Translations under genes and position numbers: made by a program
Shown here: in pieces, positions 1-49,411 of the stretch
How positions within the stretch are numbered: position 1 is the first letter of the stretch
Layout: each line of letters opens with the position of its first letter
Assembly (NCBI RefSeq): GCF_000799075.1
Contig: NZ_JTLI01000051.1
Location: forward strand, 1-49,411
DNA from: Cetobacterium sp. ZOR0034
GTDB lineage: Bacteria > Fusobacteriota > Fusobacteriia > Fusobacteriales > Fusobacteriaceae
Length of the DNA stretch: 49,411 nucleotides
Direction of reading: 5' to 3'
The notes under the pieces: model-generated
Seen by the model: the letters and a program-made list of their open reading frames with translations, nothing else
What the model was told of the DNA's origin: nothing
Database searches by the model: none

Positions 1-63
1 AATATTGGTTGGTCGAATAACTATTATACCTCAAAGGATTGGAGTAGTTTCAATAAATTTTAA
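1..63 (+). other. Possible 3' end of an upstream ORF
   Basis: Frame 1 is open from the first base to a TAA at 61-63 and would encode about 20 residues rich in Trp, Asn, Ser and Tyr. It could be the C-terminus of a gene lying mostly outside the window. Frame 2 is also open, to position 79, so the reading frame cannot be decided from this fragment. No function can be assigned. Confidence 0.25.
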
Positions 64-97
64 GTTAACAGAAACTTAATTTTAATAGGGGGGCCTT

Positions 98-1153
98 ATG
101 TTTTTAAATTTTATCAACTATTTTAGAGGATTTGCAATTTTACTTATCGTCATCGGACATCTCTTTGGAACTGTCAAAGTATTTAATTATGATGATCCAT
201 ATTTAAATAGTATTTTTACAAAATCTTTTTTTTCACTTGTAAGTGGTGGAACATCTCTTTTTGTTTTTATTTCTGGATTTTTATTTCATCATGTTTTTTA
301 TTCAAGAGGTTTTAATTTTAAAAAGTTCTTGATTAATAAATTGAAAAATGTTCTTTGCCCATATTTAGTTCTTATGACACCTGTTGTGATTTTTCAACTC
401 TTAAATGTTCCTAGATATCAAAAGTTATACTCTTCTACAGGCGAGTTTTTAAAATATCTATTTTTGAGTCTTTATTCTGGAACTATGCTCTTATCAACGT
501 GGTATATTCCGTTTGCATTTTTATTATTTTTATCATCACCTATTTTCATAAAATTTATAGAGATGAAAAAATTTCATAAAACAATTATGTTCGTTTTACT
601 TATTGCAGGAAGTATTGTACATAGACCTGCTCATGATTTCACAGTTAACGTTTTTCAAGCTCTAATATATTTTAGTCCTGTTTACTGTCTAGGTATATAC
701 ATCTCTATGAAAAAAGATGATTTCTTCGAGAAATTTGGAGATAAAAGTTATGTTTTTGGCTTAATTACCCTTGGTATTTTAGCTTTTCAAATATATACAG
801 GAAAATTTATTAACTCACATAAAAGTATTTTAATATATAAAGGATTAGATATTGTTATTTATCAAAAATTCTTTATGTGCTTATTTTTAGTATTATTTTT
901 TAATAAGTTTGAGAAACATTTTAATAAAATATTTAAAAGTATCTTCGATATTCTTGCAGAATATAGTTTTCCTATTTTCTTTTTGCACAACTACATCATT
1001 CAATTTATTTATCCAGCCATTGGATTTGAAAAAGAATCTGGTTATATAGGATTAATACTTTTAACTATACTTACACTTTTCTTGTCTATTGCATTTGCAT
1101 ATATCATAAAGAAAACATTCAAGAAAAATAGCAGATATCTTATTGGAGGATAA
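98..1153 (+). CDS. Acyltransferase 3 family membrane protein
   Basis: The 351-residue protein is hydrophobic throughout, with about ten predicted membrane helices. It opens with the family hallmark RGFAILLIVIGH (residues about 10-21), whose Arg and His are the conserved residues of the OafA/YrhL-type acyltransferase 3 family. Members transfer acetyl or other acyl groups to surface polysaccharides, peptidoglycan or lipids at the cytoplasmic membrane. Length fits a stand-alone family member without an SGNH domain. The start is supported by a GGGGGG ribosome-binding site at 88-93. No sugar biosynthesis genes lie nearby, so the acceptor is unknown. The gene converges on the AIM24 gene across a shared terminator. 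Confidence 0.85.
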   Translation: MFLNFINYFRGFAILLIVIGHLFGTVKVFNYDDPYLNSIFTKSFFSLVSGGTSLFVFISGFLFHHVFYSRGFNFKKFLINKLKNVLCPYLVLMTPVVIFQLLNVPRYQKLYSSTGEFLKYLFLSLYSGTMLLSTWYIPFAFLLFLSSPIFIKFIEMKKFHKTIMFVLLIAGSIVHRPAHDFTVNVFQALIYFSPVYCLGIYISMKKDDFFEKFGDKSYVFGLITLGILAFQIYTGKFINSHKSILIYKGLDIVIYQKFFMCLFLVLFFNKFEKHFNKIFKSIFDILAEYSFPIFFLHNYIIQFIYPAIGFEKESGYIGLILLTILTLFLSIAFAYIIKKTFKKNSRYLIGG

Positions 1154-1171
1154 TATAATCACCTAATCATT

Positions 1172-1213
1172 AAAAAAGCTGCGTATCCATTTTAAAAGAT
1201 ACACAGCTTTTTT
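1172..1213. terminator. Bidirectional intrinsic terminator
   Basis: An inverted repeat with arms at 1172-1187 and 1198-1213 (one C/A mismatch) is flanked by A and T runs on both sides. It can end both the acyltransferase transcript (+) and the AIM24 transcript (-); its right edge touches the AIM24 stop codon. Confidence 0.85.
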
Positions 1214-1905
1214 TATTTTTTATCCTCTTTTGGAAATGGTATATAATCTACTAAAATATCTACAAACGATTGAATATTTCTTGTCTGTATAATTACTTTA
1301 CCCTTACCTTTAAATGTGTTTACCAATCCTTCTCCGGTTCTAAACCCAAGAAGTCCGCTTGCAATTTCAACTTTATAATCTAATGATTCTTGCCAACACA
1401 CAACATGTCCATTATCTATTTGAAATGCTTGTGATCCATCTAACTCTATTTCTACCAAGTCACCAAAACCATTTACCAAAAGTTCTCCCTCTCCTTTAGA
1501 TTTCAAGATGAAAAATCCACCCGTTCTACCTAAAATAGAGTTTATAAATCTTTTTTGTTTTGTTGAAGTATAATCAACAGAGCTATTACAAGCTAAAAAA
1601 CTTCCATCATTTAAGTACCAATGATTTCCATTAGAAACATTTAAAACCTTTATATTTCCAAATCCCTTTGGTGCAATTGCAACTCTTCCATTATCTTTAG
1701 CTGTTGCTACTGACGTGAAAAAATTCTCCCCTCCTAAAAAGGCTTTTCCTATTGCTGAAAAAAATCCTCCATTTACCTTTCCTTGTAAATTTATTGAAGC
1801 ATCCTTATAAACCATGCATCCTGGTTCTATTCTTACACTTTCTCCTTTTTCTAATTGAAACTCAACAAGAGCAGCACTTGTTGAAGATGTCTGAACTATT
1901 TTCAT
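1213..1905 (-). CDS. AIM24 family protein (TIGR00266-like)
   Basis: The 230-residue soluble protein matches the AIM24/TIGR00266 family in length and pattern. It has a beta-rich fold with many Gly residues, an early EPGCMVYKDASINL segment (about residues 27-40) and a GRTGGFF motif near residue 127. These proteins have a tryptophan-RNA-binding-attenuator-like fold and no settled biochemical role. There is no signal peptide or membrane helix. A GGAGG site precedes the ATG. It lies 49 bp downstream of tag on the same strand and could share its transcript, although no functional link is evident. The family assignment is confident; function is unknown. Confidence 0.8.
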   Translation of the reverse strand: MKIVQTSSTSAALVEFQLEKGESVRIEPGCMVYKDASINLQGKVNGGFFSAIGKAFLGGENFFTSVATAKDNGRVAIAPKGFGNIKVLNVSNGNHWYLNDGSFLACNSSVDYTSTKQKRFINSILGRTGGFFILKSKGEGELLVNGFGDLVEIELDGSQAFQIDNGHVVCWQESLDYKVEIASGLLGFRTGEGLVNTFKGKGKVIIQTRNIQSFVDILVDYIPFPKEDKK

Positions 1906-1954
1906 TTCTCCTCCTTTTAAATTTTAATATATATCTTTTCTATTAGAATATCAT

Positions 1955-2503
1955 TTAATCGCGAAATTCACAATCTAATAGATGGTCATTAATTATCCCT
2001 ACTGCCTGAAGATAAGAATAAACCGTTGTGCTTCCTAAAAATTTAAATCCTCTTTTTTTCAAATCTTTTGCTATTAAATCTGAAAGTTCACTTTTTGATG
2101 GTACTTCCTCTAGAGTTTTCCAACTATTTTTTATAATTTCATTCTCTGTAAAAGACCAAATATATCTATTGAAACTACCAAATTCATTGCTTATTTTTAA
2201 AAATTGTTTTGCATTATTTATTGATGCTTCTATTTTTTTTAAATTTCTAACTATTCCCGAATTATTCATCATCTCTTTTATTTTGTCTTCATCATATTTA
2301 GATACTTTAGAGGGATCGAACTCACTATACTCCTTTCGATAATTTTCTCTTTTTTTCAATATAGTTATCCAACTCAATCCCGATTGAGCTGACTCCAAAA
2401 CTAAAAATTCAAAGTGTTTATTATCATCATAAACAGCTTTCCCCCACTCTTTATCATGATATTCTCTATAAAGTTCGCTACTTTCACACCAGGAACATCT
2501 CAT
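1955..2503 (-). CDS. tag: DNA-3-methyladenine glycosylase I
   Basis: The 182-residue protein excises 3-methyladenine from alkylated DNA, the first step of base excision repair. It has the Tag signature throughout. The N-terminal Cys3 and His16 (MRCSWCESSELYREYHDKEW) and the C-terminal NDHLLDC supply the four zinc ligands known for the family, and an AQSGLSW segment lies near residue 39. Length is typical (about 185). The start overlaps the stop of the upstream PTS gene by 4 bp (ATGA type), so the two are translationally coupled. That pairing of repair enzyme and sugar permease has no obvious functional logic. Confidence 0.95.
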   Translation of the reverse strand: MRCSWCESSELYREYHDKEWGKAVYDDNKHFEFLVLESAQSGLSWITILKKRENYRKEYSEFDPSKVSKYDEDKIKEMMNNSGIVRNLKKIEASINNAKQFLKISNEFGSFNRYIWSFTENEIIKNSWKTLEEVPSKSELSDLIAKDLKKRGFKFLGSTTVYSYLQAVGIINDHLLDCEFRD

Positions 2504-3801
2504 TTTTGTTCTCCTTTCTCACTACTCTCTTTCATTGACATCTTTTTATCATAAGCTTTTAAAAATGGATAGTATACGATTGCCATCAAAACAATATTAA
2601 AAAGACATAACAACACAGCTCTTATATCTCCTCCTGTTGTCAAATATGCCCCAATAGGAGCAGGGAATGTCCACGGTGCTAGAATTGCTGGTCTTGAGAT
2701 TAAATTCAGCGACATTGCGGTATAAGAAACTATCGTTGCTAGTACAGGCCCTAACATAAATGGTATTGTAAAAAATGGATTCAACATAATCGGTAATCCA
2801 AATATAACGGGTTCATTTATATTAAATAACGAAGGAATGATTGTTGCTCTTCCCATATCCTTTAAATATTTCGATTTTGAAAATAACAATAAACAAACTA
2901 ATGATAATGTCCCCCCTGCTCCTCCAATCCATACAAACCATTGAAAAAATGGTTCAGGAGTTATATACGGTAAAGTATCACTACCGTTTTGCATAGCCTC
3001 TGCATTTGATGCTAACATTTCTAACCAAATTGGTCTTGCTATGGCTCCTATTATTGATACACCATGGATTCCTGCTGTCCAAAGCATTGTTATTAATATA
3101 ACCATAACCACTGCCCCAACTGGTGTATCAACTATCCCTTTTAACGGATTAAATATATTATTAAAAACATTATGAATATCAAATTTAAATATCACAAAAA
3201 CTATCCATGTTAAAAATACAACTGCTACTGTTGGAAAAAGAGCTTCAAATGATCTAACAACGGATTCAGGAACACCCTCTGGCATTTTTATAATCAAATT
3301 TTTTCTTTTAAAAAAATTTAAAGTTTCCACAGCAAATAAAGCCATTACAATTCCTACAAACAACCCTGCTCCACCTAATTTTCCCATAGGTAATACAAAC
3401 CCTAAACTTTCACCTGTATTAGATACTGCCGTCGATGGTAATATCGTCATAAAATACGCTAAAAGTGACAATGTTCCACCCGAAACTCCATCCAACTTAT
3501 ACCATCTAGATAAGCTATGACCTATATTATATGTCGCATAAATTGCTACTAATCCCATAGTTATTCTAAAAGGAATAAGTATATCTCCTATATTTTTTTG
3601 AATCCAAAGAAATATTGACATACTTTCTTTTAAGCTTTGAGGAACCGGTGGAAATGCTATTATCAAAAAGAAGCTTCCTACAATAGTAAGAGGAATTGTG
3701 GATACCATTCCATCTCTTATTGCTCTCAAATGTCTTTGCTCAGCCAATTTTATCATAGGTTCCATAAATAAATTTTCAATAAATGAATAAAACTTTTTCA
3801 T
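2500..3801 (-). CDS. PTS sugar permease, EIIC, cellobiose/lactose type
   Basis: The 433-residue polytopic membrane protein resembles the EIIC component of the lactose/cellobiose/chitobiose PTS family (CelB/LicC-like). It carries the N-terminal ENLFMEPMIKLAEQRHLRAI segment and the FNINEPVIFGLPIMLNP motif near residue 330, which holds the conserved NEP sugar-binding residues. The start is placed at 3801 because a strong GGGAGGG ribosome-binding site sits just upstream; an ATG 39 bp further up has no such site. No EIIA, EIIB or glycosidase gene adjoins it, so it must borrow partner proteins from elsewhere. Substrate is probably a beta-linked disaccharide or aryl-glucoside. It has its own promoter and a hairpin in its leader. 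Confidence 0.9.
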   Translation of the reverse strand: MKKFYSFIENLFMEPMIKLAEQRHLRAIRDGMVSTIPLTIVGSFFLIIAFPPVPQSLKESMSIFLWIQKNIGDILIPFRITMGLVAIYATYNIGHSLSRWYKLDGVSGGTLSLLAYFMTILPSTAVSNTGESLGFVLPMGKLGGAGLFVGIVMALFAVETLNFFKRKNLIIKMPEGVPESVVRSFEALFPTVAVVFLTWIVFVIFKFDIHNVFNNIFNPLKGIVDTPVGAVVMVILITMLWTAGIHGVSIIGAIARPIWLEMLASNAEAMQNGSDTLPYITPEPFFQWFVWIGGAGGTLSLVCLLLFSKSKYLKDMGRATIIPSLFNINEPVIFGLPIMLNPFFTIPFMLGPVLATIVSYTAMSLNLISRPAILAPWTFPAPIGAYLTTGGDIRAVLLCLFNIVLMAIVYYPFLKAYDKKMSMKESSEKGEQK

Positions 3802-3827
3802 ATTTTCCCTCCCAAATTTAAAATTGT

Positions 3828-3872
3828 AAAAAGCTACCAATATTTTTATCTATGATAAATTGGTAGCTTTTT
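3828..3872 (-). terminator. Hairpin: end of eut operon and leader of PTS gene
   Basis: A perfect 13-bp stem (3828-3840 with 3860-3872), plus an inner 6-bp stem (3845-3850 with 3854-3859), ends in a T run on the minus strand. It is a plausible terminator for the long eut operon. It also lies downstream of the PTS promoter at 3885-3913 and ends 15 nt from the PTS ribosome-binding site. It must therefore be passed by, or regulate, PTS transcription too. No BglG/LicT-type RNA target was recognised. Confidence 0.8.
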
Positions 3873-3884
3873 ATAATATTATCC

Positions 3885-3913
3885 TATATACTTCATTTTT
3901 TATTTTTTGTCAA
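3885..3913 (-). promoter_or_regulatory. Promoter of PTS-tag transcript
   Basis: A perfect -35 box TTGACA (3908-3913) and a -10 box TATATA (3885-3890) are separated by 17 bp. The -35 box abuts the stop codon of the last eut gene. The -10 region continues TATATAGGATA, the same 11 bases found in the promoter at the head of the eut operon. Confidence 0.75.
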
Positions 3914-3914
3914 A

Positions 3915-5033
3915 TTATTCTCCAAAATATATTCTTAATAAAAGTTTTATATATTCCTCATCATTTAATTTATTTGAATTATATTCTGTACATATATCCT
4001 CTTTTATATCTTCTAATATCTCTGGAATTTTAATTTTGAACTCTTCAAAATTTATACCTAAATCTTTTAAAGATTTTTCTATTCCTAAATTTTCTTTTAG
4101 TTTTTTTACAAATTCATTAAATAAATTTTTTCCATTTTCATCATCAATTGGATTAAAATCTAAAAGTTTTGCTAGTTCACTATATCTTTTCCAAGCTTTT
4201 GTATTAACTTCAATTATATATGGCATTATTATAGCATTGGCTCTTCCATGAGATATATGAAACTTTGCTCCAATAGAGTGTGCTATACTATGATTAATAC
4301 CTAAAGATGAGTTATTAAAAGCTATTCCAGCCATACAAGAAGCATACTGTACATTTTCTCTTGGAAGTAGTAGCTGTGGATTATTAAAGTGATTTACTAA
4401 ATTCTCTTTTATAATTTTTATAGCTTCTTTAGCTGATGAATTTGTAAATGGTGTTGCTATTGTAGAAACATAGGCCTCTAATGCATGGGTTAAAACATCC
4501 ATACCTGTATCTGCAATTATCTTAGATGGAAGTGTCTTCATAAATTCTGGATTTAATATTGCTAGATCCGGTAACATATCTTCATTAGCTAGTGCAATTT
4601 TTTTATCTCCTTTAGATATAACACTGTACGATGTCACTTCTGATCCTGTGCCACTTGTTGTTGGTATTGCTATAAAGTACGGCTTCTCTCTTTTTATTTT
4701 TAATTCATTCTCTATTTTCAAATTAAAATACAAAATACCTTTACAAGCATCTATTGGTGAACCACCACCTAAACCAATTACACACTGAGGAGAAAAATAA
4801 ACAATCTCTTTTAATCCTCTTTCGACTATCTCTACTGTTGGATTGGGAGTTACATCTTTAAATATTTTTACTTTCGAATTTTTAGGTAACTTTTCTAAAA
4901 TTTTATCCACTATTTTCAAATCTACCATAGCTTTATCTGTCACTATAAGGTAACTTGAATATTTTAACGCCTTCAAATATTCTAAAGAATCTTCACCTGA
5001 TTTTATTTTTGGTTTTATAAAATATTCTCTCAT
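3915..5033 (-). CDS. eutG: Iron-containing alcohol dehydrogenase (EutG type)
   Basis: The 372-residue group III alcohol dehydrogenase is expected to reduce acetaldehyde to ethanol, regenerating NAD+ inside the ethanolamine microcompartment. Seen in the sequence are the NAD-binding GGGSPIDACKG (about residues 92-102), the TPNPTVE segment near 61, and the iron-binding region from DVLTHALEAYVS through HSIAHSIG to HISHGRAN, which carries the metal ligands. It is the last gene of the eut operon, 8 bp after the cupin EutQ gene. Position and family support EutG, although a general Fe-ADH role cannot be excluded. A second Fe-ADH lies at 40594. Confidence 0.9.
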   Translation of the reverse strand: MREYFIKPKIKSGEDSLEYLKALKYSSYLIVTDKAMVDLKIVDKILEKLPKNSKVKIFKDVTPNPTVEIVERGLKEIVYFSPQCVIGLGGGSPIDACKGILYFNLKIENELKIKREKPYFIAIPTTSGTGSEVTSYSVISKGDKKIALANEDMLPDLAILNPEFMKTLPSKIIADTGMDVLTHALEAYVSTIATPFTNSSAKEAIKIIKENLVNHFNNPQLLLPRENVQYASCMAGIAFNNSSLGINHSIAHSIGAKFHISHGRANAIIMPYIIEVNTKAWKRYSELAKLLDFNPIDDENGKNLFNEFVKKLKENLGIEKSLKDLGINFEEFKIKIPEILEDIKEDICTEYNSNKLNDEEYIKLLLRIYFGE

Positions 5034-5041
5034 AACCTCAC

Positions 5042-5488
5042 CTACTTTTGCTCCATCCAGTTAGCTGGATAGACAACATAAATAAACTTAGCATATTCTG
5101 TAGCTTTAAATTTTATATTTGATCCCTTTGGAATCAAAAGAACATCTCCTTTTTCACCTACAATTGTTCTTCCATCTATTACAATTTCTAATTTACCCTC
5201 TATTACATAATCAATTTCATCATAATTTAATGTCCAATCGAATGTACTTTTTGTCATCTCCATCATACCCGCACCAATTCTAGGACTTTCTTCTAAAGAG
5301 AATAAATCTGTTACATAAACTTGATCTTGAGGATTTCCTGTATCAAACCTAACTTTCTCTATCTTTTCAGCTTTTACAACAGCCACACCAGATAGATCTA
5401 CATGCTTTATACTTTTTTCTCCTCTTAACTCTTTCTCTATAACTTTTCTAATTATTTTTTCTAGTTCTAACTCATCTATATTTATCAT
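5042..5488 (-). CDS. eutQ: EutQ cupin domain protein
   Basis: The 148-residue protein corresponds to the C-terminal cupin half of enterobacterial EutQ. The diagnostic stretch WTLNYDEIDYVIEGKLEI (about residues 86-103) and the terminal VVYPANW are shared with that family. EutQ of Salmonella has been reported to have acetate kinase activity and to matter for compartment assembly. Instead of the usual EutQ N-terminal domain, this protein starts with a short amphipathic helix (INIDELELEKIIRKVIEKEL) followed by a linker, which looks like an encapsulation tag. The missing N-terminal domain is encoded separately at 6563-6829, on the other side of eutH. Start and eutH stop overlap by 4 bp. Confidence 0.9.
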   Translation of the reverse strand: MINIDELELEKIIRKVIEKELRGEKSIKHVDLSGVAVVKAEKIEKVRFDTGNPQDQVYVTDLFSLEESPRIGAGMMEMTKSTFDWTLNYDEIDYVIEGKLEIVIDGRTIVGEKGDVLLIPKGSNIKFKATEYAKFIYVVYPANWMEQK

Positions 5489-6573
5489 TTTGCTTCACCC
5501 TCTATATTTCTGAACATAAATTTTGCTAAAATGACTGCTGTTACACCACCAACTAATTTTCCAACAACCATTGGGAATATCATTTGTGAATCCACTCCCG
5601 CAGTAAACCCTAAGTGATCTCCAAATACGAAAGCCGCACTTACAGCAAAGGCTACGTTTATTACTTTACCTTTTTTATCCATCTCTTTCATTAGTCCAAA
5701 CATCGGAATATTATTAGCAAGTGTTGCCACTAATCCTGCCGCTGCTTTTTCATTCATTCCCAATGATTCTCCAAGTTTTGTAAGTGGTTTATTTAAAACT
5801 TTAGTTAAGAATAGTACTAATGGAAACGCACCAGCTAGTGTGATTGCAATACTTCCTACAATTTCAATACCGTCTGTTATTGGAGCCATTCCTGGGATAA
5901 CAACGATTCCTGTTAATGTTTCAATTATTGATGCAGCTAATCCAATTGTTATAACTATAACTACGCCTTTTCCAAAAATCGTGAATCCACTAGTCATTTT
6001 TTCAGGTATTTTCCAAAGACCTAAAGAGATTAAAGCTGAAAATATTATTATTGGAAGTAGATTTGAAACTATCAATTCTAATGGGAATCCTGCTGTTAAT
6101 CCACCTGCTAAACAACCAATTGGTATTGTAATCATACCTGCTAATATACCTTTCGCAAGATACGGTCTATCCTCTTTTTCGATTATTCCAAGTGCTACTG
6201 GTATTGTAAAAACAATAGTTGGTCCCATCATTGCACCTAAAATTAATCCTGCAAATTTCCCAGCTTCAGGTGAAAGAGCTAGTTCCATTGCTAGTGGATA
6301 CCCACCCATATCATTTGCCAATAATGTTGTAGCAAACATTGCTGAATCTGCTCCAAGCATTGTATACGCTGGTGAAATTATTGGTCGAAGTATTTTAGCC
6401 AGTACTGGAGCAAGAGAAATCACTCCTATCATTGCTAAAGCTAAAGCTCCCATTGCCATAATTCCCTCTTCAAACTTCTCACCATAACCAAATTTATTCC
6501 CTAAACACTTATCAATCGCACCAATTACCATGAATAAAACCATTATATAAATGATAATCTCATTAATACCCAT
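5485..6573 (-). CDS. eutH: Ethanolamine transporter EutH
   Basis: The 362-residue integral membrane protein has about ten hydrophobic helices and matches EutH, which imports ethanolamine at the cytoplasmic membrane. Recognisable EutH segments include IGAIDKCLGNKFGYGEKFEEG (residues about 18-38), MGPTIVFTIPVALGIIEKED (about 115-134) and LANNIPMFGLMKEMD near 285. The start has an AAAGGGGG ribosome-binding site and overlaps the end of the small upstream gene by 11 bp. It also overlaps the downstream eutQ cupin gene by 4 bp, so translation is coupled on both sides. The long open frame on the opposite strand here is a codon-bias shadow. Confidence 0.95.
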   Translation of the reverse strand: MGINEIIIYIMVLFMVIGAIDKCLGNKFGYGEKFEEGIMAMGALALAMIGVISLAPVLAKILRPIISPAYTMLGADSAMFATTLLANDMGGYPLAMELALSPEAGKFAGLILGAMMGPTIVFTIPVALGIIEKEDRPYLAKGILAGMITIPIGCLAGGLTAGFPLELIVSNLLPIIIFSALISLGLWKIPEKMTSGFTIFGKGVVIVITIGLAASIIETLTGIVVIPGMAPITDGIEIVGSIAITLAGAFPLVLFLTKVLNKPLTKLGESLGMNEKAAAGLVATLANNIPMFGLMKEMDKKGKVINVAFAVSAAFVFGDHLGFTAGVDSQMIFPMVVGKLVGGVTAVILAKFMFRNIEGEAK

Positions 6574-6829
6574 TATTTATACCCCCTTTAACTTTTTTTA
6601 GAACTTCACCGATCACTCTTTCGTCTGATACATTAAAATCTTTAGTTAAAATCAATTTGATTCTTTCTTCTAAACTTTTACAACCATCAGATATATATCT
6701 AATTTTTATCCCTTTATTTTTTAAATAATCATTCACTTTAGGAAGAAGAATCATATCTTTTGATATATTTAATTCATCTCCTATTATAAGTTCCTCTACA
6801 TTTTCCAAGGTAATAAGTTTCTTTTTCAT
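6563..6829 (-). CDS. Detached EutQ N-terminal domain protein
   Basis: The 88-residue protein aligns by eye with the N-terminal half of enterobacterial EutQ. It starts KKLITLENVEEL, has a central ILLPKVNDYLKNKGIKIRY in the place of the IITPEAREVAELLGFTI segment, and ends with an amphipathic helix (DERVIGEVLKKVKG) where EutQ has its SLVAQLMEKVLKE helix. So EutQ appears split into this piece and the cupin at 5042-5488. A related module is seen at the N-terminus of EutT and the C-terminus of the 7086-7682 protein. Role is unknown; scaffolding or shell attachment is a reasonable guess. It starts directly after the eutN stop codon. Confidence 0.75.
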   Translation of the reverse strand: MKKKLITLENVEELIIGDELNISKDMILLPKVNDYLKNKGIKIRYISDGCKSLEERIKLILTKDFNVSDERVIGEVLKKVKGGINNGY

Positions 6830-7081
6830 CTATTCACCTTCCTCAAATCCATCTATAATACCAATTGTCACAGCATCAATTGGTATACTTTCATTTTCTA
6901 AAACTTTTCTCGCTCCACTTCCTTTTGTTATAAGAACCATGTCTCCTGTTCCAGCCCCGATATAATCACATACAACTATTTTTTCTCCATTTTCAAGTTG
7001 AGCTATCATAAATTTCAAACCATTTAAAGACTCATCTTTCCTTGTTGCCCAAACATTTCCAATAATTTTTCCTATAACCAT
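6830..7081 (-). CDS. eutN: EutN shell vertex protein (BMC-P)
   Basis: The 83-residue protein belongs to the EutN/CcmL family, whose pentamers cap the vertices of bacterial microcompartments. Family marks are the start MVIGKIIGNVWATRKDESL, the VVCDYIGAGTGDMVLITKGSG stretch (about residues 36-56) and PIDAVTIGIID at the end. Length is typical (80-95). It lies between the EutQ-N-like gene, which begins one base after it, and the 198-residue Eut protein upstream. It is the only pentamer-type gene in the operon, so it is probably the sole vertex protein. Confidence 0.95.
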   Translation of the reverse strand: MVIGKIIGNVWATRKDESLNGLKFMIAQLENGEKIVVCDYIGAGTGDMVLITKGSGARKVLENESIPIDAVTIGIIDGFEEGE

Positions 7082-7085
7082 AAAA

Positions 7086-7682
7086 TCACCCTTTTTTTAT
7101 TTCTAAAGCTGAATTTTTTAAATATTCTTTGGCTGAGTCTGTTATAAAAATTTTATCTGAAACAACTATCTCATCTGTTGCTTCTCTTTCTATCTCTTTC
7201 ACATCTTTTAGAGTCATAACTTTTTTGTCAAAATATTTTTTTCTTTTTGTATTGTCTAAATGATCAAGAACTTCTATTTTTTTTATAATTTTTATTCCCA
7301 TCTCCTTTAGTTCTTTTTCATAATTTAAATACTTATCAGTTATTTTTTTTATTTCACAGCTATAACTTCGCCAAGATATTCCCTCCTCTATTAAATATAT
7401 ATTTTTATTTTTTAATAGAGATTTTATTATCAACTCTGTTTTTGGATTTATATATGTTGCATTTGAAATGGAAAATAACTCATCAATTTCCAATGAAAAA
7501 ACTACTATTTTATTGCTTTCATCTGAAATATGAAATCTTTTTTCTAACTCCTCTTTTAGTATTAAATCCTCTCCTAAAAGAGTTATCTTTTCTTTCATGT
7601 TTTGTTCTTGTGAACTATTTTTCTCTCTTATGTACTTTTCTATCTCTTTTCTTATAATATCTAATAAATCATTTTCATTCAT
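7086..7682 (-). CDS. Ethanolamine utilisation protein of unknown function (TIGR02536-like)
   Basis: The 198-residue protein is of a type found in eut loci of Firmicutes and relatives, without a known activity. The N-terminus (MNENDLLDIIRKEIEKYIRE) is an amphipathic helix resembling encapsulation peptides. The middle is a nucleotide-fold-like alpha/beta region. The C-terminal 45 residues (VMTLKDVKEIER then FITDSAKEYLKNSALEIK) repeat the module seen in EutT and the detached EutQ N-domain. The start at 7682 is chosen because a GGAGAG ribosome-binding site lies just before it; the ATG at 7694 is part of that site. It overlaps pduL by 8 bp. Confidence 0.75.
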   Translation of the reverse strand: MNENDLLDIIRKEIEKYIREKNSSQEQNMKEKITLLGEDLILKEELEKRFHISDESNKIVVFSLEIDELFSISNATYINPKTELIIKSLLKNKNIYLIEEGISWRSYSCEIKKITDKYLNYEKELKEMGIKIIKKIEVLDHLDNTKRKKYFDKKVMTLKDVKEIEREATDEIVVSDKIFITDSAKEYLKNSALEIKKG

Positions 7683-8322
7683 AAATCTCTCCATAAGAGT
7701 CTTTAGTTAGAAAACAAGCATTCGCCTCATCATAATCTATATGCATATTTAGAGAAAATCTATTATTCACTCTCACAACAACATCCTCAAAAATCATTGG
7801 CCTTAAACTACCACAAATTTTTACTTTTACTTTATCCTTATCTTTTAAGTTTAATCTTCTTGAATCTTCTTCTGTCATATGAATGTGATTTTTAGCTACT
7901 ATTACTCCCTCTTTTAATTTTAAGTATCTATCACCATTTGTTATTAAAATTCCCGGAGTATCTTTTGTGCTTCCAGATTCTCTTAAAACAGGAGTTACGC
8001 CTAAATTTCTCGCATCTGTTAATGAAAGTTCAACTTGGGTATTTCCTCTAAATGGACCTAAAACTATTACTCCCTCTATTACTCCTTTGGAACCAATTAA
8101 TCTAACTCTTTCCTTACAAGCATATTGGCCAGGTTGAGATAAATCTTTCATTTTATTAAACTGATATCTCTCTCCAAATAAAATCTCTGCATCCTTTTCT
8201 GAAAGGTGAATATGTCTACCTGAAGCTTCTATTGGAATTCTTTTTATATTTTTACACTCTTTTTGATTTAACTCTTTTTCTATAGCATCCTTTACTAATT
8301 TTACAATCTCATCGATTTCCAT
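7675..8322 (-). CDS. pduL: PduL-type phosphate acyltransferase
   Basis: The 215-residue enzyme converts acetyl-CoA and phosphate to acetyl-phosphate, recycling CoA within the microcompartment. PduL features are GRHIHLSEKD (about residues 34-43) and NHIHMTEEDSRR (about 145-156), which carry the zinc-binding histidines, and LGPFRGNTQVELS with the conserved Arg. It takes the place of the unrelated EutD found in enterobacterial eut operons. The first 20 residues (EIDEIVKLVKDAIEKELNQ) form the usual PduL encapsulation helix. It overlaps eutT by 14 bp and the following gene by 8 bp. Confidence 0.93.
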   Translation of the reverse strand: MEIDEIVKLVKDAIEKELNQKECKNIKRIPIEASGRHIHLSEKDAEILFGERYQFNKMKDLSQPGQYACKERVRLIGSKGVIEGVIVLGPFRGNTQVELSLTDARNLGVTPVLRESGSTKDTPGILITNGDRYLKLKEGVIVAKNHIHMTEEDSRRLNLKDKDKVKVKICGSLRPMIFEDVVVRVNNRFSLNMHIDYDEANACFLTKDSYGEIYE

Positions 8323-9067
8323 ACTCTCCTGTCACCCCTCTTAACATCATTATATAGATAGCACTACTCAATCTATTTAGTGCTAATAGGATGTCTCTTC
8401 TTTCAATTGCTCCGTTCTCTTTAACAAAAGCTTCCACACCCTTAATCTCTAACTCTCTAGACAAGGCCCTCATCTCATTTAGTTTTATAACTGAATAACT
8501 ATCCTTTGAAGATATTCCAAAGAGATGCTCTCTATTAAAATATTTTTTTGGATTATGAGATATATCTCTAATCTCATCTAAACTTTTTTCTAAAACCTTT
8601 ATATCAACTAGCGCCTCTCCTACAACTTCTGAAACTAAAATATTTTTTATAAATTTCTCGATACTCTCTAAATCCTTTTGAAGTTTAACATTTTTAAACT
8701 CTTCTAAATCCTTCATTAAAACTAACCAACGACTTTGAAAAGAATCTATTTCTCCTCTAAAAATTATTCTTTTATCATCTTTTTTTACTAAAATATTTCC
8801 ATATATTTGAGTCATATACTCTGGTTTTTCGACATAAAGCTCTCCTAATATTCCTTTGTACTTAGGTTTTGATTCTTCACTTCTTATCTCTTTAAACTCT
8901 TTAGTCTCTTCCGTTTTTCCAGCTATTTTATCCATTACTTTTATATCTTTATCTATTAAAAATTGTCTTGCTGAAGGAGTTAAAATTGTCCCTTTTTCTA
9001 AAGAAATCTCTTTCATATTTTCATCTTTTTTATAAAGAGATCTTAATTTTTCTTCTGTTAGAACCAT
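8309..9067 (-). CDS. eutT: EutT cobalamin adenosyltransferase, cysteine-free
   Basis: The 252-residue protein transfers the adenosyl group of ATP to reduced cobalamin, making the coenzyme for EutBC. The N-terminal module (LTEEKLRSLY, then ILTPSARQFLIDKDIKV) and the C-terminal RRDILLALNRLSSAIYIMMLRGVT match EutT. Enterobacterial EutT has a Cys-rich metal site after the N-domain; this protein contains no cysteine at all, as in the metal-independent class described for Listeria and other Firmicutes. The helical core (residues about 95-250) is of the PduO/EutT type. The start has a GGAGAG site, and its end overlaps pduL. Confidence 0.9.
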   Translation of the reverse strand: MVLTEEKLRSLYKKDENMKEISLEKGTILTPSARQFLIDKDIKVMDKIAGKTEETKEFKEIRSEESKPKYKGILGELYVEKPEYMTQIYGNILVKKDDKRIIFRGEIDSFQSRWLVLMKDLEEFKNVKLQKDLESIEKFIKNILVSEVVGEALVDIKVLEKSLDEIRDISHNPKKYFNREHLFGISSKDSYSVIKLNEMRALSRELEIKGVEAFVKENGAIERRDILLALNRLSSAIYIMMLRGVTGEYGNR

Positions 9068-9078
9068 AATTACCTCTC

Positions 9079-10515
9079 CTATCTATTTAATATATCTGAT
9101 ACTATTTTCTTTACCATCTCTTCTAATTTATCTTGGGATGTTTCACAAGTTTTCTTTTCACCTTTTATATCTTCTAATTCTCTAACTCCCCAAGCTACTC
9201 TTCTTATATTTATAAGGTTTAATGGAGTTATATTATCAGAAGTTGAACTTCCTCCAACTGCACCACACCCTAAAGTTAGTGCTGGAGCTAGATTAGTTGT
9301 TCCACCAATTCCACCTAAAGCCCCTGGTGTATTAACTAAAAGTCTCGAAACTGGTTTTTTTAGAGCAAACTCCCTTACAATCATCTCATTCTCAGAATGA
9401 ATAACCATAGTATGCCCTTTTCCTTCTACATTTAATATCTCAATAGATCTTTCACACGCTTCTTCCCAACTATTTTCAACATAAAACGCTAAGATTGGAG
9501 CTAATTTTTCTCTAGAATATGGATTTCTCTTTGAAACTTCACACTCTTCTGAAATTAAAACTTTAGTGTCACATGGAACATTTATTCCTGCCATCTGTGC
9601 CAATCTTAAAGCATTTTTACCTACAATTTGTGGATTCATAGTTCCATTACTTCTTAAAATAAAATTAGAAAGTTTTTTAGATTCTTCTGGATTTAAGAAA
9701 TATCCACCTTGAGCTAACAACTCTTCTTTCACTTGTTCTCTTATCACTTTTTCTACAATTATAGATTGCTCAGAAGCACATATAACACCATTATCAAAAG
9801 TTTTACTATCTATAATTCTCTTTACAGCTAATTTTATATTTGCACTTTTCTCTATAAATGCTGGTCCATTTCCTGGACCAACTCCTATTGCCGGATTCCC
9901 TGAACTATATGCAGCTTTTACCATAGCTTCTCCACCAGTAGCCAAAATCAATGCTGTGTCCTCATGTTTCATCAACTCCTCTGTCGCATCCATAGTTATT
10001 GTTTTTACTACACCTATTAATCCCTCAGGAGCTCCAGCTTTTTCTGCAATCGCTTTTAACAGATTAGCTGTTTCAATTATACAATTTTTAGCATTTGGAT
10101 GAGGACTCACCACTATTCCATTTCCAGCTTTTAATGATATTAAGGTTTTATAAATTGTTGTAGACGTTGGGTTTGTCGATGGAATTAATCCAGCTATAAC
10201 ACCTAATGGAACACCAATCTCTAAAACTCCGTTTTCATTTTTTAATTCACCAACTGTTTTCATATTTTTTATATACTCATATACATATTCTGAAGCAAAC
10301 TTATTTTTCAAAATTTTATCTTGCCAATTTCCAAAACCAGTTTCTTCAACAGCCATCTTAGCTAATTTTTCACTGTATTCTTTTATTCCTTCCACCATAG
10401 AACATATAATACTATCTATTTTCTCTTGAGAAAATGTAGCATATATTTTCTGTGCTTCCTTTGATTTTCTTATTAAATCTCTTACCTCTTGTCTTGACAT
10501 TAAATCTCTATCCAT
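9079..10515 (-). CDS. eutE: CoA-acylating acetaldehyde dehydrogenase
   Basis: The 478-residue enzyme oxidises acetaldehyde to acetyl-CoA with NAD+ inside the microcompartment. The catalytic cysteine lies in NGVICASEQS (Cys about residue 245), with GVIAGLIPSTNPTSTTIYKT near residue 105 and TGGEAMVKAAYSSGNPAIGVG near 190, all typical of EutE/PduP. The C-terminus carries an added linker and amphipathic helix (QDKLEEMVKKIVSDILNR), which probably serves as the encapsulation tag, whereas Salmonella PduP/EutE is tagged at the N-terminus. It is preceded by GGGAGG and lies between the PduT-like shell gene and eutT. Confidence 0.93.
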   Translation of the reverse strand: MDRDLMSRQEVRDLIRKSKEAQKIYATFSQEKIDSIICSMVEGIKEYSEKLAKMAVEETGFGNWQDKILKNKFASEYVYEYIKNMKTVGELKNENGVLEIGVPLGVIAGLIPSTNPTSTTIYKTLISLKAGNGIVVSPHPNAKNCIIETANLLKAIAEKAGAPEGLIGVVKTITMDATEELMKHEDTALILATGGEAMVKAAYSSGNPAIGVGPGNGPAFIEKSANIKLAVKRIIDSKTFDNGVICASEQSIIVEKVIREQVKEELLAQGGYFLNPEESKKLSNFILRSNGTMNPQIVGKNALRLAQMAGINVPCDTKVLISEECEVSKRNPYSREKLAPILAFYVENSWEEACERSIEILNVEGKGHTMVIHSENEMIVREFALKKPVSRLLVNTPGALGGIGGTTNLAPALTLGCGAVGGSSTSDNITPLNLINIRRVAWGVRELEDIKGEKKTCETSQDKLEEMVKKIVSDILNR

Positions 10516-10534
10516 TTTGCCTCCCTATTAAAAC

Positions 10535-11053
10535 TTAAATATAATCGAGTATATTTTCAACTGGGTTATTTATTTTACTGATATCCATATATTTATAAGA
10601 TGATCCTGTAACTAAAACTATTGCCTCATCTATAGAACTCGTTTCTCCTCCTACAACAAAATAACATTTTCCTGCTAGTGTCCATCCTAAAACTAATTTA
10701 ACTACATCTACATCAACACTTTTAATCACATGATCTAAAACTTTAACACCATCAGCTATATTTAAAAATTCAACTACACCTATTGCTTTAAACTTTTTAT
10801 CTTCTCTTTTTCTATTTAAAGCTTCTAAAAGCTTTTCACTTACGCCAGAAATAACTTGCTTACAACGTTCTCCTGTCAAATCTTTTAATCCATCTTTAAC
10901 TGAAGAATTATCTCCGTAAACTATAAAATAATATTTTCCAGGACAAGTTACTCCAGCCTTATAGATTCTTAATTCATTAAATTTTATAATTTTATCTAAT
11001 TCCTCAATTCCCTTTGGAATACTATTGAATTCAACTATACCTAATGCCTTCAT
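10535..11053 (-). CDS. PduT-like tandem-BMC shell protein with Fe-S cysteine
   Basis: The 172-residue protein has two BMC domains (about residues 1-80 and 88-170), so it should form pseudohexameric trimers. Residues 36-40 read TCPGK, matching the KTICPGK segment of PduT whose Cys38 binds a [4Fe-4S] cluster at the trimer pore; here the residue is Cys37. The second domain has AGKCYFVVGG, also as in PduT. An electron-conducting or redox role is therefore likely, but unproven. The start is put at 11053 because AAGGAG precedes it; an ATG at 11068 lacks a site. It is separated from eutM by a strong hairpin. Confidence 0.85.
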   Translation of the reverse strand: MKALGIVEFNSIPKGIEELDKIIKFNELRIYKAGVTCPGKYYFIVYGDNSSVKDGLKDLTGERCKQVISGVSEKLLEALNRKREDKKFKAIGVVEFLNIADGVKVLDHVIKSVDVDVVKLVLGWTLAGKCYFVVGGETSSIDEAIVLVTGSSYKYMDISKINNPVENILDYI

Positions 11054-11072
11054 CTCTTCTCCTTTCATTATT

Positions 11073-11104
11073 TTTAGGGAGTGACTAGTATGTCACTCCC
11101 TAAA
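11073..11104. repeat. Intercistronic hairpin after eutM
   Basis: A perfect 13-bp inverted repeat (11073-11085 with 11092-11104) has a 6-nt loop and starts 7 nt after the eutM stop codon. On the operon (minus) strand it lacks a U run, so it is probably an RNA-stabilising or processing hairpin rather than a terminator. On the plus strand it is followed by six T and would act as a terminator against antisense transcription. Confidence 0.75.
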
Positions 11105-11110
11105 TTTTTT

Positions 11111-11395
11111 CTACTTTACTTCTTTTGGTAAAATTGCCTCTACATCTGAGTGTGGTCTTGGAATTACGTGAACAGAAATTAATTCTCCAATTCTATCTGC
11201 TGCTGCTGCTCCAGCATCTGTCGCCGCTTTTACAGCCCCAACATCTCCTCTAACTAAAACACTCACAAGTCCTCCTCCAACAATCTCTTTTCCTATTAAA
11301 GTTACATTTGCTGCTTTTACCATTGCGTCTGCTGCCTCTATCGCTGCTACTAATCCTCTTGTTTCTACCATTCCTAATGCATTTAAAGTTGCCAT
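11111..11395 (-). CDS. eutM: EutM major shell protein (BMC-H)
   Basis: The 94-residue single BMC-domain protein forms the hexameric tiles of the shell facets. It begins [22 protein letters not shown] and ends with [21 protein letters not shown], both classical EutM/PduA features, with the pore loop near [17 protein letters not shown] (about residues 40-56). Length is standard. It follows a second, longer BMC-H gene by 17 bp and is itself followed by a strong hairpin that may protect this abundant message. Confidence 0.96.
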
Positions 11396-11412
11396 AATTA
11401 TCCTCTCCTTCT

Positions 11413-11808
11413 CTATTTTTTAGTTTTATCTCTTCTATTTACTACTGGTTTTACTTCTTCATCTACCATATCTTCTATTATCACTTCTTCTGCAAGTTCT
11501 ACTATCATTTCTTTCTCTTCTATAACTTCTGTTGGAACCTCTTTTTTTTCTAATATATTGTACACCTCTTCAGTTGGTCTTGGAATTACATGACTTCCCA
11601 TATAAACTCCTAATTTTTTTACTGCTTCAGTTGCTGCTTCTACTGCAACCTTCACAGCTCCAACATCACCAACTATTTCAACTGTAACTATTCCACCTTT
11701 TATAAGATGTCTATTTAGTACCTCTACATCTGCTGTTTTACACGCCACATCTACAGCTTCTATCGCTCCAACCATTCCTCTTGTTTCAATCATTCCTAAT
11801 GCTTTCAT
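11413..11808 (-). CDS. BMC-H shell protein with charged C-terminal tail
   Basis: Residues 1-87 form one BMC domain (start [20 protein letters not shown], end [17 protein letters not shown]), closely similar to EutM next door. Residues 88-131 are an added tail, first strongly acidic and hydrophobic ([19 protein letters not shown]), then basic at the very end (NRRDKTKK). EutK of enterobacteria also has a C-terminal extension, but that is a helix-turn-helix, which this is not. The tail probably faces one side of the shell and may bind cargo or other shell units (inference). It sits between eutL and eutM. Confidence 0.88.
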
Positions 11809-11825
11809 AATTTAAACAACTCCTT

Positions 11826-12479
11826 TTAGAACTTTAATGGATTTTGAGCAACGTATTTCACAGCATCAGCAAAAGCATCACATGCTGCTTTACATGCTGA
11901 TTGACTTCCTGTTAAAAGTCCTCCTCCAAAGTTAGTTTCTGATGGTGGTCCAAAGAAAGCTGCTAATCTTACATCTGCTGCTTTTAATGCCACATCAAGT
12001 GCATACATAGCCTCTAAAGGTGGTGCTATTAAATATGCTAAAGCTTCTCCCTCTGGTACTCCTGCAGTTTTTGACAGATAAGTCCCTGTTCTTGAAACAC
12101 AGTGAGCATAGTATGCAATTGTATCATCATCATTAGCACTATAGAAACATGCTTCATTTTCTATAAAATCTACTATTGCATTTAATCCACTTTTTACTTC
12201 AGCAGGTGTAGGTCCAGCTATTATTCCAATAACTTCTCCAGCTAATTTTGTATTTGCATTTGCTGCCCCACCATAAAATGATCTACCATAAACTACTTCA
12301 ACTTCTGACATTTTTGTTGCATAATCTAATGCTGTATACGTTACATCATCACAATCTGCCGTAACTATTCCAATACTCTTATATCCTTTTGGAAGTTTGA
12401 ACTCTTCGGCCATTTTATCATCTACATTTGGTATTAGCTTAACTGCTAAAACACTTGGTTTTATAGGATCGTTTATCAT
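11826..12479 (-). CDS. eutL: EutL shell protein (BMC-T)
   Basis: The 217-residue tandem, circularly permuted BMC protein forms trimers with a gated central pore for large molecules such as cofactors. EutL marks are KPSVLAVKLIPNVDDKMAEE at residues about 7-26, the FYSANDDDTIAYYAHCVSRTGTYL region near 112-135, and the glycine-rich FFGPPSETNFGGGLLTGSQS near 174-193. Length equals the usual 219. It directly follows eutC (10 bp gap) and precedes the two EutM-type genes. Confidence 0.95.
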   Translation of the reverse strand: MINDPIKPSVLAVKLIPNVDDKMAEEFKLPKGYKSIGIVTADCDDVTYTALDYATKMSEVEVVYGRSFYGGAANANTKLAGEVIGIIAGPTPAEVKSGLNAIVDFIENEACFYSANDDDTIAYYAHCVSRTGTYLSKTAGVPEGEALAYLIAPPLEAMYALDVALKAADVRLAAFFGPPSETNFGGGLLTGSQSACKAACDAFADAVKYVAQNPLKF

Positions 12480-12489
12480 TTTTTCCTCC

Positions 12490-13368
12490 TTATAACTTTA
12501 AATCTTGTCCGCTTGCTTTAGCGTCTAATATTTTCTTAATTATATGTGCCACATGTGCCCCCGCTTCTACAGATGGAGTTCCTTTTTCATGTATATTTGA
12601 TACAACTGTTCTCTTAGCTTCTGGTATTCCCACATAACCTTTATATGTTATGTAGGCACTCATACTTTCTGCAGTTGCTAGTCCTGGTCTCTCTCCAATT
12701 AATACACAAGTTACTGTTGTCCCTAGTGTTTCAGCTACGTCATCTGAAGCAGCAACTCTTCCGTATTTCAAGAAAAATGGTGTTCCTGTATCTATTCCAT
12801 AAGCTTTTAATCCATTTAATAATGCTGGAAGTATATTTTCAACGTTAGCTTCTACTGCTGTTGAACTAAGACCATCTGAAATATAAACTTGAACCGTTGG
12901 ATTTTGTTTACATCTCTCTTTCAAAACCTTTACAGCATCATCTGATAATCTTCTTCCTAAATCTGGTCTTGTTATATACTCATCTTTAGAATTACATCTT
13001 GTTTGAACTGTAAATAGATTATTCTTAGCTAACACTTCATCTGAAACATCAGTAAATACAGCATCTTGAGCTGAAGCATGGTCAGCTCTAAATCTTAACA
13101 TTGTTGATGTTGTATATCTTGTCCCAGCTCTTCCAATTCCAACTCTTGCCGGAGTTTTCCTTTTATACTTTAATAGCTCCTCTCTATTTTTGGGATTCAC
13201 TACATCTATAATCTCTCGTAAATCAATTTTAGTTATATCCTCTACCTCTTCCAAATTAGAGAGTGTTTTTTCAACTCTCTCTTTTACTTTTTCTAAAGCC
13301 TTTCCCTCTCCATCCATCTCTTTCAAAACTTGTGATATTATATCTTTTAACTCTTTTTCAGAAATCAT
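12490..13368 (-). CDS. eutC: Ethanolamine ammonia-lyase small subunit
   Basis: The 292-residue EutC subunit completes the adenosylcobalamin-dependent enzyme that splits ethanolamine into acetaldehyde and ammonia. The conserved parts are RVGIGRAGTRYTTSTMLRFR (about residues 75-94), AVFTDV, VYISDGLSSTAVEAN and VCVLIGERPGL-like TCVLIGERPGLATAE (about 224-238). The first 60 residues are a separate, lysine- and glutamate-rich region starting with an amphipathic helix (ISEKELKDIISQVLKEM); the EutC N-terminus is known to target the lyase to the compartment. It follows eutB by 12 bp. Confidence 0.96.
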   Translation of the reverse strand: MISEKELKDIISQVLKEMDGEGKALEKVKERVEKTLSNLEEVEDITKIDLREIIDVVNPKNREELLKYKRKTPARVGIGRAGTRYTTSTMLRFRADHASAQDAVFTDVSDEVLAKNNLFTVQTRCNSKDEYITRPDLGRRLSDDAVKVLKERCKQNPTVQVYISDGLSSTAVEANVENILPALLNGLKAYGIDTGTPFFLKYGRVAASDDVAETLGTTVTCVLIGERPGLATAESMSAYITYKGYVGIPEAKRTVVSNIHEKGTPSVEAGAHVAHIIKKILDAKASGQDLKL

Positions 13369-13380
13369 TATTCTCTCCTC

Positions 13381-14745
13381 CTATAAAAATAGTGATGCAT
13401 CTCCTGCAAGATTAGTTAAATTTCCATCCTCATCTCTGATACCTACTTTTTCTAGCCACTCCTCAAACTCTTTTATAGGTTTAACATTCAATGTTTCTCT
13501 TAAAGTTTGAATATCATGATATCCTGTAGTTTGGTAGTTCAACATAATATCGTCTCCAGCCGGAACTCCCATAAAATAGTTACATCCAGCTGCTGTTAAT
13601 AAAACAGCTAAATTTTCAATATCGTTTTGATCTGCCTTCATATGGTTTGTATAACAAACGTCAACTCCCATAGATAATCCATGAAGTTTTCCCATAAAAT
13701 GATCTTCTAATCCAGCTCTTGTAACTTGCTTACTATCATAAAGATACTCTGGACCTATAAATCCAACTACAGTATTAACTATAAATGGATCGTATTTTTT
13801 AGCAAATCCATAACATCTTGCTTCCATTGTTAATTGATCTACACCATTATGTCCATCTGAAGAAAGTTCAGAACCTTGTCCTGTTTCAAAATACATTACA
13901 TTTGGCCCTGCTGCTGTTCCATGAGTTAAAGCTAGTTGTCTTGCTTCCTCTATCATATCTCCTGTTATTCCAAAAGCTTCATTTGATTTTTGTGATCCAG
14001 CTATACTTTGGAATATTAAATCTGTAGGAGCTCCTTTTCTTATAGCTTCCATTTGAGTAGTTACGTGAGCTAGTACACATATTTGTGTTGGTATATGAAA
14101 TTTTTTCTTTATCTCATCAAATCTTTGTAAAACTCTAACAACACTATCGACAGTATCATCAACTGGGTTTAATCCTATTAAAGCATCTCCAACTCCATAG
14201 CTTAATCCTTCTAATAGTGAAATCATTATTCCATCCGGATCATCTGTTGTGTGATTAGGTTGCAGTCTCGCTGCTAAAATTCCTTTTCCTCCAATTGTTG
14301 TGTTACAATGTTTTTTTACTTGAATTTTACTCGCCGCTCTAATCAGATCTAAATTTGACATTAATTTTGTAACTGCCGATATCATCTCTGAAGTTAGTCC
14401 TCTTCTTATCCACTGAATCTCTCTATCTCCATTTTCAGTAGCCAATAGCCACTCTCTTAACTCACCAACAGTCCATTCCTTTATCTCTTCATATACTTTT
14501 AAGTTTAAAGCGTCTATTATAATTCTTGTAACCTCATCTTGGTCATAAGGAACTGCAGGATTCTCTTTAAACTCTTTAAGTTTTATATTAGATAGTACCT
14601 CTTTTGCTGCCACTCTTTCCTTTGTACTTCTTGCTGCTATCCCAGCTAGCTCATCACCCGATTTTTCTTCATTTGCTTTAGCCATCACATCATATAAATT
14701 CTCAAATACATAGTCTTGGCCAAAAAGTTTTGTGTGTAATCTCAT
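13381..14745 (-). CDS. eutB: Ethanolamine ammonia-lyase large subunit
   Basis: The 454-residue EutB catalytic subunit has a TIM-barrel fold and binds substrate and cobalamin. Family segments include TTIGGKGILAARLQPNHTTD, SYGVGDALIGLNPVDD, CVLAHVTTQMEAIRKGAPTD, FETGQGSELS and VNTVVGFIGPEYLY. The start at 14745 is chosen because MRLHTKLFGQDYVF aligns with the usual EutB start and a GGGGTGA site precedes it; the GTG at 14754 is part of that site. It is co-transcribed with eutA and eutC. Confidence 0.97.
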   Translation of the reverse strand: MRLHTKLFGQDYVFENLYDVMAKANEEKSGDELAGIAARSTKERVAAKEVLSNIKLKEFKENPAVPYDQDEVTRIIIDALNLKVYEEIKEWTVGELREWLLATENGDREIQWIRRGLTSEMISAVTKLMSNLDLIRAASKIQVKKHCNTTIGGKGILAARLQPNHTTDDPDGIMISLLEGLSYGVGDALIGLNPVDDTVDSVVRVLQRFDEIKKKFHIPTQICVLAHVTTQMEAIRKGAPTDLIFQSIAGSQKSNEAFGITGDMIEEARQLALTHGTAAGPNVMYFETGQGSELSSDGHNGVDQLTMEARCYGFAKKYDPFIVNTVVGFIGPEYLYDSKQVTRAGLEDHFMGKLHGLSMGVDVCYTNHMKADQNDIENLAVLLTAAGCNYFMGVPAGDDIMLNYQTTGYHDIQTLRETLNVKPIKEFEEWLEKVGIRDEDGNLTNLAGDASLFL

Positions 14746-14772
14746 CAAACTCACCCCAATCTATTTTTTTAT

Positions 14773-16203
14773 TTAATAACTTAAAACTAATGTCTTTACA
14801 ATTACTGGTAACACACTTCCACTTCCAAGAGGAAGTCCAATATCTACAAAGTCACCATCATTAACTTTTATACTGTCTATACAAACTATTGGAATCCTAT
14901 CTTCAGATTCTAATATTAAGCACTGCCCTAAAACTTTACCTATGTCTTCCTCGACTATAATAACTAGTCTTTTAAATCTTTTCATCACCTCATAAATATT
15001 TTTAGACATCTCTTGTATATCTTTATATTTAAGTCCTTTTCTACCACTTAATCCAATAGCTACATCTTGATATCCATCATCTGTTTTAAACCATTCTAAT
15101 TTTTTTTCTAAAATTTCTACTAGCTCTTTATAATCAAAATTTTTATCTGCGTCATTTATTTTCAATATAGGAAGATTTTTTATTGGAAGAACCTCTTTAG
15201 CGTAACTTATTGTACTTCCACTTATTTCAGTTGTGTGAGAACCTGCTCCTACAACTGTCGCCCTTATAGTTTCTCCCAATCTAACCATATTTATTTTTTC
15301 TTTTTCGAATTTTCTTTTTATACAAACTCCTAAAAGTGGACCGATATCATCATAGATATAGCAATCTTTTTTTTCAGGTTCAGTGTAGATAAAATCAGCT
15401 ACACCTCCTGAGAAACTAATAAATTCAGCTTTCAATGAAGTTCTGTAATCTTTATCTGTTATGAGCAATTTATAATCTTCACTTTTAGGTTGAGTATTTT
15501 TCACTGCTTCTAAAAGAATTTCAGCTATTTTGTCACATAAAATTTCTAAATCTCTTTCGTTAGCAATCTCTCCAACTTTTAAACTTTTTAAATTAAATTT
15601 TTCAATAAGCTTTTCATATTTTTTAAAGATATATGCTATCTTTAAACTATTTTTTTCAAATTTTATTAGTCTACCACCTATATCTAAACAAGTTGTATCT
15701 TCAACTTCACCCTTATCAAATAAAGAGATATTTGTTGTACCGCCACCTATATCTAAATTATAGATACTTGTATTCTTCTCTTCTGAAAACTTCATAGCTC
15801 CTGAACCTTTTCCAGATATTATACTTTCTAAATCTGGTCCAGCTGTTGCTACAACAAAATCTCCAGCCATTCCGCTTAAAGCTTTTAGTACCTCTCTAGC
15901 ATTACTTTTTCTAGCTGTTTCTCCTGTTATTATCACCGCCCCAGTACTTATCTTTTCTCTTGGAACTTTAGAGGCTTCATATTCATCTTTTAAGATTTTC
16001 TTTAAAGCTTCTATATCAATCTCATAGGAATTTACAAGTGGTGTTGTGTAGATTTTGCTTCTATAAAAAGTCTCTTTCTCCACAATTTTTATTTGAGGAA
16101 CTCTTGCTCCAGAAGATAGATTTTCTAAAGTTATTTTCGAAAAAACTAACTGAGTTGTAGATGTTCCAATATCAATTCCCACACTTATAATCTCTTCCTT
16201 CAC
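14773..16203 (-). CDS. eutA: EutA ammonia-lyase reactivating factor
   Basis: The 476-residue protein of the actin/Hsp70 fold releases damaged cobalamin from EutBC using ATP. The phosphate-binding [16 protein letters not shown] lies at residues about 8-23, with a second glycine-rich site [17 protein letters not shown] near 150 and a third, [14 protein letters not shown], near 315. A GTG start at 16203 fits best because AGGAGG lies 8 nt upstream; the GTG at 16212 overlaps that site. It is the first gene after the EutV-responsive terminator, so it begins the antitermination-controlled part of the operon. Confidence 0.93.
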
Positions 16204-16231
16204 TAAATTCACCTCCTAATTAGAACAAAAA

Positions 16232-16306
16232 AAGCTAAAGAAATATAGTTACCCACTATATTCTTTAGCTTCTTTGCTATTTTAAAATATACAACCTTGT
16301 ATATTT
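16232..16306 (-). promoter_or_regulatory. EutV dual-hairpin antiterminator and terminator upstream of eutA
   Basis: Read on the minus strand, hairpin P1 (16285-16306) has an 8-bp stem and loop AAGGUU. Hairpin P2 (16266-16279) has a 4-bp stem UAGC/GCUA and loop AAAGAA. Both hexaloops have A at position 1 and G at position 4, the hallmark of RNA bound by the ANTAR domain of EutV. The 3' half of P2 overlaps the 5' arm of a terminator (16232-16249 with 16255-16271, one bulged A) followed by seven U. EutV dimer binding should block the terminator and let transcription enter eutA. P1 overlaps the eutW stop codon. Confidence 0.88.
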
Positions 16307-17699
16307 AATATTCATTTTTTATTTCAAACTTAACTGTTGTACCTTTTCCTACTTCACTTTTTATTTCAAAACTACCTTTTAACTGCTCTTTTATTATTTT
16401 TTCAACTATCATTAATCCCAAACCAGAAGATGATATCTTTTCTTGAGGAATTCCGACCCCATTGTCAGAAATTGTAATTCTTGAAAAGAAGTGATCTTTC
16501 TGAATAAATATTTTTACCTTTCCGGCTACGTCGTCTGGAAAAGCATAATCTACTATATTTTGGATAATCTCATTTATAACTAAAGCAATAGCTGTAGCTT
16601 TCTCAGATGAGATATTAAAGTTATCTCCAATAATAGTAAACTCTATTTTTTCTTTTTTGTCAATAGTTTTTGTCGAATAATTTTTGTATATTAAGTCTAC
16701 TATTTCTCTGATATTAAGATTATCGAATCCTTTTTCGGACAAAACTTCATGTGTTATAGCTATACTTAAAATCCGACTGATAGTTTCATCTAAGATTTTT
16801 TTAACCTCTCTATTTTTAGATCTTCTACTCTGAATCCGTAATAAACTAGCAATTGTTTGCAAATTATTTTTTACTCTATGGTGTATCTCTTTTATCGCCA
16901 CAGATTTTAAAATTATCTCTTGCTCTTTACTTTTCTCTTGGGTTATATCTCTAACTATCATAATCACATTTTGCCTTTTTTTATTTTCTAGTGTTGCAAA
17001 ATAACTAACTGATAAAACCATATCTAATATACTTATTTCAACTACATCTATTTTTTTATTTTGTAATATATTATTAAACTCTACACTGTTAATAATTATG
17101 TTTTGAAATGTTTCTCCTACAATATTTTTTCCAAATCCCATTTTTTCATAAATAGATTTAGCTACTCCATTGGCATAAGTTACAGTCTCATCGTTATTAA
17201 AGATAACTATTCCATCTTTTACAAGCTCTGGTATTGTATATCTAGTTTCTAAAAAATTGCTCATTAACTCTTCAGGAGTTTCCACATCTCCTATTTTTAA
17301 AAGAGTTTTCTTTTTGTCAGAATGTTCTAATATTAAAACACCAATTATTTCATTACTTTCATTTTTTATAGCAATTACATTTTGTAAAACGATTTCTCCC
17401 TCTTGAGTTATAGCCTTATAATTTTTAGAGGGCATTCCTGTTTGTAAAGTCCTTAAAACAGCTGGTTCATTTTTATAAAGAGCTACTTCTCCAGCTATAT
17501 TCTTAGAATACATACTACCTGTTTCAGGTTTTGAGTGATGAACAACTAAAGCTTTTTCTCCATCTTTTGTAGGACAATCTATAAATGTATCCACACCTAA
17601 GACGTTACTTAAAATTATAGCTGTTTCTTCTAATTTTTGTATTTTCTCTATATCTTGTGTTGTTAGAGTGGCACACATTTTACAATAGGTTTTTATCAT
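16305..17699 (-). CDS. eutW: EutW ethanolamine sensor histidine kinase
   Basis: The 464-residue soluble kinase has no membrane helix. An N-terminal GAF-like sensor region (about residues 1-135) is followed by a PAS-like domain (about 150-255), a HisKA_2 phosphoacceptor box with IKEIHHRVKNNLQT (His near residue 273), and a HATPase domain with SDNGVGIP and SSGLGLMIVEKI. In Enterococcus, EutW senses ethanolamine and phosphorylates EutV. Pairing with a EutV gene in a 4-bp overlap (ATGA) and the target RNA just downstream make the same role very likely here. Confidence 0.93.
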   Translation of the reverse strand: MIKTYCKMCATLTTQDIEKIQKLEETAIILSNVLGVDTFIDCPTKDGEKALVVHHSKPETGSMYSKNIAGEVALYKNEPAVLRTLQTGMPSKNYKAITQEGEIVLQNVIAIKNESNEIIGVLILEHSDKKKTLLKIGDVETPEELMSNFLETRYTIPELVKDGIVIFNNDETVTYANGVAKSIYEKMGFGKNIVGETFQNIIINSVEFNNILQNKKIDVVEISILDMVLSVSYFATLENKKRQNVIMIVRDITQEKSKEQEIILKSVAIKEIHHRVKNNLQTIASLLRIQSRRSKNREVKKILDETISRILSIAITHEVLSEKGFDNLNIREIVDLIYKNYSTKTIDKKEKIEFTIIGDNFNISSEKATAIALVINEIIQNIVDYAFPDDVAGKVKIFIQKDHFFSRITISDNGVGIPQEKISSSGLGLMIVEKIIKEQLKGSFEIKSEVGKGTTVKFEIKNEY

Positions 17700-18274
17700 A
17701 TCAACTCTCCAGTTGTATTTATAATTTCAGATAGTTGACAAATCGAGATTCTCTTCTCCATACTTATCTTTCTTATTTTTGTGTATGCTTCATCTTCAGT
17801 CAAAGAGTATTTACACATCAAAACACCTTTAGCTTTCTCTAGTATCTTTCTCTCTTTCAATTTTTTTTCACTTAATTCTAATGCGTTTTTCAATTTTATT
17901 TTTTCACTATAGTTTTTATACAATAGATCTATCTGTGATAGAAGAATCTTTTCATCTAACGGTTTTATCAAATATCCTGACACATCATACTCTGTAGCTT
18001 CTTTTATATAGTTTTCCATACTGTACGCTGTCAGCATAATTATGCAATTTTTGTACTTCTTTTCTTTCAAAATCTTTGCCACATTTGTTCCTAAAAGAAA
18101 TGGCATCTTTAGATCTAAAAGTAAAATATCTGGTGTATGTCTTAGTGCTAACTCAACAGCTTCTAATCCATCTTTAGCTTCTCCTAAAACATCGTATTCA
18201 TTTTCTCTTAACATCTCTACAAGATCCATTCTTATTAAAGAATCATCCTCTGCTACAACAACGGTTTTTCTCAT
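17696..18274 (-). CDS. eutV: EutV antiterminator response regulator
   Basis: The 192-residue protein has a receiver domain (Asp10/Asp11, phosphoacceptor Asp54 in LLLDLKMPF, Thr82, Lys104), a linking helix, and an ANTAR RNA-binding domain at about 138-190 (AKGVLMCKYSLTEDEAYTKI). Phosphorylated EutV dimerises and binds paired hexaloop hairpins that overlap terminators; such a target is present at 16232-16306. The gene follows eutP by 4 bp, has a GAGGTGAG ribosome-binding site and overlaps eutW. Its transcript also carries its own target, so the system sits in cis to what it controls. Confidence 0.95.
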   Translation of the reverse strand: MRKTVVVAEDDSLIRMDLVEMLRENEYDVLGEAKDGLEAVELALRHTPDILLLDLKMPFLLGTNVAKILKEKKYKNCIIMLTAYSMENYIKEATEYDVSGYLIKPLDEKILLSQIDLLYKNYSEKIKLKNALELSEKKLKERKILEKAKGVLMCKYSLTEDEAYTKIRKISMEKRISICQLSEIINTTGELI

Positions 18275-18278
18275 TAAC

Positions 18279-18698
18279 TCACCTCAAAAAATTTTTTAAG
18301 CAATCCACTCCTTTTAAATTTTTTAAGTCTAAAAGAAAGATCTTTTCAACACCCGCATTTTCTAGTATCTTTTCGGCATCCCTACAATTTTCCTCTAAAT
18401 CGATTTTAGTTATTGCCCCTATAACTTTTTTTCCTAGAAACATACTTGCAAAATTTGGTGGATACAGACTATCCTCATCTGTTGCTGATTGAATTAGTAT
18501 TATGATATCCGCATCGATAGAAACAACATTTAAAGCTTTATAGTATACTTTATTTTCTAAGTACTCTCCCGGTGTATCAATTATCTTTCCCATATAATCT
18601 ACCATCTGTGTTTTTTTATACTCAACTTTTTGATTATTTAAAATCTGAGTCAATGTTGTTTTTCCACTTCCAGTTCTTCCTACTAACATTATTTTCAT
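18279..18698 (-). CDS. eutP: EutP/PduV small GTPase-like protein
   Basis: The 139-residue Ras-like P-loop protein has the Walker A motif GRTGSGKTT (residues 7-15), DTPGEY near 41 and the base-specificity motif TKID near 103. EutP of Salmonella has been reported to show acetate kinase activity, and the related PduV is linked with compartment positioning; which of these applies here is unknown. It begins 3 bp after eutS and ends 4 bp before eutV, so it belongs to the proximal regulatory part of the operon. Confidence 0.92.
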   Translation of the reverse strand: MKIMLVGRTGSGKTTLTQILNNQKVEYKKTQMVDYMGKIIDTPGEYLENKVYYKALNVVSIDADIIILIQSATDEDSLYPPNFASMFLGKKVIGAITKIDLEENCRDAEKILENAGVEKIFLLDLKNLKGVDCLKNFLR

Positions 18699-18701
18699 AT
18701 C

Positions 18702-19043
18702 TTAAGACCTCGAAATATTTGTAACTGAAAAATTTAAAGACTCTTTTAAGTATTGCATAATTGCTTCTAAAGAACTTTCTATACTTGAAACATCCCCTGT
18801 TATAACTAGAGTTCCACTAAATCTATCTAAAAACCCTATCTCTATTGCGCCTGTTTTAGTTGCTATATCTGCTGCTATTATTGCAGCCTCTCCTGGAGTT
18901 ATTGTTAATATCCCTATAGCATTTTTATTTTCAACATTTAATCCCATTTTTTTGTAGATATCTAAGCTTGGATGAGCTATTAGATGTGCTAGTGTCACTT
19001 GCTTCCCTGGTACATATTCTTGAATTGTTCTAATTTTTTCCAT
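18702..19043 (-). CDS. eutS: EutS/PduU shell protein (permuted BMC-H)
   Basis: The 113-residue protein has the circularly permuted BMC domain of EutS/PduU. It starts with the beta-barrel segment [20 protein letters not shown] (residues 4-23), followed by [22 protein letters not shown] and a C-terminal [20 protein letters not shown]. Hexamers of this type are bent or capped and may shape shell edges. It is the first gene of the operon, with a GAGGTGA ribosome-binding site and an approximately 190-nt leader that contains a terminator. Confidence 0.94.
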
Positions 19044-19150
19044 ATATCACCTCAATATTTTTTATTGTTTTATTTGCCTAAGATTTAATCATATGTAAAC
19101 TGTTTTTTCAAGCTTTTTTATCTTTTAATTTTTATATGAAAAATATAAAT

Positions 19151-19204
19151 AAAAAACTATCAACGATTAATATTTTTAATACTAATTTTGATAGCTTCTT
19201 CTAT
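19151..19204 (-). terminator. Leader terminator upstream of eutS
   Basis: On the minus strand, CUAUCAA (19188-19194) pairs with UUGAUAG (19157-19163), with a further 9-bp inner stem and a run of six U after it. A small hairpin AUAG-AAGAAG-CUAU (19191-19204) overlaps its 5' arm, as P2 does before eutA. However, its loop has A rather than G at position 4, and no clear P1 partner is visible. Conditional termination is likely; control by EutV here is uncertain. Confidence 0.65.
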
Positions 19205-19242
19205 TAAAACTCTATTTTTACAGTTTCTTTCCTCAACTATCC

Positions 19243-19271
19243 TATATACCCTATCTTTTTTATTTTGTCAA
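19243..19271 (-). promoter_or_regulatory. Promoter of the eut operon
   Basis: A perfect -35 TTGACA (19266-19271) and a -10 TATATA (19243-19248) are separated by 17 bp, predicting a start near 19236 and a leader of about 190 nt before eutS. The 11-base string TATATAGGATA recurs in the PTS promoter at the other end of the operon. Confidence 0.8.
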
Positions 19272-19308
19272 ATTTTTAACTTTTATTGATTCGCTTGTGA
19301 AAAAAATA

Positions 19309-19337
19309 TTGCAATGTTTATGAAGTTATGGTACCAT
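19309..19337 (+). promoter_or_regulatory. Promoter of the riboswitch-nucleosidase unit
   Basis: A -35-like TTGCAA (19309-19314), 17-bp spacer and TACCAT (19332-19337) with an upstream TG (extended -10) predict transcription from about 19344, roughly 28 nt before the aptamer. It is divergent from the eut promoter. Confidence 0.55.
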
Positions 19338-19371
19338 CTTTCTGTAAAAGAATTAACGTACACACAAATTA

Positions 19372-19435
19372 ACTCATATATACTTGGGATTGGCCAAGAG
19401 TTTCTACGAGCTGCCGTAAACAGCTCGCTATGAGG
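19372..19435 (+). ncRNA. Purine-type riboswitch aptamer
   Basis: P1 pairs 19373-19378 with 19429-19434. P2 (19383-19387 with 19394-19398) has loop GAUUGG. The junction AGUUUCUA precedes P3 (19408-19413 with 19421-19426), which carries the canonical loop CCGUAAA. The specificity base, equivalent to C74, is C19428, predicting guanine or hypoxanthine rather than adenine. Differences from the classic xpt aptamer are a 6-nt instead of 7-nt L2, UAUA instead of UAAU in J1/2, and G instead of A at the position before C74. Confidence 0.88.
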
Positions 19436-19496
19436 GATAATATAATCACTAATAATGAGAGTATATATTCCCATAGGATTTTATATGCTCTTTTTT
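19428..19496 (+). terminator. Riboswitch expression platform with intrinsic terminator
   Basis: A 10-bp stem (19458-19467 with 19482-19491, one G-U pair) is followed by a T run, forming a terminator before the gene. The 3' strand of P1 and the bases after it (19428-19437) can instead pair with 19468-19476 (UUCCCAUAG), which would prevent the terminator. Ligand binding therefore predicts termination (an OFF switch). Confidence 0.75.
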
Positions 19497-19530
19497 ATTT
19501 TCATAAAATTTATTTTAAAGGGAGAACCAA

Positions 19531-20280
19531 ATGAAAAAACTTACATTACTTTTAACACTTCTAACATCAACTCTATCTTTAGCTAACAGAATAGCTATAA
19601 TCGGAGCCATGGACTCTGAAATAAAAATCTTACTTTCACAAATGAAAGATGTAAAACAAGAAGAAAAAGCTTCTGTTGTATTTTATAAGGGAAAATTAGA
19701 AAATAAAGATGTTGTTGTTTTCAAATCTGGAATTGGAAAAGTTAATGCTGCTATGTCTACAACTATAGCTATGGAAGAGTATGATGTAAATAAAATAATC
19801 TTCACAGGAGTCGCTGGAGCAATCAATAACAATTTAAATATAACTGATGTCGTTATATCTGATTATTTAGTTCAACACGACTATGATACGACAGTATTCG
19901 GTACTAAAAAAGGTGCTGTTCCTGGATCGATTGATGCCAAGTTCTCTGCTGATAAAAATTTAATCAATGTCGCCAAAACTTCTGCAGAAAAAGTTTTAGG
20001 AAAAAATAAAGTTTATGTTGGAACAATCGCTACTGGTGATCAATTTATTGCTGACAAACAAACTGTTCAAGCTCTAGAATCTGATTTTGGTGCATGGGCT
20101 GTTGAGATGGAAGGTGCTGCTGTTGCTCACGTTGCTAACCTTTATAAAACTCCTGTTGTTGTTATTAGATCTATGTCTGATAAAGCTGATGGAAGTGCAC
20201 ATATGAACTATAATGATTTCGTTAATATTGCTGCTGATAATTCTGCTAAAATCGTTATCAATATGCTATCACAAATGTAA
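19531..20280 (+). CDS. mtnN: Exported MTA/SAH nucleosidase
   Basis: The 249-residue protein is a 5'-methylthioadenosine/S-adenosylhomocysteine nucleosidase, which releases adenine and the thio-ribose moiety. The catalytic residues of the E. coli enzyme are matched: Glu30 in IGAMDSE, the Glu of VEMEGAA near residue 194, and the Asp of RSMSDKADG near 217. Unlike the usual cytoplasmic enzyme it starts with a signal peptide (MKKLTLLLTLLTSTLSLA), so it should act in the periplasm or outside. It has a GGGAG ribosome-binding site and lies behind a purine-type riboswitch. The following exported protein gene is 43 bp downstream and probably co-transcribed. Confidence 0.93.
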   Translation: MKKLTLLLTLLTSTLSLANRIAIIGAMDSEIKILLSQMKDVKQEEKASVVFYKGKLENKDVVVFKSGIGKVNAAMSTTIAMEEYDVNKIIFTGVAGAINNNLNITDVVISDYLVQHDYDTTVFGTKKGAVPGSIDAKFSADKNLINVAKTSAEKVLGKNKVYVGTIATGDQFIADKQTVQALESDFGAWAVEMEGAAVAHVANLYKTPVVVIRSMSDKADGSAHMNYNDFVNIAADNSAKIVINMLSQM

Positions 20281-20323
20281 CTGATCAATAAAAATTACAC
20301 ACACTAAACTTAGGAGACTTCTA

Positions 20324-21328
20324 ATGAAAAATAAAATTTTGCTTAGCTTCATACTAATTAATCTCACTGCTTTAGCTACTCTTGATCCTAGCACTGCTAT
20401 TGAAAAACTAAAGTTAAAAGAGTTATCTAAAACTTATTCAAAAGAAAAGATTCAAAATTCTTTAAAAGGTTATAAAAATATGAAGTCAGAATCGTTGGAA
20501 TCACTTTCAGACAAAGCCGTTTTAGTTGATCTTAACATCACAACTACAGACCTATTAAATAAAAAAGATTATTCAACAATATCCAATTATGTTGATGATT
20601 TCTTAGATATAAATGAAAATAGTTTAGGAAACATATCTGATAAAAACATTCTTGAAAGAATATCAAAAAAATGGTCTACAACCGTACCACCGAAAGATGC
20701 TGTTCTTTTGGATAGATTGAACATAGCTCTGGCTAATGGATTGATGACTGGGTATAACTTAAAAAATATCAATGAATACGCAAACTTTAAAAAAGAATTA
20801 ACTGCTAGTTATGGTCATAATGATATAACTCATGCATTACAGCTGATAGCTCTATTAAAAAGTGAAGATTTAGACGCTAAAATACAACTAGAGCCTAAGA
20901 CTTCTGCTTTCTTACATAATCCAAATTGGGGTTCACCTAATTATGATCATACTGTTTTACAAGATGGAAAAATCGTTCTTACTCCTACTGAGTATGATTT
21001 AAAGTTTGAATTCAAAAATTTAAATGATAAAATTAAATTTACTAAAACTATAGACCGTTACGCTAAAAAAGATTCTAAAGATCAAGAAAAGCTAATCTAC
21101 AAATCTTGGTGGCAACCATTTGTGCAAACCGACAAGATTGATGGATATAAAATGCTCATCTCTCACCTGGTTAAGAATGATTCTTTTGAGGCTAACATTT
21201 TAACTTTACCTACAAATTCTGAAGCTTTCATTAAAGCTATGAAAGATGACTCAAATCTTGAAGTTAAAACTCAAGAAATTTGGGTTAATCCTGCTTTCTA
21301 TAGATTTATGGAAGGAGACTATAAATAA
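20324..21328 (+). CDS. Exported protein of unknown function
   Basis: The 334-residue protein was not recognised. The first 19 residues (KNKILLSFILINLTALAT) form a signal peptide without a lipobox cysteine. The mature part is helix-rich with many Lys, Asp and Leu up to about residue 170, then a motif region HNPNWGSPNYDHTV (about 198-211) and a C-terminal half with WWQPFVQTDKIDGYKMLISH. The absence of membrane helices suggests a soluble periplasmic or secreted protein. It shares the riboswitch-controlled transcript with the exported nucleosidase, so a joint role in processing extracellular nucleoside compounds is possible but purely inferred from position. Confidence 0.75.
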   Translation: MKNKILLSFILINLTALATLDPSTAIEKLKLKELSKTYSKEKIQNSLKGYKNMKSESLESLSDKAVLVDLNITTTDLLNKKDYSTISNYVDDFLDINENSLGNISDKNILERISKKWSTTVPPKDAVLLDRLNIALANGLMTGYNLKNINEYANFKKELTASYGHNDITHALQLIALLKSEDLDAKIQLEPKTSAFLHNPNWGSPNYDHTVLQDGKIVLTPTEYDLKFEFKNLNDKIKFTKTIDRYAKKDSKDQEKLIYKSWWQPFVQTDKIDGYKMLISHLVKNDSFEANILTLPTNSEAFIKAMKDDSNLEVKTQEIWVNPAFYRFMEGDYK

Positions 21329-21338
21329 ATTAAAAATT

Positions 21339-21373
21339 AAAAACCAACGACTGAAAAATAGTCGTTGGTTTTT
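21339..21373. terminator. Bidirectional terminator
   Basis: A perfect 14-bp inverted repeat (21339-21352 with 21360-21373) has A runs on the left and T runs on the right. It ends the nucleosidase unit (+) and the cyclophilin-like gene (-), which converge here. Confidence 0.92.
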
Positions 21374-21385
21374 TACTAATAATTT

Positions 21386-21811
21386 TCATTCAATTTTCTC
21401 TATTACCACTTTCAACGCTTTATCTATAGATTCTAAATTTTCAAATCCAGATTCTATTTTTCCCAAAGGTACTAATCCATTAGAAGTTCTAAAGTCTTTT
21501 GTAAAAAATGCTAAATTTCCCCAAGGCGAATAATATGTTAGGTCATAAATTTTTGGCGTACAACTTCCCGGTGAGTTATTTATATTCAATCTTTTCGTCA
21601 AATAGCTTATTTTTTCAATTCCGCCATAATTTTCAAATTTTAATTCTAGTGGCAATTGATCTAACAAATCATTAGAAGCACCATTGTTATTTAAAACTAC
21701 AACTGTCTCCTTGTTCTCAAACTTTAATTTAATTTTATTTGTTGATTGCTCCATACCTAATGCAAATATTGTTAAAAATATCATTTTACATATAACTAAA
21801 TTTTTTCTCAC
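21386..21811 (-). CDS. Exported cyclophilin-like domain protein
   Basis: The 141-residue protein has an N-terminal signal sequence (about residues 1-19) and then a cyclophilin-like beta-barrel domain (IKLKFENKETVVVLNNNGAS, LPLELKFENYGGIEKISYL, DLTYYSPWGNLAFFTKDF, NGLVPLGKIESG). This family is common in anaerobes, often exported or fused to lipoproteins. Prolyl isomerase activity is not established for it. It has its own promoter upstream, located just past the end of bioC, and converges on the unknown exported protein. Confidence 0.8.
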   Translation of the reverse strand: MRKNLVICKMIFLTIFALGMEQSTNKIKLKFENKETVVVLNNNGASNDLLDQLPLELKFENYGGIEKISYLTKRLNINNSPGSCTPKIYDLTYYSPWGNLAFFTKDFRTSNGLVPLGKIESGFENLESIDKALKVVIEKIE

Positions 21812-21843
21812 TAGTCACCCCTTTATTGCCTTTTTATTTCTAT

Positions 21844-21874
21844 AATATACATCTTAGAGTTTACTCTATGTCAA
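21844..21874 (-). promoter_or_regulatory. Probable promoter of the cyclophilin-like gene
   Basis: A perfect TTGACA (21869-21874) is followed after 19 bp by TATATT (21844-21849), preceded by TG as in extended -10 promoters. A short inverted repeat TAGAG-TAAA-CTCTA lies in the spacer. The long spacer lowers certainty. Confidence 0.5.
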
Positions 21875-21887
21875 TATTTTTATTGTT

Positions 21888-22547
21888 TTAATTCCAGCAA
21901 TTATAATAAGCTACTTTATATGTCAACTTAGTCTCTTTAAAATTTCTTATCTTCGTAATTTCTATATTTTTTCTAATTCCTGTAACTCCTGTATATTTCA
22001 AATGTTTTAAAGCTTCTAAAGGGGTTGTAAATTCTAAAACAATATTTTCTACTTTATATTTAACAAACTTAAAATTTTTCTTTAATTTTTTCAAGATATC
22101 TTGATGATTACTGTATTTTAATCCAACTCCAAAAAAATTTTCTATCTCTAATAAATTTCCATCTACATAAATTGAAAATAATAATCTATCTCCTGCTATT
22201 GATATTTTATCTAATAACTGATCTAAATTCTTACTCCATTGAAATACTGAACTTGAAGTTATCAAAGAGTATTTTTTATATTCAAAAGTATCCATATCTT
22301 CAATTATAAATTTTGATTTTTCAATCTGTGACACATAATTTTTACTATCACATAAGTCATTTAATATAATATTTTGATATTTTATATGAGATACTAATTT
22401 TTTAGAATAGATTCCTGTTCCACATCCAATCTCTAAAATTGTTTCAAACTCTTCATCTTTCTCTAAAAAGCCAATCAACTTTTGAGCAACTTCTTTCTGA
22501 ACAAAAGCATAATTATCATATGTATTTAAAAATTTATTAAATCTCAT
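21888..22547 (-). CDS. bioC: Malonyl-ACP O-methyltransferase BioC
   Basis: The 219-residue class I methyltransferase carries the SAM-binding ILEIGCGTGIYSKKL at residues about 37-51. BioC methylates the free carboxyl of malonyl-ACP so that fatty acid synthesis can build the pimeloyl chain of biotin. The start MRFNKFLNTYDNYAFVQKEVAQKL is characteristic of BioC. It overlaps bioG by 11 bp and is the last gene of the biotin operon. No convincing terminator is seen after it, so some read-through into the cyclophilin-like gene is possible. Confidence 0.9.
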   Translation of the reverse strand: MRFNKFLNTYDNYAFVQKEVAQKLIGFLEKDEEFETILEIGCGTGIYSKKLVSHIKYQNIILNDLCDSKNYVSQIEKSKFIIEDMDTFEYKKYSLITSSSVFQWSKNLDQLLDKISIAGDRLLFSIYVDGNLLEIENFFGVGLKYSNHQDILKKLKKNFKFVKYKVENIVLEFTTPLEALKHLKYTGVTGIRKNIEITKIRNFKETKLTYKVAYYNCWN

Positions 22548-23145
22548 TTAAAATATCCACCAACCTACTTAAATTTTTTTCCTCAGCAAAAATAAAATGT
22601 TCTCCATCTATTTCATAAATTAAACTGCCATTTTCTGTAAAATATTTTTTTTGATTTTTAGACTTTATTATTCGATCATTTTTAGAGATTATAGATTTTT
22701 TTATATAATTTTCTCTTTCTATATAATTATTTATAAAATCTGAAAGTTCAACTTTTAATTCCGAAACATCTTTTTTTTCACCAAAAATAGATATATTTTT
22801 ATTATCTAGAATTCCCATATTCTTATAGAATCTCTCTAAAGATTTTTTTGTCAAATTTTCAAGAGTATATTTCAACATTCTTTTTGAAATTCCTCTCTCT
22901 CCCATCATATGTGGAGTTCCATTAACTCCTACTGCTTCATATTTCTGATAAAAAGGATTTTCCTCTAAAAATTTATTTAAATAATAAACTCCAAATGACC
23001 AACCAATAAATACAATTTTATCAAATTTCAAAATAGGCTCTTCATATTTATAAGGATAATTTATATATCTAATCTCCCACTCATCTCCTAAAAAAAGATT
23101 TAAATCATTCATTCCCCAACCATTAAAAAACATTATCAATTTCAT
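22537..23145 (-). CDS. bioG: Pimeloyl-ACP methyl ester esterase BioG
   Basis: The 202-residue alpha/beta hydrolase is of the BioG (DUF452) type, which removes the methyl group after pimeloyl-ACP is complete and so ends the BioC-started cycle. The nucleophile elbow is GWSFG (Ser near residue 50), preceded by FFNGWGMND at the oxyanion region; DGEHFIF near the end holds the catalytic His. It replaces BioH, which is absent from the cluster. It overlaps bioF by 23 bp and bioC by 11 bp. Confidence 0.88.
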   Translation of the reverse strand: MKLIMFFNGWGMNDLNLFLGDEWEIRYINYPYKYEEPILKFDKIVFIGWSFGVYYLNKFLEENPFYQKYEAVGVNGTPHMMGERGISKRMLKYTLENLTKKSLERFYKNMGILDNKNISIFGEKKDVSELKVELSDFINNYIERENYIKKSIISKNDRIIKSKNQKKYFTENGSLIYEIDGEHFIFAEEKNLSRLVDILNEI

Positions 23146-24250
23146 AGTTTAACTCCTTTACAAACTTTTGAATCATCTCCTTCGTATGAAGTGCTGTTAA
23201 ACTTACTCTCAATCTAGCTGTTCCTTTAGGGACTGTTGGTTCTTTAATTGGGTATATTAAGTATCCTTTCTCCCTGAGATTTTCAGATATTTTATTTACC
23301 CTCTGATTCTCACCTATCACTATACTAATTATGTTTGTACTTGAGATTGTCTCTATCTTATATTCATTCAGTAGATTTCTCATATATATTGATAGTTCTA
23401 TCAATCTCTTTCTTCTAAAATTAAACTTCTCCATCTTCTCAAGAATAAAAAGATTCCAAGCTACATTTATAGGTGGCAATGCTGTCGTATATATAAATTT
23501 TCTTCCTTTATTTATAATGTATTCTTTTGATAATTCATCCATTAAAACATAAGCTCCTATTGAAGAGCCTGCCTTTCCGAGAGGAATAACGACATAGTCA
23601 ATTAAATCCAAGACATCTGCCTCATAACACTCTCCATATCCTAAAACTCCAAAAGAGTGAGCCTCATCTATCAAAAGCTTAAATCCATATTTACTTTTTA
23701 ATTGAACTAATTTTTTTATATTCGCTCTATCTCCATCCATACTATAAACAGTTTCTGAGACAACTAGTATATCATCATACTCCGAACTATATTTTTTCAA
23801 AATTTCTTCCAAATGATTATAATCTAGATGTCTATATCTTAAAAGTTTTGCCTCTGAAGCTTTTATTCCGGAATATATACTCGAATGATTATATCTATCA
23901 CTTATAATAAGTGATGTTTTAGAAAAAAGAGTTTCTATCAAACAAGTATTAGCATCATATCCACTATTAAACAAAAGAGTTTTTTTATTATAAATCTTTT
24001 CCAATTTTTTTTCTAATTTCATGATTATAGGATAACTCCCTGACAACAATCTTGATGATGATGATGAAAATAACAAATCTTCATCTTTAAATTTTTGAAA
24101 AAACTCTCCCCTTAACTCTTTGTCTTCATTTAATCCCAAATAATCATTTGATGAAAAATTAATATATTTTTTATCAGTTAATTTCAAACTTCGATAGTTC
24201 TCATCTTTTTTTAATTCTGATAACTCTTTTATAATTCTTTCTTTTTTCAT
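23123..24250 (-). CDS. bioF: 8-amino-7-oxononanoate synthase
   Basis: The 375-residue PLP enzyme condenses pimeloyl-ACP (or -CoA) with alanine. Conserved elements are NFSSNDYLGL-like INFSSNDYLGLNED near residue 30, LIDEAHSFGVLG with the PLP-binding Asp, and PLGKAGSSIGAYVL, which carries the Schiff-base lysine. Length is typical for BioF. Its ATG follows the bioDA stop codon without a gap, so translation is coupled. Confidence 0.94.
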   Translation of the reverse strand: MKKERIIKELSELKKDENYRSLKLTDKKYINFSSNDYLGLNEDKELRGEFFQKFKDEDLLFSSSSSRLLSGSYPIIMKLEKKLEKIYNKKTLLFNSGYDANTCLIETLFSKTSLIISDRYNHSSIYSGIKASEAKLLRYRHLDYNHLEEILKKYSSEYDDILVVSETVYSMDGDRANIKKLVQLKSKYGFKLLIDEAHSFGVLGYGECYEADVLDLIDYVVIPLGKAGSSIGAYVLMDELSKEYIINKGRKFIYTTALPPINVAWNLFILEKMEKFNFRRKRLIELSIYMRNLLNEYKIETISSTNIISIVIGENQRVNKISENLREKGYLIYPIKEPTVPKGTARLRVSLTALHTKEMIQKFVKELNYEIDNVF

Positions 24251-26311
24251 TTAAACCTCAAATCCGATAAATTTATTTAAATATTTATTTTTTATCTCAA
24301 TTTTTTCTTTTTTCATTAAGTATTCATCTATTGCCTCTAAACAATTCTCTAACATAAAGTCTATCTCGTTTAGCTCAATTGTATATGGTGGCATAAAGTA
24401 TATTACATCACCTAAAGGTCTAATTATAATTCCCTTTTCAAGTCCTATTTTATAAATTTCATATGTTGCTCTCTCATAAGATTTAAATCGTTCTTTCTTC
24501 TCTTTATTCTTTACTAATTCAATGGCACCAATAAAACCAATTTGTCTATACTCTCCAAGATTTTTATGATTTCCAAATATTTCTTTAGCTTTTTTTTCTA
24601 AATATTGACCCTTTTTTTCAATCTGCTTCAAAATCTCTTCCTCTTTAAAAATTTTTAATGTTTCAACAGCAACTGAACATCCAAGTGGATTACCAGAATA
24701 GCTGTGTGAGTGTAAAAATGCTCCACCTTCTAAATAATCTTTATAAAAAGCATTATATATCTCATCAGTAATAAGGGTTAATGCCATTGGAAAATATCCC
24801 GCTGTAAGACCTTTTCCAACGCACATAATATCCGGAGAGATATCTGCATGCTCGCAAGCAAACATTTTTCCTGTTCTTCCAAACCCAACTGCAATCTCAT
24901 CAGCTATTAAATGAACTCCTTTTTCAATTGTTAGAGCTCTTAATTTTTTCAAATATTTTGGAGAATACATATTCATTCCTGCTGCTCCTTGTACCATCGG
25001 CTCTATTATTACTCCTGCTATTTCATCACCATTTTCTTCTAATAACTCCTGCATATGAATAAAACATTCAGCATCACAATTTGCCGGTTTTTTATTCCAA
25101 CTACATCTATAACAATCTGGACCTTCAACTTTCAGGGCTTCTTTTATAAGCGGTTTATATAACTCTGTAAATAAATTTACATCCGTCACTCCCAAAGCTC
25201 CTAAAGTTTCTCCATGATAAGCATTTTTTAAAGATACAAACTTTTTTCTTTTTGTATTACCTTTCTCTTGATGATATTGAAACGATATTTTAAGAGCTAT
25301 CTCCACAGCTGAAGATCCATTTTCAGAAAAAATAAGTTTCTTTAAACCTTCAGGAGCTACTTCAATTAATCTCTCTCCAAGTTCTATGGCTGGTTCATGT
25401 GTAAAATTAGCAAAAATTGCATGTTCTAAACTTTCTATCTGTCTATTTAGAGCTCTATTTATTCTTCCATTACAATGTCCAAAAAGATTTACCCACCAAC
25501 TTGAGACACAATCCATGTATCTTTTCCCATTTTCATCTATCAAATAAACCCCCTCACCTTTTTTTATAACCATCGGTGGAAGTTTTTCATAATCTTTCAT
25601 TTGTGAGCACGGATGAAAAATATATTGCAAATCTTTTTTTTGGAGCTGACTCAAACTATTATAATTTAAAAAAAATTTTAATTTTTCTAAATCTATATCT
25701 GTTTCTTCTTCATTAATAATTAAATAGTTATCAATTTTTGCTAACGAAACAATCATATCTATATTATCTTTTTCAAAATATTCATTTTTAAATCTATTGA
25801 AAACAACTCCTAAAACCGGTATTTTTTCAGCTTTAAGATAACTTAATATTGCTAAAGTGTGATTGATTGTTCCAACTTTTGTATCTGCTACTAACACTAC
25901 TGGTAATTTTGATTTTTTTATTAAATCTGAATACATATACCCATCTCTATTTAATGGTACACAAACTCCTCCTGCTCCTTCTACAATTAGATATTTGTTA
26001 TCCAAACATTTTTTTCTTATCTCTTCTAAAATCCTTTCAAAGTCTATTTCAACTTTATCTATCTCTGCTGAAAGATGTGGTGATACTGGTTCAACTAAAT
26101 TGTAGCTACACATCTCCTCACTGTATTCAACTCCTGCAAACGAACAGACACTTAAAACATCTGGAGCTCTTCCATCAATTGAACCACTCTGTATGGGTTT
26201 GTAATAAGTCGCTTCACTGTTTTTTAAAGCTTTAAAAAATAACCCCGCTACATATGTTTTTCCTATATCTGTTCCTGTTCCAACTATAAAAAACCTATCT
26301 CTTGAATTCAA
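24251..26311 (-). CDS. bioDA: Fused dethiobiotin synthetase-DAPA aminotransferase
   Basis: The 686-residue protein joins two biotin enzymes. Residues 1-215 are BioD, with the P-loop GTGTDIGKT (11-19), KPIQSG near 39 and VEGAGGVCVPL near 110. Residues about 225-686 are BioA, with the substrate-site SSWWVNLFGHC, IADEIAVGFGRTG and CVGKGLTAG, which carries the PLP lysine. BioA makes diaminopelargonate and BioD closes the ureido ring. The order BioD then BioA is the same as in the bifunctional plant and fungal enzymes, where the intermediate is thought to be channelled. Nothing suggests a sequencing artefact: the frame is continuous. It overlaps bioB by 17 bp. Confidence 0.95.
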   Translation of the reverse strand: MNSRDRFFIVGTGTDIGKTYVAGLFFKALKNSEATYYKPIQSGSIDGRAPDVLSVCSFAGVEYSEEMCSYNLVEPVSPHLSAEIDKVEIDFERILEEIRKKCLDNKYLIVEGAGGVCVPLNRDGYMYSDLIKKSKLPVVLVADTKVGTINHTLAILSYLKAEKIPVLGVVFNRFKNEYFEKDNIDMIVSLAKIDNYLIINEEETDIDLEKLKFFLNYNSLSQLQKKDLQYIFHPCSQMKDYEKLPPMVIKKGEGVYLIDENGKRYMDCVSSWWVNLFGHCNGRINRALNRQIESLEHAIFANFTHEPAIELGERLIEVAPEGLKKLIFSENGSSAVEIALKISFQYHQEKGNTKRKKFVSLKNAYHGETLGALGVTDVNLFTELYKPLIKEALKVEGPDCYRCSWNKKPANCDAECFIHMQELLEENGDEIAGVIIEPMVQGAAGMNMYSPKYLKKLRALTIEKGVHLIADEIAVGFGRTGKMFACEHADISPDIMCVGKGLTAGYFPMALTLITDEIYNAFYKDYLEGGAFLHSHSYSGNPLGCSVAVETLKIFKEEEILKQIEKKGQYLEKKAKEIFGNHKNLGEYRQIGFIGAIELVKNKEKKERFKSYERATYEIYKIGLEKGIIIRPLGDVIYFMPPYTIELNEIDFMLENCLEAIDEYLMKKEKIEIKNKYLNKFIGFEV

Positions 26312-27293
26312 AGCCAGCCTCCTTAAATATCATTCTATCTCTTTCAATTGTACTTCCTGTCGTTGTTAAATAATTACCCGTAAGGGCTCCATTAACACCT
26401 GATTTTACTCCTAAAATTTCATAATCTTCTAAAAGTTGACGACCTCCTGCATATCTTATAGGAATATTTGGTAAAATTAATCTATAAATCGCTATTGTTT
26501 TTACAACTTCTAATGGTGTTAACTCTTCTATTATTTCTAAAGCTAAAGGTGTTCCTTCAATAGGAGTCAAAATATTTATTGGAACCGAATCTACCTCTAA
26601 TTTTTTCAACTCAAATGCCATTTCTACTCTATCTTTTTTAGTTTCTCCTAATCCTAAAATTCCACCCGAGCAAACTTTCAAACCGGCTTTTTTAGCATTT
26701 TTACAAGTTTCTATTCTATCTTCATAAGTATGTGTTGTGCAGGTCTTATCATAAAATTTTCTTGAAGTTTCTAAATTATGATGATACATCTGTACTCCTG
26801 AACTTTTAAGTTCTTTTGCCACTTCAAAATCTATTATTCCGTGAGAAGCACATAAATGAAGTGACGTTTCATTTTTCAATTCAAAGTAAATCTCTTTTAA
26901 TTTTTCTAATTCACATCCCTCACTTAATCCTCTTCCACTCGTAACTAGAGAGAATTTATCAACAAACTTTTCCTCTACATCTTTCGCGAGCTCTAAAATT
27001 TTCTTCTTATTCATCAAATCATATACATCTGCTGCTGTATTGTAATGTGATGATTGAGCACAATATCTACAATCCTCTGAACAATTTCCTGATTTAGCAT
27101 TAACTATGGTGCATAGATCAAATATATCTCCATGAAAAATTTCTCTGATTTTATTTGCTCCATTTAAAAGAGATTTTAGACTATCTTTATCTTTTTCAAA
27201 GTCATATTCTATAAGATTTATGGCTTCTTCAAAAGTTATTTCATCTTTTTTTTCTAAAATTTTATTTACTATTCTATCTATAGTTTTTTTCAT
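26295..27293 (-). CDS. bioB: Biotin synthase
   Basis: The 332-residue radical-SAM enzyme inserts sulfur into dethiobiotin. The CxxxCxxC cluster motif is in CSEDCRYCAQS (about residues 71-81), followed by LVTSGRGL, MYHHNLETS and the C-terminal IRYAGGRQLL with the Arg ligand of the [2Fe-2S] cluster. Length is normal. It is the first gene of the biotin operon, with a GAGGTG ribosome-binding site. The promoter overlaps a large inverted repeat that may be a BirA operator. Confidence 0.96.
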   Translation of the reverse strand: MKKTIDRIVNKILEKKDEITFEEAINLIEYDFEKDKDSLKSLLNGANKIREIFHGDIFDLCTIVNAKSGNCSEDCRYCAQSSHYNTAADVYDLMNKKKILELAKDVEEKFVDKFSLVTSGRGLSEGCELEKLKEIYFELKNETSLHLCASHGIIDFEVAKELKSSGVQMYHHNLETSRKFYDKTCTTHTYEDRIETCKNAKKAGLKVCSGGILGLGETKKDRVEMAFELKKLEVDSVPINILTPIEGTPLALEIIEELTPLEVVKTIAIYRLILPNIPIRYAGGRQLLEDYEILGVKSGVNGALTGNYLTTTGSTIERDRMIFKEAGFEFKR

Positions 27294-27327
27294 TTTTCAC
27301 CTCAAATAATTTTATTTCATGTTAATT

Positions 27328-27356
27328 ATTCTATTCTACAAAAATAAAAATGTCAA
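27328..27356 (-). promoter_or_regulatory. Promoter of the biotin operon
   Basis: Perfect -35 TTGACA (27351-27356), 17-bp spacer and -10 TAGAAT (27328-27333) place the transcript start near 27321, about 28 nt before bioB. The -35 box lies inside one arm of the 21-bp inverted repeat, so a protein bound there would block RNA polymerase. Confidence 0.85.
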
Positions 27357-27391
27357 CTTTTTTTGATTTTAAAGTTGACATTTTTATTTTT
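27340..27391. repeat. 21-bp inverted repeat: gltS terminator and possible BirA operator
   Basis: Arms 27340-27360 and 27371-27391 are perfectly complementary, with a 10-bp centre. It can act as a terminator for the gltS remnant (-). Its core reads ATGTCAACT-N14-AGTTGACAT, which resembles known BirA sites in half-site form (TTGTNAACC-like) and spacing (N14-15), although the CC/GG bases are replaced by T/A. Operator function is inferred. Confidence 0.6.
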
Positions 27392-28408
27392 TATTTAAAC
27401 ATATTTATAGCTGTTATTATTACCGACATTTGAAAAATATCAATTAAAAAGGCTCCTGTTAAAGTTACAATTAAATATGGATTAACTGTATATCCGTGTC
27501 TTTCTGAAATTTCTCCCATGTTCAACATGGCATTTGTAGTTGCCCCTAATCCAGAACCGCACATCCCAGAAACCATCACTGCTGCGTCATAATCTTTTCC
27601 CATAGCTTTAAATACTATTTGACTTGTGAAAAACGCCATAAAAATTACTTGAGCAAATAAAATCAAAAACATTGGAACTGCTAAAGAAGCTAGTTCCCAA
27701 AGTCTTAACGAAATTAAAGCCATCGATAAAAATATATTTAAAGAAGTTATTCCTAATATATCAATTAAATTTCTATTTAGCTTCACATAGTTATATTTTT
27801 CATTCAAATTATTAAATATAATTGCTACAAACATAGCTCCAACATAAGATGGTAAAGCTAAATCTAATTTTGATTTTAATATTGCTGAAAACGTTGTTCC
27901 AATCATCATTATTATTGAAAGAATAGCTATATGCTTTAATAATTCATCCGCTGTTATATCTTGATATGAATATTTTTCTTCAAAGTTTATATCATCTTTT
28001 CCTACTATATTTATTGCCTTCAAATTATTTTTTCTAATTAAATATAATGCCAATGGAGCTCCTAAAAGTCCACCTGCTAATAAACCAAAATACTATTAAA
28101 AGTTTTCCACCTTTTTTTAAAGCTGCCACTGAAGAACCAATCCCAATCGTTGTAAAAAATACAACCATAAATGGATCTTGAAGAATCGTATCATACTTTA
28201 GTGTTCCTATTCCTAAATTTCTAATACACAAATGAATAATAGCAAAAAGGATTCCTCCAATTACCGGAGCTGGAATTCCGAACTTATTAAAAAATTGAGA
28301 TTTGTTTTTTATATACAATCCAATATATAAAGATATCAATCCAATTGCTAAGGTCCCAATCATATTAAAGCTAATTAAAAATCCAAAATCATCACTACTG
28401 AAATTCAT
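27391..28408 (-). pseudogene. gltS: Sodium/glutamate symporter GltS, internally deleted
   Basis: Codons from 28408 encode the GltS N-terminus (NMIGTLAIGLISLYIG, GIPAPVIGGILFA, FFTTIGIG, LKKGGKLLIVFW). Near 28090 the frame is lost, and the downstream frame resumes with GLLAGGLLGAPLALYLI and the normal C-terminal half to 27391 (GMCGSGLGATTNAMLNM). Together they give only about 345 of about 400 residues. The missing part is the membrane stretch that normally contains the conserved SxxTGGHGT-type motif, so this is a deletion plus frame change, not a simple frameshift. The rest is little degraded, suggesting a recent event or an assembly error. It has its own promoter at 28453-28481. Confidence 0.85.
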
Positions 28409-28452
28409 AAAATCCCTCCCATATCTTTTTAATAAAATTTTAGTTATTATTT

Positions 28453-28481
28453 TATTTACTTCATTTTTTTTAATAAGTCAA
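28453..28481 (-). promoter_or_regulatory. Promoter of gltS remnant
   Basis: TTGACT (28476-28481), 17-bp spacer and TAAATA (28453-28458) lie about 45 bp upstream of the gltS start. The promoter appears intact although the gene is broken. Confidence 0.6.
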
Positions 28482-28507
28482 AATTATATTTTAAACTCCT
28501 CATATAA

Positions 28508-28536
28508 TGGACAATTTCAATTTTATTTGTTAAAAT
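28508..28536 (+). promoter_or_regulatory. Promoter of the CAP-domain gene
   Basis: TGGACA (28508-28513), 17-bp spacer and TAAAAT (28531-28536) each match the consensus at five of six positions, 33 bp before the start codon. It is divergent from the gltS promoter. Confidence 0.7.
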
Positions 28537-28568
28537 AAACTACAAGAATACTTATCAGGAGAGAACTT

Positions 28569-29003
28569 ATGAAAAAAATACTAGGAATTTTACTTTTACT
28601 TTTAACAACGTCACTATTCGGATTTGATAATGATCACGAAGCTATTTTAGCTTTAGTGAATATTGAAAGAGAGAATAGAGGAATTGAACCTTTAAAACTA
28701 AATCCAACCTTAAATACTCTTGCAAAAATAAAATCTGATGATATGTATCACAATCAATACTTCAGTCATAACTCACCTATATATGGTTCACCCTTCGATT
28801 TGATGAAAAAATATAATGTGAACTATATGACTGCTGGTGAAAATATTGCAAAGGGACAAAATACCCCTGAGTTTGTTATGAAATCATGGATGGAATCAGC
28901 TGGTCATAGAAAAAATATACTAAACCCTAAATTTAAAGAGATGGGTGTTTCAAGAGATGAGTTTGGAAATAATATTTGGACACAAATGTTTATTGGAAGT
29001 TAA
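28569..29003 (+). CDS. Secreted CAP (SCP/PR-1, YkwD-like) protein
   Basis: The 144-residue protein has a signal peptide (MKKILGILLLLLTTSLFG) and a single CAP domain. Family features are ILALVNIERENRGIEPLKLN near the start, YFSHNSP with the conserved His, AGENIAKGQ, and the MKSWMESAGHRKNILNPKFKE region, whose AGHRKNIL carries the second His. Bacterial YkwD-like proteins are extracellular and of uncertain activity. Length is close to a bare domain without repeats or anchors. It has its own promoter and is followed by a strong shared terminator. Confidence 0.9.
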   Translation: MKKILGILLLLLTTSLFGFDNDHEAILALVNIERENRGIEPLKLNPTLNTLAKIKSDDMYHNQYFSHNSPIYGSPFDLMKKYNVNYMTAGENIAKGQNTPEFVMKSWMESAGHRKNILNPKFKEMGVSRDEFGNNIWTQMFIGS

Positions 29004-29049
29004 TGCAAATATTTTAATTTTATATTAAAATAAAATTAAAAATCTCTAA

Positions 29050-29080
29050 AAAAATAGGCTAGAATATCTAGCCTATTTTT
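29050..29080. terminator. Bidirectional terminator
   Basis: A perfect 13-bp inverted repeat (29050-29062 with 29068-29080) with A and T runs serves the convergent CAP gene (+) and apbC gene (-). Confidence 0.92.
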
Positions 29081-29091
29081 GTCTATTTATA

Positions 29092-29919
29092 TTATATATT
29101 AATTTTATCTAATATTTTTTTTGTAATTGAATTAAAAATATTATTTATCTCCTCTTTATTAGCCTCATATCCATCTACAGAAAGATTACATATACTTGAA
29201 ATCATGGGAAGTTCCCCTAAGAGTTGTAATTTATTTTCATTTAAGAAATTTGTCGCCTCTCCGTTGAATAGCTTTATTTTAGTTTCGCACCCTGGACATA
29301 CAACATAACTCATATTCTCAACTACTCCAATCACGTCTACATTCATTTGATTTGCCATTTTAACAGCTTTTGCAACTATCATTGATATCATATCTTGTGG
29401 CACTGAAACCATTACAATTCCATTCAATGGAATTGATTGCATAACTGTAAGAGCAACATCTCCTGTTCCTGGAGGCATATCTATAATCAGATAATCTAAT
29501 TCTCCCCAGATAACATTCTCCCAAAACTGTTTAACAGCTCTTCCTACAATTGGGCCTCTCCACAATACAGGATCATTTTCATTTTCAACTAAAAAATTTA
29601 AAGAAATCACTTTTATTCCATCTTTTGTTAATACTGGATAAATATCATCCCCTTTTCCTCCAGCTCTTTCTCCACTCAGTCCCAATAATCTTGGAATACT
29701 AGGTCCTGTAATATCGGCATCCATTATTCCTACTTTATATCCTTGATCAGCTAATTGCTTTACTAACAAAGTAGAAACTGTAGATTTACCTACTCCACCC
29801 TTTCCACTCATGACACCTATCACTTTTTTTATTTTATTTGCCGGATGATTAACTATCCCGCAACTTGAAGACTCTTTTGAGCATGATCCTTTTGATGGAC
29901 ATGAATTACAATTTGACAT
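29092..29919 (-). CDS. apbC: Mrp/ApbC-type Fe-S cluster carrier ATPase
   Basis: The 275-residue P-loop ATPase belongs to the Mrp/NBP35 family, which binds and transfers [4Fe-4S] clusters. The deviant Walker A GVMSGKGGVGKST lies at residues about 35-47, DMPPGTGD near 125 and the cluster-bridging CPGC near 213. The N-terminus is cysteine-rich (CNSCPSKGSCSKESSSC), like NBP35-type proteins, implying an additional metal or cluster site. There is no MIP18-like N-domain. It is monocistronic, with its own promoter at 29970-29998. Confidence 0.92.
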   Translation of the reverse strand: MSNCNSCPSKGSCSKESSSCGIVNHPANKIKKVIGVMSGKGGVGKSTVSTLLVKQLADQGYKVGIMDADITGPSIPRLLGLSGERAGGKGDDIYPVLTKDGIKVISLNFLVENENDPVLWRGPIVGRAVKQFWENVIWGELDYLIIDMPPGTGDVALTVMQSIPLNGIVMVSVPQDMISMIVAKAVKMANQMNVDVIGVVENMSYVVCPGCETKIKLFNGEATNFLNENKLQLLGELPMISSICNLSVDGYEANKEEINNIFNSITKKILDKINI

Positions 29920-29969
29920 TTTATCCTCCTTTTAATGTATCAATAAATAAGTTCACTTTATATAAACAC

Positions 29970-29998
29970 ATTTTAGTATAGTTTAATATTTTTGTCAA
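29970..29998 (-). promoter_or_regulatory. Promoter of apbC
   Basis: Perfect TTGACA (29993-29998), 17-bp spacer and TAAAAT (29970-29975), one mismatch from consensus, lie 50 bp upstream of the apbC start. Confidence 0.85.
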
Positions 29999-30033
29999 AC
30001 TTATTTAACAATATGAGTTTTATTAAATCTAAC

Positions 30034-30062
30034 TTGAAGATATTAAAATTGTGTGTTAGGAT
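30034..30062 (+). promoter_or_regulatory. Probable promoter of the methyltransferase-HD gene
   Basis: TTGAAG (30034-30039), 17-bp spacer and TAGGAT (30057-30062) precede the gene by about 33 bp. Both boxes match the consensus at four of six positions. Confidence 0.5.
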
Positions 30063-30095
30063 AAACATCATTCTATTATAAAGAGAGGTATACAT

Positions 30096-31451
30096 ATGAC
30101 ATTAAAAGAAGAATACCAAATTCAACAAAAGTATAGAAAATGGACTAATATTGCAAATAAATTACCACTGAACAATAATCAAACCATTCTCGAATTAGGA
30201 TGTGGAATCGGTGAATTTTCTGAAATTTTATCCGAAAAAGTACATCAAGTTATCGCCGTTGATATAAATTCTGAATTTCTTGAAATTTTAAAAAATAAAA
30301 ATATCAATAATATAAATATTATTCAAAATGATATCCATGATTTAGTTTATATTCCAGAGGAGATAGATGGTATATTCTCTAGTTTTGCAATCGCTTATTT
30401 TCCAAATAAAATGGAAGTGACTCTTAGTAATTGGGTTAATAAGTTAAAATTTAATGGGTGGATAGCTATTATAGAAATTGACAATCTTTTAAGAGGGCAT
30501 CAACCATTATCAGAAAAAATAACAAAATATCTAGCAAAATTCGAAAAAGAAATTAAAAACGAAGGTGTTTATGACTTCGAGGCCGGAAGAAATATTGAAC
30601 CTATTCTAAAAAAATTAGGACTAGAAATTATTCTAAGTGAAAATCTAGATGATTCTGAGCTTACATCTTCTGGAGCTCTCCCTGACAATATTTGTTCTAT
30701 GTGGGAAAATCGTTTGAACAGATTATCCTTTAATAAATATTTCTCTAAAGAAGAGATTAATTCAATAAAAATTGAATTTCTATCTCTTCTTAAAAATACA
30801 AAACATATAAATGAAACTAAGGTTAAATTTATTATTGCTAAAAAAAATCAATCGAACGATTCTGTGAATATAATCAAAAATGCTAAAGAGTATGTTAAAA
30901 ATAGATTGATTAATGAAAAAACTGGTCATGATTGGCAACACACTCTTCGAGTTCTAGAAAACGCTAAAAAAATTGCTATCAAAGAAAAAGAAAATATCGA
31001 TTTTACAGTAGTTCAATTAGGTGCTTTATTTCATGATGTTGCAGATCATAAATTCGGTTATTCTAATATCGATCGTAAAAATATTATCGAATCATTTTTA
31101 CTGAATACATCTCTAACGAAAGAGCAAATTGAGCATGTTGTATATATAGCTAACACAACATCTTTCACTAAAGGAATACCTCTAAAAACTTTAGAAAGTA
31201 AAATAGTTCAAGATGCTGATCGTTTAGATGCTTTAGGAGCTATTGGTATCGCTCGAACTTTTACTTTTGGAGGCGCTTTTCAGCGAGAGATTTATAACCC
31301 CGAAGAAATGAACGATACTATCTCTCATTTTTATACTAAACTTTTAAAACTAAAAGATTTGATGAATACAGAAGAGGGGCGTATTGAAGCTGAAAAAAGA
31401 GACAAATTCATGAGAGATTTCTTAAAACAATTCTATTTAGAAGTTTTGTAA
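30096..31451 (+). CDS. Methyltransferase-HD hydrolase fusion protein
   Basis: The 451-residue protein joins two domains. Residues about 1-250 are a class I SAM-dependent methyltransferase, with ILELGCGIGEF (31-41) and an acidic VDINSEF at the end of strand two. Residues about 255-451 are an HD-family phosphohydrolase of the YedJ type, with GHDWQH (277-282), FHDVADH (His313/Asp314) and QDADRLDALG (372-381) supplying metal ligands. Neither substrate is known. The frame is continuous across the join and the ribosome-binding site is AGAGAGG. It is followed after 29 bp by a D-aminoacylase gene, probably in one transcript. Confidence 0.88.
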   Translation: MTLKEEYQIQQKYRKWTNIANKLPLNNNQTILELGCGIGEFSEILSEKVHQVIAVDINSEFLEILKNKNINNINIIQNDIHDLVYIPEEIDGIFSSFAIAYFPNKMEVTLSNWVNKLKFNGWIAIIEIDNLLRGHQPLSEKITKYLAKFEKEIKNEGVYDFEAGRNIEPILKKLGLEIILSENLDDSELTSSGALPDNICSMWENRLNRLSFNKYFSKEEINSIKIEFLSLLKNTKHINETKVKFIIAKKNQSNDSVNIIKNAKEYVKNRLINEKTGHDWQHTLRVLENAKKIAIKEKENIDFTVVQLGALFHDVADHKFGYSNIDRKNIIESFLLNTSLTKEQIEHVVYIANTTSFTKGIPLKTLESKIVQDADRLDALGAIGIARTFTFGGAFQREIYNPEEMNDTISHFYTKLLKLKDLMNTEEGRIEAEKRDKFMRDFLKQFYLEVL

Positions 31452-31480
31452 ACAGTTGATTTTTAAGGAGATGAATAGAT

Positions 31481-33085
31481 ATGAATACTTTACAAACAAT
31501 TAATTCAAATATTATTTTTGATCTTGTAATAGAAAATGGAACTGTAATTTTTGGTTATGACAAAGCCTCTGAAATTTCAAATATCGGAATAATTAGAGAT
31601 CGAATCCATACAATTTCTAAAGAAAAGTTAAAAGGAAAAAAAGTTATAAGCGCTGAACATTTATATGTATCACCTGGTTTTATAGATGTTCATAGCCATT
31701 CGGATATCTCTAGTTTTAGTAATAAAACTTGCTCAAGTAAACTTTATCAGGGAGTGACAACAGAGATTAATGGAAATTGTGGTATCGGAATTTTTCCAGG
31801 AACTTCTGAGAATCAAGATAATCTTGCTAAATATATTCAAACTCATTCAGATATTAACTATCATCCTATTCCACTTAATCGGATTAATAGTTTTTCAAGT
31901 TTAAAAAATGAATTAGAAAAATATCAACTAGATACAAACCAAGGATTTCTTGTCGGGTCTGGTTGTATTCGAATTGCTGTTATGGGCTTTAAATCTAATT
32001 TTGCATCTTCTAAAGAGATTTATCAAATGAAAAAATTACTTAAAAAACAATTTGATGAGGGTGCTTTAGGAATATCTTTTGGCTTACTTTATCAACCAGG
32101 AAATTTTATGAGTAGAGAGGAGATTATTGAACTTTTAAAAGTTGTAAAAGCATATGACAAAATCGCTTCATTTCATATTAGAGATGAGGGAGATAAAATT
32201 ATTGAATCTATAGAAGAGGTTGTTTTCTATTCAAAAATGAGTGGTGCTAAAGTTCATGTATCTCATCTAAAAATTATGAATAAAAACAACTGGGGAAAAG
32301 CCAACCAAGTTTTAAATCTTTTAGAAAAAGCTAAGCAAGATGGAGCAGATATATCTTTTGATCAATATCCATATAATGCTAGTTGCACAAATCTTTTTGT
32401 TTTGCTTCCCGAAAATATTTTTACAGGTGATATTTCTCTCTTTATAGATTCTATTCCCAGATTTTCAGAAGATATCTTGGTACAAATAGCTAAAAAAATT
32501 GAAAAACGTGGCGGTGGAAAAAATATCATTATCTCAAATAATTTTTATGATAAAATAAACTTTTCTGGTAAATCTCTTTATCAGATATCTATTTTTTTAC
32601 AATTAAGTGAAGCAGAAAGTGTTCTTTATCTTATCGAAAAATCTTGTGGTGCTGCTCAAGCTATATATTTCTCTTTGAATATGAAAGATGTTGAAATTTT
32701 CCTTAAGTCTAATCTTGGAGTTGTTGCAAGTGATGGAAATTCCTTTCCTATGAATGATTGTTTTAATCTTGGAACTCCACATCCTAGAAGCTTCGGAACT
32801 TTCCCAAGATATATAAATATTATGAAATATCAACTACCTATCGAAGATATTATAAATCGTATTACTGCTAAACCTGCTAAAATATTTAAAGTTTTAAGCA
32901 GAGGAGAGATTCGTCCGACATATTTTGCTGATCTTACAATTTTCAATTTAAATAAGATTAGAGACAATTCAATTTTTGAAAATCCATATTTAAAACCTGA
33001 TGGTATTGAATATGTTATTATTAATGGTGAAGTTATTATTAATAAGGGACTTGCTTTAAACCTTCGAAATGGTAAAATCATTTAA
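31481..33085 (+). CDS. N-acyl-D-amino-acid deacylase (amidohydrolase)
   Basis: The 534-residue amidohydrolase-superfamily protein removes acyl groups from N-acyl-D-amino acids or related amides. It shows the strand-one metal motif SPGFIDVHSHSD (about residues 64-75), GVTTEINGNCGIG with the family Cys, a later metal His in HVSHLKIMNKNNWGK, FDQYPYNAS and SDGNSFPMN with the catalytic Asp. The C-terminal beta-sandwich region ends in DLTIFNLNKI and the typical VIINGEVII. An AAGGAG ribosome-binding site supports the start. Substrate cannot be narrowed; peptidoglycan-derived or dietary D-amino acid conjugates are candidates. It converges on a peptide-binding lipoprotein. Confidence 0.88.
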   Translation: MNTLQTINSNIIFDLVIENGTVIFGYDKASEISNIGIIRDRIHTISKEKLKGKKVISAEHLYVSPGFIDVHSHSDISSFSNKTCSSKLYQGVTTEINGNCGIGIFPGTSENQDNLAKYIQTHSDINYHPIPLNRINSFSSLKNELEKYQLDTNQGFLVGSGCIRIAVMGFKSNFASSKEIYQMKKLLKKQFDEGALGISFGLLYQPGNFMSREEIIELLKVVKAYDKIASFHIRDEGDKIIESIEEVVFYSKMSGAKVHVSHLKIMNKNNWGKANQVLNLLEKAKQDGADISFDQYPYNASCTNLFVLLPENIFTGDISLFIDSIPRFSEDILVQIAKKIEKRGGGKNIIISNNFYDKINFSGKSLYQISIFLQLSEAESVLYLIEKSCGAAQAIYFSLNMKDVEIFLKSNLGVVASDGNSFPMNDCFNLGTPHPRSFGTFPRYINIMKYQLPIEDIINRITAKPAKIFKVLSRGEIRPTYFADLTIFNLNKIRDNSIFENPYLKPDGIEYVIINGEVIINKGLALNLRNGKII

Positions 33086-33088
33086 AAT

Positions 33089-33125
33089 AAAAAGCTTCCT
33101 CACTAGTTCTGTAAGGAAGCTTTTT
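33089..33125. terminator. Bidirectional terminator
   Basis: A perfect 12-bp repeat (33089-33100 with 33114-33125) with A and T flanks separates the D-aminoacylase (+) from the peptide-binding lipoprotein gene (-). Confidence 0.9.
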
Positions 33126-33126
33126 T

Positions 33127-34650
33127 CTATTTCTCTCTATAAATTGGATAAAAATCATGAAGTGTAACTGGGTGTATATTCAATCCTTTTATATCTTTTT
33201 GAGCACCTACAATAATCACACTATTATATAACATTACATGTGGTGTATCTTCGACTATTCTTTGTTGAATCTCCTCATATATTTTTAACCTTTCATTTTG
33301 ATCAGCTACAGTTTTTCCATCATCTAAAAGTCTATCTACTTCTGGATTTGAATAGAAAGATCTATTTCCAGGACTTCCCATAGAATTAGAGTGGAACATT
33401 GGATATAATCCATAATCAGCATCACCGGTTACTGTTCCCCATGAGCCTAAAAACATATCAAAATTGCCTTTTTCAGTCAGATCATAAAATGTTCCGCTTT
33501 CAACAATTGTTATTCTCAACTCTATTCCAATCTCTTTCAAGTTTGCTTGAATCACTTCTGCAATAGCATTTGTGTCACCCGACCCTTGAGTTAAAAGCTC
33601 TAACGTAAGTTCATTTTTATAGTTAGATTTAGCTAAGAATTCTTTTGCTTTTTCTAGATCATATCCCACATTCTTAGTAGTATTTGTAAATCCAAATACA
33701 TTAGGTGCTATTACAGAGTTTGCAACTTCACCATATCCGTTTAAAATTATTTTTACAATAGACTCTTTATCGATTGCATAATCGATTGCTTTTCTTAAGT
33801 TTTTATCCTCAAAAATTACTTTTCTATTATTAAATCCTAAGTATCTATAAGAGTATGATGGTTTTGTATGAAGAACTAATTCTTTATTACTTATAATTTT
33901 AGGTGCATCGACAGTACTTATGTCTAGTGCTATATCAATCTCTTTCGTTTCTAAGGCAATCTCTCTATTCGTTGGTTCTGTTATTGTTTTAAATATCAAC
34001 TTATCAAAAGCTGGAGGTGTCAAAAAATATTCTGTATTTTTATTTAAAACGACTTGGTCTCCGATGACCCAAGAATCATATTTATAGGGTCCTGTTCCCA
34101 CTACAGCTGAATTATCACCTGAAGTTTCTATTACTTTTTTACTTACTATCCCTAAAGCTGGATGTGATAAGTGATATAGCAATGGTGCAAAAGGTGTCTT
34201 TGTAACAATCCTTATTGTTGAAGGATTTATAATCTCTATTTTTTCGATAGGCGGTACTATGAAGTTTATTCTCGGAGATTTCATCATCCTTTCAAAAGAA
34301 AATTTTATATCCTCCAATTGAAGAGTATCACCATTATGGAATTTTACATTGTCTCTTATTTTAAAATCATAAGTTTTGTCATCTATTCTAATCCAACTTT
34401 CAGCCAATCCTGGTATTATATTTCTATCACCATCAATTTCTACAAGTCTAGAATATATTTGTTTATTTATTCTTAAAGAAAATCCATCATTTGCATTATG
34501 TACATCAAGTGATCTTGGATTTCCACTTTGAGCTATTTTCAATAACTTTTCCTCTGCCTTCTTATCTTCTCTTGTACAACTTAATAAAACCACTGTAAAT
34601 ATTATAAATATTAAAAATTTTACTTTTTTTGCTCTTTTGATAAGTAACAT
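33127..34650 (-). CDS. ABC transporter peptide-binding lipoprotein (SBP family 5)
   Basis: The 507-residue solute-binding protein has a lipoprotein signal with lipobox LLSC (Cys near residue 25). Family 5 features include RSLDVHNANDGFSLRINKQIYS, LAESWIRIDDKTYDFKIRDNVKFHNG (about residues 84-109), VVGTGPYKY and MLYNS near the end. Such proteins deliver di- or oligopeptides, nickel or similar ligands to an ABC permease. No permease or ATPase gene is adjacent, so it must work with a transporter elsewhere, possibly the opp system at 45744-49411. It has a GGAGG ribosome-binding site. Confidence 0.9.
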   Translation of the reverse strand: MLLIKRAKKVKFLIFIIFTVVLLSCTREDKKAEEKLLKIAQSGNPRSLDVHNANDGFSLRINKQIYSRLVEIDGDRNIIPGLAESWIRIDDKTYDFKIRDNVKFHNGDTLQLEDIKFSFERMMKSPRINFIVPPIEKIEIINPSTIRIVTKTPFAPLLYHLSHPALGIVSKKVIETSGDNSAVVGTGPYKYDSWVIGDQVVLNKNTEYFLTPPAFDKLIFKTITEPTNREIALETKEIDIALDISTVDAPKIISNKELVLHTKPSYSYRYLGFNNRKVIFEDKNLRKAIDYAIDKESIVKIILNGYGEVANSVIAPNVFGFTNTTKNVGYDLEKAKEFLAKSNYKNELTLELLTQGSGDTNAIAEVIQANLKEIGIELRITIVESGTFYDLTEKGNFDMFLGSWGTVTGDADYGLYPMFHSNSMGSPGNRSFYSNPEVDRLLDDGKTVADQNERLKIYEEIQQRIVEDTPHVMLYNSVIIVGAQKDIKGLNIHPVTLHDFYPIYREK

Positions 34651-34710
34651 TAAACTACCTCCTTTAATTTTATAAACACTATCCTATCATAGATTTTTTT
34701 TTTAAGAAAG

Positions 34711-34730
34711 TAGTTACTTTTTTGTAACTA
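34711..34730. promoter_or_regulatory. Inverted repeat between divergent genes
   Basis: TAGTTAC (34711-34717) and GTAACTA (34724-34730) form a 7-bp inverted repeat with a 6-bp T centre, in the intergenic space between the lipoprotein gene (-) and the antiporter gene (+). It may be an operator. No better promoter evidence was found on the plus strand than a TATAAA-like box near 34845. Confidence 0.35.
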
Positions 34731-34907
34731 TATACTCTTTATTCTCTCTCATTATTTTTCTATTTAAAAAAAATGTAGGAAACTTTTCACAAATATTGTA
34801 TAAGGGAGTGGGCATATTATTTTATTTCTTATTAAAATATAAGTATAAAATATGGGTAGTAGAATAATATGACTAAAATAAATTTCTCTAAAAGGAGGAG
34901 AAGAATT

Positions 34908-36368
34908 ATGGCAACAGAAAAAAAACTAGGCGTTATTACTTTAGCAGGACTTGTTATCAGTGCTATGATTGGTGGTGGTGTATATAATCTACCTCAAAAT
35001 ATGGCACAATCAGCTTCTGCTGGAGCTATAATAATAGCTTGGGTAATCACAGGTTTAGGTATGTGGTTTTTGGCTAATACTTTCAGTATTTTGTCAAATG
35101 TCAAACCAGAAGTTACCTCTGGAATTTATGGGTATGGTGAATTAGGATTTGGAAAATTAATGGGATTCCAAGTTGCATGGGGATATTGGATATGTAATAT
35201 CTTTGCAAATGTCGGATACGCAATTCTTTTAATGGATTCATTCAATTATTTTTTTAATCCATATTTTAAAGGTGGAAATAATTTGCTCTCAGTAATCTGT
35301 GGTTCTTTAGTAATCTGGATTATGTACTTCGCTGTTTTGGCAGGAGTAAAGCAAGCTGCATTTATCAATAATATTGGAGTAGTTGGAAAATTAATTCCAT
35401 TAATACTTTTTATTTTAATTTTAATCTTTAAATTCGATTTTTCAGTTTTTACAACCGATTTTTGGGGTAAAGCTGTTATTCCAAGTCTTATGGATAAAGA
35501 CTTAGGCGGACTATTCCCTCAAGTAAAAAGTACTATGCTTGTGACACTTTGGGTATTTATTGGTATAGAAGGAGCTGTTGTTATTTCTAGTAGAGCCAAC
35601 TCACAAAAAGATGTTGGGAAAGCTACTGTTATCGGATTCTTAGGATGCTTAATTATATACGCCCTACTTTCTTTACTTCCATTAGGAATTTTATCTCAAG
35701 GTAAAATTTCGACTATGTCACCTCCTTCAACAGGGCCTATTCTAAGTACTGTTATCGGAAACTCTGGAAACTGGATAATGAACCTGGGTGTTATTATTGC
35801 ACTATTAAGCTCTTGGCTTGTTTGGACAGTAATGCTCGCTTCCTTACCTTTTGAAGCTGCGAAAGATGGGACATTTCCTAAAGTTTTTGCTACTGAAAAT
35901 AAAAATGAATCCCCTTCATATTCTTTATTAGTTTCATCTATTCTTATGCAACTATGTATGATCGTAGTTTATTTTTCTAATAATGCTTGGAATCTAATGC
36001 TTAGTATTACAGGAGTTATGATTCTACCTTGCTATTTTATTTGTACACTATACCTATGGAGAATTTCAAAAGCTGGTGGTGATTTCCCTAATGCCTCTCC
36101 TATAAGTAGAGAAAAGGCTCTTTTAACTGGAGTACTTGGTAGTATTTATGCAGCTTGGCTAATATATGCTGCTGGTTTAAGTTATTTTCTGGTTGCAGCT
36201 ATCATTTATGCTTTGGGAATTCCTGTTTTTAGAAAAGCTAGATTGGAAAGCAGTGATGGAAAACCAATTTTTACTCATGGTGAAAAAATATTTGCCGGTT
36301 TAATAATAGCAAGTGGAATAATTGGAGTATTTTATACAATTGCAAACTATAAAGTTTTACTTGGATAA
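34908..36368 (+). CDS. Basic amino-acid antiporter (ArcD/APC family)
   Basis: The 486-residue transporter of the APC superfamily has about 12 membrane helices. The N-terminal SAMIGGGVYNLPQNMAQSA, GYGELGFGKLMGFQVAWGYW and AGVKQAAFINNIG segments are characteristic of arginine:ornithine-type antiporters. Its neighbour, 15 bp downstream, is an AdiA-like decarboxylase, so the likely exchange is arginine in for agmatine out (or lysine for cadaverine). The start is set at 34908 because AAAGGAGGAG lies just before it; an ATG at 34869 lacks a site. Confidence 0.88.
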   Translation: MATEKKLGVITLAGLVISAMIGGGVYNLPQNMAQSASAGAIIIAWVITGLGMWFLANTFSILSNVKPEVTSGIYGYGELGFGKLMGFQVAWGYWICNIFANVGYAILLMDSFNYFFNPYFKGGNNLLSVICGSLVIWIMYFAVLAGVKQAAFINNIGVVGKLIPLILFILILIFKFDFSVFTTDFWGKAVIPSLMDKDLGGLFPQVKSTMLVTLWVFIGIEGAVVISSRANSQKDVGKATVIGFLGCLIIYALLSLLPLGILSQGKISTMSPPSTGPILSTVIGNSGNWIMNLGVIIALLSSWLVWTVMLASLPFEAAKDGTFPKVFATENKNESPSYSLLVSSILMQLCMIVVYFSNNAWNLMLSITGVMILPCYFICTLYLWRISKAGGDFPNASPISREKALLTGVLGSIYAAWLIYAAGLSYFLVAAIIYALGIPVFRKARLESSDGKPIFTHGEKIFAGLIIASGIIGVFYTIANYKVLLG

Positions 36369-36383
36369 ATGGAGGTTATTTTT

Positions 36384-38672
36384 ATGAAAAAAATTATAGA
36401 TGGAAATAAAAACAAAATTGTATTTTTTAATGATGGAATAAAGGAGGGAACTGAAATTGCTAATAGAAGTACTCTTCTTTTAGAAGAATTAAGTAGAAGA
36501 AATCTTGGAATATATATATCTCAATCTTATGAAGATTTAGAAGATGTTATCTCTTACGATAAAGCTATTGATTGCCTTCTTTTATCTTGGCCTAACAATA
36601 AAGAGGAAAAAGAAGCTTTAAATATTATTGAAAAGCTCCATGAATCTCAAGAAGGAGTTCCTGTTTTTCTTTTAACTCATAAGGCTGATGCTTTAGAAAC
36701 TTTAAGTAGAGAGATTTATGAAAATGTTGAAGAGATTATATGGTTATTACAAGAGGAAATAACATTTCTAGGTGAAAGAATTCAAAGAGCTGTTGAAAGA
36801 TATAATGATGAATTACTTCCACCTTTAACAAAAGCAGTTTTCAACTACAATAAAGTTGCTGAGTATTCATGGGCAGCTCCTGGTCATCAAGGAGGTGTTG
36901 GTTTTACTAAAACTGCATTAGGACAAAGATTCTTCGATTTTTATGATGAAAATCTGTTCAGAACTGACACTGGTATTGAAAGAACTTGTATCGGTTCTTT
37001 ATTAGATCATACGGGTGCTTTCCTAGAGGGGGAGAAATTAGCAGCAAAAATATTTGGTTCAGACAGATCATATAATGTTTTAGTTGGTACTTCTGGTTCT
37101 AATAGAACTATTATGCAAGGAACACTAACTGAAGATGATATTGCCTTACTTGATAGAAACTGTCATAAATCTATCGAACAAGGTTTAATGTTAACTGGAG
37201 CAAAACCAGTTTATATGAAGCCAACTAGAAATCGATATGGAATAATAGGTCCAATTCTACCAACCGAAATGTCTGAAGACGAAGTTCTTGGCAAAATAGA
37301 AAATAGCTGTTTAATTCCAGCTTCTATGAAGAAGCAAAAACCTTTATACACAGTTGTTACTAACTGTACATATGACGGTGTTTGTTACAATGCTAAAAAA
37401 GTGGAAGATATTTTCCAACCATATATACAAAATATCCATTTCGATGAGGCGTGGTATGGATATGCTAAATTTAATGAAATTTATACGAATCATTATGCTA
37501 TGAGAGGAGATGCAAAGGATTACAATGGTCATGCTACAATCTTTGCAACACACTCTACTCATAAACTTTTAAACGCTTTATCTCAAGCTTCATACATTCA
37601 TATGAGAAAAGGAAGTAATCCTATAAGTGAGGAGCGATTTAATCAAGCTTATATGCTGCACTCTACAACATCTCCTTTGTATGCTATCGCTGTTTCAAAT
37701 GAAATTGGTGCTGCTATGATGGAGGGAAAAACTGGTAAATATTTAACTGATGAAGTTTTAAAAGAAGCTATCGACTTTAGAAAAATGGTCGCAAAATATC
37801 ATAAAGAATATAAGGATAAAGGAGAATGGTTCTTCAAACCATGGAATGTTGAAACTGTAACAGATAAATCAACTGGTAAAGTTTATAATTTTGAAGATGC
37901 TCCAACTGAACTTCTAATGACAAATCAGGAGTGTTGGAAAATGAAGCCTGGAGATATTTGGCATGGTTTTGATAACCTTCCTGAAGATTGGGCAATGTTA
38001 GATCCTATCAAGGTTAGTATTCTTTCCCCAGGTATGTGTGATAATGGAGATCTTGCAGACATAGGAGTACCTGCTGAACTTGTAGCATATTATTTTTCTA
38101 AATATGGTGTTGTTCCTACAAGAACAACAGATTTCCAAGTTATGTTTTTATTCTCAATGGGAATAACTAAGGGAAAGTGGGGAACACTTTTAGATCTTCT
38201 GATAGCTTTCAAAAAAGATTATGATAATAATACCCCTTTAGGTAAGATATTCCCTGAATTAGTTAAAGGACGTGAAGACAGATATGGTACTCTTGGAATG
38301 AAAGACTTAGGTGATGAAATTTTCCATTACTTAAAAGAACATAATTTGGGTAAATATCTAAATGAAGCGTATTCTAGTCTACCTGAACAAGTAATTACTC
38401 CTAGACAAGCTTATAATAAAGTTGTTAAAAATGAAGTTGAACTAGTACCAGCTACACAATTAGAAAATAGAGTCGCGGCAAATGCTGTTATTCCTTATCC
38501 TCCTGGAATTCCTATGCTGATGTCTGGTGAAAACTTTGGAGATTCTAATAGTCCACAAATTACATATTTAAAAGCTCTTTCTACTTGGGACAAACAATTC
38601 CCAGGATTCGAACACGAAACAGAAGGAACTAGCGTTATCAATGGTGAATACCATGTGCTATGTATAAAATAA
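36384..38672 (+). CDS. adiA: Biodegradative arginine decarboxylase (AdiA-like)
   Basis: The 762-residue PLP enzyme of the large Orn/Lys/Arg decarboxylase family has an N-terminal wing domain (to about 130), then the PLP domain with APGHQGGVGFTKTALGQ, GTSGSNRTIMQG, HFDEAWYGYAKF and THSTHKLLNALSQASYIH (Schiff-base Lys), and a C-terminal domain. The NALSQASYIH stretch is closer to AdiA than to lysine decarboxylase as I remember these sequences, hence the call. Decarboxylation consumes a proton, giving acid resistance with the antiporter upstream. The start at 36384 follows a GGAGG site that overlaps an alternative ATG at 36369. Confidence 0.85.
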   Translation: MKKIIDGNKNKIVFFNDGIKEGTEIANRSTLLLEELSRRNLGIYISQSYEDLEDVISYDKAIDCLLLSWPNNKEEKEALNIIEKLHESQEGVPVFLLTHKADALETLSREIYENVEEIIWLLQEEITFLGERIQRAVERYNDELLPPLTKAVFNYNKVAEYSWAAPGHQGGVGFTKTALGQRFFDFYDENLFRTDTGIERTCIGSLLDHTGAFLEGEKLAAKIFGSDRSYNVLVGTSGSNRTIMQGTLTEDDIALLDRNCHKSIEQGLMLTGAKPVYMKPTRNRYGIIGPILPTEMSEDEVLGKIENSCLIPASMKKQKPLYTVVTNCTYDGVCYNAKKVEDIFQPYIQNIHFDEAWYGYAKFNEIYTNHYAMRGDAKDYNGHATIFATHSTHKLLNALSQASYIHMRKGSNPISEERFNQAYMLHSTTSPLYAIAVSNEIGAAMMEGKTGKYLTDEVLKEAIDFRKMVAKYHKEYKDKGEWFFKPWNVETVTDKSTGKVYNFEDAPTELLMTNQECWKMKPGDIWHGFDNLPEDWAMLDPIKVSILSPGMCDNGDLADIGVPAELVAYYFSKYGVVPTRTTDFQVMFLFSMGITKGKWGTLLDLLIAFKKDYDNNTPLGKIFPELVKGREDRYGTLGMKDLGDEIFHYLKEHNLGKYLNEAYSSLPEQVITPRQAYNKVVKNEVELVPATQLENRVAANAVIPYPPGIPMLMSGENFGDSNSPQITYLKALSTWDKQFPGFEHETEGTSVINGEYHVLCIK

Positions 38673-38682
38673 CAAAAAATTT

Positions 38683-38716
38683 AAAAGACGAGAAGTTTTA
38701 AAACCTCTCGTCTTTT
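38683..38716. terminator. Bidirectional terminator
   Basis: Arms 38683-38693 and 38706-38716 (11 bp, perfect) with flanking A and T runs end the decarboxylase transcript (+) and the alkaline phosphatase transcript (-). Confidence 0.9.
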
Positions 38717-38729
38717 TTCTATAAAAAGA

Positions 38730-40379
38730 TTATATTATATCTTTTAAAGCTGCATTTGGAATAAATACATCCTTACCATTAAATACAACAATTCCATTAA
38801 ATTTAACTTTTTTTCCATCTAACTCGTAGTAGTTCTTATTCTCTTGGAACACAAACTTCTTTCCACCCTTAGATAAAGTAAATATTGGTTGGAATTTATT
38901 TGTCATGTCTATATTTACATCAATTCCCATCTCTTTTATTCTTTTTCCTGGAACAAATAGCTCATTTGTCGCTGCATCTAAATCTAAATTCATAGCTTTA
39001 GCTATATAAAGTGCAATATCTGAATTGTTTACTGTTCCTGTTAATTGATTAGCGTAATTAGATGTATACACATAAAGAGGTACATCCTCTCCTGTATGAC
39101 CATTTGTTGTCCATCCTAAATGTGCTCTTTCACTCATAGCTTTTCCTAAAACCGCTTCAATTCCTGATGTTTTATCAGCTTTATTTATTCCTTCTAACTC
39201 TGCATCTGTTAGCTCTAAACCTAACATATCTTTTGCTAAAGATTTTGCAGCTGATTTATTAGCTAATATCTTCTCTGCTGTTAATACTTCTGTAAACTTA
39301 GCTTTTCTCATATCTTTTGTAAATACATCCATTGGTAACTCTGGATAATTTGATGATGTAGCTAGATTTCCTATAGAAATTCCACCTGTTCCATGGTCTG
39401 TTACAGCAACTACTAGTGTATCACTATTCTTCTTAGCATACTCTAAAGCAACTCCTACAGCTTTGTCAAAAGCCATAAACTCTGAAGTTATTGCAACAGG
39501 ATTGTTTGCATGTCCTGCCCAATCAACTTTTGATCCCTCTACCATTAAGAAGAATCCATCTTCATCTTTTGAAAGTAATTCAATTGCTTTCTCTGTCATC
39601 TCTGCTAAAGATGGAACTGTTTTCTTATCACGATCTAAATCATAAGGTATATCCTTCTCAGCAAATAATCCCCATACAAAATCCTTATTTAAGCTTTTCA
39701 TTTCATCCAAAGTTTGTACTATATTATATCCATTAGCTGTTAAAGCCTCTAGCATATCCTCCCCATCAGTACGTTTCTTTGAATTTGCCTCAGTTGCATT
39801 ATCTTTTTTTAGGTAACTTTTTCCTCCACCAAAAACTACATTTAAGTTTTGATGAACTTGTTGTTCTCCTATTACAGAGTAATTATTTCTATGAATTGAG
39901 TGAGTAGTGAAATCTGCTGGTGTAGCGTGCAATACTTCTGATGTTGCTACAATCCCCACTGCTTTACCATTTAATTTAGCCGCTTCTAACACTGATGCTG
40001 CTGGTGCTAATTCGTCTCCTACTTCTGGAACTCTAGCTCCTTTTAAAGTTGCAGCTTTAGGTTTTACACCTATTAACTTATCCTGTGTTTTCCATCCTGT
40101 TGCAAGTGCTGTTCCTGCAGGTGCCGAATCAGCTATAAAAGTATCAGAGTTATAAGTTTTTACTAAACCAGATGCCAATGCATCTATATTTAAACTTTCT
40201 CCATCATTATATACCGCTCTTGCCAATGTTGAAACTGTTGAACTCGATCCATCTGGAATAAGGAAAATTACATTTTTAGCAAATCCTGGTTTCACATCTT
40301 TTAAAGCTACTGCCTGTGCTGTTCCTGCTATCGTTAAAAATGCTGTTAGTGCTGCTAATTTAAATTTAGTTTTACTCAA
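38730..40379 (-). CDS. phoA: Exported alkaline phosphatase
   Basis: The 549-residue phosphomonoesterase of the PhoA family has a signal peptide cut after AQA (residue 23). Catalytic features are metal-binding FLIPDGSSS (Asp43), nucleophile Ser85 in IADSAPAGTA, EGSKVDWAGHANN, VTDHGTGG and the His of NGHTGEDVPLY. After about residue 475 an extra domain ends in KVKFNGIVVFNGKDVFIPNA, like a copper-amine-oxidase N-terminal (stalk) domain. The start codon is TTG, with AAGGGGG upstream. Four 11-bp-spaced repeats upstream suggest control by phosphate starvation. Confidence 0.9.
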   Translation of the reverse strand: MSKTKFKLAALTAFLTIAGTAQAVALKDVKPGFAKNVIFLIPDGSSSTVSTLARAVYNDGESLNIDALASGLVKTYNSDTFIADSAPAGTALATGWKTQDKLIGVKPKAATLKGARVPEVGDELAPAASVLEAAKLNGKAVGIVATSEVLHATPADFTTHSIHRNNYSVIGEQQVHQNLNVVFGGGKSYLKKDNATEANSKKRTDGEDMLEALTANGYNIVQTLDEMKSLNKDFVWGLFAEKDIPYDLDRDKKTVPSLAEMTEKAIELLSKDEDGFFLMVEGSKVDWAGHANNPVAITSEFMAFDKAVGVALEYAKKNSDTLVVAVTDHGTGGISIGNLATSSNYPELPMDVFTKDMRKAKFTEVLTAEKILANKSAAKSLAKDMLGLELTDAELEGINKADKTSGIEAVLGKAMSERAHLGWTTNGHTGEDVPLYVYTSNYANQLTGTVNNSDIALYIAKAMNLDLDAATNELFVPGKRIKEMGIDVNIDMTNKFQPIFTLSKGGKKFVFQENKNYYELDGKKVKFNGIVVFNGKDVFIPNAALKDII

Positions 40380-40411
40380 TTTTTTTTGCCCCCTTTTTTT
40401 TAATTTAACTC

Positions 40412-40466
40412 ATTTTAACTTATATTTGTAAAATCATGATTAAATTTATGTAAAATAAAGGTAAAA
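40412..40466 (-). promoter_or_regulatory. Pho-box-like direct repeats and promoter of phoA
   Basis: On the minus strand, 7-base units TTTTACC, TTTTACA, TTAATCA and TTTTACA start exactly 11 bp apart (40466, 40455, 40444, 40433), with 4-bp A/T-rich spacers, the layout of PhoB/PhoP boxes. Nine bp after the last unit comes TAAAAT (40412-40417), a good -10 box. No -35 box is present, as expected for an activator-dependent promoter. Confidence 0.65.
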
Positions 40467-40538
40467 GTTATTCTATATTTTTCTTAATATATTATTTATT
40501 GCCTCTTCATCAGAATAAAAATTACTAAACTCTATAAA

Positions 40539-40569
40539 AAAAGTGTTAGAATTTTTTTCTAACACTTTT
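40539..40569 (-). terminator. Terminator of the alcohol dehydrogenase gene
   Basis: A perfect 13-bp stem (40539-40551 with 40557-40569) is followed by T residues on the minus strand. It separates the dehydrogenase gene from the phosphatase promoter region, avoiding read-through. Confidence 0.88.
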
Positions 40570-40593
40570 ACAAATAATTTTATATTTTTTTAA

Positions 40594-41742
40594 TTACATT
40601 GCGTTTCTATAAATTTCTATTATTTCATCTAATGTTGCTTGTTTTGGATTTGTTAATCCACATGCATCTTTTAATGCATTTGTCGCTAGAGTTACAAAAT
40701 CCTCCTCTTTAGCTCCAAGCTCTTTTATTCCCGCTGGAATTCCTATATCTTTAGACAATTTTTTTATAGATTCAATTGCTAAATCCGCTGGATTTTTATC
40801 TTTTATATCATGGGGATTAACTCCCATCAAGATAGCTACTTTTCTTAATTTCTCTTCCGATACAGAAGCATTATATCTAACAACATGTGGTAATAAGATA
40901 GCGTTACAAACACCGTGTGGTAAATCATAGAATCCACCAAGTTGATGAGCCATGGCATGAACATATCCTAAAGATGCACTATTAAACGCCATTCCTGCCA
41001 AATATTCAGCATAAGCCATATTATCTCTAGCTTTTATATCTTGCCCATTCTCAACTGCTTCTCTTAAATTTTTTGAGATTAACTCAATCGCTTTTTCTGC
41101 ACATGCATCAGTTACTGGAGTTGCTATCGTAGAAACATACGCCTCTATAGCATGAGTCAAAGCATCCATTCCTGTTGCTGCCGTTAAACTTTTTGGCATA
41201 TTTAGCATTAATTCTGGATCATTCACCGCAATAAGTGGAGTTACATGCTTATCTACTATAGCCATTTTCACATGTCTTTCTTCATCTGTTATTATACAAA
41301 ATCTTGTCATTTCTGATGCTGTCCCTGCTGTTGTATTTATAGCGATTAAAGGTAGTTGAGGATATTTTGATTTATCTACTCCCTCATAATCTTTAATATC
41401 TCCACCATTTGAAGCTACTAAAGCTATTCCTTTCGCTGCATCATGAGGTGACCCTCCACCAAACGATATTACAAAGTCACAATGATTATCCTTTAAAGCT
41501 TTTAATCCATGATTTACATTTGTTACAGTTGGATTTGGTTTTGTTTCGTCATAGATAACATAACCTATTCCATTTTTATCTAATAAATTTGTTAAACTTT
41601 TAACTAACCCAATTTGAACTAGAACATGATCTGTTACGATTAAAGCTTTTTTTAGTCCTCTAGAATGAATTTCGTTTCCTAAACCTTTTACTGATCCTTC
41701 TCCCATATAAGAGATTGTTGGCATAAAAAATACGTATGACAT
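40594..41742 (-). CDS. Iron-containing alcohol dehydrogenase
   Basis: The 382-residue group III dehydrogenase resembles 1,3-propanediol/lactaldehyde/ethanol dehydrogenases. Seen are KPNPTVTNV, the NAD site [14 protein letters not shown] (about residues 94-107), [13 protein letters not shown], and iron ligands in [30 protein letters not shown]. The start at 41742 is chosen for its AAGGAGG site; an upstream ATG at 41811 lies in non-coding-like sequence. Its substrate is not fixed by context. It lies 117 bp after the PHP-domain gene and has its own terminator. Confidence 0.9.
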
Positions 41743-41859
41743 TTTTGATTCCTCCTTAATTTGTAGACATCCTTGTAAGGAGATAATACTCTTTTTTATT
41801 TTGAAAATCAACCTTTTTTTGAAAAAAATATTTCGAATTTTTATTCAATTTAGATTTTT

Positions 41860-43209
41860 CTAATCTCTCCAAACAACATCTTTCACATCAAACCATTTCT
41901 CTAGTGTAGGTACTTTTAAAGCATTATATATCGGATTTATAATTACCATTGGTTCGTGATCTTCTGAAACTCCTTCTATTCTTAAATACTCTCCACTAGA
42001 TACATATTGAGTCACAGTCAACTCTTTTCCTTTTCCAGTATGTATTACTTTTCCATTTTTTATGACTTTCCACATTAAACTTTGTGAAGAAAATACTTTA
42101 ATTAAAACTTCACCGTCTACTTCATCTCCTGGATAAATAACATCTCCATCATTTTCCATCCTCAATTTTATCTCTCCCACTCTAGAGATGTATGTTCTTC
42201 CCTTTTTTAAATTTTCCAAAATATTTTTAGTTGAATACTTTTCTAATCTAATATAATTTAATGGATCACCTAAAGTTATTCCATGATTATCACTTCCAGC
42301 GACTGCAAATATTTTATGTCCATCTTTCCACAACATATCTAAGGCCTCTAAAGCTTTTTTATCGTAGTATGAATTTCTATCGAGTGACGTTGGTGAATTT
42401 ATAACTTCTATAAAATCTAAATCTTTTAAATCTATATTATAAAATAATCCTAAACACATCTTTGAACTATTATGAAATGGATGATTTAATGAGATATATC
42501 CTCCCTGTTTTTTTACTTCTGCAAATATTTTTTTCAGAGATTCCTCTCTCTTTTCGTTCTCCTCTATAAAATCATAATAATCTATAAATTGTCTCAATCC
42601 AAAAAGATTAAAGTGACCTAAGTCATCTAACGTTAATTCTGTTGAAGGAATAATTGGTTTATCTAAATCAGGATATTTAGTCAATATACTGTTATGCTCT
42701 GTCGGAAATATAAAATCTATGCCCTTTTCTAAAATCTCTTTTTTTAAATCTTTTAATGTTATACTTCCATCAGAAACTGTTGTATGATTATGTAACTCTC
42801 CTGCATACCACTCTTTTATGTCTGGATAATGCTCTTTTAAACTAATCTTTTTCATATTTTCTTTTTTTATTAAATTTCCATTTTCAACTGCAACTTCAAG
42901 TTCAAACTCAGACTCAACCAAATATGGTTTTAGTAGTTTTATCTTCCATTCTCCTGGTGGAATATCTCCAGGAATACAACAATTTGATGTACTCTCCCAA
43001 TGTGTAGTCACATAATATTTCTTTTTAAAAGTTTTAAAAGATGTCAAAACTCTTGTTCTTCCTTCACTATCTTCTAAAGATATCAAAACATGTTGAAATG
43101 GTCCTTTAGTCAAATTTAGTGATATTCTATTTGTTCCCTCTGGAATTTCAAATTTATATTCTAATTTTTCAACTTTTTTATTATTATCAAATTTCCCCTT
43201 AAATATCAT
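41860..43209 (-). CDS. PHP-domain metallohydrolase (CehA/McbA-like)
   Basis: The 449-residue protein has an N-terminal beta-rich region (about 1-130) followed by a PHP domain with metal-binding motifs AGELHNHTTVSDG (about 137-149), FPTEHNS, SLNHPFHN and AVAGSDNHG, and a C-terminal beta domain. This layout matches the CehA/McbA family, named for carbamate hydrolysis but broad in substrates, including phosphoesters. It has no signal peptide, so it acts in the cytoplasm. A GGAGGAG site precedes its start. Function here is unknown. Confidence 0.82.
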   Translation of the reverse strand: MIFKGKFDNNKKVEKLEYKFEIPEGTNRISLNLTKGPFQHVLISLEDSEGRTRVLTSFKTFKKKYYVTTHWESTSNCCIPGDIPPGEWKIKLLKPYLVESEFELEVAVENGNLIKKENMKKISLKEHYPDIKEWYAGELHNHTTVSDGSITLKDLKKEILEKGIDFIFPTEHNSILTKYPDLDKPIIPSTELTLDDLGHFNLFGLRQFIDYYDFIEENEKREESLKKIFAEVKKQGGYISLNHPFHNSSKMCLGLFYNIDLKDLDFIEVINSPTSLDRNSYYDKKALEALDMLWKDGHKIFAVAGSDNHGITLGDPLNYIRLEKYSTKNILENLKKGRTYISRVGEIKLRMENDGDVIYPGDEVDGEVLIKVFSSQSLMWKVIKNGKVIHTGKGKELTVTQYVSSGEYLRIEGVSEDHEPMVIINPIYNALKVPTLEKWFDVKDVVWRD

Positions 43210-43463
43210 ATGTTTTCTCCTCCTAGTGTTATCATAAAATTATTGTAACAAAATGATGTTAAAATAAAATTAACTTCTCGTAAATTTAGAGTTAATTTGA
43301 TATATCCCTTCCAGTTTTGTTATTAAAAAAATTAATGATAGGATTGCTGAAGCCTTGAGTATTTTAAGCTCATACACATTTTTAAATAGAACAAAAATTT
43401 CCATTTTTGTGATTTTTATGTTATAATATTCACAGATGATTTTTTTACGAGAGGTGATTTTTA

Positions 43464-43967
43464 TTGAAGTTTAGATTTATCGCATTATTTTTTCTTTTAA
43501 CAATTTGTGTTTTCTCTCAAGAGAACAACTCTTCAAGCAAAATAAAAACTTACATAGAAAAACATACTAAAACTCAAGCAACTGCTACTAATATATATAA
43601 TAGTATTATGGAACACTCAAACAGTCATGATGTTGAACCTGAATTGATTGCTGCAATCATAAAAGTTGAAAGTGATTTTAAGCAAAGTACTGTATCACAT
43701 GTTGGTGCAACTGGACTTATGCAACTTATGCCTAAAACTGCTAAACTTATGAAGGTAAATCCAAATAATATCAATTCAAATATAAAAGGAGGAACTAAGT
43801 ATATTGCTTGGTGTCTAGAACAAAATAAGAATAATCTTACTTTAGCTTTAGCATCATATAATGCTGGTATTGGAAATGTTAAGAAATATAACGGCATTCC
43901 TCCGTTCAAAGAAACTCAAAACTATGTAAAAAGAGTGATGAAAGAATATAACTATTTGAAAGCATAA
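43464..43967 (+). CDS. Small lytic transglycosylase
   Basis: The 167-residue exported muramidase-like enzyme has a signal peptide (KFRFIALFFLLTICVFS) and an SLT domain with the catalytic Glu in AAIIKVESDF (near residue 71), SHVGATGLMQLMP, and LALASYNAGIGNVKKYNG, all hallmarks of family 1 lytic transglycosylases. It cleaves peptidoglycan glycan strands with formation of anhydro-muramic ends. The start codon is TTG with GAGAGGTGA upstream. A perfect -10 box TATAAT lies at 43422-43427 without a clear -35. The preceding 250 bp show no other feature. Confidence 0.92.
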   Translation: MKFRFIALFFLLTICVFSQENNSSSKIKTYIEKHTKTQATATNIYNSIMEHSNSHDVEPELIAAIIKVESDFKQSTVSHVGATGLMQLMPKTAKLMKVNPNNINSNIKGGTKYIAWCLEQNKNNLTLALASYNAGIGNVKKYNGIPPFKETQNYVKRVMKEYNYLKA

Positions 43968-43997
43968 AAACTTAAAATATTAAAAGAAAAAATACAA

Positions 43998-44049
43998 ACA
44001 AAAAGAAAAAACTGGTCGAATATAAATTTGACCAGTTTTTTCTTTTTGT
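43998..44049. terminator. Bidirectional terminator
   Basis: A perfect 20-bp inverted repeat (43998-44017 with 44030-44049) with a 12-nt loop and A/T runs separates the convergent transglycosylase (+) and oppA (-). Confidence 0.94.
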
Positions 44050-44060
44050 ACTAATTTCTC

Positions 44061-45710
44061 TTAATTCTCCACATATGCTTTTTTAAAGAAATATCCACCT
44101 AATGGTGATTTAATCCATCCTTTTGCTTTCGGATTAGCCACAACTACACTCGTATAGTAATATAATGGTATTACTGGCATATCTTCCATCAAAATATCTT
44201 CTGCTTTATGAAGTAAAGCTGTTCTTTTATCTGGATCACTTTCTTTTTGAGCATCTCTTACATATTTATCATATTCCAGATTAGAATATCCCGCATCGTT
44301 ATTTCCTCCGCCTGTTAACCATAAATCTAAGAAGTTCATAGGATCATTATAATCAGCTATCCACCCATGTCTTGCTATATCATAATTTTTATTACTTCTT
44401 GTTGTTTGGAACACTGCCCACTCCTCATTTTTTAACTCAACCTCTACACCTAAATTCTTTTTCCACATATCTTGAACAGCTTGAGCTACCATAGCATGAG
44501 CATCTCCTGTATTAAATGTAAATGTTATCTTCGGCATCGATTCTGGTGATGTATATCCCGCTTCAACTAGTAATTTTTGAGCTAACTCTATATCTCCTTC
44601 TGCTGGTAAATATTTACTATTCTCCGTAAAGTCTTTTCCATCAGTAGCTACAATTCCCTCTGGCACAAAACTTCTAGCTGGAAGTTGTCCACCTTTCATA
44701 ACTTGTTCTACAATAAGTTTTTTATTAATCGAAAGTGCTAGTGCTTTTCTAACTTTTGAGTCTCCTAAGAATTTAGTCACTTCTGGAGACGTTCCTGATC
44801 CCGATACATTCACTACATAAAAATATGTTCCTAAATAAGGATATACTTTCCCCTCTCCACTAGACAAAAGTGATGGTATCTCACTTGTTGGTGGTGAATC
44901 TATTATATCAATCTCTCCTGATTTGAACGCATTTAAATATGTTTTATCATCCACTATCATATCAAATCTTAACTCGTCTAATTTTACTTCTGATCTACCC
45001 CAATAGTTATCATTTGGAACTAAAACTATATTCTCTTTAGGATTCCAAGTTTTAATCTTAAATGGCCCATTTCCTATATATGTTTTAGCATCTATTGCCC
45101 AACTTGAATTATCTTTAACAATATCCTCTCTCAAAGGGAAATATGCAGGAAACGCTGTTAAAGATAGAAAATATGGTGTCGCATTTTCTAAAGTTACTTG
45201 TAATGTTCTATCGTCTATAGCTTTCACACCTAGTTCAGCTTCTCCAACTTCACCATTGTAAAATCTCTCTCCATTTTTTATATAAAATAGTTGATATGCA
45301 TATTCCATAGCTGTATCTGCTGTCAGTCCTCTTTTCCAAGAATACACAAAATCATTTGCTGTAACTAATTTTCCATCTGACCACTTTGCTCCTTCTCTTA
45401 TTTTAAATGTATAAACTAATCCGTCTGCTGATATATCTACAGATTCTGCCGCTGCTGGAACTGATTTCCCATCCTCTCCCTCTGCAAATAATCCTTCAAA
45501 CACATTTGAAGAAACTATCGATCCATCAACCGCTGTATTCAGTTGTGGATCTATTGTTTTTGGATCACTTCCTAAATTATATGATATTGCATTTTTTTTA
45601 GATGTCGTAGAATTTTCTGCTACTTTCTCTTCACTTTTCCCTCCACATGCTGCTAAAAATAAAACCATTGATGCTAATGCTAAATTTTTTCCATTTAATC
45701 TCCCTAACAT
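44061..45710 (-). CDS. oppA: Oligopeptide-binding lipoprotein OppA
   Basis: The 549-residue solute-binding protein has a lipoprotein signal with lipobox LAAC (Cys near residue 22) and family 5 features close to OppA: YNLGSDPKTIDPQLNTAVDG, KIREGAKWSDGKLVTANDFVYSW-like segment near 105, and NDYWGRSEVKLDELRF. It captures peptides in the periplasm or at the surface for the permease encoded upstream. It is the last gene of the opp operon, 33 bp after oppF, with GGAGGAG before the start. High expression is typical for this subunit. Confidence 0.94.
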   Translation of the reverse strand: MLGRLNGKNLALASMVLFLAACGGKSEEKVAENSTTSKKNAISYNLGSDPKTIDPQLNTAVDGSIVSSNVFEGLFAEGEDGKSVPAAAESVDISADGLVYTFKIREGAKWSDGKLVTANDFVYSWKRGLTADTAMEYAYQLFYIKNGERFYNGEVGEAELGVKAIDDRTLQVTLENATPYFLSLTAFPAYFPLREDIVKDNSSWAIDAKTYIGNGPFKIKTWNPKENIVLVPNDNYWGRSEVKLDELRFDMIVDDKTYLNAFKSGEIDIIDSPPTSEIPSLLSSGEGKVYPYLGTYFYVVNVSGSGTSPEVTKFLGDSKVRKALALSINKKLIVEQVMKGGQLPARSFVPEGIVATDGKDFTENSKYLPAEGDIELAQKLLVEAGYTSPESMPKITFTFNTGDAHAMVAQAVQDMWKKNLGVEVELKNEEWAVFQTTRSNKNYDIARHGWIADYNDPMNFLDLWLTGGGNNDAGYSNLEYDKYVRDAQKESDPDKRTALLHKAEDILMEDMPVIPLYYYTSVVVANPKAKGWIKSPLGGYFFKKAYVEN

Positions 45711-45743
45711 AAACTCCTCCTTTTAAAATTAGTATATGATAAA

Positions 45744-46724
45744 TTAAACTTTGTTATATAAATGACATGCAACTTTATGATTTTTCTCTACCTCTTTCAA
45801 TTCAGGTTCTATTGTTTGACACTTTTCAAATGCCTTTGGACAACGACTTTTAAATCTACATCCTCCACTTGGATTGATAGGAGTCGGTATATCCCCCTCT
45901 AATATTATTCTCTCTTTTTTTAACGATATATCTGGATCCGGTATTGGAATTGCTGAAAGTAATGCTTGAGTGTATGGATGCATAGGTTTATCATATACCC
46001 TATCACTATCTGATATTTCAACTAATTTTCCTAAATACATTATTCCAACTCTATCCGAAATATGTTTTACCATTGATAAATCATGAGCTATAAACAAATA
46101 AGTCAATCCCAATTTTTCTTGTAGTTCCTCTAAAGTATTTATAATCTGTGCTTGAATAGATACATCCAAAGCGGAAATTGGCTCATCACAAACAATAAAC
46201 TCGGGATTGCACGCTAATGCTCTAGCTATACCAACCCGTTGTCTTTGACCTCCTGAAAACTCATGTGGATATCTACTCATATGTGTAGCATTTAATCCTA
46301 CCAATTCTAAAGTTTCTAAAACTTTTCTTCCTCTTTCCTCTTTACTATAAAGATTGTGAATCTCCATGGGCTCTTTTATTATATCTCCTATAGTTTGTCT
46401 AGGATTAAGAGATGCATATGGATCTTGAAATATCATTTGAATTTTTCTTCTAAAATTCTTCATCTCTTGAAAATTTAAATTCGTTAAATTTTCTCCATCA
46501 TAAATTATATCTCCAGAAGTTGGTTCATATAATTTAACAATTGTTCTTCCTAAACTTGTTTTTCCACATCCAGATTCTCCAACTAAACCTAAAGTTTCCC
46601 CTTTTCTAATCTCTAAAGAAACTCCATCAACAGCTTTTAAAATCTTTCTCTTTTTTTCAAAAACACTATTTTTTATATTAAAATACTTACATAGATTTTT
46701 TATCTCTAATAAATTCTTCTCCAT
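45744..46724 (-). CDS. oppF: Oligopeptide ABC transporter ATPase OppF
   Basis: The 326-residue ATPase has Walker A GESGCGKT (49-56), signature [14 protein letters not shown], Walker [13 protein letters not shown] and the C-terminal oligopeptide extension ending in [15 protein letters not shown], whose cysteines bind an Fe-S cluster in characterised relatives. With OppD it powers peptide uptake through OppBC. It follows oppD by 13 bp. Confidence 0.95.
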
Positions 46725-46737
46725 AACTTCCTCCCGA

Positions 46738-47730
46738 TTAATTTATTCCAACTTTAGGTGCGTCTTTATGATTTAACCAGCAAGCAGATCTATGATTTTC
46801 ATCTATCTCAAAAAATGGTGGCATATTATCCTTACACACTTTCATAGAATATTCACATCTTTGATAAAAAGGGCATCCCTTTGGCGGATTTAATAAATCT
46901 GGAGGTGTTCCCATTATAGGTTTTAACTTTTCTTTTCCCACCCTTTCTGGATTAGGTACACTTTTTAAAAGTCCTAAAGTATAAGGATGTTTCGTATTAT
47001 AAAATATATCTCTCGTCATACCTTGTTCAACAATAACTCCACCATACATAACATTGATACGATCGCACATCTCTGCAACCACTCCTAAGTCATGAGTAAT
47101 AAGAATGATTGATGTATCACTAGTTTTCTTTATTTTTCTCATTAAATCTAAAATCTGAGCTTGAATAGTTACATCTAAAGCTGTTGTCGGTTCATCTGCT
47201 ATTAGAAGCTCCGGGTTTGTTGCTAATGCCATTGCTATCATAACCCTTTGACGCATACCACCTGAAAACTCATGTGGATACTGCTTCATTCTAGTTCTCC
47301 CCATTGGTATTCCAACATCTTCTAACAACTGAACTCCTTTTTCAAACGCATCTTTTTTACTCATACCTTTATGTACAATCAAAGTCTCTGTTATCTGCTT
47401 TCCAATAGGAATTAAAAGATTTAACGATGTCATAGGATCTTGAAATATCATCGAAATTTTATCTCCTCTTATTGAGTTCATCTCTTTCTCCGTGAGTCTA
47501 TCAATTCTTTCATTATTGAAAGTAATCTCTCCCTCTTTTATTTCTCCATTCTCCTCTAAAAGTTTCATTATACTCATCATCGTTATACTTTTTCCACTTC
47601 CCGATTCACCAACTACTCCTAAAACTTCGCCTTTTAACAAATCAAAAGTAACTCCTCTTACCGCTTGAACCTCTCCATGATGCGTTGTAAATGATGTTTT
47701 CAAATTTTTAACTTCCAATAATTTTTTCAT
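46738..47730 (-). CDS. oppD: Oligopeptide ABC transporter ATPase OppD
   Basis: The 330-residue ATPase has Walker A GESGSGKS (41-48), signature [14 protein letters not shown], Walker [13 protein letters not shown], and the C-terminal [19 protein letters not shown] extension typical of Opp/Dpp ATPases, with clustered cysteines. It pairs with OppF. It starts 3 bp after the oppC stop codon. Confidence 0.95.
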
Positions 47731-47733
47731 ATT

Positions 47734-48648
47734 CTACCCCCTAACCTTCGGATCTAATGCATCTCTTAATCCATCACCTAAAAGATTAAAAGCTAATATC
47801 GTAAAACATATCGCCAAAGTTGGAAATATAAGTTGATATGGATAAAGTCTAAATCCTCCCAGTGCATCATTTGCCAAAGTTCCCCAAGATGCAGCTGGTG
47901 GAGTTATCCCAAGTCCAATAAAACTTAGAAATGCTTCTGTGAATATAGCCGATGGTATTTGTAATGTCAACGTCACTATTATTGAACTCATACTGTTTGG
48001 TAAAAGGTGTTTAAATAAAATTCTTCTATTTGAAGCTCCTAAAGTTCTAGCGGCTAAGATGTATTCCTGTTGTTTTAGTTGTAGAATTTCCCCTCTAACA
48101 ATTCTAGCCATTCCAATCCAATATGAAAGTGCTAAAGCTAGTACTATATTTAAAAAACCACCTTTTTCAAAAGTTACCATAATCAAAATTACATATATTG
48201 TCATAGGAATTGAGTATATTATATCCACAATTCTCATCATTATCATATCTATTCGGCCACCAAAATATCCTGAAATTCCACCATATAAGATTCCTATGAT
48301 TAGATTTAAAAAAGAAGCTATAAACGCAATTGCTAATGAATATCGTGCACCAAACATAACTCTTACAAATATATCTCTTCCCAATTGATCTGTTCCAAAG
48401 AGATGAGTCATACTTGGAAATTGATTAGTTTTTCCTAAATCTGTTTCAAAGATACTATAACTCGAAAGCATCGGAACAACAACTGCTAAGACTGTTATCA
48501 AAATAATAAAAATTAATCCAGCTATAGATAATTTATTTCCTTTTAATTTTCTCCATGCATCCTGTGCAAATGTAAAACTTTTCCTAGTTATTTCATCTTT
48601 TACCTTTTCACTTTCTAGAACAAAGGTAAAATCTAAATCGTTATTCAT
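47734..48648 (-). CDS. oppC: Oligopeptide ABC transporter permease OppC
   Basis: The 304-residue inner-membrane permease has an N-terminal extension, a first membrane helix near residue 40, FGTDQLGRDIFVRVMFGARYS near 88-108, and the EAA loop AARTLGASNRRILFKHLLPN near 198-217 that contacts the ATPases. These are hallmarks of OppC/DppC. It follows oppB by 9 bp. Confidence 0.95.
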   Translation of the reverse strand: MNNDLDFTFVLESEKVKDEITRKSFTFAQDAWRKLKGNKLSIAGLIFIILITVLAVVVPMLSSYSIFETDLGKTNQFPSMTHLFGTDQLGRDIFVRVMFGARYSLAIAFIASFLNLIIGILYGGISGYFGGRIDMIMMRIVDIIYSIPMTIYVILIMVTFEKGGFLNIVLALALSYWIGMARIVRGEILQLKQQEYILAARTLGASNRRILFKHLLPNSMSSIIVTLTLQIPSAIFTEAFLSFIGLGITPPAASWGTLANDALGGFRLYPYQLIFPTLAICFTILAFNLLGDGLRDALDPKVRG

Positions 48649-48657
48649 AAATGCCCC

Positions 48658-49411
48658 CTATTTATCAAGTTTAATTCTTGGATCTATAACTACATAAAGT
48701 AAATCTACAATTAAGTTACAAATCATTAAAAATGCACTATAAAAGATAGTTACACCTAAAATGACCGTATAATCTCTATTTGTTATAGTTGTTACAAATT
48801 CACTTCCTAATCCTGGAATTGCAAATATTTTCTCTATAACAAAACTTCCAGTTAAGATACCAGCTACTAAAGGTCCTACATAAGTTACAATTGGTATCAA
48901 TGTATTTCTAAGAGCGTGCTTTATAATAATTCTTCCTTTACTTAAACCTTTTGCTCTAGCTGTTCTAATATAATCTGATTTCATTACCTCAATCAATTTT
49001 GAACGTGTCAATCTAGCTATAAATGCGATTGAATATCCAGAAAGAGCAATACTCGGAAGAATATATGAATCCCATGTTTTTAATCCTACAATTGGTACCA
49101 TTTTTAATTTAACTCCAAAAATATACATCAGAAATACCCCTACAACAAAACTTGGAATAGTAACTCCTAAGGTCGAAAGCACCATACAAACAGAATCCGG
49201 CCATTTATTAAAATTTAACGCTGCTAAAATACCTAAAGATATTCCTACAGTCAAAGATATTAGTACTGCAACCAAACCTAATTTTGCAGATGTTGGAAAC
49301 GAATACCCAATAATCCAATTTACTGTTCTTCCTTCTCTCTTCATACTCGGTCCTAAATCTCCTTTAGTCAGGTCCTTTACATAAGAGATATACTGTTGAC
49401 TTAAAGGTTTA
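48658..49411 (-). CDS. oppB: Oligopeptide ABC transporter permease OppB, partial
   Basis: The frame stays open past the ATG at 49344 to the window edge: the 22 preceding codons read KPLSQQYISYVKDLTKGDLG and then PS, a typical OppB stretch. The true start therefore lies outside, with probably 50-60 residues missing. The visible 250 residues include the EAA loop ARAKGLSKGRIIIKHALRN and the C-terminal DYTVILGVTIFYSAFLMICN. It is the first visible gene of the opp operon, whose promoter is beyond the window. Confidence 0.93.
   Translation of the reverse strand, partial: KPLSQQYISYVKDLTKGDLGPSMKREGRTVNWIIGYSFPTSAKLGLVAVLISLTVGISLGILAALNFNKWPDSVCMVLSTLGVTIPSFVVGVFLMYIFGVKLKMVPIVGLKTWDSYILPSIALSGYSIAFIARLTRSKLIEVMKSDYIRTARAKGLSKGRIIIKHALRNTLIPIVTYVGPLVAGILTGSFVIEKIFAIPGLGSEFVTTITNRDYTVILGVTIFYSAFLMICNLIVDLLYVVIDPRIKLDK

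Follow-up and report, generated by a model that had tools for sequence, protein, structure and literature searches.

The riboswitch–nucleosidase locus

The stretch of DNA analysed here (the window, 49,411 nucleotides) is contig 51 in the 2.74-Mb genome assembly of a Cetobacterium, a genus of fish-gut-type bacteria. Its forward strand carries a purine riboswitch with its terminator and antiterminator, a gene for an MTA/SAH nucleosidase with an N-terminal leader and a second gene of 334 codons. The reading frame of the nucleosidase (19531–20280, +; 249 residues) was matched by the NCBIfam model TIGR01704 with 265.7 bits (cut-off 169) and by a second model, NF004079, with 190.3 bits (cut-off 73.8). 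All catalytic residues are intact, namely E30, E194 and D217, which we take to be the equivalents of Glu12, Glu174 and Asp197 of the E. coli enzyme. The protein is predicted to be a full-length MTA/SAH nucleosidase, with its substrates assigned from sequence.

Similarity to the cytoplasmic nucleosidases begins at residue 19–20. The extension ahead of this point, which is missing in the cytoplasmic enzymes, is a leader of 18 residues (MKKLTLLLTLLTSTLSLA, followed by NR; 19531–19584, +) with a positive n-region, a hydrophobic core that is conserved in relatives, and S-L-A preceding the expected cut before residue 19. By these features and their conservation the leader is a putative signal peptide, in line with an earlier reading of this DNA from its letters alone (the sequence-only reading), and the enzyme would be exported. 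The next in-frame ATG, GTG or TTG past codon 1 is codon 27, within the active-site motif GAMDSE, so no alternative start would yield a cytoplasmic form. A separate cytoplasmic MTA nucleosidase, which has no leader, is encoded elsewhere in the genome (L010; G000:C24) and provides for housekeeping.

A guanine-class aptamer

A scan of the window with the Rfam models returned an RF00167 aptamer at 19354–19450 (+), scoring 62.3 bits (E 1.5e-8) where 37 are required, and no other Rfam RNA, SAM riboswitches included. By alignment with the B. subtilis xpt switch and the ten other switches of the genome, stem P1 was placed at 19373–19378/19429–19434, P2 at 19383–19387/19394–19398 and P3 at 19407–19413/19421–19427 (all +). 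The same alignment puts U22, U51 and C74 (the latter at 19428) in the pocket, which are the bases that define the guanine class (PMC9295807); an adenine-type switch was ruled out by the C at position 74. The ligand of the aptamer would thus be guanine or hypoxanthine. U74, the mark of the adenine type, is found in two other switches of the genome, one before adenosine deaminase (ADA) and one before an NCS2 permease; the genome therefore employs both purine classes and has the nucleosidase under the guanine one.

The three-stem junction, the pocket, the loop-loop bases and the OFF logic of P1, terminator and antiterminator are those of the guanine riboswitch as known from B. subtilis xpt (RF00167, guanine-I). 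A difference lies in L2, which has 6 instead of 7 nucleotides in the window aptamer and in its four counterparts in the genus, that is, in all five Cetobacterium nucleosidase switches. The bases of the loop-loop pairing (GG of L2 and CC of L3) are retained despite the shorter loop.

Terminator, antiterminator and upstream signals

The aptamer is followed by an intrinsic terminator (19457–19496, +) with an 11-bp stem and six T. Its folding energy is −13.6 kcal/mol (z −4.9), and none of 300 dinucleotide shuffles was equally stable. The competing antiterminator (19428–19476, +) pairs 19428–19443, which comprises the 3' strand of P1 and the bases that follow it, with 19461–19476, and rivals both P1 and the 5' arm of the terminator. 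The stability of this pairing (−14.2 kcal/mol, z −2.0) is weak on its own, because 16 of 300 shuffles matched it; when the nascent RNA was folded before the 3' arm of the terminator had appeared, the antiterminator was predicted to be exclusive with P1 in all five relatives, for which a terminator is predicted as well. The complete purine aptamer, terminator and competing pairing that the sequence-only reading had placed before the gene were thus recovered. The arrangement points to a transcriptional OFF switch, with the direction in vivo deduced from the pairing. Control of translation as the main mode was rejected: the Shine-Dalgarno sequence GGGAG (19520–19524, +; −8.4 kcal/mol for the duplex with the anti-Shine-Dalgarno) and the start codon both lie outside the aptamer, antiterminator and terminator elements, the terminator ending at 19496. 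Upstream of the aptamer, a promoter-like site (19309–19337, +), whose first base is also that of the region given in the sequence-only reading, consists of a −35 element TTGCAA at 19309–19314, a 17-nt spacer and TACCAT ending at 19337, with a TG one base ahead of it (TGG-TACCAT) as in an extended −10. The match to the consensus is weak (8 of 12) and under the threshold of the consensus scan, so the assignment is tentative; the site is largely kept in five relatives.

A two-gene unit

The unit had been taken to end at 20280, which is too short. It continues, after a gap of 44 bp, through a second gene (20324–21328, +; 334 residues, with a signal-peptide-like N-terminus) to a probable two-way terminator at 21339–21373, a 14-bp hairpin flanked by A/T runs. 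In each of the five genomes with the riboswitch form, the second gene adjoins the nucleosidase. The flanks differ among the relatives: in the window the unit lies between eut genes and bio genes, and elsewhere peptide transport genes, a regulator or others are found. Because riboswitch, nucleosidase and the 334-residue gene stay together while the flanking genes differ, we regard them as a unit. No relative of the 334-residue protein was found in Pfam, NCBIfam or PDB sequences, and a fold search with its AlphaFold model, of middling confidence (pLDDT 78.8), brought up nothing convincing (E 0.28 at best). The family occurs in three genera of the bacterial family, also away from the nucleosidase. 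Convergent to the unit, at 21389–21811 (−), lies a gene for a small protein that has a Cyclophil_like2 domain (PF18050) and begins like a signal peptide.

The purine-switch regulon of the genome

The genome contains 11 purine riboswitches. Directly behind them lie guaA; purE, after which purK-like and purL-like genes follow; three permeases of the NCS2 family, among them a xanthine permease with xanthine dehydrogenase-like genes after it; adenosine deaminase; an amidohydrolase that lacks a leader and has a permease next in line; a PnrA-like nucleoside-binding protein; the window nucleosidase; L016, an exported MtaN-2 type nucleosidase; and L024, an amidohydrolase whose leader is that of a lipoprotein. 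Control of guaA, xpt and permease genes by guanine riboswitches is well documented (e.g. PMC11477304). The window switch differs from these in heading an exported nucleosidase rather than a gene for uptake or synthesis.

The MtaN-2 type gene (L016, 2186–2971; G000:C3:38385–39170) is preceded by a purine switch in 5 of the 5 genus members that have it. Its closest solved relative is Aeromonas MtaN-2 (PDB 5b7g), with which it shares an Asn (SNT) in place of the usual catalytic Asp. The protein is a distant paralogue of the window enzyme (26% identical), in which the usual Asp is present; the Asn of L016 could mean a different base preference. In two genomes, the MtaN-2 type and PnrA-like genes face each other, each with a purine switch of its own. 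An exported 5'-nucleotidase-like gene is located just upstream in L016 and is absent there in the relatives looked at. The lipoprotein amidohydrolase (L024, 2029–3429; G000:C7:124028–125428; leader ...SLFIVGCSS) has a guanine-type switch ahead of it; its profile matches, none of which reached its cut-off, are to deaminases of the MTA/SAH and 5'-deoxyadenosine group. A purine switch precedes this gene in all nine genus members that have it, and the same pair occurs outside the genus in G002 and G022, which belong to two different genera. With the window nucleosidase, L016 and L024 so placed, guanine-type switches head at least three exported enzymes that belong to purine-nucleoside families, and it is plausible that the regulon as a whole is a response to purine hunger.

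One of the adenine-type (U74) switches (L017, 2077–2174; G000:C7:10776–10873) has a 3' end that runs into a Shine-Dalgarno-like AGGAGG and the ATG of an NCS2 permease. This looks like control at the level of translation, in contrast to the window switch, which is of the terminator type.

Distribution of the arrangement in Fusobacteriota

The sequence-only reading had proposed a search for the same arrangement in other genomes, and a survey of 98 Fusobacteriota genomes for the riboswitch form found it in five genomes of the genus and in G087. Within the genus, the riboswitch stands before five of the six exported MTA nucleosidases, in differing neighbourhoods. Two Cetobacterium MAGs have the same unit, with a nucleosidase 95–96% identical and the same riboswitch, as found in a scan of genome contigs. 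The nucleosidase of G011 (L030), 71% identical, is not preceded by a purine riboswitch, even at E 0.05. G087 (L157) belongs to another family of the order; its switch is of the guanine type, with an unrelated terminator and the same P1/terminator logic. No purine riboswitch was found before the enzyme in the two relatives of G087 that have it (G088 and G090), and most other exported relatives are also without this riboswitch.

A different control is found in the sister genus g4, in five genomes of which (L034, L036, L037, L039 and L040) the order is SAM riboswitch, metK, exported nucleosidase. The g4 enzyme belongs to the same clade as the window enzyme, has a signal peptide and is about 55–57% identical to it, but is in an apparent operon with metK under the SAM riboswitch and not under a purine riboswitch. 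As the arrangement differs (purine riboswitch, SAM riboswitch with metK, or no purine riboswitch), control of the exported nucleosidase has changed between lineages.

A model for purine-controlled scavenging

We consider it probable that a guanine-class OFF switch governs a two-gene unit with an exported nucleosidase, and that this unit is a member of a purine-starvation regulon. When guanine or hypoxanthine is plentiful, the ligand would keep P1 closed, the terminator would form and the gene would be silent. Under scarcity of both, the antiterminator would take up the 3' strand of P1, and read-through would allow the enzyme to be made. The nucleosidase would then cross the inner membrane and, in the periplasm, hydrolyse methylthioadenosine, S-adenosylhomocysteine or 5'-deoxyadenosine to release adenine, which would be taken up and converted to AMP by Apt. 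The same regulon would supply the second exported nucleosidase, the lipoprotein deaminase-like amidohydrolase, the nucleoside-binding protein, the permeases, purE and guaA.

The sequence-only reading had suggested a purine-dependent shut-off and the scavenging of adenine. The OFF switch stands, and the scavenging logic is supported by the presence of apt in the genome and by sister switches that head genes for taking up and making purines and for more exported purine enzymes; the signal is refined, in that a guanine-type aptamer is expected to respond to guanine or hypoxanthine and not to adenine, the product of the enzyme. This mismatch between product and expected ligand speaks against the purine-starvation model, as do G011 and most other exported relatives, which lack the purine riboswitch. 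The model also calls for a source of MTA or SAH outside the cytoplasm. No adenine deaminase was found in the genome above the cut-off, so adenine would mainly feed AMP, with an indirect route to guanine nucleotides. The guanine switch must, in this case, act as a general purine gauge.

In an alternative explanation, the exported enzyme would serve methionine or sulfur salvage by freeing methylthioribose or ribosylhomocysteine outside, with the purine switch merely tuning its synthesis. The g4 orthologue, which in five genomes comes immediately after metK and its SAM riboswitch, would fit such a role. We nevertheless judge it unlikely for Cetobacterium, where control is by a purine switch of a kind that purine genes also have and where no SAM riboswitch is present in the window.

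Alternatively, the enzyme could clear inhibitory nucleosides (MTA, SAH or 5'-deoxyadenosine) from the periplasm or have a second role, e.g. in adhesion. There is a precedent in Bgp of Borrelia burgdorferi, a surface-exposed, exported MTA nucleosidase that also binds glycosaminoglycans (PMC7557402). A shut-off by purines is hard to explain on these grounds, and salvage is in keeping with a kind of control that purine uptake and synthesis genes and the other exported purine enzymes also have; both roles seem quite improbable as the main one.

The leader could also be non-functional, or hold the protein at the inner face of the membrane, which would make the enzyme a second cytoplasmic nucleosidase under purine control. 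The tree of nucleosidases bears on this: the leader-bearing enzymes form one clade apart from the housekeeping forms (support 100/99), and the clade has a few leaderless members in genus g5 (L041, L042 and L044), as this explanation would allow. Against it, the n-, h- and c-regions of the window leader are typical, leaders from two families differ in sequence while retaining the same character, and the relatives from Vibrio, Photobacterium and Shewanella in the same clade have leaders too; we find this explanation very improbable. In four of these signal-peptide-bearing relatives (L086, L087, L088 and L090, from Shewanella, Photobacterium and Vibrio), no purine riboswitch was found nearby.

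MTA/SAH nucleosidase (Pfs) acts before LuxS in the AI-2 route of many bacteria, but extracellular production of the AI-2 precursor was rejected as next to impossible since LuxS was not found in the genome.

Guanine riboswitches are usually seen as watching over the synthesis of purines and the uptake of nucleobases. In this genome they appear to govern enzymes outside the cytoplasm, and would thereby control how a gut bacterium mines the nucleosides around it. More tentatively, and with rather less confidence than doubt, we suggest that guanine switches in Fusobacteriota run a periplasmic stripping of purines by exported nucleosidases, a lipoprotein deaminase and a nucleoside-binding protein, and that the exported nucleosidase has been rewired to a purine switch in Cetobacterium and to SAM-metK control in the sister genus, in answer to purine and methionine hunger, respectively. 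If so, one reaction would serve purine hunger in the one and methionine hunger in the other. The occurrence of purine and SAM riboswitches on one family of exported enzymes also offers a natural way of testing which of the two halves of methylthioadenosine a given lineage seeks.

Relation to known systems

The combination had been put forward as undescribed. A purine riboswitch before an exported nucleosidase was indeed not found in the open literature, and the text of a large compendium of riboswitch regulons (PMC3766115) makes no mention of Fusobacteria or nucleosidases. Exported MTA nucleosidases with a suggested role in purine salvage are known from Borrelia, so each part is familiar, and what appears to be undescribed in the open literature is the control by a purine switch and the regulon of exported purine enzymes. 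Bgp and MtnN of Borrelia burgdorferi are MTA/SAH nucleosidases with signal peptides, Bgp being located on the surface (PMC7557402). They resemble the Cetobacterium enzyme in being exported forms beside a housekeeping one, with a proposed role in adenine supply; in contrast to it, no purine riboswitch is reported for them in that paper. Furthermore, B. burgdorferi is a purine auxotroph, whereas in the Cetobacterium genome purE is present and lies behind a switch of the same kind.
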